Below are positions 1 to 43,479 of a DNA stretch of 43,479 nucleotides, one piece after another. This DNA comes from a virus, in IMG/VR virus record IMGVR_UViG_3300030060_000826, positions 1 through 43,479 of that record; one strand, 5' to 3'. The first letter of the stretch is position 1, and each line of letters starts with the position of its first letter. The notes beneath the pieces are model-generated. The model saw only the letters and a list, made by a program, of their open reading frames with translations. It had not been told where the DNA came from and searched no databases. The position numbers were made by a program, and so were the translations under genes.

Positions 1-2
1 TA

Positions 3-203
3 ATCCTAACTATGGTCGTTGTACCATTCGGTTGGGCATTTAACAAGATGTTCCAAGAGGTAAAACGAATACAGATACTTCTTAACAAAACACGAGAAGA
101 GTATGCACGTAAAGATGACGTTAAGGATGATATGCACGAGTTGATGGATGCACTAAGAAGATTAGAAGATAAGTTAGACAAAGTATTAATAGGAAGTAGA
201 TAA
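3..203 (+). CDS. Small membrane/coiled-coil protein, 5' partial
   Basis: The frame is open to the window edge, so the start probably lies upstream; the first internal ATG is at 12. The product begins with a hydrophobic stretch (VVVPFGWAF) followed by a charged helix rich in K, E, D and R that looks like a coiled coil. A single membrane anchor plus coiled coil is common in small phage proteins placed next to tail genes, sometimes lysis or spanin-like, but no specific function can be assigned. It overlaps the next gene by one base (TAATG), so it belongs to the late virion operon. Confidence 0.6.
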   Translation: MLTMVVVPFGWAFNKMFQEVKRIQILLNKTREEYARKDDVKDDMHELMDALRRLEDKLDKVLIGSR

Positions 204-2245
204 TGGCGATACCACAGCAAAACATGGATTCAAATATACAAGAATCTTTGGCATCTTTTTTAGGATATCAAGGTCCTATACAAGGTTTAGATAACTTCAT
301 AAAAAGTAATCCTGCAGTAGCACAACAATATTCAGGTATCATTGATGCTGCTAAAAAGAGACAAGACTATATAAAACAAAGTATGCAAAGACAAACTAAT
401 GCTCCAATGCCACAAATGGCAGAGGGTGGTATGTTAATGGATAGGTATGACCAACGACAAGAAACAGAGGGTGTTGGTTCATTTGTACCACCACCAAGAC
501 AATCTTTTCAAGTTGGTGGAACACCTGCTGTAAATGTAAATCCTACTGCTCCAACACCATTGCCTTCCTATGATGTAGATAGCACCATCGGTGATGTGGC
601 AGCAACTCAAATGCAAGCACCCGGATTACCTGTAGGAACTGAAATACAGACAGTATCTACAGCACCTACGCAAGAGCAAATGTTACAGCAAGGTTTAGGG
701 CAAGTATCAGGACAGGTAGCACTTCCAACAGCACAAGCTGCAACAGCTACAGCTACAGGACAGACAGCAACACAAGCTAATGAAATGGCTGTGGAACAAG
801 TATCTAATTCTGTAAATCAAGCATTGCAGAACACTCAAGCTGCTCAAGGCACTGTAAATCCAAATGCACAAATACAAGCACAACAGCAGATAGCTAGTTC
901 TGTTTCTGACTTAAATGCTGCTCAAGGAACAGCAAATATATTAGTTAATCCTGTACAAAGACAGATACAGGCAGGTGAATTAATAGACACAACTGCAAAT
1001 GCTGAAAAGGCAAAAGTATTTACAGAACAAGTAGAAGCCGCCACAGCTACACCTACAGAAAAAGCTACAGTACAAGGGCAACTAGCTACACTTACTGCTA
1101 ACTTTGATGCAGGCAATCCTCCTGCATGGGCAGCAGGTTCATTACGTGCAGTACAGGCACAGATGGCTAATAGAGGTTTAGGTGCATCTAGTATAGCAGG
1201 GCAAGCTATGGTTCAGGCTGCACTAGAATCAGCACTACCAATAGCACAAGCAGATGCACAAGTACAGGCTTCTTTTGAGTCAGCTAATTTATCTAACAGA
1301 CAGCAAAGAGCAATGTTAGCGGCTCAACAAAGAGCACAGTTTATAGGTCAAGAATTTGACCAATCCTTTCAAGCACGAGTACAAAACTCAGCTAGAATAG
1401 GTGATATAGCAAATATGAATTTTACTGCAGAACAACAAATAGCTTTAGAAAATAGTCGTGCAGTAAATACTATGAATCTAAATAATCTATCTAATAGACA
1501 AGCTATGGTTATAGCTGAAGCATCTGCTCTTGCAAATTTAGATATGTCTAATCTTAATAACAGACAACAATCTGCTGTACAAAATGCACAGTCATTCTTA
1601 CAGATGGATATGGCAAACTTATCTAATAATCAGCAGATGGAGATGTTTAATGCTCAACAGCAGATACAATCTTTATTTACTGACCAAGCCGCACAAAATG
1701 CCGCTAATCAGTTTAATGCTACATCACAGAATCAAGTTGACCAATTCTTTGCACAGCTAGGACAACAAGCAAATCAATTTAATGCCACACAAATAAATGC
1801 ACAGGAACAATTTAATGCAGGTCAGACTAATACAATAGAAAGATTTAATGCAGAGTTAAACAATCAACGTGACCAATTTAATGCACAGAATCAAACTGTA
1901 ATAGCTCAAAGTAACGCAGCTTGGAGAAGACAGATAGCAACAGAGGCAACTGCTGCCACTAATCGTGCTAATGAATTAAATGCTCAAAACTTACTAGGTA
2001 TAAGTAATAATGCATACAATAACTTGTGGCAATATTATGGAGATAGTATGGAGTGGGCATGGACATCTGCTGAGAATGAAAGAAGTCGTGTTATAAATAT
2101 GGCTATAGCACAACTACAGGCAGATTCAAATGCTGATATACAAAAGATGAAAGAAGATTATGGTTCATCTACTGCTTTTGGTAGTTTAATAGGTTCATTC
2201 CTAACTGCTGATGCAGGTAGTATATTAGGTAAAGCATTTTTCTAA
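203..2245 (+). CDS. Asn/Gln-rich repeat virion protein
   Basis: 680 residues. The N-terminal third is Pro/Thr/Gln/Ala-rich and holds the short motif MAEGGML near residue 75. The middle and C-terminal part carries degenerate repeats built on LSNRQQ and QFNAQ (roughly residues 360-610), predicted to be long, polar and helical. The last 35 residues are Gly/Ala/Ser-rich and mildly hydrophobic. In podovirus-like marine phages such repeat proteins sit among tail and internal virion proteins; a structural or ejected role is inferred from position and composition. No enzymatic motif is seen. Confidence 0.7.
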   Translation: MAIPQQNMDSNIQESLASFLGYQGPIQGLDNFIKSNPAVAQQYSGIIDAAKKRQDYIKQSMQRQTNAPMPQMAEGGMLMDRYDQRQETEGVGSFVPPPRQSFQVGGTPAVNVNPTAPTPLPSYDVDSTIGDVAATQMQAPGLPVGTEIQTVSTAPTQEQMLQQGLGQVSGQVALPTAQAATATATGQTATQANEMAVEQVSNSVNQALQNTQAAQGTVNPNAQIQAQQQIASSVSDLNAAQGTANILVNPVQRQIQAGELIDTTANAEKAKVFTEQVEAATATPTEKATVQGQLATLTANFDAGNPPAWAAGSLRAVQAQMANRGLGASSIAGQAMVQAALESALPIAQADAQVQASFESANLSNRQQRAMLAAQQRAQFIGQEFDQSFQARVQNSARIGDIANMNFTAEQQIALENSRAVNTMNLNNLSNRQAMVIAEASALANLDMSNLNNRQQSAVQNAQSFLQMDMANLSNNQQMEMFNAQQQIQSLFTDQAAQNAANQFNATSQNQVDQFFAQLGQQANQFNATQINAQEQFNAGQTNTIERFNAELNNQRDQFNAQNQTVIAQSNAAWRRQIATEATAATNRANELNAQNLLGISNNAYNNLWQYYGDSMEWAWTSAENERSRVINMAIAQLQADSNADIQKMKEDYGSSTAFGSLIGSFLTADAGSILGKAFF

Positions 2246-2257
2246 ATAGGTAATATA

Positions 2258-2470
2258 ATGAGAACTAACATAGCAACAATAGCTTATAATAGACTTCCTG
2301 ATGTTCCTTCAGAATTAGAAGAAGCACCTCAAAAAGGTTTATTATCAAGAAGTGGAATGTCAAGTAAATCTAAACAGATAGATACAGCTAGTCCTGTTTT
2401 AACTATATCTGAAATTGTGAGAGAAATACGAAGTAAAAGAGAGAATATAAAGAATGGCAGAACCGAATAA
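2258..2470 (+). CDS. Small hypothetical virion-cluster protein
   Basis: 70 residues, polar and basic at the C terminus. It contains the segment QKGLLSRSGM, which resembles KGGLMSRR at the end of the next gene's product. It overlaps that gene by 17 bases. I do not recognise a family. Its place inside the late operon suggests a minor virion or assembly role. Confidence 0.55.
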   Translation: MRTNIATIAYNRLPDVPSELEEAPQKGLLSRSGMSSKSKQIDTASPVLTISEIVREIRSKRENIKNGRTE

Positions 2471-2990
2471 ATCTATGATGCAACCACCGTTATCTGCACC
2501 TATTCCGGGACAACATCTTACTGCTCCTTTAGGTGATAGACCGTGGCAGAGACCATCTGAATTTGGCACACCTGAAGAAGCATTAGACTTTTATCTACCT
2601 AGATTAACTGAAGATGACTTCTCAAGACAACTATTAGATACAATGGAGTCAGGTGTTCCTTTAACTACTATTGCAAACTCTTTACAGTTAGCATCTGTAA
2701 TGGAAGGCAAGCACAGTATAGATGTAGGTATATTAGTATTACCTGTGCTTATAGAAACTATGGCTTATATGGGAGATGTTGCAGGTATTGATTATAAGAT
2801 GGGAACAGAGTTAAGGTCTCAAGGTATATCAGAACCAACTAAAAATAAGATAATACAAAAACTAAAAGGCAAAATGGAAACAGAGGAAGATGAAGAGCCT
2901 ATGGTAATGGAAGTAGCAGTAATGGAAGAAATGGAAGAAGATACAACACCCACAGAAGAAAAGGGTGGTTTAATGTCTAGGAGAGTGTAA
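2454..2990 (+). CDS. Conserved virion-cluster protein with PIPGQ motif
   Basis: 178 residues. The N terminus carries APIPGQHLTAPLGDRPWQRP, a motif I associate with a conserved protein of marine phages found near the internal or tail proteins. The middle is a helical domain with a hydrophobic stretch (VGILVLPVLIETMAYM). The C-terminal 45 residues are very acidic and end in KGGLMSRRV. Function is unknown; an assembly or packaged-protein role is inferred from position. The stop overlaps the next start (TAATG). Confidence 0.65.
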   Translation: MAEPNKSMMQPPLSAPIPGQHLTAPLGDRPWQRPSEFGTPEEALDFYLPRLTEDDFSRQLLDTMESGVPLTTIANSLQLASVMEGKHSIDVGILVLPVLIETMAYMGDVAGIDYKMGTELRSQGISEPTKNKIIQKLKGKMETEEDEEPMVMEVAVMEEMEEDTTPTEEKGGLMSRRV

Positions 2991-4237
2991 TGGGTATAAA
3001 CTTTGGAGCAGCTCTTAAGGGTTTTGCAGACCACATAAGAGAGGAAACAAAAGAAGATAAAAAAATAAATCGTGTTCTTGTAAGTAATACCTTAGACAAG
3101 TATACTACTAACTATTATGATAAGAAAAAAACACACGACAAAGAAAATAAAATTATAGAAACAACAGCTAACTATGTGCTACAACATATAAAAGACCCTG
3201 TATTAGCTGTACAAATAGCAAACATGGGTCCAGCAGGATTGACAGAGTTTAAGAAAAACTTAGAGATAGCTACTGAAACAGGTGTTGATATTAATGATAT
3301 GTATTCTAGTTTATATGAACCATCTGAAGAATTAAAGTCTTTAAAAAGTGTAAATGAAATTATCAAAGCAGTAAAACCTTTTCAAGCACCTGCTGTTCCT
3401 ACAATAGGTGGTAGGCAAACTTTATTTACTGCAAATCCAAACGATACAATTAAAACTGCATTAAAAGATGTAGTTGGATTAGATGATGCAAATAAAATTC
3501 CTTTAGCACTAGGTCAAGCAAAAGTTAAAAAAATACCTGAAATAAAAGGTACTATTAATCAGGCTCTGCTTGGTGTAAATACAAGAATAAGTAACTTTTT
3601 AGAGCAAAATGGTGGTGATGCTAGTATATTAACAGGAGAAAAGAAAAAAGAATATGACGCTATGGTTAAACAAAAGGATACTATTACATCAACATATAGA
3701 AATTTAGAAAAAATAAAATCTGAATTTGATGCTCCAAAAAGTCAATATTCTAAAGTACCAGCAATAAAAATATATCAGAGTAATGTCGCTGCTTCTATTG
3801 CTAACTCAAAGCTGTTTAAAATTTCTTTGGGAGAAGTTATAGATAATATTAAAAATGATACTAGAAATAAGTATATAGTTGGTGCTCATAGTGCCATACA
3901 AGCTACACAAAAAACTTATAGTGATGCAGAAATGGGTAAAGTATTAGATACACAATTTATGATATTACAGTCACAAGTTAAAGAACACATAATTAAAGCG
4001 AGGGCTGCTCAAAATGTACCAACGGGCACAACCATTCCTAACCACTATAAAATAACTAAGGTAACTGAGGATGAGTTAAACAAAGGTGTCTACTTAGATA
4101 GTGCGACTCAAAAAAAATTACCTTTAAAACCCGGAACTGTAGTGCAAGTTGGAAATAAATATGTTCTTTATACAGGTCAGGGTGTTGGCTATCTTACAGG
4201 AAATCCTAATCAACCGAGAATAGAAGAAACACAATAG
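2990..4237 (+). CDS. Hypothetical virion-cluster protein
   Basis: 415 residues, Lys- and Asn-rich, mostly predicted helical, with no membrane segment and no recognised catalytic motif. The start ATG overlaps the preceding stop. The C-terminal part (GTTIPNHYKI to YVLYTGQGVGYLTG) looks like a small beta domain. Location between the PIPGQ protein and the 1373-residue protein suggests a minor virion or injected protein. Not otherwise recognised. Confidence 0.6.
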   Translation: MGINFGAALKGFADHIREETKEDKKINRVLVSNTLDKYTTNYYDKKKTHDKENKIIETTANYVLQHIKDPVLAVQIANMGPAGLTEFKKNLEIATETGVDINDMYSSLYEPSEELKSLKSVNEIIKAVKPFQAPAVPTIGGRQTLFTANPNDTIKTALKDVVGLDDANKIPLALGQAKVKKIPEIKGTINQALLGVNTRISNFLEQNGGDASILTGEKKKEYDAMVKQKDTITSTYRNLEKIKSEFDAPKSQYSKVPAIKIYQSNVAASIANSKLFKISLGEVIDNIKNDTRNKYIVGAHSAIQATQKTYSDAEMGKVLDTQFMILQSQVKEHIIKARAAQNVPTGTTIPNHYKITKVTEDELNKGVYLDSATQKKLPLKPGTVVQVGNKYVLYTGQGVGYLTGNPNQPRIEETQ

Positions 4238-4246
4238 GAGTTTTAC

Positions 4247-7200
4247 ATGTCATTAAAGTATGCTTTAGATGGAAGTGAAACAGAACCTACTAATAATACA
4301 GACGTATTAGACAATGAAAAAACTTTTATTCTAAATAATAATCAGACTGACCCTGATTTTGATGAAAACAATATAAAAAACGAAGAAGAGTTATCTCAAG
4401 ACGATTTAAAAAGACTTTATCGTAGAGAATACCCACATCTATTTGATGATGATGGCAATATAAAAGTAGAAACTCAAGATAAAGCAGTAGAGCTTGGTAT
4501 CATAAACAAGCCTGTAGTCTCCGTTCCTATTGGAGATGAAACACCTTCCCCTTTTAAATATAATACTTTTGCTCAACAAAGTCAACAAGTAAAAAATAAC
4601 ATAGAGATTGACAAAACAATCGACATGAGTAATGTTGATAAGTTTGCACAGACACCTGATGTAGATAAACAAATGTCTAATATACTAGAGACAGCAAAAG
4701 GTGAAGAGACAGATATGACTGATGCACAGGCATGGACTCAACTATTTCAGTCTATGCGTGGTGGTGATGACGTATTTAATGAGCAGTTTAAAAAAGCATC
4801 TAAAAAAGAGCAAGGTCAGGTAAGAGGTGACTTTTACTTAGGAACAATACTTAGCACCTTAGATGAAATAGGTTTAGGTGATGACTTTCTCAAAGCTACA
4901 TTACACTTAGAACGAGGTTTAAAATTTACAGGGTTTTATATACAAGATAAGTATGAAGGCTTGCATAAAGGTTTAGATGAAATTACTGATGGTGAGTTTT
5001 CTAAGCTAATTGGTTTTAATGCTAAGACAGGTGGTAGAAAATTTGTAGGTGATATAGTTGATGCTATAACTGTAGCAGAAGGATTACCTGCTGTAAGTGG
5101 TATTACTGCAGGAACTAGTGCATTAAATAGATTAAAGAAAGGACTAGCTGTTTTACCTAGTGAAAGAATAAACGTAAAGAAAGGTGCTTTTGCTAAACCT
5201 GACTATGAGCAGATGGTTAAGTCTGGAGTATTAGTAGAAGAGACAAGAGGTAAGGCTAACCCACTAGGTTTGATTTCACGTACACGATTAGTGACTCCTG
5301 ATAAAGCAGAAAGAGAAAAGTTTAAACTTGTAGCTGAACAAATAGGTAAGCAGATAGCTATTGAAAAAGGTGAACAGTTTGGTGTCGCTGCCATAAAAGA
5401 AGCTATAGCTAATGCTAAACTAAAAAAATCTAAAGCAGCAGATAAAAAAGCATCTACAAGTTCAGCCATTGCTGTAGAGTTAATTGATGCCTTTGAGAAA
5501 GAGGCAGGTGTAGTAATATCTAAAGTAGATGAGACTACAGGTAAAAAGACACTAGACTTTGAGAAGGCAAGAGTTGCAGGTGAAGAAACAACTCAAAGAA
5601 TTGCAGTAGGTGAGACTACTAGTTTTATAGGACAGATACCCGGAGTTGATGTTGGCTATGGTAAAAAAGCAACAACTAGTGATTTGTCTGATATTGCTAC
5701 AGGCACTGATGAATTATTTAGTCCTATACTTAATCCTGAAAAGTTTAATCCATTGATTGCTGTGGTAGCCGATTTGAAAGAGGCTAACCCTAATTTATTT
5801 GGTAAGACTAAAGGCAATCATTTAATAGATGATTTGTTTGAGTTGACAGTTAAAAAAGATTTAATCGCTGATGGTGAATTACTTACACTATTAAACAAGT
5901 ATGGATTAAATATTGAAGAATATATAATGCTTGTTGTAGGTAGTGGTTCTAAGGCAGGTAAAATTTTAAATAAGTTAAGTCAAGCTAGAAGAACTAGACC
6001 TAAAAATGAATTAATTGAAATAGAACAAAAAGCTATAGATGAAATAGAAAATGTTATAGGTGATTACGCAAGACGTGTTGAGAACATCAGACGAGGTGGT
6101 TTAGTATCGCAGATTGCTACAGCAGCACGTAACGTGTGGTCTATGGGTATGCGTATGCCTGCAGAATCGCTAGGTAATATTGCAGATACTGCTGTATATT
6201 CGGTGCAGAAAGCAGTGTCAGAGGGTAGTATTAAGCCTATATTTAGCACTAGTTATAAGAACAGTTTTAGTATGTTAAAATATGTTTATACAGGGGTAAA
6301 AAGCACTAGAGTGACAACACAACCTACAGGGAGAAAGACAGGTGCAGGACTTAGTGGTATAGTTCGTGATACTTTTTTACCTGAAGGTAGAGAACTGAAT
6401 ATGACTAGTGAACTAGAAGAATTAGTCAATGTAATATTGAAAGACCCTAAGTTTACAGAACAGTTTAAAATAATGTTTGGTACTGTTCAAGAAATACAGC
6501 AGTCAATGGGTAAAGGCACTCCTAAAAATAATATGATATTAAAAGGAGTGGATGCTGTAGTTGATGGTTATGAAGATTTTATACAGATGGTTAATACACC
6601 AAACCGTATGCAAGAATTTTTAATGCGTAGGTCTGTATTTTTAGGTGAGACACAAAGATTATTGCAAAGAGAATGGGGTGTTGACTTACTACAAGAGCTA
6701 AGAGCAGGTAAACTATTAGAGTTAATTAATGATACAAATAGACCTAAAGATGCTCGTTCTTTTATTGACATAGTAGCTAAAGCAACTAACAGAGCTATTG
6801 ATATTACATATGCAAAGAAACCTGAGACAGTGCTATTCAAAGAAATAAATAGATTCTTAACTAGACTTAGAATAGGACCTTTTATGGTTGGTACAATACT
6901 TGCACCTTTCCCTAGATTTATGTTTAATAATATGGAACTTATGGGTCAATATGCAGGTGGTGCATTTCTTCCTTTTACTAGAAAATTTTTACAACTAATG
7001 ACTAAAAGTTTAACTCTAGGAAGAAAAGGAAAGACAACTCCTGCTCAAGTTAAAACACCTAAAGGTAAAGTTGTAGATTCAACAGATTTATTTAGACCAC
7101 TAACCGAAAAAGATAGAGAAAGAATTAGTAGAAACATGGTGGGTTGGGCTGCCTTATACACCATGTACGAGATGATGGATGAAGAAAGTCCTGCTGACTA

Positions 7201-8368
7201 CAAGAAGATACAGACAACAAAGGACACAGTATTAGATACATCTCCTTTAACACCTATAAGACCACTTAGATATTTTGCGAAAGGTGGACAAAAGTTTGAA
7301 GAAGGTTTCACTAATTCAAGGTCTACTAGTATAACAGATAAAATACAAGATGGCATAAACAATGTTATGGAATGGACAGATGCCAAAGAGTTCATTGAAA
7401 CAGTAGCAGGTGTAAATGCTCAAAGAGGTATTGGCTCAAATATATTACAAGAACTCATGGATTTCACAGGTGCGAATGACTTAGTGAAAGGTGAAACTAC
7501 TGCTAAAACCATTGGAAGATTTTGGGGTGAGTTATTTGCTACATTCTTTGTTCCATTTAAACAAGTAAAAGACTTAGAAAGAGCTACAGGTGTTAGAACA
7601 ACAGAAATAAAAGAATACGGTAAAGACCCTAACTTAGACTTTTATGATGCCTTGTTTGAATCTTTTATGTTGCCTACAAGAAGGATGGGATTCTTCATAA
7701 GTCCTGAAGATGAAATGAAATTACCAACTAAAGTATTTCCGTTTAGACCTGAAGGTGTAGACCAAAGAAGATTTCCTGCACTAAAGTTTTTAGGATTTAC
7801 TTTAACTACAGCTAATACTGAAGATGGTGAGTTTATAGAGAGATTAGGATTTAGTGATTATAAGATTAGTTCTAGGTCAAAAGTTCCTAGTATCAAGGCT
7901 GTTGAGAATGAAATTTTTCAAGAACATCTAGGTGTAATAGTTAAGAATCTTAGAGCAGAAGAAACTATACTTATAGAACAAGGTTATACTAAACCTGAAA
8001 TAAGAACAAAACTAAGAAACTTAGCTACCAAACAGATGCAAGTTTACAATAAGAAGTTGGGAACTAAAAAATCTTTGATGAGAAGACTTGAAAAAGATAC
8101 AGACGAAACTCTTTATTTATTATTAGCTAAAAAGTTTCGTAGATTACAAAAAGATTCAAGAAAAGCTGCCATGATAGAGTGGAAGAGAAATAATCCTGAT
8201 ACTGATTTCATAGCATCAAATGTGAAACATTTAGAAGATGTACTCATTGAAGCATTTATAGCTGATAGAAAAGCTAAAATGAGTACAGGTTTAATGGATA
8301 AACAAGAGATATCTGAAAAAGAGATACAACAATATCTTTATGGTCCTATATTAAGACTACAAAACTAA
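4247..8368 (+). CDS. 1373-residue internal/ejected virion protein, polyvalent-like
   Basis: Very long protein preceded by AGGAG (GGAGTTTTACATG). The N-terminal 150 residues are acidic and disordered-looking. The middle has GGLVSQIATAARNVWSMGMR and MPAESLGNIADTAVY. A later region (about residues 875-925) has IGPFMVGTILAPFPRFMFNN followed by GGAFLPFTRKF, amphipathic to membrane-like. These segments recall the helical regions of large polyvalent proteins that podovirus-type phages carry in the virion and inject. No transglycosylase, polymerase or protease motif was seen. It ends convergently with mazG, the two stops overlapping by 4 bases. Confidence 0.65.
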   Translation: MSLKYALDGSETEPTNNTDVLDNEKTFILNNNQTDPDFDENNIKNEEELSQDDLKRLYRREYPHLFDDDGNIKVETQDKAVELGIINKPVVSVPIGDETPSPFKYNTFAQQSQQVKNNIEIDKTIDMSNVDKFAQTPDVDKQMSNILETAKGEETDMTDAQAWTQLFQSMRGGDDVFNEQFKKASKKEQGQVRGDFYLGTILSTLDEIGLGDDFLKATLHLERGLKFTGFYIQDKYEGLHKGLDEITDGEFSKLIGFNAKTGGRKFVGDIVDAITVAEGLPAVSGITAGTSALNRLKKGLAVLPSERINVKKGAFAKPDYEQMVKSGVLVEETRGKANPLGLISRTRLVTPDKAEREKFKLVAEQIGKQIAIEKGEQFGVAAIKEAIANAKLKKSKAADKKASTSSAIAVELIDAFEKEAGVVISKVDETTGKKTLDFEKARVAGEETTQRIAVGETTSFIGQIPGVDVGYGKKATTSDLSDIATGTDELFSPILNPEKFNPLIAVVADLKEANPNLFGKTKGNHLIDDLFELTVKKDLIADGELLTLLNKYGLNIEEYIMLVVGSGSKAGKILNKLSQARRTRPKNELIEIEQKAIDEIENVIGDYARRVENIRRGGLVSQIATAARNVWSMGMRMPAESLGNIADTAVYSVQKAVSEGSIKPIFSTSYKNSFSMLKYVYTGVKSTRVTTQPTGRKTGAGLSGIVRDTFLPEGRELNMTSELEELVNVILKDPKFTEQFKIMFGTVQEIQQSMGKGTPKNNMILKGVDAVVDGYEDFIQMVNTPNRMQEFLMRRSVFLGETQRLLQREWGVDLLQELRAGKLLELINDTNRPKDARSFIDIVAKATNRAIDITYAKKPETVLFKEINRFLTRLRIGPFMVGTILAPFPRFMFNNMELMGQYAGGAFLPFTRKFLQLMTKSLTLGRKGKTTPAQVKTPKGKVVDSTDLFRPLTEKDRERISRNMVGWAALYTMYEMMDEESPADYKKIQTTKDTVLDTSPLTPIRPLRYFAKGGQKFEEGFTNSRSTSITDKIQDGINNVMEWTDAKEFIETVAGVNAQRGIGSNILQELMDFTGANDLVKGETTAKTIGRFWGELFATFFVPFKQVKDLERATGVRTTEIKEYGKDPNLDFYDALFESFMLPTRRMGFFISPEDEMKLPTKVFPFRPEGVDQRRFPALKFLGFTLTTANTEDGEFIERLGFSDYKISSRSKVPSIKAVENEIFQEHLGVIVKNLRAEETILIEQGYTKPEIRTKLRNLATKQMQVYNKKLGTKKSLMRRLEKDTDETLYLLLAKKFRRLQKDSRKAAMIEWKRNNPDTDFIASNVKHLEDVLIEAFIADRKAKMSTGLMDKQEISEKEIQQYLYGPILRLQN

Positions 8369-8724
8369 CGATTATCACCTGAACCTGAGAGTGTTCCTCT
8401 CTCTTTTCTACTACTTAGTTTATGTAGATTGTCTTCCATAATCTTACCTAAGTTAGCATCTAATTCATTTGCTAACATGGCACAATACCAAAGAACATCA
8501 CCTATCTCTGATGCTACGTTTGACTCTGTACCATCACGTATATGTTTCTTTACTTTCCCTGCCACCTCGCCTGCCTCACTAACAAGTCCAAGAGATAAGT
8601 AAGCTATTGCATCCTTCTTAGGATATATTGCTGTAGCCTTACACTTCTCTTGATACTCGTTAGCACTTATCAAACTCTTATTATGTAACTGCATGAATTT
8701 TTTCGCCTCTTCTTCTAGCTTCAT
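8365..8724 (-). CDS. mazG: MazG-like nucleotide pyrophosphohydrolase
   Basis: 119 residues. All-alpha NTP pyrophosphatase signature: LVSEAGEVAGKVKK (ExxE) near residue 50 and SEIGDVLWYCAMLANEL (ExxD) near residue 73, the acidic residues that bind Mg2+. The C-terminal SSRKERGTLSGSGDNR is typical of phage MazG. The family hydrolyses non-canonical or regulatory NTPs; in phages it is thought to adjust host nucleotide pools or the stringent response. It is the last gene of the leftward operon. The start overlaps the preceding gene by 44 bases, so a later start cannot be excluded. Confidence 0.9.
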   Translation of the reverse strand: MKLEEEAKKFMQLHNKSLISANEYQEKCKATAIYPKKDAIAYLSLGLVSEAGEVAGKVKKHIRDGTESNVASEIGDVLWYCAMLANELDANLGKIMEDNLHKLSSRKERGTLSGSGDNR

Positions 8725-8929
8725 CCTTTTTAACTCTTTCTAACTTTTGAAAGTAGGAAAGATTAAAACCTCTCTCCCACTCTCTTGCTTGCATGGTATT
8801 AAGATTGTAGGGATTATTTATCCTACCTCTCTTAAAATCCGAAACCCCTTTCATAAATTGTATCTTCAAAGGTGCATCATACTTACTTAGATTTGGATTC
8901 CTTTTTCGGCTCTTCTGCTGTCTCTGCAT
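8681..8929 (-). CDS. RMF-like small basic phage protein
   Basis: 82 residues, basic. The core from FMKGVSDFKRGRINNPY to AREWERGFNLSYFQKL matches the pattern of ribosome modulation factor and related short phage proteins: G-x-x-G-R, N-P-Y, then W-x-x-G. A good Shine-Dalgarno (AGGAGA) precedes this ATG even though it overlaps the upstream gene by 47 bases. RMF binds 30S ribosomes and promotes 100S dimers; whether this protein binds ribosomes is inference. It could be a structurally related phage protein with another role. Confidence 0.6.
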   Translation of the reverse strand: MQRQQKSRKRNPNLSKYDAPLKIQFMKGVSDFKRGRINNPYNLNTMQAREWERGFNLSYFQKLERVKKDEARRRGEKIHAVT

Positions 8930-9140
8930 TTCCCTGTCTCCTTTCTAAATATTTCATTATCATTGATAGTCTATCATCATACTTACCAATCTCTCCTACC
9001 TCTTTATCCATAGCTTGAATAATATCAGAGTGTTCTCCAATACCTGTAGACCTACTTAAATATATTTCTACGTTAGCTATGTGCTTATTTATATGTCCTA
9101 CATAATAGGACTTTAAAGCTGATAATAACATTTCTCTCAT
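8883..9140 (-). CDS. Hypothetical protein
   Basis: 85 residues, mostly helical. The N terminus (MREMLLSALKSYYVGHINKH) looks like a helix with aromatic and His residues, and the C terminus is Lys/Glu-rich. It overlaps the upstream nuclease gene as ATGA and the RMF-like gene by 47 bases. Family of unknown function; no motif recognised. Confidence 0.6.
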   Translation of the reverse strand: MREMLLSALKSYYVGHINKHIANVEIYLSRSTGIGEHSDIIQAMDKEVGEIGKYDDRLSMIMKYLERRQGNAETAEEPKKESKSK

Positions 9141-9556
9141 TTTTTATCTCCCTTAAATGTTTTTATTACATCAGATGAAAATAACTTATCAAGTTTTAAT
9201 AAATACATTCTTGATGCATTATGGTCTCCACCTGCTACACTTCTCTTGTAATCTAATTTACCAATTAGTTTCTTGAGATTATCTACACTAAATACTAATG
9301 TACAGAATACATCTTTACCTATGCATAGATTATGAAACCAATAGTCTGCCTCTGTTGCATTTATACCACTAGGCTTACCATATGATTCATATTCAATAGC
9401 TATGTTGCCTGTTCTCTGCCACATATCTCTTTCACTTTTTACTTCTATCTTTTTATCTTGTAGCATATCTGCTACAAACTGTTCTCTCACTTTACCATAC
9501 TCTAGGTCGATGTCAAACTTTTTTCTGTTTTCTTTACTTGGTGATAGATTTTCCAT
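9137..9556 (-). CDS. PD-(D/E)XK-type phage nuclease
   Basis: 139 residues. The central motif KKIEVKSERDMWQRTGNIAI gives the E-x-K of a PD-(D/E)XK active site, followed by GKPSGINATEADYWFH, a pattern seen in small phage nucleases next to ribonucleotide reductase genes. The usual upstream acidic residue is probably in DIDLEYGKVREQF. It is likely a structure- or end-specific nuclease in DNA processing or host DNA recycling. The start overlaps the end of the small membrane protein gene and its stop overlaps the next start. Confidence 0.7.
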   Translation of the reverse strand: MENLSPSKENRKKFDIDLEYGKVREQFVADMLQDKKIEVKSERDMWQRTGNIAIEYESYGKPSGINATEADYWFHNLCIGKDVFCTLVFSVDNLKKLIGKLDYKRSVAGGDHNASRMYLLKLDKLFSSDVIKTFKGDKK

Positions 9557-9713
9557 TTACTTGTCCTTTGCGTTTAGGTTTAATGTGTAATAATTCTCTT
9601 ATATGTAGCTTTCTACCCTTGAAGAAAACAATTAAGTTTATCAGAGTGTTGATGGTAATGGCGATAAGTAACCACCATTGCCACCATATTAGTTGTACAG
9701 TATTTTCTAGCAT
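9534..9713 (-). CDS. Small single-pass membrane protein
   Basis: 59 residues, between nrdJ and the nuclease gene. The start ATG overlaps the nrdJ stop (TAATG). Tryptophan-rich N terminus (LIWWQWWLL), then one transmembrane helix (IAITINTLINLIVFF), then a basic tail (KGRKLHIRELLHIKPKRKG). The positive-inside rule places the tail in the cytoplasm. Function unknown; small membrane proteins in early operons often modify the host envelope. Confidence 0.6.
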   Translation of the reverse strand: MLENTVQLIWWQWWLLIAITINTLINLIVFFKGRKLHIRELLHIKPKRKGQVNGKSITK

Positions 9714-11626
9714 TAACTAGCCTGTATGTCAACCATCTCGCAAGCATCTGCTGTGCAAGCTAGTTCTCTACCACCACTAGTTGTATCTTCTTTCTCATAG
9801 TCTGCTAACTTTGACCAATCAATAAACTCAGGCATTTCATGCGATAATGCATAATACATTGCTTCAGTTATATCTTGATATGGTGCTTGAGCATACGTAT
9901 GGTCGCTGAAAGGTAGGAAGGATATACCTGATACTTCATCAAAGTTTTTATATACCCATGCTCCTACATCCATCCACTCGTCTTCTTTTACTGACACAGT
10001 TACTGAAGGTTTATGCTCACACCAATGTCTTTGAAACATAAGCCAATACTCTAACTGCTCAATAGCTGACATTTGTGTTCTAGTAACAGCACCTGATGGT
10101 GACTTCATAGGAAAACTAAAAACAGTTGTACTGTCAGGTTTCATAACACATGGCTCACTTGGTATTCCACTATCTTTCATAAACTGTGTAAGTGGGTCTT
10201 TATTGTCACCACGCACAGTTCTAACATAGTAGTCATTATGTCTAGCATGGATACCTGATGCACTGTCAACTAATTGACTGACTGTGCCACTAGGTTTGAC
10301 ACAAGTTATAGCAGTTGACTGTGGTATGCCTAAATCTTTAGCAAACTTTTTGTTTGTTTCTACTGCTACTTCCCTTAGTATTATAAGAATTTCTTCTGTC
10401 CATATAGGACAATCAAGAATACCTGTTAGGGAAACTCCTAATAATCTTTCTTCTTCTGTATTTGCTTTCCATACTTTACGTAGATATTTAAAATCTGTAA
10501 GAGTAGATTGAAACGTACCTAGTATAGTAGCCATACGGACTTTTTCAGTTAAAGTTGATAAATCATCTGTTGCTCTACATACTACCTCTGTAAGATTACA
10601 AAACTGATAAGGTCTAAGAATAATCTCTGAACAAGGATTACACCCAAACTCATGGTCAATCTCACGTCTACCATTCTCAGATGCTTTTACTTTGGCTGCC
10701 TTACGATTAAATATACCACGTTCACCTGATTTGGACTCATATAGTGATGTCCATTCTCGCATGAATGTGCCCATCTCAGGCTTACCTTTGAAAGCTACAG
10801 AGTTATTAGCAAGTGCTCGTTGACCTTCATTCTCCCACCATTGTCCTGACTTAGCATGACGCATTTGGTCATCGCCTAAGTTAGACAAAGATATAAGAGC
10901 AGAACGTCTGACACCACCAACAACCACAACTTCACCTATCTTGCACATTAAGTCGTGGCACTCGATAGGAAATAATCTTCTACCTTTTGCACCCTCAAAC
11001 TTCTGTATACAAAATCTAAATAATTCCTCTAGTGGTGCAGGTCCTGATGCTCTACCACCAAATGTCTTGAGTCTAGCACCTGCAGGTCTTACCTCTGATA
11101 CATCCCATGTAGGTATCTGTCCTGCATATAATAATGATATTAACTCACGTAATGCTCTTGCCCATCCGGGTCTGCTGTCTCCTACTTTTATAACTGTAGA
11201 TGACTTCTCAAAATGCTCATTGACTACAGGTAACTTATCTACATTTTCTCTTTCAACAGAGAATCCTACACCTGTACCACACATAAGTATGTACATACAT
11301 TCATCAAAACTACGTGGACTATCTACAGGTATGTAGCTACAGTTATAGCCACCTACATGACATCTATCTAAAGCAGGTCCTGCTGTCATCAATGCTCTCA
11401 TACTAGGCATTACACCTAGACTAGTTATCTGCTCTGTGAGTTTTTCTTTCAAGGCTTTAGTTATATTGTATGAATAGTTTTTCTGTAAATGATTATCCAT
11501 ATAATCAAAGTATCTATCTACGGTCTCTCCCCAATTTTCTCTTCTCTGCTCATCGTCTTTCCACCTTGCATAGCGAGAGAGTGCTATGAAGTTTTGATAA
11601 TCTGTCGGTAAGTAATTATTTATCAT
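9713..11626 (-). CDS. nrdJ: Class II (B12-dependent) ribonucleotide reductase
   Basis: 637 residues, the length of a monomeric adenosylcobalamin-dependent reductase. Active-site motifs are NPCSEI (about residue 328; radical Cys and the N/E pair) and FCNLTE. Other conserved blocks are MCGTGVGFSVER, RPAGARLKTFGGRASGPAPL and TAITCVKPSGTVSQLVDSASG. The C-terminal redox pair is in ELACTADACEM. It reduces ribonucleotides to deoxyribonucleotides, supplying phage DNA synthesis without oxygen but with cobalamin. The start overlaps closely with the 53-residue gene upstream, and it lies downstream of the replication genes in the same operon. Confidence 0.95.
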   Translation of the reverse strand: MINNYLPTDYQNFIALSRYARWKDDEQRRENWGETVDRYFDYMDNHLQKNYSYNITKALKEKLTEQITSLGVMPSMRALMTAGPALDRCHVGGYNCSYIPVDSPRSFDECMYILMCGTGVGFSVERENVDKLPVVNEHFEKSSTVIKVGDSRPGWARALRELISLLYAGQIPTWDVSEVRPAGARLKTFGGRASGPAPLEELFRFCIQKFEGAKGRRLFPIECHDLMCKIGEVVVVGGVRRSALISLSNLGDDQMRHAKSGQWWENEGQRALANNSVAFKGKPEMGTFMREWTSLYESKSGERGIFNRKAAKVKASENGRREIDHEFGCNPCSEIILRPYQFCNLTEVVCRATDDLSTLTEKVRMATILGTFQSTLTDFKYLRKVWKANTEEERLLGVSLTGILDCPIWTEEILIILREVAVETNKKFAKDLGIPQSTAITCVKPSGTVSQLVDSASGIHARHNDYYVRTVRGDNKDPLTQFMKDSGIPSEPCVMKPDSTTVFSFPMKSPSGAVTRTQMSAIEQLEYWLMFQRHWCEHKPSVTVSVKEDEWMDVGAWVYKNFDEVSGISFLPFSDHTYAQAPYQDITEAMYYALSHEMPEFIDWSKLADYEKEDTTSGGRELACTADACEMVDIQAS

Positions 11627-11629
11627 TCT

Positions 11630-11791
11630 CTACTCCATTGTTACTTTCATATGTTTTATCTTTACACCCTCTAAGTCATGGTATAATTCTTTTATATAAT
11701 CTTCAAAATCTTCTGTCACATCTCCGTCAGAAGGAACAGGATATTCTTCAGGGTCTACATTTAGGGTAAGCATTATCTTTACTCTAATCAT
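11630..11791 (-). CDS. Small conserved hypothetical protein
   Basis: 53 residues, acidic centre. The start overlaps the preceding stop as TAATG, and the stop lies 4 bases before nrdJ. The sequence begins MIRVKIMLTLNVDPEEYPVP, then SDGDVTEDFEDYIKELYHD and a short beta end (VKIKHMKVTM). The beta-acidic loop-helix-beta layout is one I associate with short conserved marine phage proteins near nrdJ. Function unknown. Confidence 0.65.
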   Translation of the reverse strand: MIRVKIMLTLNVDPEEYPVPSDGDVTEDFEDYIKELYHDLEGVKIKHMKVTME

Positions 11792-12132
11792 TATGCATTA
11801 CCCTCAGTGTCTGTATTAAATGACAGATAAATAACATTGTCATTTTTATCTACTACTTTAGCTTTATCTTTTGTGTTTCGGTTCTCATACTCATCAGCCT
11901 TTGCCTCTAACTTATCTCTTACATAATCGTCTTCTTCCATGACAGGTATAGAAGAACAAATAGTTCTACAAAAAGACATCAGAGAATAAAAATCATCATC
12001 ATTTAATGGGTTCTCGTGGGATGACATAATAGTTACATCAACTTGTCCTGTCCACAATCTTCTAGGGTCTAACTGTGGTCTTACACTAATTAGAAAATCT
12101 TCAGGTCTCATACTTCTTCTAAATTCTTTCAT
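11791..12132 (-). CDS. Hypothetical early protein
   Basis: 113 residues. Start overlaps the endonuclease stop (ATGA). It contains RPEDFLISVRPQLDPRRLWTG and a two-strand region (QVDVTIMSSHENPL, NVIYLSF) with an acidic helical centre. No catalytic motif recognised. Its position between endonuclease I and nrdJ suggests a DNA metabolism accessory. Confidence 0.6.
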   Translation of the reverse strand: MKEFRRSMRPEDFLISVRPQLDPRRLWTGQVDVTIMSSHENPLNDDDFYSLMSFCRTICSSIPVMEEDDYVRDKLEAKADEYENRNTKDKAKVVDKNDNVIYLSFNTDTEGNA

Positions 12133-12617
12133 TTTTTTATTCTCCTCTTAGGTTTAGTCTTATATCTTCTTACGATTTTAGTACCTTTAAATTTTATAAA
12201 TTTAGGATGTGTGTTCTTCCCTTTTTCTTTCAACCAATCTTCAGGTATTATTCTATCGTAGTATCTAAAACCGTGCTTATCGCACCATTGACCATAAGAA
12301 GATTTAGCACCCTTTTGTAATTTAGTTCTACTGTTTGTAAATACAAATCTTATATCTAAATCAGGGTGTTGCTTTTTTATAGCTATATGTTTCTTTCTAT
12401 CCGATGCTAAAAATCTACCCTTAGTTTCTATTATTATACCATTGTTTAATATAAAATCAGGGGTATAGGTTCGGTATGTTAAGTCTTCCCATTCAATCTT
12501 AATACTTTCATAATCATATTTGTATCTGATTGTATCAAGAGACATAGAAATTTTAAGTTCTAAACCACTCCTATACCCATGCTTTATAGCATCTCTATAT
12601 GCTTTATGAGGAGACAC
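12129..12617 (-). CDS. T7 endonuclease I-like junction resolvase
   Basis: 162 residues, close to the 149 of T7 gp3. Diagnostic core: RTYTPDFIL, IIIETKGRF (catalytic D...E-x-K), then SDRKKHIAIKKQHPDLDIRF, KGAKSSYGQWCDKHGF and IPEDWL. The family cleaves Holliday junctions and branched DNA during phage recombination and packaging. The start is GTG, immediately after the preceding stop, with a weak Shine-Dalgarno; coupling to the upstream gene is likely. The C terminus is a strongly basic tail. Confidence 0.85.
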   Translation of the reverse strand: MSPHKAYRDAIKHGYRSGLELKISMSLDTIRYKYDYESIKIEWEDLTYRTYTPDFILNNGIIIETKGRFLASDRKKHIAIKKQHPDLDIRFVFTNSRTKLQKGAKSSYGQWCDKHGFRYYDRIIPEDWLKEKGKNTHPKFIKFKGTKIVRRYKTKPKRRIKK

Positions 12618-12836
12618 TTAAAAGTTTCGCCAAGTTATACCTGTAAATGGACTATAGGAAGTACTGTATCCTAAATTCTTTAGTTCTTCCTTTACAGCAT
12701 CCTCAGCTACTTTTCTAGCCTCTATAGCATTACGCAAACCCTCAGTACGTATTTCACGATACTGCTTTTTAGCCTCTGCAAGTTGCTTTTCCATTTCCTG
12801 TATTTCTTCTTTTAGTTCATCTAATGACTTACTCAT
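12618..12836 (-). CDS. Short coiled-coil protein
   Basis: 72 residues. Residues 3-60 form a continuous charged heptad-like helix (LDELKEEIQEMEKQLAEAKK), ending in an aromatic tail (YSPFTGITWRNF). Start overlaps the nuclease stop (ATGA). Probably a small oligomeric accessory of the recombination genes on either side; no family identified. Confidence 0.6.
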   Translation of the reverse strand: MSKSLDELKEEIQEMEKQLAEAKKQYREIRTEGLRNAIEARKVAEDAVKEELKNLGYSTSYSPFTGITWRNF

Positions 12837-13687
12837 GCTTTTCTCCTTTCTAATTTTACATACTGAACCATTTTAGGTTCTTTAGCTTGAGACATCTGCG
12901 ATGGTAACTCTTCGAGAGTTTCCCAACAGTCTTGTCTATATGAACAAAATGTACAGTTCTTACTTAAAACCATGTTACCTGTAGGTTTACCTCTAAAAGT
13001 TTCAGGCTCAGGTTCAAAGCATCGTACTAACTTGTCTGACTCTGCTGACTTTATATTCTTTTTGATTTTATCAATCTCTTTGTCCATCTCTATGTGAGCA
13101 GGCACATACTTAAATTGACCATTCGCTTTGTTGACAACCCACCAACCACCTGCCTTCTTATTAGAGGCTTTTGCGTAACCTGCAAGTTGTCCTACATAAC
13201 CAAAGCTATCTCCTGAATGTAAAGTCTCATAAGACTCAAACTTATATTTGTATGACCAATCAGATGCTGACTTGATATCATCAACTGCATCATTCATAAC
13301 TAAATCATACGTACCTGATATAGTATTATATTTATCAATGTCAAGAGATACAGTATCACTATCTTCAAAATCTACTTTAGCTGACCTAAGAATAGCTTTG
13401 AACACAGCCTCAACTATATCTCCTATCATCATATTCATAACAAACGTAGTAGGTCTAGGTATTGCTGTCTCAGGTTTATTTTTCTCATACCATAGCTGAC
13501 AAGAAGGTCTACCAATATTAGACATGCGAAACTTAAAATCCGTATCCCTTTTAGAGTTGAACTGACGATTCAGTGCATCCTTTATATCAGATGCTACCTG
13601 CTCAATAGTCTCAGAACTCATAGCAGTCTCACCCTTACTTGCGTTTTGTAAGTATTGATGAATCATCATTTCAGCAGGGTGGTTCAT
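12833..13687 (-). CDS. Cas4/RecB-like PD-(D/E)XK exonuclease
   Basis: 284 residues. Nuclease core: SGTYDLVMNDAVDDIKSASD gives D...D-I-K, with QLAGYAKAS following (motif IV-like Q-x-x-x-Y). A cysteine near residue 58 (GRPSCQLWYEK) and CTFCSYRQDC near the C terminus reproduce the C...C-x2-C-x5-C arrangement of Fe-S cluster nucleases such as Cas4 and AddB. In podovirus genomes this position holds the exonuclease, equivalent to T7 gp6. Start overlaps the preceding gene as TAATG. Confidence 0.8.
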   Translation of the reverse strand: MNHPAEMMIHQYLQNASKGETAMSSETIEQVASDIKDALNRQFNSKRDTDFKFRMSNIGRPSCQLWYEKNKPETAIPRPTTFVMNMMIGDIVEAVFKAILRSAKVDFEDSDTVSLDIDKYNTISGTYDLVMNDAVDDIKSASDWSYKYKFESYETLHSGDSFGYVGQLAGYAKASNKKAGGWWVVNKANGQFKYVPAHIEMDKEIDKIKKNIKSAESDKLVRCFEPEPETFRGKPTGNMVLSKNCTFCSYRQDCWETLEELPSQMSQAKEPKMVQYVKLERRKA

Positions 13688-14592
13688 TAAGCTACCTCAT
13701 CATCAATATCAATGAACTCATCTACAGTCTGCATATCATCCTTACTGATATCATCCTTCGCTTTCATATCCCACTCATTGATTATATATGAGTTGTAATT
13801 CTCAATCCAAGAAATAAAATTAGAAAACATCTCTTGGTCTTTGTCATCGAGAGTAACAGCATTAATCAAATCGAGACTAGCTGTAGGTAGATAAAAGGAA
13901 TTACCATTTGGTAGCTTTCTTTCTTCAGTATTCAAAGCTATCGTATGCTGAACAGGTAACTTCTTCATCTGTGCTAACTTAGCAAAAGGAATACCCAAAG
14001 TCTTGAAGGCATCTCTATTATCTATCTCCCATATAAAAGGATGAGCACTTGTATCTAAAGAGTTACCCTTCTCATCTGTAGGTTTATCTAACTCAATAGT
14101 ACCAAAGATAACACGAACACGTTTGATTTGCTTTATCAAGTCTTGTGTGGCTACAGGTAAAGCCTGAAAGTCTTTTATCCAACCTGAAGGTTTACCACAG
14201 TTGAAACCACCTTGATTATCTTTCAAATCAATATTAAGATTATCAGCCATAATAGTCTTATGATAAATACCCATAGGGTCTCCTGCCTTTGCAGACATAT
14301 TCTTCACAAATCTTTTGTACATAAATCTCTGTACAAAGGGTCTTATTTTAGCTGACTTAGAGTAAAAGATATTCTCATCAGGAACATCTAACTTATACGT
14401 TCCACCTTCTACTACTTCAACATTAACATTCTTACCTTTGACTTCTGCCTCGCCCATGATAGGTGAATGATTAATCTTTAGTCTAGGAAGATTGTTTGTC
14501 TTTCCATCACTGCTAGTGCCTTCATTAGCAATACCCATTGCCTTAGCCATAGCATTATAATTGTTAGTATCTATTGTAACTAAATTACTCAT
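13687..14592 (-). CDS. Probable ssDNA-binding replication protein
   Basis: 301 residues, preceded by AGGAG. No catalytic motif. The body is beta-rich with aromatic residues and the C terminus is strongly acidic (DEFIDIDDEVA), the hallmark of phage ssDNA-binding proteins such as T7 gp2.5, whose tail contacts polymerase and helicase. The gene sits between polymerase and exonuclease, as gp2.5 lies among replication genes in T7. The role is inferred from tail and context, not from recognised sequence identity. Confidence 0.55.
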   Translation of the reverse strand: MSNLVTIDTNNYNAMAKAMGIANEGTSSDGKTNNLPRLKINHSPIMGEAEVKGKNVNVEVVEGGTYKLDVPDENIFYSKSAKIRPFVQRFMYKRFVKNMSAKAGDPMGIYHKTIMADNLNIDLKDNQGGFNCGKPSGWIKDFQALPVATQDLIKQIKRVRVIFGTIELDKPTDEKGNSLDTSAHPFIWEIDNRDAFKTLGIPFAKLAQMKKLPVQHTIALNTEERKLPNGNSFYLPTASLDLINAVTLDDKDQEMFSNFISWIENYNSYIINEWDMKAKDDISKDDMQTVDEFIDIDDEVA

Positions 14593-14627
14593 ATGTAATT
14601 CTCCTTTCTAAAAGTTTTATTGTTATA

Positions 14628-16640
14628 TCATAAAACGTCTTTGGTGTCAAGCCAATTATTACCTATTTTTGCCTCTAATAATAGTGGAACATTCAAAGAT
14701 ATCTCAAACTGTTGCTCTATAAGAGCTTTCATTGTATCGTTTATATTCTTAATAAGAGAGATAACAGTATCTATCTCATTAGGGTGTACATCAATAACGA
14801 TTGAATCGTGTACACTATTTACAACTTTAGATTGTAATACTTCTAACTTCTTCGCTATGTGTGTAAGTATGAGAGGTACAATGTCAGCAGTAGCGAATGA
14901 CTGCACAGGATAGTTCTTTATCTGTGTGAAGTGAGAAACAGAACCATCTCTGCGTCTTACTACATCAGGGAAACTAAACTCTCTGCCTGATGGTATTCTA
15001 ACCTTACCTGTATTCATAACCTCTTTAGCCAATTTGGAGTGCCATAGTGCGATTCCTTTGTACTTTTCCGTGAAGTGTTTATAATATGTAGCCTGAGAAG
15101 GTGTCCTGCCAAATCCTGTTGCTCCATACAGGGGAGCAAACGTGTGTGCCTTCGCCTCTTGCCTAGATGTTTTTTCACCTGCATCACTAATAATACGAGC
15201 AGTATAACTATGCACATCAAATCCATCTTCTATCTCCTTCATAGCAATCTTGTCTTGTGATAGGTATGCTGATACTCTAAACTCTAATTGAGCAAAGTCT
15301 GCCTCAAGTATCTGTCCACCCTTCCAACGTGATATAAACACCTTCTTCACAGGGAATGTACCACCTCTAGGCATATTCTGCATGTTAGGGTCAGCACCAC
15401 TAAATCTTCCTGTAGAAGTTCGGTGCTGTAACAGCCTAACATGTAGCTTACCATCAGGCTTGATATGTGTGTTGATACCCTCAACAAAAGATGAAAGGTA
15501 TGTATCAAGTGCTGATAGTCTCTGTAAGTCTGTAAGAAAGTTCATTGCGTCTGTCATATTCTTTTGTTTAGCTATACCATGTAACATAGCTAGGTTAGTT
15601 TTGTTTACACTAAATCCATTAGCACTAACCCACTTAGCAGTAGGAGCATTGAACTTTAATCCTGCAATAGCTTTAGTAGGTACAAATAAATATCCAACTG
15701 CATCACAATCACTACATTTTGTAGGTTTAGCAAAAGGTGTACCATCTTTTCTAGTCTTTCTATAGTAACCTGTGCCTACACAACTTGAACACTGCTCTGC
15801 TCTTGTCTTGTACACAATGTCAGAGTTTTGCTGTATTGTGTGTCTGTAGTCAGACTTATCCATGTATGGAGTAAAACTATTTGCCCACATGGTCTTGTCG
15901 TGTGGCTTTCTACTGTAGATAACCCAAGACATCTGCTCAGGACTATTGAGATTGATAGGTGTATCTCCCATCAACTCTTTGACTTGTCTATTTAAACGTA
16001 TCTCTATATCTGACTTCTCTTTCTCAAACTCACTACGAACTTCATCTAACTTATCCTTATCTACATGAAATCCATTCTGATATATTCTAGCTAAAGTAAC
16101 TGCAACTTTATTTGTAAGCAATACTGTACTCATCAAACTTGCATACTCTGTGGTATTGAGTTTTCTGTATATGACATCAGATAACTCTTGGGTAGCACGT
16201 AAGTCTGCAGACAGGTAGCCTGCTAACTCTTGTGGTGGTATCTCGTCAATAGGAACTTTGTTGGCAAAGTATTCCTTCATTGTATCTTGCTTTTTAGTAT
16301 CGAGGTCATATCGAATGGCACATGCCTCAAGCGATAGAGGTTGCTTGTTACCTCTCTGCAATACATACTCTCCAAGCATTGTATCAAAGACAGAGCCATT
16401 GTACGTAAATCCACATTCCCACAACCACAGTAAGTCGTGTACAATATTATGTCCTATCAGAATTGTAGCATCATCTAGTAACTTTTGTACTCCATCAAAG
16501 TTATCTCTAAATAAATACTCCTCGCCCTTATCTGTCAGGCATCCAACCATTACTAACTTATTACTAGCCTCGAATGGGTCGAGATGTAACTTACCATCTC
16601 TATGCGTAACTGTATTCTCTACATCAAGAGTTAACTTCAT
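14628..16640 (-). CDS. polA: Family A DNA polymerase with zinc-finger insert
   Basis: 670 residues. An N-terminal 3'-5' exonuclease is present (LTLDVENT, ILIGHNIVHDLLWL, LSADLRATQE). Polymerase motif A is EADFAQLEFRVSA, motif B RQEAKAHTFAPLYGATG and motif C NSVHDSIVIDV. The residue equivalent to E. coli Pol I position 762 is Phe (AHTF). Residues about 281-311 contain CSSCVGTGYY...CSDCDAVGYL, a four-Cys DnaJ-like zinc knuckle that is not part of the basic PolA fold. I chose this ATG because it overlaps the helicase stop as ATGA; an in-frame start 54 bases upstream also exists. It is the replicative enzyme with the primase and helicase. Confidence 0.95.
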   Translation of the reverse strand: MKLTLDVENTVTHRDGKLHLDPFEASNKLVMVGCLTDKGEEYLFRDNFDGVQKLLDDATILIGHNIVHDLLWLWECGFTYNGSVFDTMLGEYVLQRGNKQPLSLEACAIRYDLDTKKQDTMKEYFANKVPIDEIPPQELAGYLSADLRATQELSDVIYRKLNTTEYASLMSTVLLTNKVAVTLARIYQNGFHVDKDKLDEVRSEFEKEKSDIEIRLNRQVKELMGDTPINLNSPEQMSWVIYSRKPHDKTMWANSFTPYMDKSDYRHTIQQNSDIVYKTRAEQCSSCVGTGYYRKTRKDGTPFAKPTKCSDCDAVGYLFVPTKAIAGLKFNAPTAKWVSANGFSVNKTNLAMLHGIAKQKNMTDAMNFLTDLQRLSALDTYLSSFVEGINTHIKPDGKLHVRLLQHRTSTGRFSGADPNMQNMPRGGTFPVKKVFISRWKGGQILEADFAQLEFRVSAYLSQDKIAMKEIEDGFDVHSYTARIISDAGEKTSRQEAKAHTFAPLYGATGFGRTPSQATYYKHFTEKYKGIALWHSKLAKEVMNTGKVRIPSGREFSFPDVVRRRDGSVSHFTQIKNYPVQSFATADIVPLILTHIAKKLEVLQSKVVNSVHDSIVIDVHPNEIDTVISLIKNINDTMKALIEQQFEISLNVPLLLEAKIGNNWLDTKDVL

Positions 16641-17860
16641 GCCTCGTACCTCGCTGTTATATAATCGAGTTCGCAATGAACTGTGCCATGCCAACCTGTC
16701 AACTTATTCTTTACCACATTCAAATGTCTTTGTGAATCTTCTTCATCTTGACCTTCTACTTGTGGGTTTTTAGCTATCAATATCATCAAATCAGCCTCGG
16801 CAGCTTTACCTGTACGACTGCCTTCCATCATGGCTTGATTAAGAATAACCTTGCCCTCTGCCTCTGCTGACAACTGCGACATATACAATACAGCACAGTT
16901 ATATGTCTTAGCTATCTGCCTTGCGTGTATGGCATTAGCTTTGAGTGCCTCATCATGTCTTGCAAATCCTGCAGTAGTAGCAAACTTATCTCCCATGTCA
17001 AGTACAAGTATGTCAGGCTTTTCTGCCTTACACACACTCTCAACCCAAGCCATGTCTCTGTTGGATGCATCTCTAATCCTTATGTTCTCAAACACAGGCT
17101 TATACTTCTGTAGTGCTGTTTCCTTATTTTTTGTAATCTCACTAATCTTCATACCTGTAGATGCAGTCAAGTATCTTACACCAACTCTGTGATAACTTTC
17201 TTCATTACAGAGTATGATACACTTCGCACCTTGATGAGCAAAGCCATTAGGACTAGCAATCAAACTAGCATGGAAAGATGTCTTACCTGTATTTGGTCTA
17301 GCACCTATCTCAATCAGATGACCTGCATTGATACCATCAACTTTACGTGTAAGACTTGGAATATTAAATGACCATCTAGCCTCTAAGTCATTCTTCTCAA
17401 GTAGAGTATCAATAGTAATGTCATCCCACTCAATATTAAGATTAGGTGTAAAGTCATCTGCATACAACTCAAGAATATTTCTTAGTGGTTCAAGCGAGGA
17501 CTTAACACCATTGACATAATCAAAACCAAGATTAGCAATATCCTCGCCAACAACTTGTTGGAATAGTTTGGATAGCACCTCTTGTGCAATGTCTTCTCCA
17601 AGTGGTACTTCCTTCTTTATTGTATTGAACAGTGATGAGTAAGCCTGCTTTTGTGCAGTAGTCATAGATGCATTATTTGCTAGGAACAAAGCCTCTATCT
17701 CATCAGGGGTAACTGTTCTCTCGTATCTATTGATTGCTTGGTCAAGTGCCTGTTTAATCTTACGCACATCTTTACTAAACAATCTGTCAGGACACTTTGC
17801 ACCTCTATGTGCATCATAGAATGGCTTGTCCATTAAACTTCGTATTAATGATAATTCCAT
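16637..17860 (-). CDS. DnaB/gp4-like replicative helicase
   Basis: 407 residues. RecA-fold ATPase with Walker A ARPNTGKTSFHASL, Walker B ILVLDMGDK, and the AVLYMSQLSAEAEGK segment corresponding to helicase motif H3. The N-terminal 150 residues are helical, like the linker domain of DnaB-family proteins. It would unwind the fork in front of the polymerase. A strong AGGAG lies 8 bases before the ATG. Primase is a separate upstream gene, so the T7 gp4 functions are split here. Confidence 0.9.
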   Translation of the reverse strand: MELSLIRSLMDKPFYDAHRGAKCPDRLFSKDVRKIKQALDQAINRYERTVTPDEIEALFLANNASMTTAQKQAYSSLFNTIKKEVPLGEDIAQEVLSKLFQQVVGEDIANLGFDYVNGVKSSLEPLRNILELYADDFTPNLNIEWDDITIDTLLEKNDLEARWSFNIPSLTRKVDGINAGHLIEIGARPNTGKTSFHASLIASPNGFAHQGAKCIILCNEESYHRVGVRYLTASTGMKISEITKNKETALQKYKPVFENIRIRDASNRDMAWVESVCKAEKPDILVLDMGDKFATTAGFARHDEALKANAIHARQIAKTYNCAVLYMSQLSAEAEGKVILNQAMMEGSRTGKAAEADLMILIAKNPQVEGQDEEDSQRHLNVVKNKLTGWHGTVHCELDYITARYEA

Positions 17861-17865
17861 GTTGG

Positions 17866-18639
17866 TTACTCCTTTGGGGTTAATAATTCTAATTGTTTAT
17901 AGTCTTCTTCTTTCCTGTATTTTAAATCGTCTTGTACTCGTAGTACCTTAACGTCATTCACATGACCTCGTAATTCTTTCGCAAAAGCTAATGTCTTTGG
18001 CAAGGCATCAGGGTCTAAAGCTATTATAGCAGTCGAGAACTGTGAGAGATATTTCTTATGTGCCTCAGCTAATGATGTACCCAACACTGCTACCCCAACA
18101 TATACCTCATTACCTACTGCTACTGCACTCACACAGTCCTCAACAACTACTGCCACCCTACCACATCCATGAGTAAAAGGCAAGTTATTTCTTCCATACC
18201 TTTTCCATTTGGGTAAACGAGACCCTAGTGCCCTTCCTGTGGCATCAACCATTTTATTATCGTGGAGAATAGGAAAGACAACTCTGTCATCTTTCACATC
18301 ATAAAACAGTTCTATCTTGGACATATCTATACTCCAAGACGCACACCAAGAAGTGACACTAGGTCTATCCCCATGTGGTAATACATACTCAGGCAATGTA
18401 AAATCATTTACATCATCATCAAGTACACTTGGGTCTATGGCATCCCTTATATCTTCTACAGACAGGTGGATACGTGTTGAACCTGATAACTTACAGCTAG
18501 ACTTGTAACAATTCCACAAGATTCTACCCATATTATTTGTTACTGTAAAAGTTTTGTATCCATTACAACTAGGACAAGATAATCTTTTAGTCTCTCCTAT
18601 ACCTAACTGTAAATCATTTATATAATTATATATATTCAT
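17866..18639 (-). CDS. Primase with zinc-binding and TOPRIM domains
   Basis: 257 residues. N-terminal zinc ribbon with C22-x2-C25 and C44-x4-C49. A TOPRIM-like domain follows: VAVVVEDCVSAVAVG (catalytic Glu) and AIIALDPDALPKTL (D-x-D). This corresponds to the primase half of T7 gp4. It would lay down RNA primers for lagging-strand synthesis. Start overlaps the recombinase stop as ATGA; six bases separate it from the helicase gene. Confidence 0.88.
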   Translation of the reverse strand: MNIYNYINDLQLGIGETKRLSCPSCNGYKTFTVTNNMGRILWNCYKSSCKLSGSTRIHLSVEDIRDAIDPSVLDDDVNDFTLPEYVLPHGDRPSVTSWCASWSIDMSKIELFYDVKDDRVVFPILHDNKMVDATGRALGSRLPKWKRYGRNNLPFTHGCGRVAVVVEDCVSAVAVGNEVYVGVAVLGTSLAEAHKKYLSQFSTAIIALDPDALPKTLAFAKELRGHVNDVKVLRVQDDLKYRKEEDYKQLELLTPKE

Positions 18640-19559
18640 AATATATCATTTTCCCTGTCGGCATTTATAATGCTTATACCATAATTTTTTCTAGTTGTCA
18701 ATGCATTTTCTGCACTAGCATACGTATTTTTCATGTAAGGCTTTACACTATTAGGGTTAGCATGACCTGTAACAGACATAATCTGACCCATAGAAACTCC
18801 TGCCTCAACCATCTCTGTAGTTCCTGTCCTACGTAAATCAGCTATTCTAAGCTCATTAGGTAAGCCACAGAGCCTCATAACCCTTCTTGCTATCTTGGAC
18901 AACCTATAAAGAGTATAAGGCTTGTATGAGCCTCTAATCGCCTTTGGACAGGGTGCAACATATTCTTGGAATCCATAGTCATTCTTTTGTTGACTTAACA
19001 TTTCAAGTAATTCATCACTAATTGGTAGGTGTACAACTGCTCTTCGCTTAGATTGTTGCAAATTTAACACACGATTATCAAAATCTATGGAAGTAAACTT
19101 CAAATTTCGCATGTCTCCTACTCGTTGACACCATTCGTATGCCATTTGCACTATCAAACCCATACTTCTGTACTTAAAATCAGCATAAGCATAGTCAAGA
19201 AATTGACAAACCTGTTCTTTTGACCATACTACCTTGCGAGGTTGTGTTGGTTTACGTTTGAAAGTAGAGAAAGGGTTAGTCTCTGCATACTCCATTTCCA
19301 TTGCGAATCCAAAAAGTCTTCGTGAAACAGAGCAAGTGTAGTTTGCCATAGGAATACCTCTTTTTAGCCATATTTCATAGGCACGTCTACACATACCACC
19401 TGTTAATTTAGTTAGATTGACAGAGCCAAGTTTTTTGGTATCTATGATAGTAGTAGACATGACACCTAAGAAATACTTATAATCTACTTTAGATTTATCT
19501 GATAACATATTGAAATCACTAGATAAATAGTACTCATCAATTAACTTATTTATTTTCAT
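18636..19559 (-). CDS. int: Tyrosine recombinase / integrase
   Basis: 307 residues. Catalytic layout of the tyrosine recombinases: Arg I in EWCQRVGDMRNL, beta-hairpin Lys in NLQQSKRRAVV, box II as RIADLRRTGTTEM, His in SVTGHANPN, nucleophile Tyr in SVKPYMKNT. In box II the usual His of HxxR is Ala (ADLR). The N-terminal half is the core-binding domain. I chose the ATG at 19559, which has GAGGTG upstream; an ATG 12 bases earlier overlaps the preceding stop. It suggests a temperate phage or ancestor, but no repressor or att site was recognised. Confidence 0.88.
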   Translation of the reverse strand: MKINKLIDEYYLSSDFNMLSDKSKVDYKYFLGVMSTTIIDTKKLGSVNLTKLTGGMCRRAYEIWLKRGIPMANYTCSVSRRLFGFAMEMEYAETNPFSTFKRKPTQPRKVVWSKEQVCQFLDYAYADFKYRSMGLIVQMAYEWCQRVGDMRNLKFTSIDFDNRVLNLQQSKRRAVVHLPISDELLEMLSQQKNDYGFQEYVAPCPKAIRGSYKPYTLYRLSKIARRVMRLCGLPNELRIADLRRTGTTEMVEAGVSMGQIMSVTGHANPNSVKPYMKNTYASAENALTTRKNYGISIINADRENDIL

Positions 19560-19570
19560 ATTACACCTCA

Positions 19571-20170
19571 TTATCTATGTCCATACGATTCTGCATTTGA
19601 CCCACGTGCTACTACACAACCTAGTGGTGCTATGTCACAGTTAGGGTAACTAAAACAGGCTATATGTTTATCTTCTTCATAAAACCAATCAGGTCTTTCT
19701 GTATATTTATACCTTGCAAATTTCATTTTGTCAACAATATAAAATGACCTATATGCTTGTATAGGAAAGTCCTCATCTGTTTTTAATTCATCATGCCCAC
19801 TAAAACATTGTGGATGTGGTGTTATAGATGTTGTAGTGTCAGGTATATATTCTGCACCTAGAACGATTGCATCATAGTGTTTACTTGCACCATGAGTTTT
19901 TTTGTATCTCTTAGTATATTCCTGTAGCATTGCTATATACAAGTTAGTTGCCCACATATAATTCATGCGACATTCCATTGCCCATAGTGTACAAGGATGC
20001 TTTTGATGTACAGGTTTATACAAATCTTTTTCCTCTGCATAACTAGGTGCATGATGCCATAGTGCAGTACACAACATCTGTGCCTCTTCTAGTGGCATCT
20101 TAACTACATGTTGGTCACACAAAGACTGTGCAATTTTTTGTGGTGTATCTTCTATGATAAATCTATTCAT
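19571..20170 (-). CDS. Conserved phage protein with CDQHVVKM motif
   Basis: 199 residues from an ATG preceded by AGGAGGAG; longer in-frame starts exist. The N-terminal motif SLCDQHVVKMPLEEAQMLCT defines a widespread phage and bacterial family that I recognise by pattern but whose activity I cannot state with certainty. There are several conserved aromatic and His residues and six or more Cys. Position next to the recombinase suggests DNA metabolism or repair. Confidence 0.7.
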   Translation of the reverse strand: MNRFIIEDTPQKIAQSLCDQHVVKMPLEEAQMLCTALWHHAPSYAEEKDLYKPVHQKHPCTLWAMECRMNYMWATNLYIAMLQEYTKRYKKTHGASKHYDAIVLGAEYIPDTTTSITPHPQCFSGHDELKTDEDFPIQAYRSFYIVDKMKFARYKYTERPDWFYEEDKHIACFSYPNCDIAPLGCVVARGSNAESYGHR

Positions 20171-20519
20171 GTTCTCCTCCTTTGTCATTATCATCATACT
20201 TAATTCTCTTGCCATTGTGATACATATATCTACTTCTGCTTGGTGTGTGATAGCCTTCTCTTAAAAAGAATGTAGGCTTTCTCTTTGCAGTTTCAAATGT
20301 AGCTACAGTTAAAACAATAGCACTTATTAGAAACACGTGAGCAACTGCAGTTATACCAAACACCCACATACTACCAAAGTACATAGAGAATACTATGCAC
20401 CACATCCATGCTAATACTTGCATGACCATGTGTCTAGTGTTCAAGTCAGGTATGTGTCGCAACGGATTACGTTCATGATTCATGACAGAGTGCCATGTGT
20501 TATGTATTGTTTCGTTCAT
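20163..20519 (-). CDS. Two-pass membrane protein
   Basis: 118 residues with GGAGAT upstream. Two adjacent transmembrane helices at about residues 34-50 (LAWMWCIVFSMYFGSMW) and 55-73 (ITAVAHVFLISAIVLTVA). A basic, aromatic soluble tail with SRSRYMYHNGKRIKYDDND follows. Function unknown; an early membrane modifier or superinfection function is possible. Confidence 0.6.
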   Translation of the reverse strand: MNETIHNTWHSVMNHERNPLRHIPDLNTRHMVMQVLAWMWCIVFSMYFGSMWVFGITAVAHVFLISAIVLTVATFETAKRKPTFFLREGYHTPSRSRYMYHNGKRIKYDDNDKGGEHE

Positions 20520-20527
20520 GTTATCTC

Positions 20528-20857
20528 CTATAAATTTTGTAGTAAAGCTAAGTCTGTACCATAACTAATTATACAATACACTTTATGCTCGTCATGATAC
20601 TCCACTATTGTATAGGTTTTTGTATCATGATTTACATATATTTGTAAAGGTAATGTTACTATTCTTTTTTGTAACCCTTCCTTACTCCTAACTTTAGTTA
20701 GTGATACTGCATTAAATACTAAGTTCTCTTTCTTCTCCTGTATTGTGTACATGACTTCTTGTTTCTCTGCACACATTACAGGCTTGTCATTCCACATTCC
20801 TGCAAAACTTTTTGTGCTAAATATTAGCAACGATAATAATATAAATATATTTTTCAT
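20528..20857 (-). CDS. Secreted protein with signal peptide
   Basis: 109 residues. Start chosen at 20857: it overlaps the preceding stop as ATGA, follows GGAGAAG, and gives a clean signal peptide (MKNIFILLSLLIFSTKSFA, cleavage before GMW). The mature part has two Cys and a beta-rich end (LQIYVNHDTKTYTIVEYHDE, CIISYGTD). I recognise this as a short exported protein family common in marine phages and bacteria, function unknown. Export to the periplasm is the one supported inference. Confidence 0.7.
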   Translation of the reverse strand: MKNIFILLSLLIFSTKSFAGMWNDKPVMCAEKQEVMYTIQEKKENLVFNAVSLTKVRSKEGLQKRIVTLPLQIYVNHDTKTYTIVEYHDEHKVYCIISYGTDLALLQNL

Positions 20858-20991
20858 GTATACTTCTCCCATAATGCTTGTAGAAACACCCAAAGTCCAT
20901 AGACATGAAGTGCCACTACTATTGTTTTTAATACCTTGTTCATTGAGTCATCTGCCATGTATACCCAATCATGATACTGTTTTTGTTTCAC
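20854..20991 (-). CDS. Small membrane protein
   Basis: 45 residues, start GTG overlapping the hydrolase stop and stop overlapping the next ATG (ATGA). The sequence has a polar N terminus (MKQKQYHDWVYMADDSMNKV) and one hydrophobic helix (TIVVALHVYGLWVFLQALW). Perfect fit between its neighbours on both sides is the main evidence that it is real. Function unknown. Confidence 0.55.
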   Translation of the reverse strand: MKQKQYHDWVYMADDSMNKVLKTIVVALHVYGLWVFLQALWEKYT

Positions 20992-21425
20992 TTCCCACTC
21001 CTTTCTATATCCCACCTATAAAATATGTGGTCATCTATTCTAGTTATATAAGTCTTTGTCTCTGCCCAACTAGGTCGGACATAGTATGCATGATAATGTG
21101 TAGAACCTTCTACAAAATCATCTAGGTGTCCATTGTACACACCATTTGCTACGTGCATAGCAGTTCTCCATGCTTTGGGTTCTCTTGGTTTATCACTCTT
21201 ACCATCACAATACCAACTAAATTGACACTTGTTTCTGATAGGTAGTGTAGGTTTCCACTTATATGTTAAACCCTGTTTGACTACATCACACACATTGTTA
21301 GGGTATCTATTATCCTTTACTCTATTCATTACAACTTGTGCTACTGCTACTTGTCCTATGAAACTTTGATTCTTTGCCTCATGGTAAGTGTTGAGTGCTA
21401 GACACATTATTGACTCTATTATCAT
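20988..21425 (-). CDS. SleB/CwlJ-type cell wall hydrolase
   Basis: 145 residues. Hydrolase_2 family pattern: LALNTYHEAKNQSFIGQVAV with the catalytic Glu near residue 16, VVMNRVKDNRYPNNVCDVV, KCQFSWYCDGKSDKP, and GSTHYHAYYVRPSWAET. These enzymes cut glycan strands of peptidoglycan as lytic transglycosylases. No signal peptide is evident. It is encoded in the early operon, away from the late lysis genes, so it could aid entry, host wall weakening or lysis. Confidence 0.88.
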   Translation of the reverse strand: MIIESIMCLALNTYHEAKNQSFIGQVAVAQVVMNRVKDNRYPNNVCDVVKQGLTYKWKPTLPIRNKCQFSWYCDGKSDKPREPKAWRTAMHVANGVYNGHLDDFVEGSTHYHAYYVRPSWAETKTYITRIDDHIFYRWDIERSGK

Positions 21426-21609
21426 TCTCTAACCTTTCTATTTTAATTATTGTTTCTTTTAGTATATCTAAAAACTTTAGAGTTTTAGGGTGTAGTTTAT
21501 CTGCATCTCCTACAGTAAACATAATCTCTTGCCTTACATCATACAAATCAAACAATACTTCTTGCATCTGTGTATGAAAATGGTCTTTCATGTGATGTGT
21601 GTCTGTCAT
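21379..21609 (-). CDS. Small helical protein
   Basis: 76 residues from the ATG that overlaps the methyltransferase stop (ATGA) with AAAGGTGG upstream; a GTG 9 bases earlier is possible. His-rich N terminus (TDTHHMKDHFHTQ) followed by two helices. It overlaps the hydrolase start by 47 bases. Function unknown. Confidence 0.55.
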   Translation of the reverse strand: MTDTHHMKDHFHTQMQEVLFDLYDVRQEIMFTVGDADKLHPKTLKFLDILKETIIKIERLENDNRVNNVSSTQHLP

Positions 21610-22778
21610 CTTATCCACCTTTCATCCCATATAGGGTCATTTAGTTTATATAGTTTATCACAATCCATAGTTTTAAGTATATGTGCAATCACATCAACTG
21701 TCCACCCATTACCAATCATCTTGTATCGCTGACTATTGGATACAGCACTAGTATAATTGTCAGGTAATGTCTGCAATCTCTCACACTCTAGGGGTGTCAG
21801 CTTTCGCCACATATCTTTTGATACTACCACATTATCTTTCTGCACAGTAGTAAGACAGTTAGACTTCTCATCATCTCGCACCTCTAGTTGCCTAGTGAAT
21901 GGTAGGTCTAGTTGGTCATCTTTCCTAGTACCATGCTCGTCTAGTCTACGATTAACAATCCTACCAATAGCAACCTTTGGTTCTCTGTGTCCACCTTGCA
22001 TGGTGGTAAGAGTAGGTGCTTTGCCTTCTTGTGCATACACTCGCTTGATACTGTCGTGTCCTTTGAGGTCAGCAGTACCAACCCTAATCAATCCATCTTT
22101 AGACATAGTAGGATTATCCTTGAGTACCATAGTACGTTGCTTACGTTCAATACTATTCCACCATACTGCACCATTGTATCTCGCAGTAAGACAATGAGAC
22201 TTACCATCTTGACTAGTCATTTCATCTGTAGCATAGCCATCTTCTAGTATGTCTTGCATAGTAATCTTTTTATCGACCATGCGTGGTATAGGTATCTGCT
22301 TGTACGTACCATCAGATTGTAACTTACCCCACCAATATAGTCTGTATCTATTCTGACCACTCAACCATTTAGAGTTTAATGCTTGTGGCTCAAAACCCAT
22401 GTGATATGATATGGTATCTTGATACTCTTTCTTCATACGCACATTTTCAAGTAGTACATACTTAGGTTTGACTAAAGATAGAATTTCTACAAAGTGAAAG
22501 AACAATTTACTCTGAGGGTCATCAAAGTTTAACTGCTTGCCTGCAAACGAAAATCCTGTACAAGGCGAGCCACCCATGAGTAAATCAATACTACCTTCAG
22601 TAGGCACTTTAATCTTAGTCACATCTCCCCATTGAAATGTATTAGGGAAGTTAGCTTGTGTAACTGTGATTGCATACTTGTCAATCTCACTTGCAAAGTA
22701 ATTTTCTACGTAGACATCTGCTTTTTGCAAGGCAACTTGACCACCACTACAACCATCAAATAAACTTAATACATTCAT
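21606..22778 (-). CDS. C5-cytosine DNA methyltransferase
   Basis: 390 residues. Motif I SLFDGCSGGQVALQKA (AdoMet), motif IV GGSPCTGFSFAGK with catalytic Cys, motif VI LLENVRMKKE, motif VIII QNRYRLYWWGK, and motifs IX-X RKLTPLECERLQTLPDNYT and YKMIGNGWTVDVIAHIL. All core motifs are intact, so the enzyme should be active. The target-recognition region lies between motifs VIII and IX. No partner restriction endonuclease is visible, so it is an orphan enzyme, likely protecting phage DNA from host nucleases. Confidence 0.92.
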   Translation of the reverse strand: MNVLSLFDGCSGGQVALQKADVYVENYFASEIDKYAITVTQANFPNTFQWGDVTKIKVPTEGSIDLLMGGSPCTGFSFAGKQLNFDDPQSKLFFHFVEILSLVKPKYVLLENVRMKKEYQDTISYHMGFEPQALNSKWLSGQNRYRLYWWGKLQSDGTYKQIPIPRMVDKKITMQDILEDGYATDEMTSQDGKSHCLTARYNGAVWWNSIERKQRTMVLKDNPTMSKDGLIRVGTADLKGHDSIKRVYAQEGKAPTLTTMQGGHREPKVAIGRIVNRRLDEHGTRKDDQLDLPFTRQLEVRDDEKSNCLTTVQKDNVVVSKDMWRKLTPLECERLQTLPDNYTSAVSNSQRYKMIGNGWTVDVIAHILKTMDCDKLYKLNDPIWDERWIR

Positions 22779-22780
22779 AT

Positions 22781-22909
22781 CTATTCTCCATATCCTTCAG
22801 GACAACACCACTCACAGTAGACTTCATCTTTATAAAAGAAACATACCTCTGCACAAGTCATATCGCCACAGTTGTTACATTCTAAACTATATACATATTC
22901 ATCTTCCAT
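22781..22909 (-). CDS. Cys-rich zinc-ribbon-like small protein
   Basis: 42 residues, too short for usual gene cut-offs. Cysteines as LECNNCGDMTCAEVCFF and YCEWCCPEGYGE give two C-x2-C pairs and extra Cys, a probable zinc site. The stop lies 2 bases before the methyltransferase ATG and the start follows the small membrane gene directly. Possibly a DNA- or protein-binding zinc knuckle; function unknown. Confidence 0.6.
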   Translation of the reverse strand: MEDEYVYSLECNNCGDMTCAEVCFFYKDEVYCEWCCPEGYGE

Positions 22910-22910
22910 A

Positions 22911-22997
22911 TCACACTCCTATGTAGCATGAGAAGTATAGCATAACTATTCCACTCACAATTAATATTAATATAGTATTATCATTATTTGGTAGCAT
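22911..22997 (-). CDS. Tiny membrane peptide
   Basis: 28 residues: a polar start (MLPNNDN) and one transmembrane helix (TILILIVSGIVMLYFSCYIG). Its start lies just inside the preceding gene's end and it stops just before the Cys-rich gene, so it fits a fully packed operon. No clear Shine-Dalgarno; moderate confidence only. Confidence 0.4.
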   Translation of the reverse strand: MLPNNDNTILILIVSGIVMLYFSCYIGV

Positions 22998-22999
22998 TG

Positions 23000-23104
23000 T
23001 CAATCTCCATATAAAGTTGGTATCTCCTCATTTGGTATACAATCTTCTTCATCTTCTCTTAGTGTTTCCTCGAAAAGATGATACAAATATTCTTCTTCCC
23101 ACAT
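23000..23104 (-). CDS. Small acidic peptide
   Basis: 34 residues, strongly acidic (MWEEEYLYHLFEETLREDEE). GGAG is well placed before the ATG. It fills the space between the coiled-coil gene and the tiny membrane peptide. Acidic early phage peptides sometimes mimic DNA or bind host proteins, but nothing here proves that. Confidence 0.5.
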   Translation of the reverse strand: MWEEEYLYHLFEETLREDEEDCIPNEEIPTLYGD

Positions 23105-23113
23105 TTACTACTC

Positions 23114-23776
23114 CTATTTTTTATCTATATAAACTCTCATATGAGTTGATTCATCTATACTTTGACCCCAATATGTAGCACCTGTTCCTCGTAGATTAGG
23201 TTTAATATGTTGTCCTCGCACTCTCATTTTATATGAGTCTTTGTTTAGATATTTTTTCATGTTATTTACAAACTCTTGACCATCTGTGTCATTAGATATC
23301 TCACCAAATACATAGCCACAACCTTTTACTTTTACTGTGTCATAGTATAGCTTTCTCCAATACTCTAAGTGTTTACTTTCTCTATGGGCAAGGTTCTCTG
23401 ATTGTTCGAGTAGTTCATCTCTTTCCTTGAGCATACCTTGTAAGTTTTCAACTTTAGTTGTAAGAGCAAGTAACTTATCCTCTTGTTCTTGTAACCTTTT
23501 CTTATATATCCTATCATTGTTTTCAACTACATTATCATAGAACTTAGCTTGGTCTCTTACTCTACCCATATGCTTAGACCTATCTAGCATTTCTTCTTGT
23601 TCACATGACTTCACAAATGCTCTAATTAAGTGTTGAAAATCCATGTGTGATATAGGTAAATGTCTACCCTCTCTTTCTGAATAGTATGTCTTATGATTCA
23701 AGTCATACATATCACTTGCTAGTTTACCTGTTTCTTTTGTTGCACCTAGCATTGTTACTACTCTGTGTATTTTCAT
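23114..23776 (-). CDS. Coiled-coil early protein
   Basis: 220 residues from the ATG with GAGGAG upstream; a longer in-frame start is less likely because it would overlap the previous gene. Residues about 60-140 form a long coiled coil (QEQEDKLLALTTKVENLQGM). A C-terminal domain from CGYVFGEISNDTDGQEF to HMRVYIDKK looks folded and mixed alpha/beta. Function unknown. Confidence 0.65.
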   Translation of the reverse strand: MKIHRVVTMLGATKETGKLASDMYDLNHKTYYSEREGRHLPISHMDFQHLIRAFVKSCEQEEMLDRSKHMGRVRDQAKFYDNVVENNDRIYKKRLQEQEDKLLALTTKVENLQGMLKERDELLEQSENLAHRESKHLEYWRKLYYDTVKVKGCGYVFGEISNDTDGQEFVNNMKKYLNKDSYKMRVRGQHIKPNLRGTGATYWGQSIDESTHMRVYIDKK

Positions 23777-23777
23777 T

Positions 23778-24098
23778 CTACTTCTCCTCGTATGTTTCAA
23801 TTAATTTATTAAGATACCATTGTGCTTTCTTCAAATCTTCTAAGCCATTCTTGTATCTAAATCTCCATAGGTACTTAACTATATTACCTTGTAGGTAGTA
23901 GTCGAATCCGTCTACTAACATAGCTTGTAGGGCATCTATTGTTTCTATGCCTGCCTTATTGTAGTGAATAGGACTATTGACCATATCTGTAGATTGTTCT
24001 TCTTTTTTTGTTCCACTTAAATATTTCACTTGTTGCTCCTTCGATTTTTCCTCTAACTCTTTAAATTTATTTTTCATATATTCTAAATGTCTGACCAT
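23778..24098 (-). CDS. DUF3310 protein
   Basis: 106 residues from the ATG overlapping the preceding stop (TAATG). The C-terminal half is a clear DUF3310 domain: VNSPIHYNKAGIETIDALQA, then LQGNIVKYLWRFRYKNGLED and LKKAQWYLNKLI. This short family is very common in phages; its biochemical role is unsettled, with a nucleotide-metabolism link often suggested. The N-terminal half is a charged helix. Confidence 0.85.
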   Translation of the reverse strand: MVRHLEYMKNKFKELEEKSKEQQVKYLSGTKKEEQSTDMVNSPIHYNKAGIETIDALQAMLVDGFDYYLQGNIVKYLWRFRYKNGLEDLKKAQWYLNKLIETYEEK

Positions 24099-24382
24099 TA
24101 TTTTTGATACTCCATTTTCCATTCGTCAGTCGCAGATACTAATTTTGGATTGACAGACATAATCTCACTTATATAGGCATCTCCATACTCCCAACTATCG
24201 TATGTCATAGGTGACTTACATGCAGTAAACCATCTAGCATATTGGTTTTTATCTTCGTTAGTTTTAGTTTGATATGTTTTAAGTATCTTCCACTCAAAGT
24301 ACATACCATTACTAGGGTTGTCAATCCTATATGTTGCATAGGCATTGTTTATTTCTTTTGATTTTCCAAATTGATTTTTCAT
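24098..24382 (-). CDS. Conserved marine phage hypothetical protein
   Basis: 94 residues with the pattern MYFEWKILKTYQTK, YARWFTACKSPMTYDSWEYG and DAYISEI. I recognise this combination from other marine phage genomes as a conserved family of unknown function. It overlaps the genes on both sides by a few bases. Confidence 0.7.
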   Translation of the reverse strand: MKNQFGKSKEINNAYATYRIDNPSNGMYFEWKILKTYQTKTNEDKNQYARWFTACKSPMTYDSWEYGDAYISEIMSVNPKLVSATDEWKMEYQK

Positions 24383-24582
24383 TTTACACTCCTTATCTTT
24401 TTTATTTCTTGTTTAGTTAGTAAATTAAAACTGTAGTCGTACTCTTCCCATTCTCTCGAAAACCAATCTAAAAAATATAAAGTACCATCTTCTAATTTAA
24501 ATGTGCCAATAGTTTCATCTCCTCTTGATATAACTATGCCATCATTAATTATTATATCTTTTTTAAAAGGTATCTCTTCCAT
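24379..24582 (-). CDS. Hypothetical small protein
   Basis: 67 residues, beta-rich at the N terminus (KKDIIINDGIVISRGDETIG) and helical at the end. Start overlaps the preceding stop as TAATG, stop overlaps the next start. Not recognised. Confidence 0.55.
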   Translation of the reverse strand: MEEIPFKKDIIINDGIVISRGDETIGTFKLEDGTLYFLDWFSREWEEYDYSFNLLTKQEIKKIRSVK

Positions 24583-24797
24583 TATTCTTTCCTTTCGTTT
24601 ATGATATCGTCTAAGTGATTCTTTAAGTCTAATAGTTTATCCATATCCCACACATCTCTAATGAGATACTTAGTTCGCATGGTATTAGTTTCATGTTCAT
24701 CAATGACAATTAAAGAGTTGTACTCATTATCATTGTGTTCATCTTGATTGTATTGATAGCCTTCGCCCATCTCTTGTTTAGTTTTCCAATGTATCAT
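24582..24797 (-). CDS. Hypothetical small acidic protein
   Basis: 71 residues, Asp/Glu/Asn-rich (YNQDEHNDNEYNSLIVIDEH), ending in a helix. The first ATG overlaps the preceding gene by 20 bases; a Met nine codons later is an alternative start. Function unknown. Confidence 0.5.
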   Translation of the reverse strand: MIHWKTKQEMGEGYQYNQDEHNDNEYNSLIVIDEHETNTMRTKYLIRDVWDMDKLLDLKNHLDDIINERKE

Positions 24798-25002
24798 TAA
24801 AATCTCCTATGTGTTTATTCCATTCGTCAGGTGTAACCCCATTTATTAGAAACTCCCTTTGGTCAGCACTTAGATTAGGGAAGGCATCTTGTATTAGTAT
24901 GTCTCCAACAGTATCATATATATCTAAATGCTCTTGTTTTATAGGCAGTTCCATTGTATTCATTTTTTTAGTGATTACAGATTGTCTAGTTACTTTTATC
25001 AT
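24778..25002 (-). CDS. Small conserved phage protein
   Basis: 74 residues with AAGGAG upstream. The C-terminal part has SADQREFLINGVTPDEW, a pattern shared by short phage proteins of unknown function. The start lies 17 bases inside the end of the preceding 52-codon gene. Confidence 0.6.
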   Translation of the reverse strand: MIKVTRQSVITKKMNTMELPIKQEHLDIYDTVGDILIQDAFPNLSADQREFLINGVTPDEWNKHIGDFNDTLEN

Positions 25003-25144
25003 ATTGTATCTCCTTCAAAAGTTTTTCTACGTCATTAATTAAATAGTCATACCCATCTATTTGTGAGTCAGCATCTATCTCGTATTCTCTAGCCATTTTT
25101 ATTATATATTTTAGTTTTGTAACTACATAATTTTTTTGTATCAT
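24986..25144 (-). CDS. Small helical protein
   Basis: 52 residues. Start overlaps the preceding stop as TAATG. Sequence KLKYIIKMAREYEIDADSQI then YDYLINDVEKLLKEIQ is amphipathic helical. It carries the Shine-Dalgarno of the following gene inside its end, which supports translational coupling. Function unknown. Confidence 0.55.
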   Translation of the reverse strand: MIQKNYVVTKLKYIIKMAREYEIDADSQIDGYDYLINDVEKLLKEIQYDKSN

Positions 25145-25410
25145 TATTCATTCTCCTTATACCAAGCTAAAGCACTACTCATTATTAAGTTAGTGTAAGT
25201 TATACCATATCCACTACCTGCCTTCAAGTTATCTTTATCAAGTAAATGTTTATGCATATGCTCCACACTATCCCAATTATCATATAACTTTTTACATAGA
25301 TAGTCAAATTGTGTATCGTCTAATACATTTTTATCATGTTCATAGTATAAGTATGAACTCATTAAGTATATAGGCACTAACCTATTTATAGATATGTTAT
25401 GTAATTCCAT
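25144..25410 (-). CDS. Small protein resembling the LigA N-terminal region
   Basis: 88 residues with GGAGAAG upstream. The segment SYLYYEHDKNVLDDTQFDYL followed by CKKLYDNW resembles the start of NAD-dependent DNA ligases (Y...D...SD-x-x-Y-D-x-L), but the protein is far too short to hold the adenylation site. A stand-alone relative of that helical domain is possible; function unknown. Confidence 0.55.
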   Translation of the reverse strand: MELHNISINRLVPIYLMSSYLYYEHDKNVLDDTQFDYLCKKLYDNWDSVEHMHKHLLDKDNLKAGSGYGITYTNLIMSSALAWYKENE

Positions 25411-25987
25411 GTATTCTTCTCCATGCTACCCATGTTATCGCTTGTAATTCATATGCCTTGATACCTAACTTTTTAGATGCCCTAAGATATGCTTTTTGTA
25501 TATCTAGGTACTCACTCTTTTTAATGTTAGTGTTAGGTGTAGTCAATCCTTGCCTATCGTTGTAGTATATATTTCTAGCATGACCATCAATAGTAATATC
25601 TTGTTCATCTCCACTTATATTTCTAAAGAATGATACAATCTTTTTACCATTAAGTATAGTAATAGTTTCATCATAACTTGGCATTGTCTCCAATATATGC
25701 CATGCCTTTTGTTTCATTTTATGATATGTGCTAACCTTGATGCTATCCATATCTTGCCCATTGATAAAGGCAATACATAAATCTTCTGCATTGATTATGT
25801 TACGTTCCCATTTATTGTTAGGCGATAATGCACTTACTACACCTATGACAATATGGATAGGTAACTCTAATTGTGTCGCAATTCTTTTGCAATCTGCGTT
25901 AGCATTTACATACCAAGTCAAGCCATGTTTTATTTCACTTGCATTAGCTAACTTGTATATTGCAATTATATTTTTAGTAGTAATCAT
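25397..25987 (-). CDS. Conserved phage protein, possible DNA-repair fold
   Basis: 196 residues. Characteristic motifs are GVVSALSPNNKWERNIINAE, STYHKMKQKAWHIL, ILNGKKIVSFFRNI, DITIDGHARNIYY and ELQAITWVAWRR. I recognise the set as a conserved phage family. The helical content and the invariant-looking D-x-H suggest a helix-hairpin-helix or glycosylase-like fold, but this is weak inference. It overlaps the next gene by 14 bases. Confidence 0.65.
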   Translation of the reverse strand: MITTKNIIAIYKLANASEIKHGLTWYVNANADCKRIATQLELPIHIVIGVVSALSPNNKWERNIINAEDLCIAFINGQDMDSIKVSTYHKMKQKAWHILETMPSYDETITILNGKKIVSFFRNISGDEQDITIDGHARNIYYNDRQGLTTPNTNIKKSEYLDIQKAYLRASKKLGIKAYELQAITWVAWRRIHGIT

Positions 25988-26001
25988 GGGGTAATATCCT
26001 T

Positions 26002-26160
26002 CTATTGGTTTTTTAGTTTCAATATTCTATCCATAAACATAGCCTTATCGAATCTACTATTATGTCTTTTACAAAATCTCATTATATCTTGTATAGCCAT
26101 TTCGTCAAGGTTATTGTCTACAATTATAGCTACTAAATCTTCAAAATGTTTTCTAGTCAT
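26002..26160 (-). CDS. Small conserved helical protein
   Basis: 52 residues, starting MTRKHFEDLVAIIVDNNLDE with RFCKRHNSRFDKAMFMDRIL near the end. The pattern TRKHF...FC...N-x-R-F-D occurs in many marine phage short proteins. The 18 bases ending in its ATG are identical to those before the gene at 26473-26826. Function unknown. Confidence 0.7.
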   Translation of the reverse strand: MTRKHFEDLVAIIVDNNLDEMAIQDIMRFCKRHNSRFDKAMFMDRILKLKNQ

Positions 26161-26180
26161 AGTTTTTCTCCACGTTATTA

Positions 26181-26402
26181 TTAATTATTATATGCGTTAT
26201 GTGTAAATATAAATGATAATGCCATGCACATTATACCCATGTAGCCAAAGCCTAGTAATAGTGTCCAAAAGATTAACTCACTACTAAACAACATTGCTAA
26301 AGGGAATGTTACAATTATAGCATTTACATAGAAAAATAGCATTAGATAAGAGCAATAGTCAGAATATCTAAGTAGTTTTCTTTTCTTTTCAAGTCTAGTC
26401 AT
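26181..26402 (-). CDS. Two-pass membrane protein
   Basis: 73 residues. Basic N terminus (MTRLEKKRKLLR) and two transmembrane helices: YLMLFFYVNAIIVTFPLAML and IFWTLLLGFGYMGIMCMALS. AGGAG precedes the ATG. Early small membrane proteins of this type may alter the host envelope or block superinfection; nothing more specific is visible. Confidence 0.6.
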   Translation of the reverse strand: MTRLEKKRKLLRYSDYCSYLMLFFYVNAIIVTFPLAMLFSSELIFWTLLLGFGYMGIMCMALSFIFTHNAYNN

Positions 26403-26429
26403 TTTAGTCTCCTTCGTATAGTTAGAGGG

Positions 26430-26464
26430 TATAATGCAACGTAAGGGGAAAACGTTACATTATA
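26430..26464. repeat. Inverted repeat with TATAAT in both arms
   Basis: Arms TATAATGCAACG (26430-26441) and CGTTACATTATA (26453-26464) pair over 12 bp with one G-U, around an 11-nt loop. Each arm reads TATAATG outward-in, so it looks like two facing -10 boxes. It lies in the only gap (70 bases) within the first genes of the leftward operon. It could be an operator, an attenuator hairpin or an RNA processing site; no U-run follows on the minus strand. Confidence 0.6.
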
Positions 26465-26472
26465 CTTCGCAC

Positions 26473-26826
26473 TTATGCCTTTTTTCTAGTAATAGAATTG
26501 GCAAAGTCTTTATGTGATTTAACTTGGAATTCTCCAAAGTCAATAGAGTTATAAACACCTTTTAACTCTTTATCAATAGCAGTAAGTAACATCTCGAACA
26601 TAGCAATACTTGTACTACCAATTCTTGCTCCAAATTCTTTTTTAACTTGCCTTGCACCATTACGACTAGCCTTATACAGTCTAGTCTTAGATAAGGAAGT
26701 TTCAGTTACTTTCTTATACTTTTTTGCTATTCTTGTAAACTTTTTTTGGTTCGATTCAGTCAAGTTTTGACCTGTTAAACCTGTTGATTGTTTCCAATAA
26801 GTAGCATTTATAGTTTTAATAGCCAT
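26473..26826 (-). CDS. First gene of the leftward operon, basic protein
   Basis: 117 residues, Lys/Arg/Thr-rich. N terminus MAIKTINATYWKQSTGLTGQ, a basic helical middle (KKFTRIAKKYKKVTETSLSK) and an acidic-aromatic end. GGAG in ACGTGGAGAAAAACT is 9 bases from the ATG. As the promoter-proximal gene it should be expressed first after infection; a nucleic-acid-binding or host-takeover role is plausible but unproven. Confidence 0.65.
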   Translation of the reverse strand: MAIKTINATYWKQSTGLTGQNLTESNQKKFTRIAKKYKKVTETSLSKTRLYKASRNGARQVKKEFGARIGSTSIAMFEMLLTAIDKELKGVYNSIDFGEFQVKSHKDFANSITRKKA

Positions 26827-26859
26827 AGTTTTTCTCCACGTAAAGTTAAAGTTAAGGGC

Positions 26860-26889
26860 ATTATACCCTCAAACAATACGAATTGTAAA
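26860..26889 (-). promoter_or_regulatory. Leftward sigma70-like promoter
   Basis: Read on the minus strand: TTTACA (26884-26889), 18-nt spacer, TATAAT (26860-26865), about 34 bases before the first ATG of the early operon. The -10 is exact and the -35 matches 5 of 6. The box sits in the string GAGGGTATAATGC, repeated on the plus strand at 26425-26437. It probably drives the leftward operon using the host polymerase. Confidence 0.7.
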
Positions 26890-26989
26890 GAATAAAATTC
26901 AATTACATGAGACATATATCTTGATGCCATAAGGTATTCTCAAAAAATAATAATCCAAGTATTTTCTTTTAATTGAATAGCTTACTTTT

Positions 26990-27640
26990 CATGTAATCTA
27001 GTTATGTAGATTTTTCCTCGCTTTCACTTTGATACCCACTCGATTGAGTTATTAAGGGTAGGCAGACTAGACAACACACAAAACTAGTCTCTTTTACTTT
27101 CTCGCACTCTTACCATTGACCACCCTAGGATTTAGTTAGTTGCACTTTTTCTAGACTACAGTTAGGTTTTATTTTTTATCGTAACAACCTTTTAGGAATT
27201 AAGTTACACCTAGCTTGCATTTTCAACAAGTTACACTTGGTCGCTTGTATCGTCTAGAATGTTACCACTAATTTGGCACACCTAGTTAGCCCACGTCTTG
27301 CCCACGTATGGGTAAGAATTCGCATCTATCGTTTAGAGGATTTACTCTTGATAGGTTCGATTTAAAGTTCGCACTTGCACCATTTTTAAGAGTTGTCGTT
27401 TCTCTTTTCTTATCTTGTATTCACCTTAACATTTTCTTTTCAAACTAGTCAAGAAGTTTCTTTAAAATGTTTTAAGAAATTTGTTACTGTAACGTTTATC
27501 TTAAAACTTAAAAGTTTTTTTGTTTCATTAGCAATTTACAAGACTTAGTTTCTTATGCTTGTAAAAAGAAAGTTCGTATCTAAAAACTTTTTCTTACTTC
27601 TTATTCAGCTTGGCAAGTATGCCTTGTTGAATGATTGTAT
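26990..27640. other. Non-coding, hairpin-rich region
   Basis: No credible gene on either strand. Base composition is richer in C and G than the flanking AT tract. Visible structure includes AGACTAG/CTAGTCT (27064-27090, 13-nt loop), ATTCAGC/GTTGAAT around GGCA-AGTA-TGCC (27603-27632), a near-perfect TTTCTTTAAAA/TTTTAAGAAA hairpin (27457-27479), and GCCCACGT twice 11 bp apart (27289-27307). A degenerate word like GTTACACTT recurs at 27139, 27203, 27230 and 27367. It could be a structured RNA, a replication origin or an operator cluster. Confidence 0.5.
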
Positions 27641-27674
27641 TATGCACACACTTTGAAACAAAAGTAAACCCCCC

Positions 27675-28020
27675 AAACTAAAAAAAGTTAATTATTTTGT
27701 AATTATTTTGTTAAGTGATTGTTTTTATTGAATATTTTTAACTAAAATAATTGATATTTATTTTAAATGGGTATGTAATTTTGAATGATACTATATAATA
27801 CAAAAAAAAAGTTTATGCATCTTGCCTTTAAAATCGAGGGTATATCTTGTAAATTGTGAGTTTTATTTGATACATAAAAAGGTAACTTATAGATAATAAG
27901 TTTATAATGTTACATAAAATCGTTATATATCAATGACTTAGCATTATAAATAGTATAAAAATAGTGATAATAGATAAAATTTACATAAAAAAAGTATGAT
28001 AGTGAGTGAAAAAATGAAAA
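27675..28020. other. AT-rich tract, possible DNA-unwinding region
   Basis: About 350 bases of almost pure A/T with A and T runs, no gene on either strand. It is flanked by a C6 run (27669-27674) on the left and a G-rich island on the right. Such tracts next to repeats are typical of replication origins, where the duplex melts first. Several TATAAT-like words occur but none has a good -35. Confidence 0.45.
27689..27710. repeat. Tandem 11-bp direct repeat
   Basis: TAATTATTTTG occurs twice without a spacer (27689-27699 and 27700-27710) at the left end of the AT-rich tract. The period is one helical turn, so both copies face the same side of the DNA. AT-rich repeats like this resemble the unwinding repeats of origins. 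Confidence 0.6.
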
Positions 28021-28026
28021 AATGAA

Positions 28027-28054
28027 GGTAGGGTAGGCGTGTGGCAGTGGGGGG
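28027..28054 (+). other. G-rich island, possible quadruplex
   Basis: Plus strand holds G-runs at 28027-28, 28031-33, 28036-37, 28043-44 and 28049-54 (GGTAGGGTAGGCGTGTGG then GTGGGGGG) within a very AT-rich stretch. Four or more runs of at least two Gs could form a two-layer G-quadruplex. The strand asymmetry is striking. No coding function. Confidence 0.5.
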
Positions 28055-28202
28055 TACTACGTATATGTTCTTGGATTACTACACAGATAGGTATTTTAGG
28101 TGTTAACCACTAGTTTAACTGATAGAATACGTACCATCTAGTAATGTGTTGCATAAATATCACAACATACACACAAAATGCATACATTTAAAATAATTGC
28201 AC

Positions 28203-28231
28203 TTGACAAAAACACGGAAATCGAATATAAT
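28203..28231 (+). promoter_or_regulatory. Exact-consensus rightward sigma70 promoter
   Basis: TTGACA (28203-28208), 17-nt spacer, TATAAT (28226-28231): all twelve positions and the spacing match the bacterial consensus. Transcription would begin near 28238 and read through the 12-bp repeats into the gene at 28406. It probably launches rightward transcription and should be very strong unless repressed. Confidence 0.85.
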
Positions 28232-28243
28232 TATGTATAACTA

Positions 28244-28359
28244 ACATATAAATGTACATATAAATGATAATTACATTTAAATATAATAACATATACATGA
28301 ACATATAAATGATTCCTATAATTTCTTGTTAAACTCACTTTAAATGTACATATAAATGA
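28244..28359 (+). repeat. Three tandem pairs of a 12-bp repeat
   Basis: Unit ACATATAAATGA. Pairs of adjacent units lie at 28244-28267, 28289-28312 and 28336-28359; pair starts are 45 and 47 bp apart. Units 28256-28267, 28301-28312 and 28348-28359 are identical; the first unit of each pair varies. A weaker copy is at 28273-28284. The array starts just after the consensus promoter and ends 46 bases before the next ATG. It is probably a protein-binding array (operator or origin iterons). Confidence 0.8.
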
Positions 28360-28405
28360 CCCTATAAGAGTATATCTACGTACTCAATAAAATTTATACT
28401 TGACA

Positions 28406-28618
28406 ATGAAGCGAAAATCAGTAAAACTATACGTACCTGAGAATCTATTAGAAGCATTTTATGATGCCATACGTAATAATAAGCTAAAGGATTTACATAT
28501 TCCCCACAGTTCTGTGTTCTATGTTCGTGCTGCGATAGAATCTGACACAGGAATACGCTATTCATTGAAACATGTAGAAACAGCGATGAAAGCAGAAGGG
28601 ATGTTAAACGATGTTTGA
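28406..28618 (+). CDS. Ribbon-helix-helix-like small protein
   Basis: 70 residues. Begins MKRKSVKLYVPENLLEAFYD, a beta strand followed by an amphipathic helix as in Arc/MetJ-type DNA-binding proteins. The second half (VFYVRAAIESDTGIRYSLKH then ETAMKAEGML) is a conserved helical tail seen in small marine phage proteins. Start ATG chosen over a TTG six bases upstream; Shine-Dalgarno is poor. As the first gene behind the repeat array it is a candidate autoregulator. DNA binding is inferred, not shown. Confidence 0.6.
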   Translation: MKRKSVKLYVPENLLEAFYDAIRNNKLKDLHIPHSSVFYVRAAIESDTGIRYSLKHVETAMKAEGMLNDV

Positions 28619-28886
28619 GGCATTTGTCCTTGTGTGCCTAATGGGTACAAACAATATATGTCACACATTACAGGATTTAGAAGGACCATACAAAACTGAG
28701 AAGCAATGTACCACTAGAGCATATGAGATAGCAATGGAGCTGCCTGAATATATGCCTAACTATTATGCTTTGAAATATAAGTGTATGATTGAAAAAGGTA
28801 AAGTAAAAACTAACCATGACACAGAGAAAGAAAAGAGGCAGTTTAAAGGGGTTCACCGTCAAGAGTGGAGACAAGAGACCCACTAA
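28611..28886 (+). CDS. Small secreted/membrane-anchored protein
   Basis: 91 residues. Hydrophobic start MFEAFVLVCLMGTNNICHTL, then GPYKTEKQCTTRAYEIAMEL with conserved Cys, then a basic tail. It resembles the product of 31416-31598 in its first 35 residues, so the two are probably paralogs. Overlaps the previous gene by 8 bases and the next by 71 bases. Function unknown; export or membrane insertion is plausible. Confidence 0.55.
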   Translation: MFEAFVLVCLMGTNNICHTLQDLEGPYKTEKQCTTRAYEIAMELPEYMPNYYALKYKCMIEKGKVKTNHDTEKEKRQFKGVHRQEWRQETH

Positions 28887-29109
28887 ACAAGGTGCAGGTA
28901 TGACCAAAAAGGGTGTGCGTAAGTATCGTAGGCAGAACCCGGGCAGTAAACTGCAGACAGCAGTAACAGAAAAGAATCCAAAAGGAAAGAGAGCAGCAAG
29001 ACGTAAATCATTTTGTGCTAGAAGTGCAGGACAAATGAAAAAGTTTCCTAAAGCAGCTAAGAATCCGAATAGTCGTTTAAGACAAGCACGAAGAAGATGG
29101 AGATGTTAA
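28816..29109 (+). CDS. Small basic protein, DUF6321-like
   Basis: 97 residues, very basic. Pattern GMTKKGVRKYRRQNPGSKLQ, TAVTEKNPKGKRAARRKSFC, ARSAGQMKKFPKAAKNPNSR, ending RQARRRWRC. I recognise this as a widespread small phage domain of unknown function (my best name is DUF6321). Strong positive charge suggests nucleic-acid binding. It overlaps the upstream gene by 71 bases in another frame; homology pattern makes this frame the more certain of the two. Confidence 0.8.
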   Translation: MTQRKKRGSLKGFTVKSGDKRPTKQGAGMTKKGVRKYRRQNPGSKLQTAVTEKNPKGKRAARRKSFCARSAGQMKKFPKAAKNPNSRLRQARRRWRC

Positions 29110-29110
29110 C

Positions 29111-29596
29111 ATGGCACAAGATTTAGCACAATTACCAAAGAGTGAATTGTTAAAAAAGCTATATGAAAAATATGGTGAGGCTGCTGTTCTAAAAGAAATT
29201 AGAGAAATCAAACGTGAGAATAAACTAAATAAAGAAACAGACAGACAATCTAAGTTTACAGGACCTGAAGTAGAGGCATTAGCAACTATGGAAGGTATGA
29301 GTGCTAGAAAAGCAACGAGAGAGCAGGAAAAGAAAATGTCTGTTGGTGGTAATAGCACAAAAGGTAAAAAGAAAGACAAAGACTCATTGTCAATAATTAT
29401 AGGTATAGGGAGAACACCAAAGATGAAACTCAAAGAAGGTAAAACTAAAATGTCATACGGTGGAATGTCAGGTGGTAAGAAGCATATGTATGTTGCAGGT
29501 GGTTCTGTTAAAGATAATCCCGGACTATTAGCATTAAAAGGCAGTGGTCCAAAGGGTATGGAAGCCTATAAAAAAATTACAGGCAGAGATGGTTAG
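29111..29596 (+). CDS. Basic protein with Gly-Gly motifs
   Basis: 161 residues. N-terminal half is a charged helix (LPKSELLKKLYEKYGEAAVL) and the C-terminal half is Lys/Gly/Met-rich with KMSYGGMSGGKKHMYVAGG. The x-Gly-Gly motifs resemble those of the next small protein and of two virion proteins. No known family. A virion-associated or DNA-binding role is plausible. Confidence 0.6.
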   Translation: MAQDLAQLPKSELLKKLYEKYGEAAVLKEIREIKRENKLNKETDRQSKFTGPEVEALATMEGMSARKATREQEKKMSVGGNSTKGKKKDKDSLSIIIGIGRTPKMKLKEGKTKMSYGGMSGGKKHMYVAGGSVKDNPGLLALKGSGPKGMEAYKKITGRDG

Positions 29597-29849
29597 ACGT
29601 AATTATAAAAAAGAATATAAGAATTACCATTCCACAACGCTACAAAAAATTAAAAGAGCAGGTAGAAACAAAGCTAGAAACCTAGCACTTAAATCAGGAA
29701 CTGCGAAGAAGGGTGATGGACTAGACGTACATCATCGTAATGGGAATCCTATGGATAATAGGAGAAAAAATTTAGCTGTTACGACCAAGACAGCTAATCG
29801 TTCTTTCAAAAGAACACGTAATGCTAAAAAACTTATAAGGAGAAGTTAA
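29589..29849 (+). CDS. HNH-type homing or phage endonuclease, small
   Basis: 86 residues from the ATG overlapping the preceding stop. The HNH core is DVHHRNGNPMDNRRKNLAVT: the paired His and the Asn of D-N-x-x-x-N-L fit a beta-beta-alpha metal site. Basic N and C termini would contact DNA. The lack of extra zinc-knuckle Cys and its compact length fit an H-N-H nicking enzyme, possibly linked to packaging. Activity is inferred. Confidence 0.8.
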   Translation: MVRRNYKKEYKNYHSTTLQKIKRAGRNKARNLALKSGTAKKGDGLDVHHRNGNPMDNRRKNLAVTTKTANRSFKRTRNAKKLIRRS

Positions 29850-29850
29850 C

Positions 29851-30054
29851 ATGCCAATGCACGGTAAAAAGAAATCTAAAATGATGCAAAAAGGTGGTGC
29901 TACCAAGAAATCTAAAATGATGCAAAAAGGTGGTGCAACTAAAAAGTCTAAGATGATGGCTAAGGGTGGTGCTACAAAGAAAATGATGTATGGTGGTGCT
30001 GCAAAGAAAAAGTCTAAGATGATGGCTAGAGGTGGAGCCGCAAGACGTAAGTAA
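29851..30054 (+). CDS. Tandem-repeat Lys/Met/Gly protein
   Basis: 67 residues made almost wholly of four to five copies of KKSKMMQKGGAT-like units (variants MMAKGGATKK, MMYGGAAKKK, MMARGGAARRK). DNA repeats of 36 and 39 bases underlie it. It is extremely basic with no acidic residues, like protamine-type or DNA-condensing peptides. It overlaps the following gene as TAATG. Function unknown; DNA compaction in the head is one guess. Confidence 0.7.
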   Translation: MPMHGKKKSKMMQKGGATKKSKMMQKGGATKKSKMMAKGGATKKMMYGGAAKKKSKMMARGGAARRK

Positions 30055-30749
30055 TGTCGTATCTTATAAGTAACGTACCTCATTTTAAATGTTGGGTACG
30101 TAAAGAGTTCACTTGTAATCATATGAATTATCATGGTGAGTTCCTTCATGCGTTAGCTTTTGCAGTCAATACCATACCTGATAGGTCATTAAGTTTTCAG
30201 GTAGTCTTCACAGGTTGTGCAGAAGAAAATAATGTACACGGTGGTGCAATGTGGGCACGTATGCCTATACAAGCACTTGTAGCCGATATACCTGTAGATG
30301 AATGGGCAGAACCAATGGAAGACCATCTGTGTCAACCTTGGGATTGCGAATCAAGACATCACAGTGTAATAGTCATGGACAGGGTTAGTTCTTCTCCTTG
30401 GTTATGCAAAATAGATAATCAGTTCTTTACTGCTAAGTATATGTTTACTGTAGATTATACAGACCATGAAATAGCAGATGACCCTGCACAACATAAGCAA
30501 TCACATGTGATGTATTTATTAGACGCAGGTAAATGGACAGGTAACATAGTTGCCTTACCAAATAATAGGGTCAGAGCTACAAGTCCTGCTCTGTGGGTCA
30601 CAGGCGAAGGTGCACCTGATTTTGCACCCTCTCAATGGACACACTCAGCAGAGGCACATGAATCTTATTTAGACCCATTTACAACATTTAATAATTTATA
30701 CGAGGATAACAGTGGCAATAAAAAGAAAAAGCAAAAGCACAGTAAATAA
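30054..30749 (+). CDS. Conserved marine phage protein of unknown function
   Basis: 231 residues. Recognisable blocks are CWVRKEFTCN, GGAMWARMPIQALV, CQPWDCESRHHSVIVMDR and SHVMYLLDAGKWTGNIVALP, followed by NNRVRATSPALWVTGEG and PDFAPSQWTHSAEAHESYL. I know this family from SAR11-type phages, without a function. Paired Cys and His could bind metal. Basic C-terminal tail. Start overlaps the preceding stop (TAATG). Confidence 0.75.
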   Translation: MSYLISNVPHFKCWVRKEFTCNHMNYHGEFLHALAFAVNTIPDRSLSFQVVFTGCAEENNVHGGAMWARMPIQALVADIPVDEWAEPMEDHLCQPWDCESRHHSVIVMDRVSSSPWLCKIDNQFFTAKYMFTVDYTDHEIADDPAQHKQSHVMYLLDAGKWTGNIVALPNNRVRATSPALWVTGEGAPDFAPSQWTHSAEAHESYLDPFTTFNNLYEDNSGNKKKKQKHSK

Positions 30750-30903
30750 GGCAGGTAATTATACTAAACCTACAATACGTAAAAACTTATTTAATCGTAT
30801 CAAAGCAGGTGGTAAAGGAGGTGCACCCGGTCAATGGAGTGCACGAAAGGCACAGATGTTGGCAAAAAGATATAAAGCCGCAGGTGGAGGATACAGAGGA
30901 TAA
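30712..30903 (+). CDS. Small basic protein
   Basis: 63 residues, GTG start inside the end of the previous gene (38-base overlap). Pattern KSTVNKAGNYTKPTIRKNLF, AGGKGGAPGQWSARKAQMLA and KAAGGGYRG is one I recognise from many marine phages. Very basic, probably binds nucleic acid. Function unknown. Confidence 0.75.
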   Translation: MAIKRKSKSTVNKAGNYTKPTIRKNLFNRIKAGGKGGAPGQWSARKAQMLAKRYKAAGGGYRG

Positions 30904-31055
30904 TGCCACACTATACGAGACCTTTGAATAAAGTAATAGGTAAATTAAAAAAAGCATCTAAAGCTCACGCAAGCCAAGCGAAAACTTTGACTAAGATAAT
31001 GAAAGACCAAAAGAAGGGATACAAAAAAGTTGTCAAGAAAAAAAAGAGACCCTAA
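30903..31055 (+). CDS. Small basic Lys-rich protein
   Basis: 50 residues; start overlaps the previous stop (TAATG). Sequence MPHYTRPLNKVIGKLKKASK to KKGYKKVVKKKKRP is a basic helix. It overlaps the next gene by 26 bases. Function unknown; part of a run of basic small proteins. Confidence 0.6.
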   Translation: MPHYTRPLNKVIGKLKKASKAHASQAKTLTKIMKDQKKGYKKVVKKKKRP

Positions 31056-31332
31056 AGTTGGCACAGGTAAAAAACCAAAAGGTAGCGATAGAAGACTGTA
31101 CACGGATGAAAACCCTAAAGACACAGTTAGCATCAAGTTTGCCACACCTGCAGACGCAAGAGCCACGGTTGCAAAAGTTAAGAAAATCAATAAGCCTTAT
31201 GCGAGAAAGATACAGATACTTACAGTCGGTGAGCAAAGAGCTAAAGTGATGGGCAAGACTGAAGTTGTAGCAATATTTAAAAAAGCGAAAGAACAATTAA
31301 AAAAAGCACATGAACGAAAAAAGAAAAAATAG
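31030..31332 (+). CDS. Small basic conserved protein
   Basis: 100 residues, TTG start within the end of the previous gene and GAAGGG upstream. Conserved block: DPKVGTGKKPKGSDRRLYTD, ENPKDTVSIKFATPADARAT, KVKKINKPYARKIQILTVGE, QRAKVMGKTEVVAIFKKAKE. The pattern occurs in other marine phages. No later Met is available before the conserved block, which supports the TTG start. Confidence 0.7.
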   Translation: MSRKKRDPKVGTGKKPKGSDRRLYTDENPKDTVSIKFATPADARATVAKVKKINKPYARKIQILTVGEQRAKVMGKTEVVAIFKKAKEQLKKAHERKKKK

Positions 31333-31423
31333 ATGTGAAACTTGCGAGTGTTATGATTGTGACATGGAAGAGTGTAACTGTGAGTGTCACGATGAACAAA
31401 TAGCAGAGAAAGGTAATGATTGA
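31310..31423 (+). CDS. Metallothionein-like Cys-rich mini-protein
   Basis: 37 residues. Seven Cys and a His fall within 20 residues: RCETCECYDCDMEECNCECH. The C-x-C and C-x2-C spacing is that of metallothioneins and metal-binding knuckles. It overlaps the previous gene by 23 bases and the next by 8, which fits the packing style here. It probably binds Zn or Cu. No clear Shine-Dalgarno, so translation is likely coupled. Confidence 0.6.
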   Translation: MNEKRKNRCETCECYDCDMEECNCECHDEQIAEKGND

Positions 31424-31598
31424 GTTTGTGCTTGTGTTTATGATGGGAATAAGAGTAATAGACCAAACACAAACTTTTGAAGATATAGATAGATGTTTGT
31501 ACTTCGCAGAAAGATTGCAGAAGCAACCTTCAATACCACAACAGGAAGGACCTAATCTACAGATAACAGCATATTGTAAGCCTAGAAGGAAAAGATAA
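31416..31598 (+). CDS. Small secreted/membrane-anchored protein, paralog
   Basis: 60 residues. Begins MIEFVLVFMMGIRVIDQTQT, then DIDRCLYFAERLQKQP and a Cys near the C terminus. It matches 28611-28886 in its hydrophobic start and in the following Cys-containing helix, so a duplication is likely. Stop overlaps the next ATG. Function unknown. Confidence 0.6.
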   Translation: MIEFVLVFMMGIRVIDQTQTFEDIDRCLYFAERLQKQPSIPQQEGPNLQITAYCKPRRKR

Positions 31599-32041
31599 TG
31601 TTAGCAGAACTAGCCGCAGCTAACGCTGCTTTCAGCATAATAAAAAATTTCGTGTCAAACGGAAAAGAACTTTCAGGGTGTGCTAAACAGATATCTGATT
31701 TTGTATTCTCAAAAGAACAAATAGAAAAAAATTTAAAAAAGAAAAAGGCTAAAGGTGTTGGGGGTGGAGACTTAGAAGAGTTCATGGCTCTTGAACAGAT
31801 AAGAGAAAAAGAAGAAGAACTCAAGAAGATAATGATTTATCTAGGTAGACCCGGACTTTGGCAAGATTGGCAAGCCTTCCAAGCTGAAGCTAGAAAGTCA
31901 AGACGATATGCCGAAAAGATGGCAGAGAAACGAAAACAAGAACTAATAGAATATATGGGATACGGAGTAGCTTTTATATTTATATTATTCTTTGCAGGAA
32001 TTTTAGCATGGCTACTAGCAAAATGGATGGGAAAATTATAA
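31598..32041 (+). CDS. Coiled-coil protein with C-terminal membrane anchor
   Basis: 147 residues. N-terminal helix LAELAAANAAFSIIKNFVSN, a Lys/Glu-rich coiled coil, a conserved-looking YLGRPGLWQDWQAFQAEARK, then one C-terminal transmembrane helix (YGVAFIFILFFAGILAWLLA). I associate the GLWxxW helix plus TM with a small conserved phage protein near the lysis genes. A spanin- or antiholin-like role is possible. Confidence 0.65.
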   Translation: MLAELAAANAAFSIIKNFVSNGKELSGCAKQISDFVFSKEQIEKNLKKKKAKGVGGGDLEEFMALEQIREKEEELKKIMIYLGRPGLWQDWQAFQAEARKSRRYAEKMAEKRKQELIEYMGYGVAFIFILFFAGILAWLLAKWMGKL

Positions 32042-32151
32042 CACCGTGTATTGGTGTATGTAAACTTCAAGATGATATTTGCATAGGTTGCAAGAGAACA
32101 ATAGAAGAGATTAAACAAGCATGGCACTTAAAAAAGGACAAAGGTCATTAG
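32023..32151 (+). CDS. DUF1289 Cys-rich protein
   Basis: 42 residues (an ATG at 32008 would add five). TPCIGVCKLQDDICIGCKRT then IEEIKQAW is the DUF1289 signature: C-x3-C, about six residues, C-x2-C and a following helix with Trp. Bacterial members are small, with a likely metal or Fe-S site and unknown function. It is nested between two genes in a third frame, overlapping both (19 and 31 bases). Phage copies are little discussed. Confidence 0.8.
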   Translation: MDGKIITPCIGVCKLQDDICIGCKRTIEEIKQAWHLKKDKGH

Positions 32152-32381
32152 TTGCGTGGACAAAACAAAAATGGAGAACCAAGTCAGGTAAACCTAGTAC
32201 ACAAGGGTCAAAAGCAACTGGCGAACGTTACTTACCTGAAAAAGCAATTAAGGCTCTTAGTTCCAGTGAATATGCCGCCTCTACGGCTGCTAAACGAAAA
32301 GCGAAGAGAGCAGGTAGACAGGTATCTAAGCAGCCCGGCAAGATTGCAAAGAAAACATCAAAATTTCGTAGATTCAGCTAA
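32121..32381 (+). CDS. Small basic protein
   Basis: 86 residues, very basic. Pattern KQKWRTKSGKPSTQGSKATG, ERYLPEKAIKALSSSEYAAS, ending KQPGKIAKKTSKFRRFS. It matches a small phage and bacterial family of unknown function (possibly DUF5872; name uncertain). Probably nucleic-acid binding. Confidence 0.75.
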   Translation: MALKKGQRSLVAWTKQKWRTKSGKPSTQGSKATGERYLPEKAIKALSSSEYAASTAAKRKAKRAGRQVSKQPGKIAKKTSKFRRFS

Positions 32382-32428
32382 GGTAAAAGAAAAGTTAAAA
32401 CAAGAAAGAATAAAAGAGAAAATAGCAA

Positions 32429-32821
32429 ATGATACAAGCACTAATAGGACCAATCGCAAACCTCGCAGGAACGTGGTTTCAAAACAAAATAGAAAAAACA
32501 AAGGCAGATGGACAGGCTAAAGTTGCAGAGGCAAAAGCTCGTGCTTCTGTTGCTGAGAAGGTTGCAACAGGTGAAGTCGAGTGGGAAGGTAAGATGGCAG
32601 ATGCTACAGTGGATTCGTGGAAAGACGAGTTTGCCTTAGTCGTACTATTAGCTCCTGCTATATTAGTATTTATACCCGGAATGACAGACTATGTTAAACA
32701 AGGATTTGATATATTGGCAACTTTGCCAGAGTGGTATCAGTACCTCTTATATATTGCAATTAGTGCATCTTTTGGAATCAAGGGTGTCGGACAAGCAGCA
32801 AAGATGTTCAAAAAGAAATAA
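32429..32821 (+). CDS. Holin-like membrane protein
   Basis: 130 residues. N-terminal amphipathic helix (LIGPIANLAGTWFQNKIEKT), Ala/Lys helix, EGKMADATVDSWKDEFALVV, first TM helix (VVLLAPAILVFIPGM), then FDILATLPEWYQYLLYIAIS with second TM and FGIKGVGQAAKMF. The two-TM plan with DSWKDEF, PEWYQY and FGI motifs is the pattern of a phage holin family related to the 3-TM gene-transfer-agent holins. It is near LysM and lysozyme genes. It would permit release of the lysozyme. Confidence 0.75.
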   Translation: MIQALIGPIANLAGTWFQNKIEKTKADGQAKVAEAKARASVAEKVATGEVEWEGKMADATVDSWKDEFALVVLLAPAILVFIPGMTDYVKQGFDILATLPEWYQYLLYIAISASFGIKGVGQAAKMFKKK

Positions 32822-32831
32822 GGAGACTTAA

Positions 32832-33242
32832 ATGGCGAACAACAAAAACGGTAATGGTAAAAATAAATCTACTACAGGTAGTTTTATAGGTGATATAGTA
32901 AAAGCTACTAAGGCAGGTGGTGCAAGTGCTATGACTAAGAAAGTTAAAGTCAAAAAGAATGAAACTTTAAGTGATATAGCAAAAGCAAATAATACAACAT
33001 TACGAAAGTTAATGTCTTTAAATCCTAAATTTAAAACAGGTCAAGATAAAGGTTCTCCTACAAAAGGAACAATAGAACAAAAAACAATAAGAGTTGGTGC
33101 TACAGTAATAGTTCCTGACCCACACACATTTAAAAAAGGAAAGTTAACTCGTGTAACACCTAAAAATAAAAAAGATGTTTACAAAAAAGTTACTAAAAAA
33201 CAATTCAAAGAAATGAATGTGCCACTAAAAAAGAAAAAATAA
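32832..33242 (+). CDS. LysM-domain protein
   Basis: 136 residues; AGGAG precedes the ATG. LysM core: KVKKNETLSDIAKANNTTLR, KLMSLNPKF, then RVGATVIVPD. LysM binds N-acetylglucosamine-containing glycans such as peptidoglycan. Basic flanks (KKVKVKKNE and a Lys-rich end). Lies between holin-like and lysozyme genes, so it probably targets or tethers something to the cell wall at lysis or entry. No signal peptide. Confidence 0.85.
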   Translation: MANNKNGNGKNKSTTGSFIGDIVKATKAGGASAMTKKVKVKKNETLSDIAKANNTTLRKLMSLNPKFKTGQDKGSPTKGTIEQKTIRVGATVIVPDPHTFKKGKLTRVTPKNKKDVYKKVTKKQFKEMNVPLKKKK

Positions 33243-33508
33243 TGTCAGATACAGTGTCTGCAATAAATAGAATAATAGAAGACTATATATTACCAAGTGT
33301 TCAAATGCATGGTGGTCATGTTAAGTTACAATCTTTTAAAGATGGTGTAGCTACAATATTTTTAAGTGGTGCTTGTAGTGGATGTGCAATGTCTACACAA
33401 ACATTAAAGATGGGTATAGAGAATATGTTAAAGCATTACATACCTGAAGTCTTAGCAGTAGAGGGAATAGAAGACCCTAATTCCACAGTGAGTCCATATT
33501 ATCAATGA
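33242..33508 (+). CDS. NifU/Nfu C-terminal-like protein
   Basis: 88 residues. A single NifU C-terminal domain: INRIIEDYILPSVQMHGGHV, then KLQSFKDGVATIFLSGACSG, CAMSTQTLKMGIENMLKHYI, PEVLAVEGI. The C-x2-C in SGACSGCAMS binds the transferable Fe-S cluster in Nfu proteins. It could repair or load host or phage Fe-S enzymes during infection, including the Cas4-like nuclease here. Overlaps the LysM gene as TAATG. An unusual auxiliary gene. Confidence 0.88.
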   Translation: MSDTVSAINRIIEDYILPSVQMHGGHVKLQSFKDGVATIFLSGACSGCAMSTQTLKMGIENMLKHYIPEVLAVEGIEDPNSTVSPYYQ

Positions 33509-33633
33509 CACTAAAAGCTAGAATTTATTTAAAGTTATCATCATCTATATGCAAGATAGGTAATTATTTTTGGCATAAGCATGTTAAAGAAATACGAAAA
33601 CAACAAATGGATTTAGGGTTTAAAAGAATATGA
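33505..33633 (+). CDS. Small basic hypothetical protein
   Basis: 42 residues. ATG overlaps the NifU-like stop and its stop overlaps the lysozyme ATG (both ATGA), the strongest evidence that it is real. Sequence MTLKARIYLKLSSSICKIGN then YFWHKHVKEIRKQQ is a basic amphipathic helix. Function unknown, perhaps lysis regulation. Confidence 0.6.
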   Translation: MTLKARIYLKLSSSICKIGNYFWHKHVKEIRKQQMDLGFKRI

Positions 33634-34097
33634 ATTTAAAAAAACTACAAGATGAATTAGCTAAAGATGAGGGCATAAAATATGAATTGTACCTCTGCAC
33701 AGAAAATCATTTAACTGGAGGTATAGGACATCTTATAACAGAATGGGATGCAGATTACTATGGTAAACCTATAGGATATCCTGTGCCTGAAGAACAAGTC
33801 AATGAATGGTTTGAGAGAGACATAGCAACAACTATAAACGATTGTAAACTATTGTTCTCTCAATTTGATAACTTGCCTGAAGACATACAGCATGTACTAG
33901 CAAATATGTGTTTTCAACTTGGTAGACCAAGACTATCCAATTTTAAGAACATGATTGCTGCTGTAGAGAATAATGATTGGGAAAAAATGGCAGACGAGAT
34001 GGAAGACTCTCGTTGGTTCAAGCAAACAAAAAACAGAGCTAAGCGTTTAATAGCAATCGTTGACAGGCAATATTACAGAGAGAATGTACCAACATGA
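33630..34097 (+). CDS. T4-type lysozyme (GH24) with Cys at the Asp position
   Basis: 155 residues. GH24 fold: KDEGIKYELYLCTENHLTGG then IGHLITEWD, the middle (INDCKLLFSQFDNLPEDIQH), CFQLGRPRLSNFKNMIAAVE and RWFKQTKNRAKRL. Against T4 lysozyme the catalytic Glu aligns at E14 and Thr at T29, and the position of Asp20 is C23 (spacings 9 and 15 are kept). It cleaves peptidoglycan at lysis. Overlaps the next gene as ATGA; no signal peptide, so it needs the holin. Confidence 0.88.
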   Translation: MNLKKLQDELAKDEGIKYELYLCTENHLTGGIGHLITEWDADYYGKPIGYPVPEEQVNEWFERDIATTINDCKLLFSQFDNLPEDIQHVLANMCFQLGRPRLSNFKNMIAAVENNDWEKMADEMEDSRWFKQTKNRAKRLIAIVDRQYYRENVPT

Positions 34098-34456
34098 GTA
34101 GAACATTAACAGAAAGACAACAAAAGTTTCTAGCTGTTTTATTTGATGAAGCAGGTGGAGATGTTGTAGCTGCAAAAAAACTTGCAGGTTATTCTGAAAG
34201 CTCTAGTACGACAGATATAGTTAAATCTATGAAAGAAGAGATACTAGAAGCGACACAATTATTTATGAGTAGAAATGCACCAAAAGCTGCAATGGCTATG
34301 GTTAGTGGTTTATATGACCCTACAGAGTTAGGCATTAGAGATAAGATGTCTGCTGCAAAAGAATTACTAGACAGGACAGGCTTAGTTAAGACTGAAAAGA
34401 TGCAAGTAGAAAGCACAGGTGGTGTTATGCTATTGCCTGCAAAGAATGATGGATAG
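34094..34456 (+). CDS. Small terminase subunit candidate
   Basis: 120 residues. N-terminal TERQQKFLAVLFDEAGGDVV then AAKKLAGYSES resembles the helix-turn-helix of small terminase proteins; the central helix and YDPTELGIRDKMSAAKELLD, DRTGLVKTEKM fit the C-terminal oligomerisation region. It recognises phage DNA and feeds it to TerL. Located directly upstream of another DNA-binding packaging protein and TerL. Confidence 0.75.
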   Translation: MSRTLTERQQKFLAVLFDEAGGDVVAAKKLAGYSESSSTTDIVKSMKEEILEATQLFMSRNAPKAAMAMVSGLYDPTELGIRDKMSAAKELLDRTGLVKTEKMQVESTGGVMLLPAKNDG

Positions 34457-34850
34457 AAGTTTAGGAAAGTGGAAGCTACCACAACCAACAGACTTAAAAG
34501 ATGAAGACCACAAAGATTGGATACAAATACCTAGAATAGCTAGAACTATTCCTTTTGGTTATAAGATAAACAATGAAGACCCTGACTTACTTGACCCAAT
34601 ACCTTTTGAGTTAGAAGCCATAGAGATGGCTAGAAAATATGTAAAGCAATATTCTTATCGTGAAGTAGCTAATTGGCTAACATCAAAAACAGATAGAATA
34701 ATATCTCATGTAGGTTTAAGAAAAAGGTTAATGTATGAAAGACAACGTAAGGACAAAGCTCGAACTCTTAGAAAGTGGGCAGCTTATGCCGAGAAAGCAA
34801 TCGAGAAAGCGAAAGCTATCGAAGAAAAAACCACAGGTGCAAAAGCCTAA
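34449..34850 (+). CDS. Second terminase-associated HTH protein
   Basis: 133 residues from the ATG overlapping the preceding stop. Conserved blocks: DRSLGKWKLPQPTDLKDEDH, KDWIQIPRIARTIPFGYKIN, EAIEMARKYVKQYSYREVAN with helix-turn-helix-like REVANWLTSKTDRIISHVGL. This family regularly precedes TerL in marine phages. It may be the DNA-recognition terminase component or cooperate with the previous protein. Charged coiled-coil end overlaps the TerL start. Confidence 0.75.
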   Translation: MDRSLGKWKLPQPTDLKDEDHKDWIQIPRIARTIPFGYKINNEDPDLLDPIPFELEAIEMARKYVKQYSYREVANWLTSKTDRIISHVGLRKRLMYERQRKDKARTLRKWAAYAEKAIEKAKAIEEKTTGAKA

Positions 34851-36288
34851 GATACAAGAAGTATCAGATGTAGAGGCAGTTCCTGTAGAAGAACAAAATA
34901 TAGTATTCAAACCTAATGCAGGTCCTCAAACAGAGTTTCTTGCAGCAGGTGAAAGAGAAGTTTTATATGGTGGTTCAGCAGGTGGTGGTAAATCATATGC
35001 TATGCTTGCAGACCCTTTACGTTATATGGGTCATCCATCATTTAGTGGGTTGCTACTGCGACACACAACAGAAGAACTTAGAGAACTTATATTTAAATCT
35101 AAGGAAATGTATCCTCAAATATGGAAGGGTATTAAGTGGTCAGAAAGAAAGATGCAATGGGAAGCACCATCAGGTGCAAGATTATGGATGTCATACTTAG
35201 ACCGTGACGATGATGTACTTCGTTATCAAGGTTTGGCATTTAGTTGGATAGGGTTTGATGAATTAACCCAATGGTCTACTCCGTATGCTTGGAATTATAT
35301 GCGTTCACGTTTGCGTTCTACTGCACATGATTTACCTGTGTATATGAGAGCAACAACAAACCCGGGAGGTCCGGGTCATCAGTGGGTCAAGAAAATGTTC
35401 ATTGACCCTGCACCATACGGAAAACAATTTGATGCCACAGATATTGAGTCAGGTAATGTCCTTGCCTATCCAAAAGGACACAGTAAAGCAGGACAAGCGT
35501 TATTTAAAAGAAGATTTATACCTGCAAGATTATCGGACAACCCATATCTTGCAGAGCAAGGTGACTATGAAGCAATGCTTCTATCCTTACCTGAACACCA
35601 ACGTAAGCAGTTGCTTGAAGGTGATTGGGATATTAAAGAAGGTGCTGCTTTTACTGAGTTTGATAGGAATATTCACGTTATTGAACCTTTTTCAATTCCA
35701 AGAAATTGGGTTAAATTTCGTGCTTGTGACTACGGTTATGGCTCTTATAGTGGTGTGTTGTGGTTTGCTGTTTCTCCAGACGAGCAGATTATTGTATATA
35801 GAGAGTTGTATGTTAGCAAAGTCCTTGCCACAGATTTGGCAGATATGATATTAGAGCTAGAAGCTGATGATGGAAATATTAAGTACGGTGTGTTGGATAG
35901 TAGCCTTTGGCATAAACGTGGGGATACTGGTCCATCTCTTGCAGAACAGATGATTATGAAGGGATGTCGCTTTAGACCTTCAGACAGAAGTAGAGGCAGT
36001 CGTGTATCAGGTAAAAATGAAATACACAGAAGATTACAAGTAGATGAGTTTACAGAGCAACCTAGGTTAGTGTTTTTTAATAACTGTACAAATATGATAT
36101 CACAGTTACCTGCTTTACCACTAGATAAAAAAAATCCTGAAGATGTGGACACAAGAGCAGAAGACCACTTGTATGATGCGTTAAGATATGGTATAATGTC
36201 AAGACCAAGGTTTAGTATATTTGACTATGACCCAATCGGAAGACCTAGTAGCAGTATGCCAATGGCAGATTCTACTTTTGGATATTAA
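34735..36288 (+). CDS. terL: Large terminase subunit
   Basis: 517 residues. Packaging ATPase: Walker A YGGSAGGGKSYAML, Walker B SWIGFDELTQW, and coupling TTNPGGPGHQWVK. Nuclease domain: FRACDYGYGSYSGVLWF, KYGVLDSSLW, AEDHLYDALRYG with the catalytic acids. It drives DNA into the prohead and cuts concatemers. The chosen ATG overlaps the upstream gene by 116 bases; an ATG at 34786 is an alternative. Basic N-terminal extension (PRKQSRKRKLSKKK). Confidence 0.95.
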   Translation: MKDNVRTKLELLESGQLMPRKQSRKRKLSKKKPQVQKPKIQEVSDVEAVPVEEQNIVFKPNAGPQTEFLAAGEREVLYGGSAGGGKSYAMLADPLRYMGHPSFSGLLLRHTTEELRELIFKSKEMYPQIWKGIKWSERKMQWEAPSGARLWMSYLDRDDDVLRYQGLAFSWIGFDELTQWSTPYAWNYMRSRLRSTAHDLPVYMRATTNPGGPGHQWVKKMFIDPAPYGKQFDATDIESGNVLAYPKGHSKAGQALFKRRFIPARLSDNPYLAEQGDYEAMLLSLPEHQRKQLLEGDWDIKEGAAFTEFDRNIHVIEPFSIPRNWVKFRACDYGYGSYSGVLWFAVSPDEQIIVYRELYVSKVLATDLADMILELEADDGNIKYGVLDSSLWHKRGDTGPSLAEQMIMKGCRFRPSDRSRGSRVSGKNEIHRRLQVDEFTEQPRLVFFNNCTNMISQLPALPLDKKNPEDVDTRAEDHLYDALRYGIMSRPRFSIFDYDPIGRPSSSMPMADSTFGY

Positions 36289-36297
36289 GGATAAAAC

Positions 36298-38472
36298 ATG
36301 GCAGAAAAAGATGAAATAACATTAGATGATGAATCAATAGCTTTAGAAGATACTGAGGAGTCTGCCACAAATGATGTGGATGTTAGTGGAATAATACCAT
36401 TCATAATGGAAAGATATCAACGAGCAGAGGACTATCGTGAGAACGATGAACAAAGGTGGTTGAGGTCTTACAGAAACTATAGGGGGTTATACGGAAGTGA
36501 TGTTCAATTTACTGAAGCAGAAAAGTCAAGAGTATTTATTAAAATTACCAAAACAAAAACTCTCGCAGCTTATGGACAAATTGTTGATGTATTATTTGCA
36601 GGCAACAAGTTTCCTATTAGCATTGAGCCAACGATATTACCTGATGGTGTCGCAAGCGATGTCAGCTTTGACCCTAAAGAACCTCAACAGTTGCGTAATC
36701 AAACTAGTGAAGCCAATATGGAAACACCTTATGGCTTTATGGGTGATGGTAAAGAATTACCTAAAGGAGCTACTTTTGAAAGTCTACAACAAGGTCTTGG
36801 ACCTTTGGAAGAAGATTTATCAGAAATTGAAGGCTTGGAAGAAGGGGTAGGTAAAACACCTTCTGCTATTACACTTAGTCCTTCCATGATTGCTGCCAAA
36901 GCAATGGAAAAGAAAATAATGGACCAACTACAAGAGTCAGGTGCTAGTAAACAATTAAGAAGCACAGCTTTTGAAATGGCTTTATTTGGTACAGGTGTAA
37001 TGAAAGGTCCGTTTGCTATGGACAAGGAATATCCTAATTGGGATGATGAGGGTAATTACAGTCCTATATTTAAAACAATACCATCAACATCTCATGTATC
37101 AGTATGGAACTTCTTTCCTGACCCTGATGCAGCTAATATGGATGAAGCACAATATGTAATTGAAAGACATAAAATGTCAAGGTCACAGTTACGTTCTCTA
37201 AAGAAAAGACCATACTTCCGTTCTAATGTAATAGATGAAGTTATAGAATCAGGTGAGTCTTACGATAAAAAATATTGGGAAGATGATTTATCTGACTATT
37301 CTCCTGACTACGGAATATATAGATTTGAAGTATTAGAATATTGGGGAATGTGTGAAGTTGAAATGCTTGAGTCAAATGGAGTAGAGATACCTGATGAACT
37401 CAAGGAGTTTGATGAATTACAAGCGAATATATGGATTAGTAATGGTAAGATAATACGAATGGTTCTTAATCCATTCAAGCCTGCTAAGATACCTTATATG
37501 GCAGCACCTTACGAACTTAATCCATATTCTTTTTTTGGTGTCGGTCTAGCAGAGAACATGGATGACACACAAACCTTGATGAATGGTTTTATGAGAATGG
37601 CAGTTGATAATGCTGTGTTATCAGGAAACTTACTCATAGAGGTAGATGAAACTAATTTAGTTCCGGGTCAAGACTTATCTGTATATCCGGGTAAAGTGTT
37701 TAGAAGACAGGGTGGTGCTCCGGGTCAAGCAATCTTTGGTACAAAGTTTCCTAACGTATCAAATGAAAACTTACAGCTATTTGACAAAGCACGACAACTA
37801 GCAGATGAAAGCACAGGCTTACCATCTTTTGCACACGGACAGACAGGTGTGACAGGTGTAGGTAGAACTGCGTCAGGTATATCTATGCTTATGAACGCTG
37901 CAAGTGGTAGCATAAAAACTGTAATTAAAAATGTAGATGATTATTTACTTACACCTCTAGGCGAAGGTTTATTTAGATTTAACATGCAGTTTGATTATGA
38001 CCCTGAAATAAAGGGTGACTTAGAAGTTGTTGCACGTGGAACAGAAAGTCTCATGGCAAACGAAGTGCGTAGTCAAAGACTTATGCAATTCTTGCAAACT
38101 GCTTCTAATCCTGTACTAGCACCTTTTGCAAAGTTTAATTACATTATAAGAGAAATAGCAAAAGCTATGGACTTAGACCCTGACAAAGTAACTAACAATA
38201 TGGATGAAGCAACTATCCAAGCAGAACTGTTAAAACAATTTCAAGGAACTCAACCACAACAACAAGCTACCCCACCAGCAGGTGCAAATCCACTAGACCC
38301 AACAGGAGCAGGTGGTGGCACTATAGGCACAGGAGTAGCACCAACTCCGGGAGAACAAGGATTTACAGGAACACCTCAAGATGGACAACAGCAACAACAG
38401 CAACAAGCGACAAGTGGTCAGCAACCTCAAACCCCTAGTGGGCAACCTGACCTTACTACAGTCGTTCAATAA
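36298..38472 (+). CDS. Portal protein
   Basis: 724 residues, the podovirus portal length. Core: IPFIMERYQRAEDYRENDEQ, RWLRSYRNYRGLYG, ALFGTGVMKGPFA, VWNFFPDPDAANM and GLPSFAHGQTGVTGVGRTAS. The dodecameric ring sits at the capsid vertex and passes DNA. The C-terminal 80 residues are Gln/Pro/Gly-rich with CAA/CAG repeats (about 38380-38420), low complexity. Follows terL by nine bases. Confidence 0.93.
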   Translation: MAEKDEITLDDESIALEDTEESATNDVDVSGIIPFIMERYQRAEDYRENDEQRWLRSYRNYRGLYGSDVQFTEAEKSRVFIKITKTKTLAAYGQIVDVLFAGNKFPISIEPTILPDGVASDVSFDPKEPQQLRNQTSEANMETPYGFMGDGKELPKGATFESLQQGLGPLEEDLSEIEGLEEGVGKTPSAITLSPSMIAAKAMEKKIMDQLQESGASKQLRSTAFEMALFGTGVMKGPFAMDKEYPNWDDEGNYSPIFKTIPSTSHVSVWNFFPDPDAANMDEAQYVIERHKMSRSQLRSLKKRPYFRSNVIDEVIESGESYDKKYWEDDLSDYSPDYGIYRFEVLEYWGMCEVEMLESNGVEIPDELKEFDELQANIWISNGKIIRMVLNPFKPAKIPYMAAPYELNPYSFFGVGLAENMDDTQTLMNGFMRMAVDNAVLSGNLLIEVDETNLVPGQDLSVYPGKVFRRQGGAPGQAIFGTKFPNVSNENLQLFDKARQLADESTGLPSFAHGQTGVTGVGRTASGISMLMNAASGSIKTVIKNVDDYLLTPLGEGLFRFNMQFDYDPEIKGDLEVVARGTESLMANEVRSQRLMQFLQTASNPVLAPFAKFNYIIREIAKAMDLDPDKVTNNMDEATIQAELLKQFQGTQPQQQATPPAGANPLDPTGAGGGTIGTGVAPTPGEQGFTGTPQDGQQQQQQQATSGQQPQTPSGQPDLTTVVQ

Positions 38473-38620
38473 GTATATTGATTTAGTAATTGCAGAGCAT
38501 CATAAGATATTAGAACAATCGAATGATATGATAACTATACATAGGTCACAAGGAGCTATAGCTAGTTTAGGTAAATTAAAACTACTAAGAGATGAAGTAA
38601 CAGGGTTAGATAAGAAATGA
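38381..38620 (+). CDS. Small helical protein downstream of portal
   Basis: 79 residues in this frame, overlapping the portal end by 92 bases; a GTG at 38438 (about 60 residues) is the likelier start because the first part is a Gln/Asn shadow of the portal repeats. The conserved part is YIDLVIAEHHKILEQSNDMI then HRSQGAIASLGKLKLLRDEV. I associate this helical pattern with a small protein next to portal genes. It overlaps the next start by 4 bases. Confidence 0.6.
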   Translation: MDNSNNSNKRQVVSNLKPLVGNLTLLQSFNKYIDLVIAEHHKILEQSNDMITIHRSQGAIASLGKLKLLRDEVTGLDKK

Positions 38621-41600
38621 GTAAAAAAAGTTTAGTTAGTGGTGTCTTAAATGTAGGTGATGCAGTAAAAAAAGCTGCAGAAAGATTAAAAAAGTCAAGG
38701 CTTAGAGAACTTTTAGATAAGCTACCTGATGAAGAAAAGAAAAATATACCTGCTCAAAAAGACGAAGTAAGTGTGGCAGGTTATCATGGCACTGCTACTA
38801 CACGAGATAAAGATGCTCCATTTTTTAATATTGACTTTGGTAGAAAACAAGATGAGTTTTTAGGAGAAGGATTTTATTTTACAATAGACCCTAAAGTAGC
38901 ATCTCAGTATGCTAATATGAGAGCCATCAATGAATTAGATATGATAGGCAGTAAAGGTGGTGAGGGTTTATATAAATATAGACCTACAGGACAGACAGTT
39001 ACAACTAGTAGTTTATTAAAGGGTATGGATGTAGATGGTAAATCTGTATCAGTAGGACAACAAGTTGGTAAGTTTGATTTATCTGGAATAGAAAATCCCT
39101 TAATAGTAAGAACAGAAAAACAAAGATTAGATGCAAAAGAAAATATAGCAAAGATTAAAGAAGCAGGATATGACTCTATCGTATTTGATAATTTTAAAGA
39201 TAGGTCAAAACAAATATTAGTTTTTCCTGAACATATAGGTAAAGTAGATAAAGATTCAGCTAGAGTAGAAAATTTAGATTTAAGTACACAAACTCAAATG
39301 ATTTCTGTGTTTCCTAAACCTGAAAAACTTTATCCAAAAGGTGAAGCACCGAAAGGTGGTGATTATATAAATCCTGCAACAGGAGAAGTTATTACAAATA
39401 GAAATGTTACCTCTGCTAACATAAAAATTAATCCTGATGGAAGAGCATCCTTTAAGGCTTCAGATGATAATGTAGATAGTGTTGGAACTATAGGTAAAGG
39501 TAATTCACAGATAAAAGCAAACTTATTCAAAACAAGTGCAGGTTGGAAATGGACAAAAGCTCCATCAGGTATGGAAGATATAGGAACATTAGTATCTGTT
39601 ACCCATAAGGGTAAGCATTTTTATACACTAGAAACAGATTTTACAAAGGGTGTTAATTTAAAAAAATATCCTAATCAAAAAGATGAACCCAAACTAAGAC
39701 CAACTGTTGTAGGTAAAATAGAATTAGGTGAACCTGTTGGTGAGATATCTGTAAGGGGAAAACCTCACAAAGTATATAATACTATAAAAGCGTTTAATAA
39801 AGGTGGTGCAACAATGAGTATGAATAAACAAATGGAAATGTTTGATTTAGGTGGACTACGAGACCAAGGTGGTACAATAGACCCTAAGTCTAAGAATCCT
39901 GTTCCTATAGGTTCAACTCAAGAAGAAGTAAGAGATGACATACCTGCACAGTTAAGTGAGGGAGAGTTTGTACTACCTGCAGATGTAGTTAGATATCATG
40001 GCTTAGAAAAGATTATGGGTTTTAGAGACCAAGCTAAAGCAGGCTTACAACGAATGGAACAGATGGGTCAGATGGGTAATGCAGACGAAGCTACGATACC
40101 TGACGGTGTTCCGTTTAAACCAAACTCTAATCCGTTGGCAGATGAAAAAAGAAAAATGGCTATAGGTGGTACAACTGTAAATGTACCTGAAATAGAAATG
40201 CCTAAAGTGGAGGGTGTCAACGTAGCTAAACCTGTAACACAAACATCAAGACCATCTGTTTTTGCTACAGGAGACACAACACAGACAACTCCACTTGCCA
40301 CAGACACAACTCAAGTTGCTGTGCCTACTGCACCTGATTACAGAGTAAGAACAAAAACAGGAGATGCAACTACTTATGGTAAATTGATAGGTAGTGAGTT
40401 TGGACAACAGCAAAAAACAGAAACAATAAAATATGTAAATCCTGATACAAATGAAGAGTTATACATACCATTTGTAAATGGTGAACCTATATACCCAATA
40501 CCTGCAGGATATATACCTGAAGCTGATGTGCCTGTAGAAGAAGAAAAAGAAGACCCAACGAAGGCAGTTAAGACAGCACAAACTATGCAAACAGATGATG
40601 GTGGTGGAGATGATGATGTTAGAGATATAAGAACTACTGAAAGACCTGTAGGCGAAGGCAGTGTATCAGGTTTATTGTCAGCTTTACTAACACCTACTAT
40701 AGGTAAAGTATTTGATGCCTTCAGTGCTCCACCCATGAGTACAAAAGAAAAACAAGATATGCTCGTAAACGAGTTTGGATTTAATATAACAACTCCTATG
40801 ATATTAGGAGATGAAAAAAAAATAGATGAAGAAGATTATATAGAAAGATTTGGTGGAGGTCCTTTTAAAACACCTATTGAAAATTTAGCTAATTTTGCAG
40901 GAGATTTAAACACTATTGACCAATCAACACTATTTAGTGTAGGAACAAAGCCGGGTCAAATAGATTCTCAAACAAGAGGTTTATACGGAATAGACGGTGT
41001 AGCGTATAATATAAATCAAAAAACACCTGCATTACTAGGTGGAGCAGCTAGAGATGCTAACGGTAATGTAATGTATTCTGATGGTAAATCTGCATTTAAT
41101 GACTTAAAAGTGGCGAGAACTACAGGTTGGTATGGAGGTCCTATATCGTTTGTAGCATATATGGGATTAGATGATAAGGCTCAAGATAACTATAGAGCAT
41201 ATCAAGTAGCAAAAGGAAATAAAACACTTGCACAAAATTTACAACGTGTTGGTGCTCCTGATAACTATAAAGTACAAAAAGAAAGATTTAATGTAGGTGG
41301 TAATAATTTTGGTGCAGGTGTAGGAAACAGAGCAAATCCACAAAAAGGTATTTATGTAGGTGCAGGTGCAGGACCTGCAGGTGTAGTTACAGGTAGTTGG
41401 ACAACTAATGCTAACAATGAAAAACAGTTTAGTATTGATGGTGGTGGTACAATTATTGCAGGTAAAACAGGTGTTGTAGGAGACTTTGATGGTGATGGTA
41501 GACCTGACACTGCTCCTGACTCACCTGATATAAGCACTGCCTTATCTCCATCTACAATACAAGCAGGATTGAGTCCAACTGTAATAGATTCTTCTGACCC

Positions 41601-42078
41601 TAGTGGTGGTGGGTTTACAGGAACAGAATTTAGTCCTGCAGCAGAGGATGATAATTTTGAAAGTGGATTTTTTACAGGACCTGACAGTAATCAAAATGTA
41701 GGTACACCTGTGGCAGGAAAGCCTGATGAAGTTAGTTATGTAGGTGATGACCCATCAAACGAAGGTGATGTAGGTGGTGGTGGCTGTGTCATAGCTACAC
41801 ATGGATTATCTACAGGTGGTTTTACAGCTATGGAAAAGGCTAAAGCTGAACTATGGTGTCAAAAGACTTATCATGGCAAGTGGTATGGTGAAGCATTTAG
41901 AAGAGGTTATAGAGCAGCAGGCATGAAACACATCAATGCAGGAACTGCTCAAAGTGTGTATCAAGAGTTTAAAGACTTTGTTGCATATGGTCGTGGTATA
42001 AAACGAGGATGGAAGTTAGGTTTTAATTACTATTTAAGAACTATTACATTCTTTTTTACTGGACTATTTATAAAATAA
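38617..42078 (+). CDS. 1153-residue ADP-ribosyltransferase-containing virion protein
   Basis: Three recognisable regions. Residues about 50-210 form an ART-PolyVal-like ADP-ribosyltransferase: AGYHGTATT, FLGEGFYFTIDPKVASQYAN, GYDSIVFDNFKDRSKQILVF (H-Y-acid type). Near 430-490: QEEVRDDIPAQLSEGEFVLP then ADVVRYHGLEKIMGFRDQAK, a block typical of marine phage virion proteins. The C terminus has CVIATHGLSTGGFTAMEKAK, a CFIAT-like motif, with ALKAE... helices. Also Gly-rich middle and KGGATMSMNK. Likely packaged and injected. ART activity is inferred from motifs. Confidence 0.75.
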   Translation: MSKKSLVSGVLNVGDAVKKAAERLKKSRLRELLDKLPDEEKKNIPAQKDEVSVAGYHGTATTRDKDAPFFNIDFGRKQDEFLGEGFYFTIDPKVASQYANMRAINELDMIGSKGGEGLYKYRPTGQTVTTSSLLKGMDVDGKSVSVGQQVGKFDLSGIENPLIVRTEKQRLDAKENIAKIKEAGYDSIVFDNFKDRSKQILVFPEHIGKVDKDSARVENLDLSTQTQMISVFPKPEKLYPKGEAPKGGDYINPATGEVITNRNVTSANIKINPDGRASFKASDDNVDSVGTIGKGNSQIKANLFKTSAGWKWTKAPSGMEDIGTLVSVTHKGKHFYTLETDFTKGVNLKKYPNQKDEPKLRPTVVGKIELGEPVGEISVRGKPHKVYNTIKAFNKGGATMSMNKQMEMFDLGGLRDQGGTIDPKSKNPVPIGSTQEEVRDDIPAQLSEGEFVLPADVVRYHGLEKIMGFRDQAKAGLQRMEQMGQMGNADEATIPDGVPFKPNSNPLADEKRKMAIGGTTVNVPEIEMPKVEGVNVAKPVTQTSRPSVFATGDTTQTTPLATDTTQVAVPTAPDYRVRTKTGDATTYGKLIGSEFGQQQKTETIKYVNPDTNEELYIPFVNGEPIYPIPAGYIPEADVPVEEEKEDPTKAVKTAQTMQTDDGGGDDDVRDIRTTERPVGEGSVSGLLSALLTPTIGKVFDAFSAPPMSTKEKQDMLVNEFGFNITTPMILGDEKKIDEEDYIERFGGGPFKTPIENLANFAGDLNTIDQSTLFSVGTKPGQIDSQTRGLYGIDGVAYNINQKTPALLGGAARDANGNVMYSDGKSAFNDLKVARTTGWYGGPISFVAYMGLDDKAQDNYRAYQVAKGNKTLAQNLQRVGAPDNYKVQKERFNVGGNNFGAGVGNRANPQKGIYVGAGAGPAGVVTGSWTTNANNEKQFSIDGGGTIIAGKTGVVGDFDGDGRPDTAPDSPDISTALSPSTIQAGLSPTVIDSSDPSGGGFTGTEFSPAAEDDNFESGFFTGPDSNQNVGTPVAGKPDEVSYVGDDPSNEGDVGGGGCVIATHGLSTGGFTAMEKAKAELWCQKTYHGKWYGEAFRRGYRAAGMKHINAGTAQSVYQEFKDFVAYGRGIKRGWKLGFNYYLRTITFFFTGLFIK

Positions 42079-42093
42079 AGGGTATAATATATA

Positions 42094-42288
42094 ATGGAAG
42101 AATTTTTTCAACAGATTAGAGAAAGGTTTAACTCTTTAGAAGAAGAAGAGAAGAACCTTATTAGAGGTTTAGTGGGTACACCTGAAGGTCGTGTACTAGC
42201 TAAAATACTAGGACCTGACCTAATGGCACAGATTAATTTACGTGCACCTACAGGAACAGTTCCTAGACGTGGTTTAGGTTCACGATAA
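42094..42288 (+). CDS. Small hypothetical protein
   Basis: 64 residues: acidic helix (IRERFNSLEEEEKNLIRGLV) then TPEGRVLAKILGPDLMAQIN. Ends GTVPRRGLGSR, recalling the basic Gly ends of other late products. GGGTATAAT lies just upstream (42080-42088), as also near 26427. Function unknown, between portal-module and scaffold. Confidence 0.6.
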   Translation: MEEFFQQIRERFNSLEEEEKNLIRGLVGTPEGRVLAKILGPDLMAQINLRAPTGTVPRRGLGSR

Positions 42289-42351
42289 AACCTATACTAA
42301 GGCTACTTATCCCCCAACATAATTGGCTACGATAACCCCAAGGAGAAAACT
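42289..42351 (+). repeat. Intergenic imperfect direct repeat
   Basis: The 63-base gap before the scaffold gene holds GGCTACTTATCCCCCAA (42301-42317) and GGCTACGATAACCCCAA (42325-42341), matching at 12 of 17 positions, 24 bases apart. The second runs into the AGGAG Shine-Dalgarno. It could be an operator or an RNA element controlling scaffold synthesis. Confidence 0.5.
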
Positions 42352-43239
42352 ATGGCTGAACAGGCTCAAGTAATGGTGGAAGATGCAACACCTGAAAAAA
42401 AAGCATTTATGACAAAACCATCTACTCATGAAGAGAGAATTAAAAAAGACGAGCAAGAGTTAGAAGAATTAAAGAAACAGGCTCAAGGTGAATCTACTGA
42501 AAGTGCTACAGAAGAGAAAGCAGAGGATGAGGAAGAACCGAAGACTGCTGAAGAAAAAACTTTTAAAAAGCGTTATGGAGATTTACGAAGACACTCTCAA
42601 GAAAAAGAGAAAGAGTTTCAAAAGCAACTAAACGACTTAAAAGCACAGTTAGAAAAAGCTACAAAGAAGGAGATGCAACTTCCTAAGTCTGATGAGGACA
42701 TAGAAGCATGGGCAAAAGATTATCCTGATGTAGCAAAAATAGTAGAAACTATTGCTATGAAGAAAGCAAGAGAACAAGCCATAGCACTAGAGACACGAAT
42801 ACAAAAAATAGATGAGATGTCTCTTGAAGCTAAGAAAGAGAAGGCTGAAGCAGAGTTAATGAAACTACATCCTGACTTTAGTGATATACGAGAAAGTGAT
42901 GACTTTCACGAATGGGCAGAAGAACAACCAAAATGGGTACAGGATGCACTTTATGAAAATGACAATGATGCAAGGTCAGCATCAAGAGCTATTGACCTCT
43001 ATAAAGCAGATAAGGGAATTAGCAAGTCAACTAAGAGCAAGAACGATAAAAGTGCTGCTAAAGAAGTGGCTACGAAAAAAACTAGGTCTGTTCCTGATGC
43101 TGAAGGAACAACTAATAAAATTTTAGAGTCTGACGTACAGAAGATGTCTGCTAATGAATATGAGAAAAATGCAGACATAATTATGGAAGCAATACGTTCA
43201 GGTAACTTTATATACGATTTATCTGGTTCAGCTAGATAA
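42352..43239 (+). CDS. Scaffolding protein
   Basis: 295 residues, very rich in Glu, Lys and Ala, almost wholly helical: ERIKKDEQELEELKKQAQGE, a long coiled coil, and an acidic middle. A conserved-looking block is DVAKIVETIAMKKAREQAIA, MKLHPDFSDIRESDDFHEW. Composition, size and place between portal module and the capsid start match podovirus and T7-like scaffolds, which guide capsid assembly and leave. AAGGAG precedes the ATG. Confidence 0.85.
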   Translation: MAEQAQVMVEDATPEKKAFMTKPSTHEERIKKDEQELEELKKQAQGESTESATEEKAEDEEEPKTAEEKTFKKRYGDLRRHSQEKEKEFQKQLNDLKAQLEKATKKEMQLPKSDEDIEAWAKDYPDVAKIVETIAMKKAREQAIALETRIQKIDEMSLEAKKEKAEAELMKLHPDFSDIRESDDFHEWAEEQPKWVQDALYENDNDARSASRAIDLYKADKGISKSTKSKNDKSAAKEVATKKTRSVPDAEGTTNKILESDVQKMSANEYEKNADIIMEAIRSGNFIYDLSGSAR

Positions 43240-43460
43240 AACAGTTGACAAACAGTTATTTATACATATAACTAGTATCAACTAAAAATGTGACCTCTCC
43301 ACGTGGACAACTCACATAATACTACACTTGGAAGCCTACCTGATGGTAAGAGCCTACGTTTAACTAGCTATTAAATGTACAACCTCAACTACTATTAGCC
43401 GATGACGAGTAAATATAGCACATTCGTGCATTTGTTTTATTTTCAAAAATGGAGATGAAA
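43240..43460 (+). other. Long leader before the capsid gene
   Basis: A 221-base gap with no gene, unusually long for this compact genome. It holds a promoter (43245-43272), the 10-bp palindrome TCCACGTGGA (43298-43307) and a weak hairpin GCAC-ATTC-GTGC followed by a T-rich tail (43418-43440). A clear GGAG lies before the ATG. It likely controls high-level capsid synthesis. Confidence 0.6.
43245..43272 (+). promoter_or_regulatory. Sigma70-like promoter for capsid gene
   Basis: TTGACA (43245-43250), 16-nt spacer, TATAAC (43267-43272), just after the scaffold stop. The -35 is exact and the -10 matches 5 of 6. It would add extra transcription of the major capsid gene. Confidence 0.65.
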
Positions 43461-43479
43461 ATGGCATTTAAAACTGCAG
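43461..43479 (+). CDS. Major capsid protein, first codons only
   Basis: Only MAFKTA is inside the window; the gene is cut by its end. GGAGATGAAA directly precedes the ATG. Position after scaffold and a strong promoter, and the start MAFKTA, which is common among phage major capsid proteins, support the call. This is inference from context because almost no sequence is present. Confidence 0.5.

Follow-up and report, generated by a model that had tools for sequence, protein, structure and literature searches.

The question raised by this locus is whether an array of short paired repeats in a marine phage serves as a switch read by the product of the small gene beside it, by some other repressor, or as a site from which replication is started or controlled. 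The window, i.e., the whole 43,479-nucleotide stretch of DNA analysed, is an entire IMG/VR virus record (class, linear) and represents part of the genome of an HMO-2011-type marine podovirus, a member of a very abundant group of marine phages. Its polymerase carries a DnaJ-like insertion and shares 63% identity with the polymerase of Puniceispirillum phage HMO-2011. The array lies in an intergenic region with leftward early and replication genes on one side and the rightward structural operon on the other; positions 26827-28361 form an AT-rich stretch of ~1.5 kb with no open reading frame of at least 60 aa on either strand. Within 28244-28359 there were seven near-dyad 12-mers, three adjacent pairs and one single unit, preceded by one predicted promoter (P1) and followed by a second (P2):

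28203-28231, plus strand: promoter P1, TTGACA-N17-TATAAT, an exact sigma-70 consensus from which the array would be transcribed
28244-28255, plus strand: repeat unit 1 (pair 1), ACATATAAATGT, read directly
28256-28267, plus strand: repeat unit 2 (pair 1), ACATATAAATGA, read directly
28273-28284, plus strand: unpaired seventh unit, ACATTTAAATAT, position-weight matrix score 11.0 (13.5 with the window background)
28289-28300, plus strand: repeat unit 3 (pair 2), ACATATACATGA, read directly
28301-28312, plus strand: repeat unit 4 (pair 2), ACATATAAATGA, read directly
28336-28347, plus strand: repeat unit 5 (pair 3), CACTTTAAATGT, diverged, read directly, with a weak minus-strand matrix match
28348-28359, plus strand: repeat unit 6 (pair 3), ACATATAAATGA, read directly
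28400-28429, plus strand: promoter P2, TTGACA-N16-TAAAACTA, overlapping the start codon of the next gene and kept in 118 of 118 distinct relatives
28400-28618, plus strand: gene for a small conserved protein of 70 aa at the head of the structural operon (ATG at 28406; alternative in-frame start, TTG at 28400)

Direct reading of the units confirmed the three adjacent pairs with starts 45 and 47 bp apart that an earlier note on this DNA had described, together with its exact-consensus promoter at 28203-28231, for which the chance expectation in the window was 0.12. The repeats themselves are thus real, but the exact ACATATAAATGA that the note gave for them occurred in only three of the six paired units, and both the unpaired seventh unit and P2 had escaped notice. 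Each 12-mer was an imperfect dyad in itself, and the array region was 80% A+T. The best repeated 12-mer statistic in 28232-28399 was 60; in 2000 Markov shuffles it averaged 26 and never exceeded 52. The repeat score of this region was the highest among all 168-nt stretches of the record. A position-weight matrix (PWM) built from 53 relatives, with the window left out, matched all but one of the seven units on the forward strand, and no second repeat cluster turned up in the window.

The order P1-array-P2 was common to the whole group of relatives. A P1 equivalent (TTGACA-N17-TATAAT or TATAAC) was present in 64 of the 70 distinct loci of the first set of relatives, and in most loci the first unit lay 0-17 nt after the -10 box of P1, with sites overlapping or abutting the transcription start. 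Units were spaced 12-14 bp apart within a pair, the next pair followed ~45-48 bp further on, and the last unit usually ended 35-45 nt before P2. Like the units of the window, those of the relatives were directional and near-dyad, and they formed tandem repeats beside AT-rich DNA of the kind expected at an iteron origin. The unit sequence differed by lineage (ACACTTAAATG, TAGTAAAACTA, TAATATATTA and others); the 70-aa protein, by contrast, was nearly constant. Units were TAGTWAAACTA-like in L162, L165-L167, L169 and L170 and TAATATATTA- or TAACATAACAT-like in L245-L247 and L254, with steps of 12-13 bp retained in both sets; geometry was preserved across lineages whose unit sequence had been exchanged. 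CRP-6 was considered as the donor of the CRP-13 array and rejected, having no such array itself.

Other conserved elements were seen in and around the same region. A block upstream of P1 (28148-28166, TGTTGCATAAATATCACA) was conserved in relatives, and a reverse-complement-like form of it, GTGACATTTTTGCAAC, occurred in ~9 copies in the CRP-6 intergenic region. Nearly all relatives read also shared a ~50-bp block (28079-28130, CACAGAT-AGG...GTGTTAACCAC...AACTG in the window), a candidate DnaA-box-like or att element. A palindrome, TCCCA-N1-4-TGGGA (TGTCCCAACTTGGGACA type), was dispersed 11 and 13 times through the early region of G004 and G005 (L186-L191), often at gene starts, where it encoded MSQVGT; the window lacked it, as did the other relatives checked save for one copy in HMO-2011.

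The predicted promoter P2 was the most constant element of the locus. The 70-aa gene has its start codon at or next to the -35 box of P2, and its codons 6-8 (V-K-L in the window) form the -10 box. In all 118 distinct loci that included the gene start P2 read TTGACW-N16-TAMAACTA, the -10 box encoding Val-Lys/Gln-Leu, and the Leu codon was CTA in 116 of 116 cases versus 15% of the other Leu codons in the same genes. P2 thus combines hexamers within the 15-19 bp separation of a housekeeping sigma promoter with constraint at the nucleotide level, and in CRP-13 it was kept despite an in-frame stop between its -35 and -10 boxes. In two relatives (L240 at 3560-3620 and L260 at 380-440) neither ATG nor GTG occurred over the first 16 codons of the 70-aa gene, which makes the TTG of the -35 box their probable start codon. 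The window contained only two P2-type sites, where 0.07 were expected, the second being:

43245-43274, plus strand: predicted P2-type promoter upstream of the capsid region

Most of the relatives checked also had a P2-type promoter upstream of the capsid region. The -10 box of P2 (TAMAAC) fits the TANAWC portion of the alphaproteobacterial RpoD promoter consensus (TTGaCgS / GCtANAWC; PMC8144410), and its -35 box, TTGACA, is likewise similar; P2 differs in overlapping a start codon and in carrying a conserved TA after the -10 box. The papers searched on HMO-2011-type phages describe neither promoters nor an origin like those seen here.

Gene identity was compared with array similarity across 18 genomes, relatedness of the polymerase and helicase having been removed. 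Two genes of the replication module stood out:

17866-18639, minus strand: phage DNA primase, co-diverging with the array
13687-14592, minus strand: 301-aa replication-module protein, SSB-like, showing the best co-divergence with the array

Labels were permuted across genomes with no explicit tree, independent class changes were few, and the analyses were chosen after the first genomes had been seen. Within these limits, array similarity was correlated with the SSB-like gene at partial r = 0.47 and with the primase at partial r = 0.37 (p ~0.0005 for each); no correlation was seen for the 70-aa gene (r = 0.08, p = 0.26). A control region, the 160 nt upstream of P1, showed no correlation with either the SSB-like gene or the primase, and the result was unchanged when all CRP phages were omitted. 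A class-label test on 22 genes, read within the same limits, again placed the SSB-like gene (p = 0.0005) and primase (p = 0.0005) first, along with a 113-aa early gene (p = 0.0015); structural genes were not outstanding, and the 70-aa gene gave p = 0.58. The idea that all variant genomes share one SSB-like allele was rejected, there being one per class (those of G001 and G004 are 40% identical). The 301-aa protein appears SSB-like from its gene position and acidic C-terminus; it matched no family, and no recognised sequence-specific duplex-DNA-binding domain was found in it or in the primase.

Since the array sequence follows the replication genes and does not follow the small gene, the array probably serves to start or control replication and is less likely to be the small gene's repressor switch. 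Our leading explanation, which we hold tentatively, is that the array is a transcription-linked iteron-like origin, or part of one, read by a protein of the replication module. The earlier note had offered origin iterons as an alternative; the co-divergence with the primase and SSB-like genes, itself correlative, favours that alternative but leaves it unproven. We infer that host RNA polymerase would start at P1 and transcribe through the AT-rich array, where a dimer of a phage protein encoded in the early replication module, with the 301-aa SSB-like protein or the primase as candidates and possibly with partners, would recognise the directional near-dyad 12-mers, binding adjacent copies cooperatively. 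Replication proteins would then load at the array, and transcription of the structural operon would continue from P2, which lies within the start of the 70-aa gene. Binding of the units would probably also limit or shut P1, since the first unit lies at the P1 start, so that the array may perhaps double as an operator for that promoter. The cumulative GC-skew minimum fell within ~1.1 kb of P2 in 10 of 10 relatives, consistent with an origin, although divergent transcription and gene direction would give the same skew.

Two well-studied phages offer comparisons for such an origin. In lambda, a dimeric O protein binds 19-bp iterons and transcription from pR activates the origin (PMC3985674). The present array resembles that origin in having tandem directional repeats in AT-rich DNA, predicted to be transcribed from a host-sigma promoter, and in co-varying with replication genes; it differs in that it consists of paired 12-mers ~47 bp apart instead of four 19-bp iterons, lies between genes and not within an initiator gene, and is accompanied by no O homologue that we could find. 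The T7 primary origin likewise places a promoter before an A/T-rich region, and T7 shares the replication gene set (polymerase A, helicase, primase, endonuclease I), but its origin uses promoters of the phage RNA polymerase where those here are of host type. T7 is not known to have such repeats.

The position of the first unit suits a plain repressor operator, the chief competing explanation, equally well. It is possible, though on balance unlikely, that the array is purely a tandem operator at which a putative phage repressor, bound cooperatively over the P1 start, would repress the rightward operon with no role in an origin; operators and repressor would in that case have diversified together, as in phage immunity groups. 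Besides the placement of the first unit, such an operator would account for near-dyad paired units whose geometry is kept while their sequence swaps, and some members of the group carry integrases, CRP-3 being known to integrate (PMC6918029). However, we found no repressor-like gene that tracks the array, no repressor family was matched by early genes of the window or of some relatives, and the genes that do track the array are replication genes. The first leftward gene was rejected as the reader because L245 and L246 share an array and yet their first leftward genes are unrelated. This gene (seen in L013, L063, L213, L245 and L246) was hypervariable, ~190-320 aa long and of several apparently unrelated families between close relatives; in the clade of the window it was missing, with a long gap in its place. 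A switch of rightward transcription, which the earlier note had proposed, may still operate at P1 with a different reader protein, the ribbon-helix-helix (RHH) reader it had named being unsupported.

That named reader was the 70-aa protein, which would bind the array as an RHH, or small HTH, repressor of its own promoter P1; we consider this improbable. The gene lies directly downstream of P1 and the array and encodes a small, basic, conserved protein, with homologues at >100 loci in addition to gp71 of HMO-2011, which likewise heads the structural operon. As the note had predicted, paired repeats were present upstream of nearly all of these homologues, and the adjacent dyad units, about one helical turn apart and directly at a promoter, recall MetJ/Arc-type tandem operators. 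The resemblance ends at the protein, for which RHH evidence was lacking and which did not track the operator sequence. None of 29 homologues matched an RHH family at E <= 5, although the families may be too diverged for this, and scans of Pfam, PHROGs and NCBIfam with a PDB sequence search gave nothing usable for an RHH or HTH assignment; the sole DNA-binding-like match was a weak one to HTH_33 (E ~0.02). Two AF2 models (pLDDT 71-73), single-chain and of low confidence, contained three helices (residues 14-23, 36-48 and 54-63) and no strand, residues 1-8 having pLDDT <50, so that the Arc/MetJ-like strand-helix beginning read by the note went unsupported, with the caveat that a single-chain model cannot exclude an RHH dimer. 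Neither Foldseek nor VIA-align found a fold match to these models. The lack of a family match and the low-confidence three-helix models leave an RHH fold neither shown nor excluded.

The comparison of arrays with proteins was more decisive. Between the L162-type loci and L022, a relative of the canonical kind, the 70-aa proteins share 84-86% identity and do not differ at residues 4-13, yet the array has been exchanged (top PWM score ~-3 in L162-type arrays). Conversely, relatives whose 70-aa proteins are just 52-62% identical to that of the window keep the canonical unit, among them HMO-2011 and CRP-1 (52-56% identity, PWM 15-18.5). The operator sequence therefore did not follow the supposed strand residues of the protein, and because the array swaps beside a near-unchanged protein and persists beside diverged ones, the 70-aa protein does not set the repeat sequence. 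Residue 40 was rejected as a specificity switch, as L042/L056 and L066/L177 share arrays with V or A at that position. With array classes changing without matching change in the protein, autoregulation by an RHH protein through the repeats lost its footing.

Two further readings are far less probable. Integrase arm sites typically consist of paired direct repeats, and most relatives carry an integrase, but it is very improbable that the units are arm-type sites (attP) of the phage tyrosine integrase: the co-divergence of the integrase with the array was weak (r = 0.20-0.32, p ~0.02-0.03), the 311-aa integrase has its Phage_integrase domain at 118-284, leaving ~117 N-terminal residues that would accommodate a core-binding domain and hardly an arm-binding one, and CRP-13 has a paired array of the same geometry with no integrase annotated in its early region, so that by this annotation the array is not confined to integrase-bearing phages. 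That the near-dyad units, transcribed from P1, act as RNA hairpins in its leader is barely credible, because the two arms of the commonest unit, ACACTTAAATGT, retain a C-A mismatch (C in 76% and A in 84% of 214 sites) that would not be expected of an RNA stem.

With a transcription-linked iteron-like origin as the preferred reading, the P1-array-P2 cassette becomes a source of concrete, testable candidates. The fuller proposal, in which an iteron sequence swapped as a unit between lineages would be read by the SSB-like protein or primase and coupled to a two-promoter cassette in which a conserved gene carries the late promoter across its start codon and first codons, is one to which we give only a modest chance. 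The overprinting by P2 accounts for the lack of synonymous variation at some opening codons of the conserved 70-aa protein, and the swapped arrays with their matching replication proteins constitute a natural series for the mapping of specificity.
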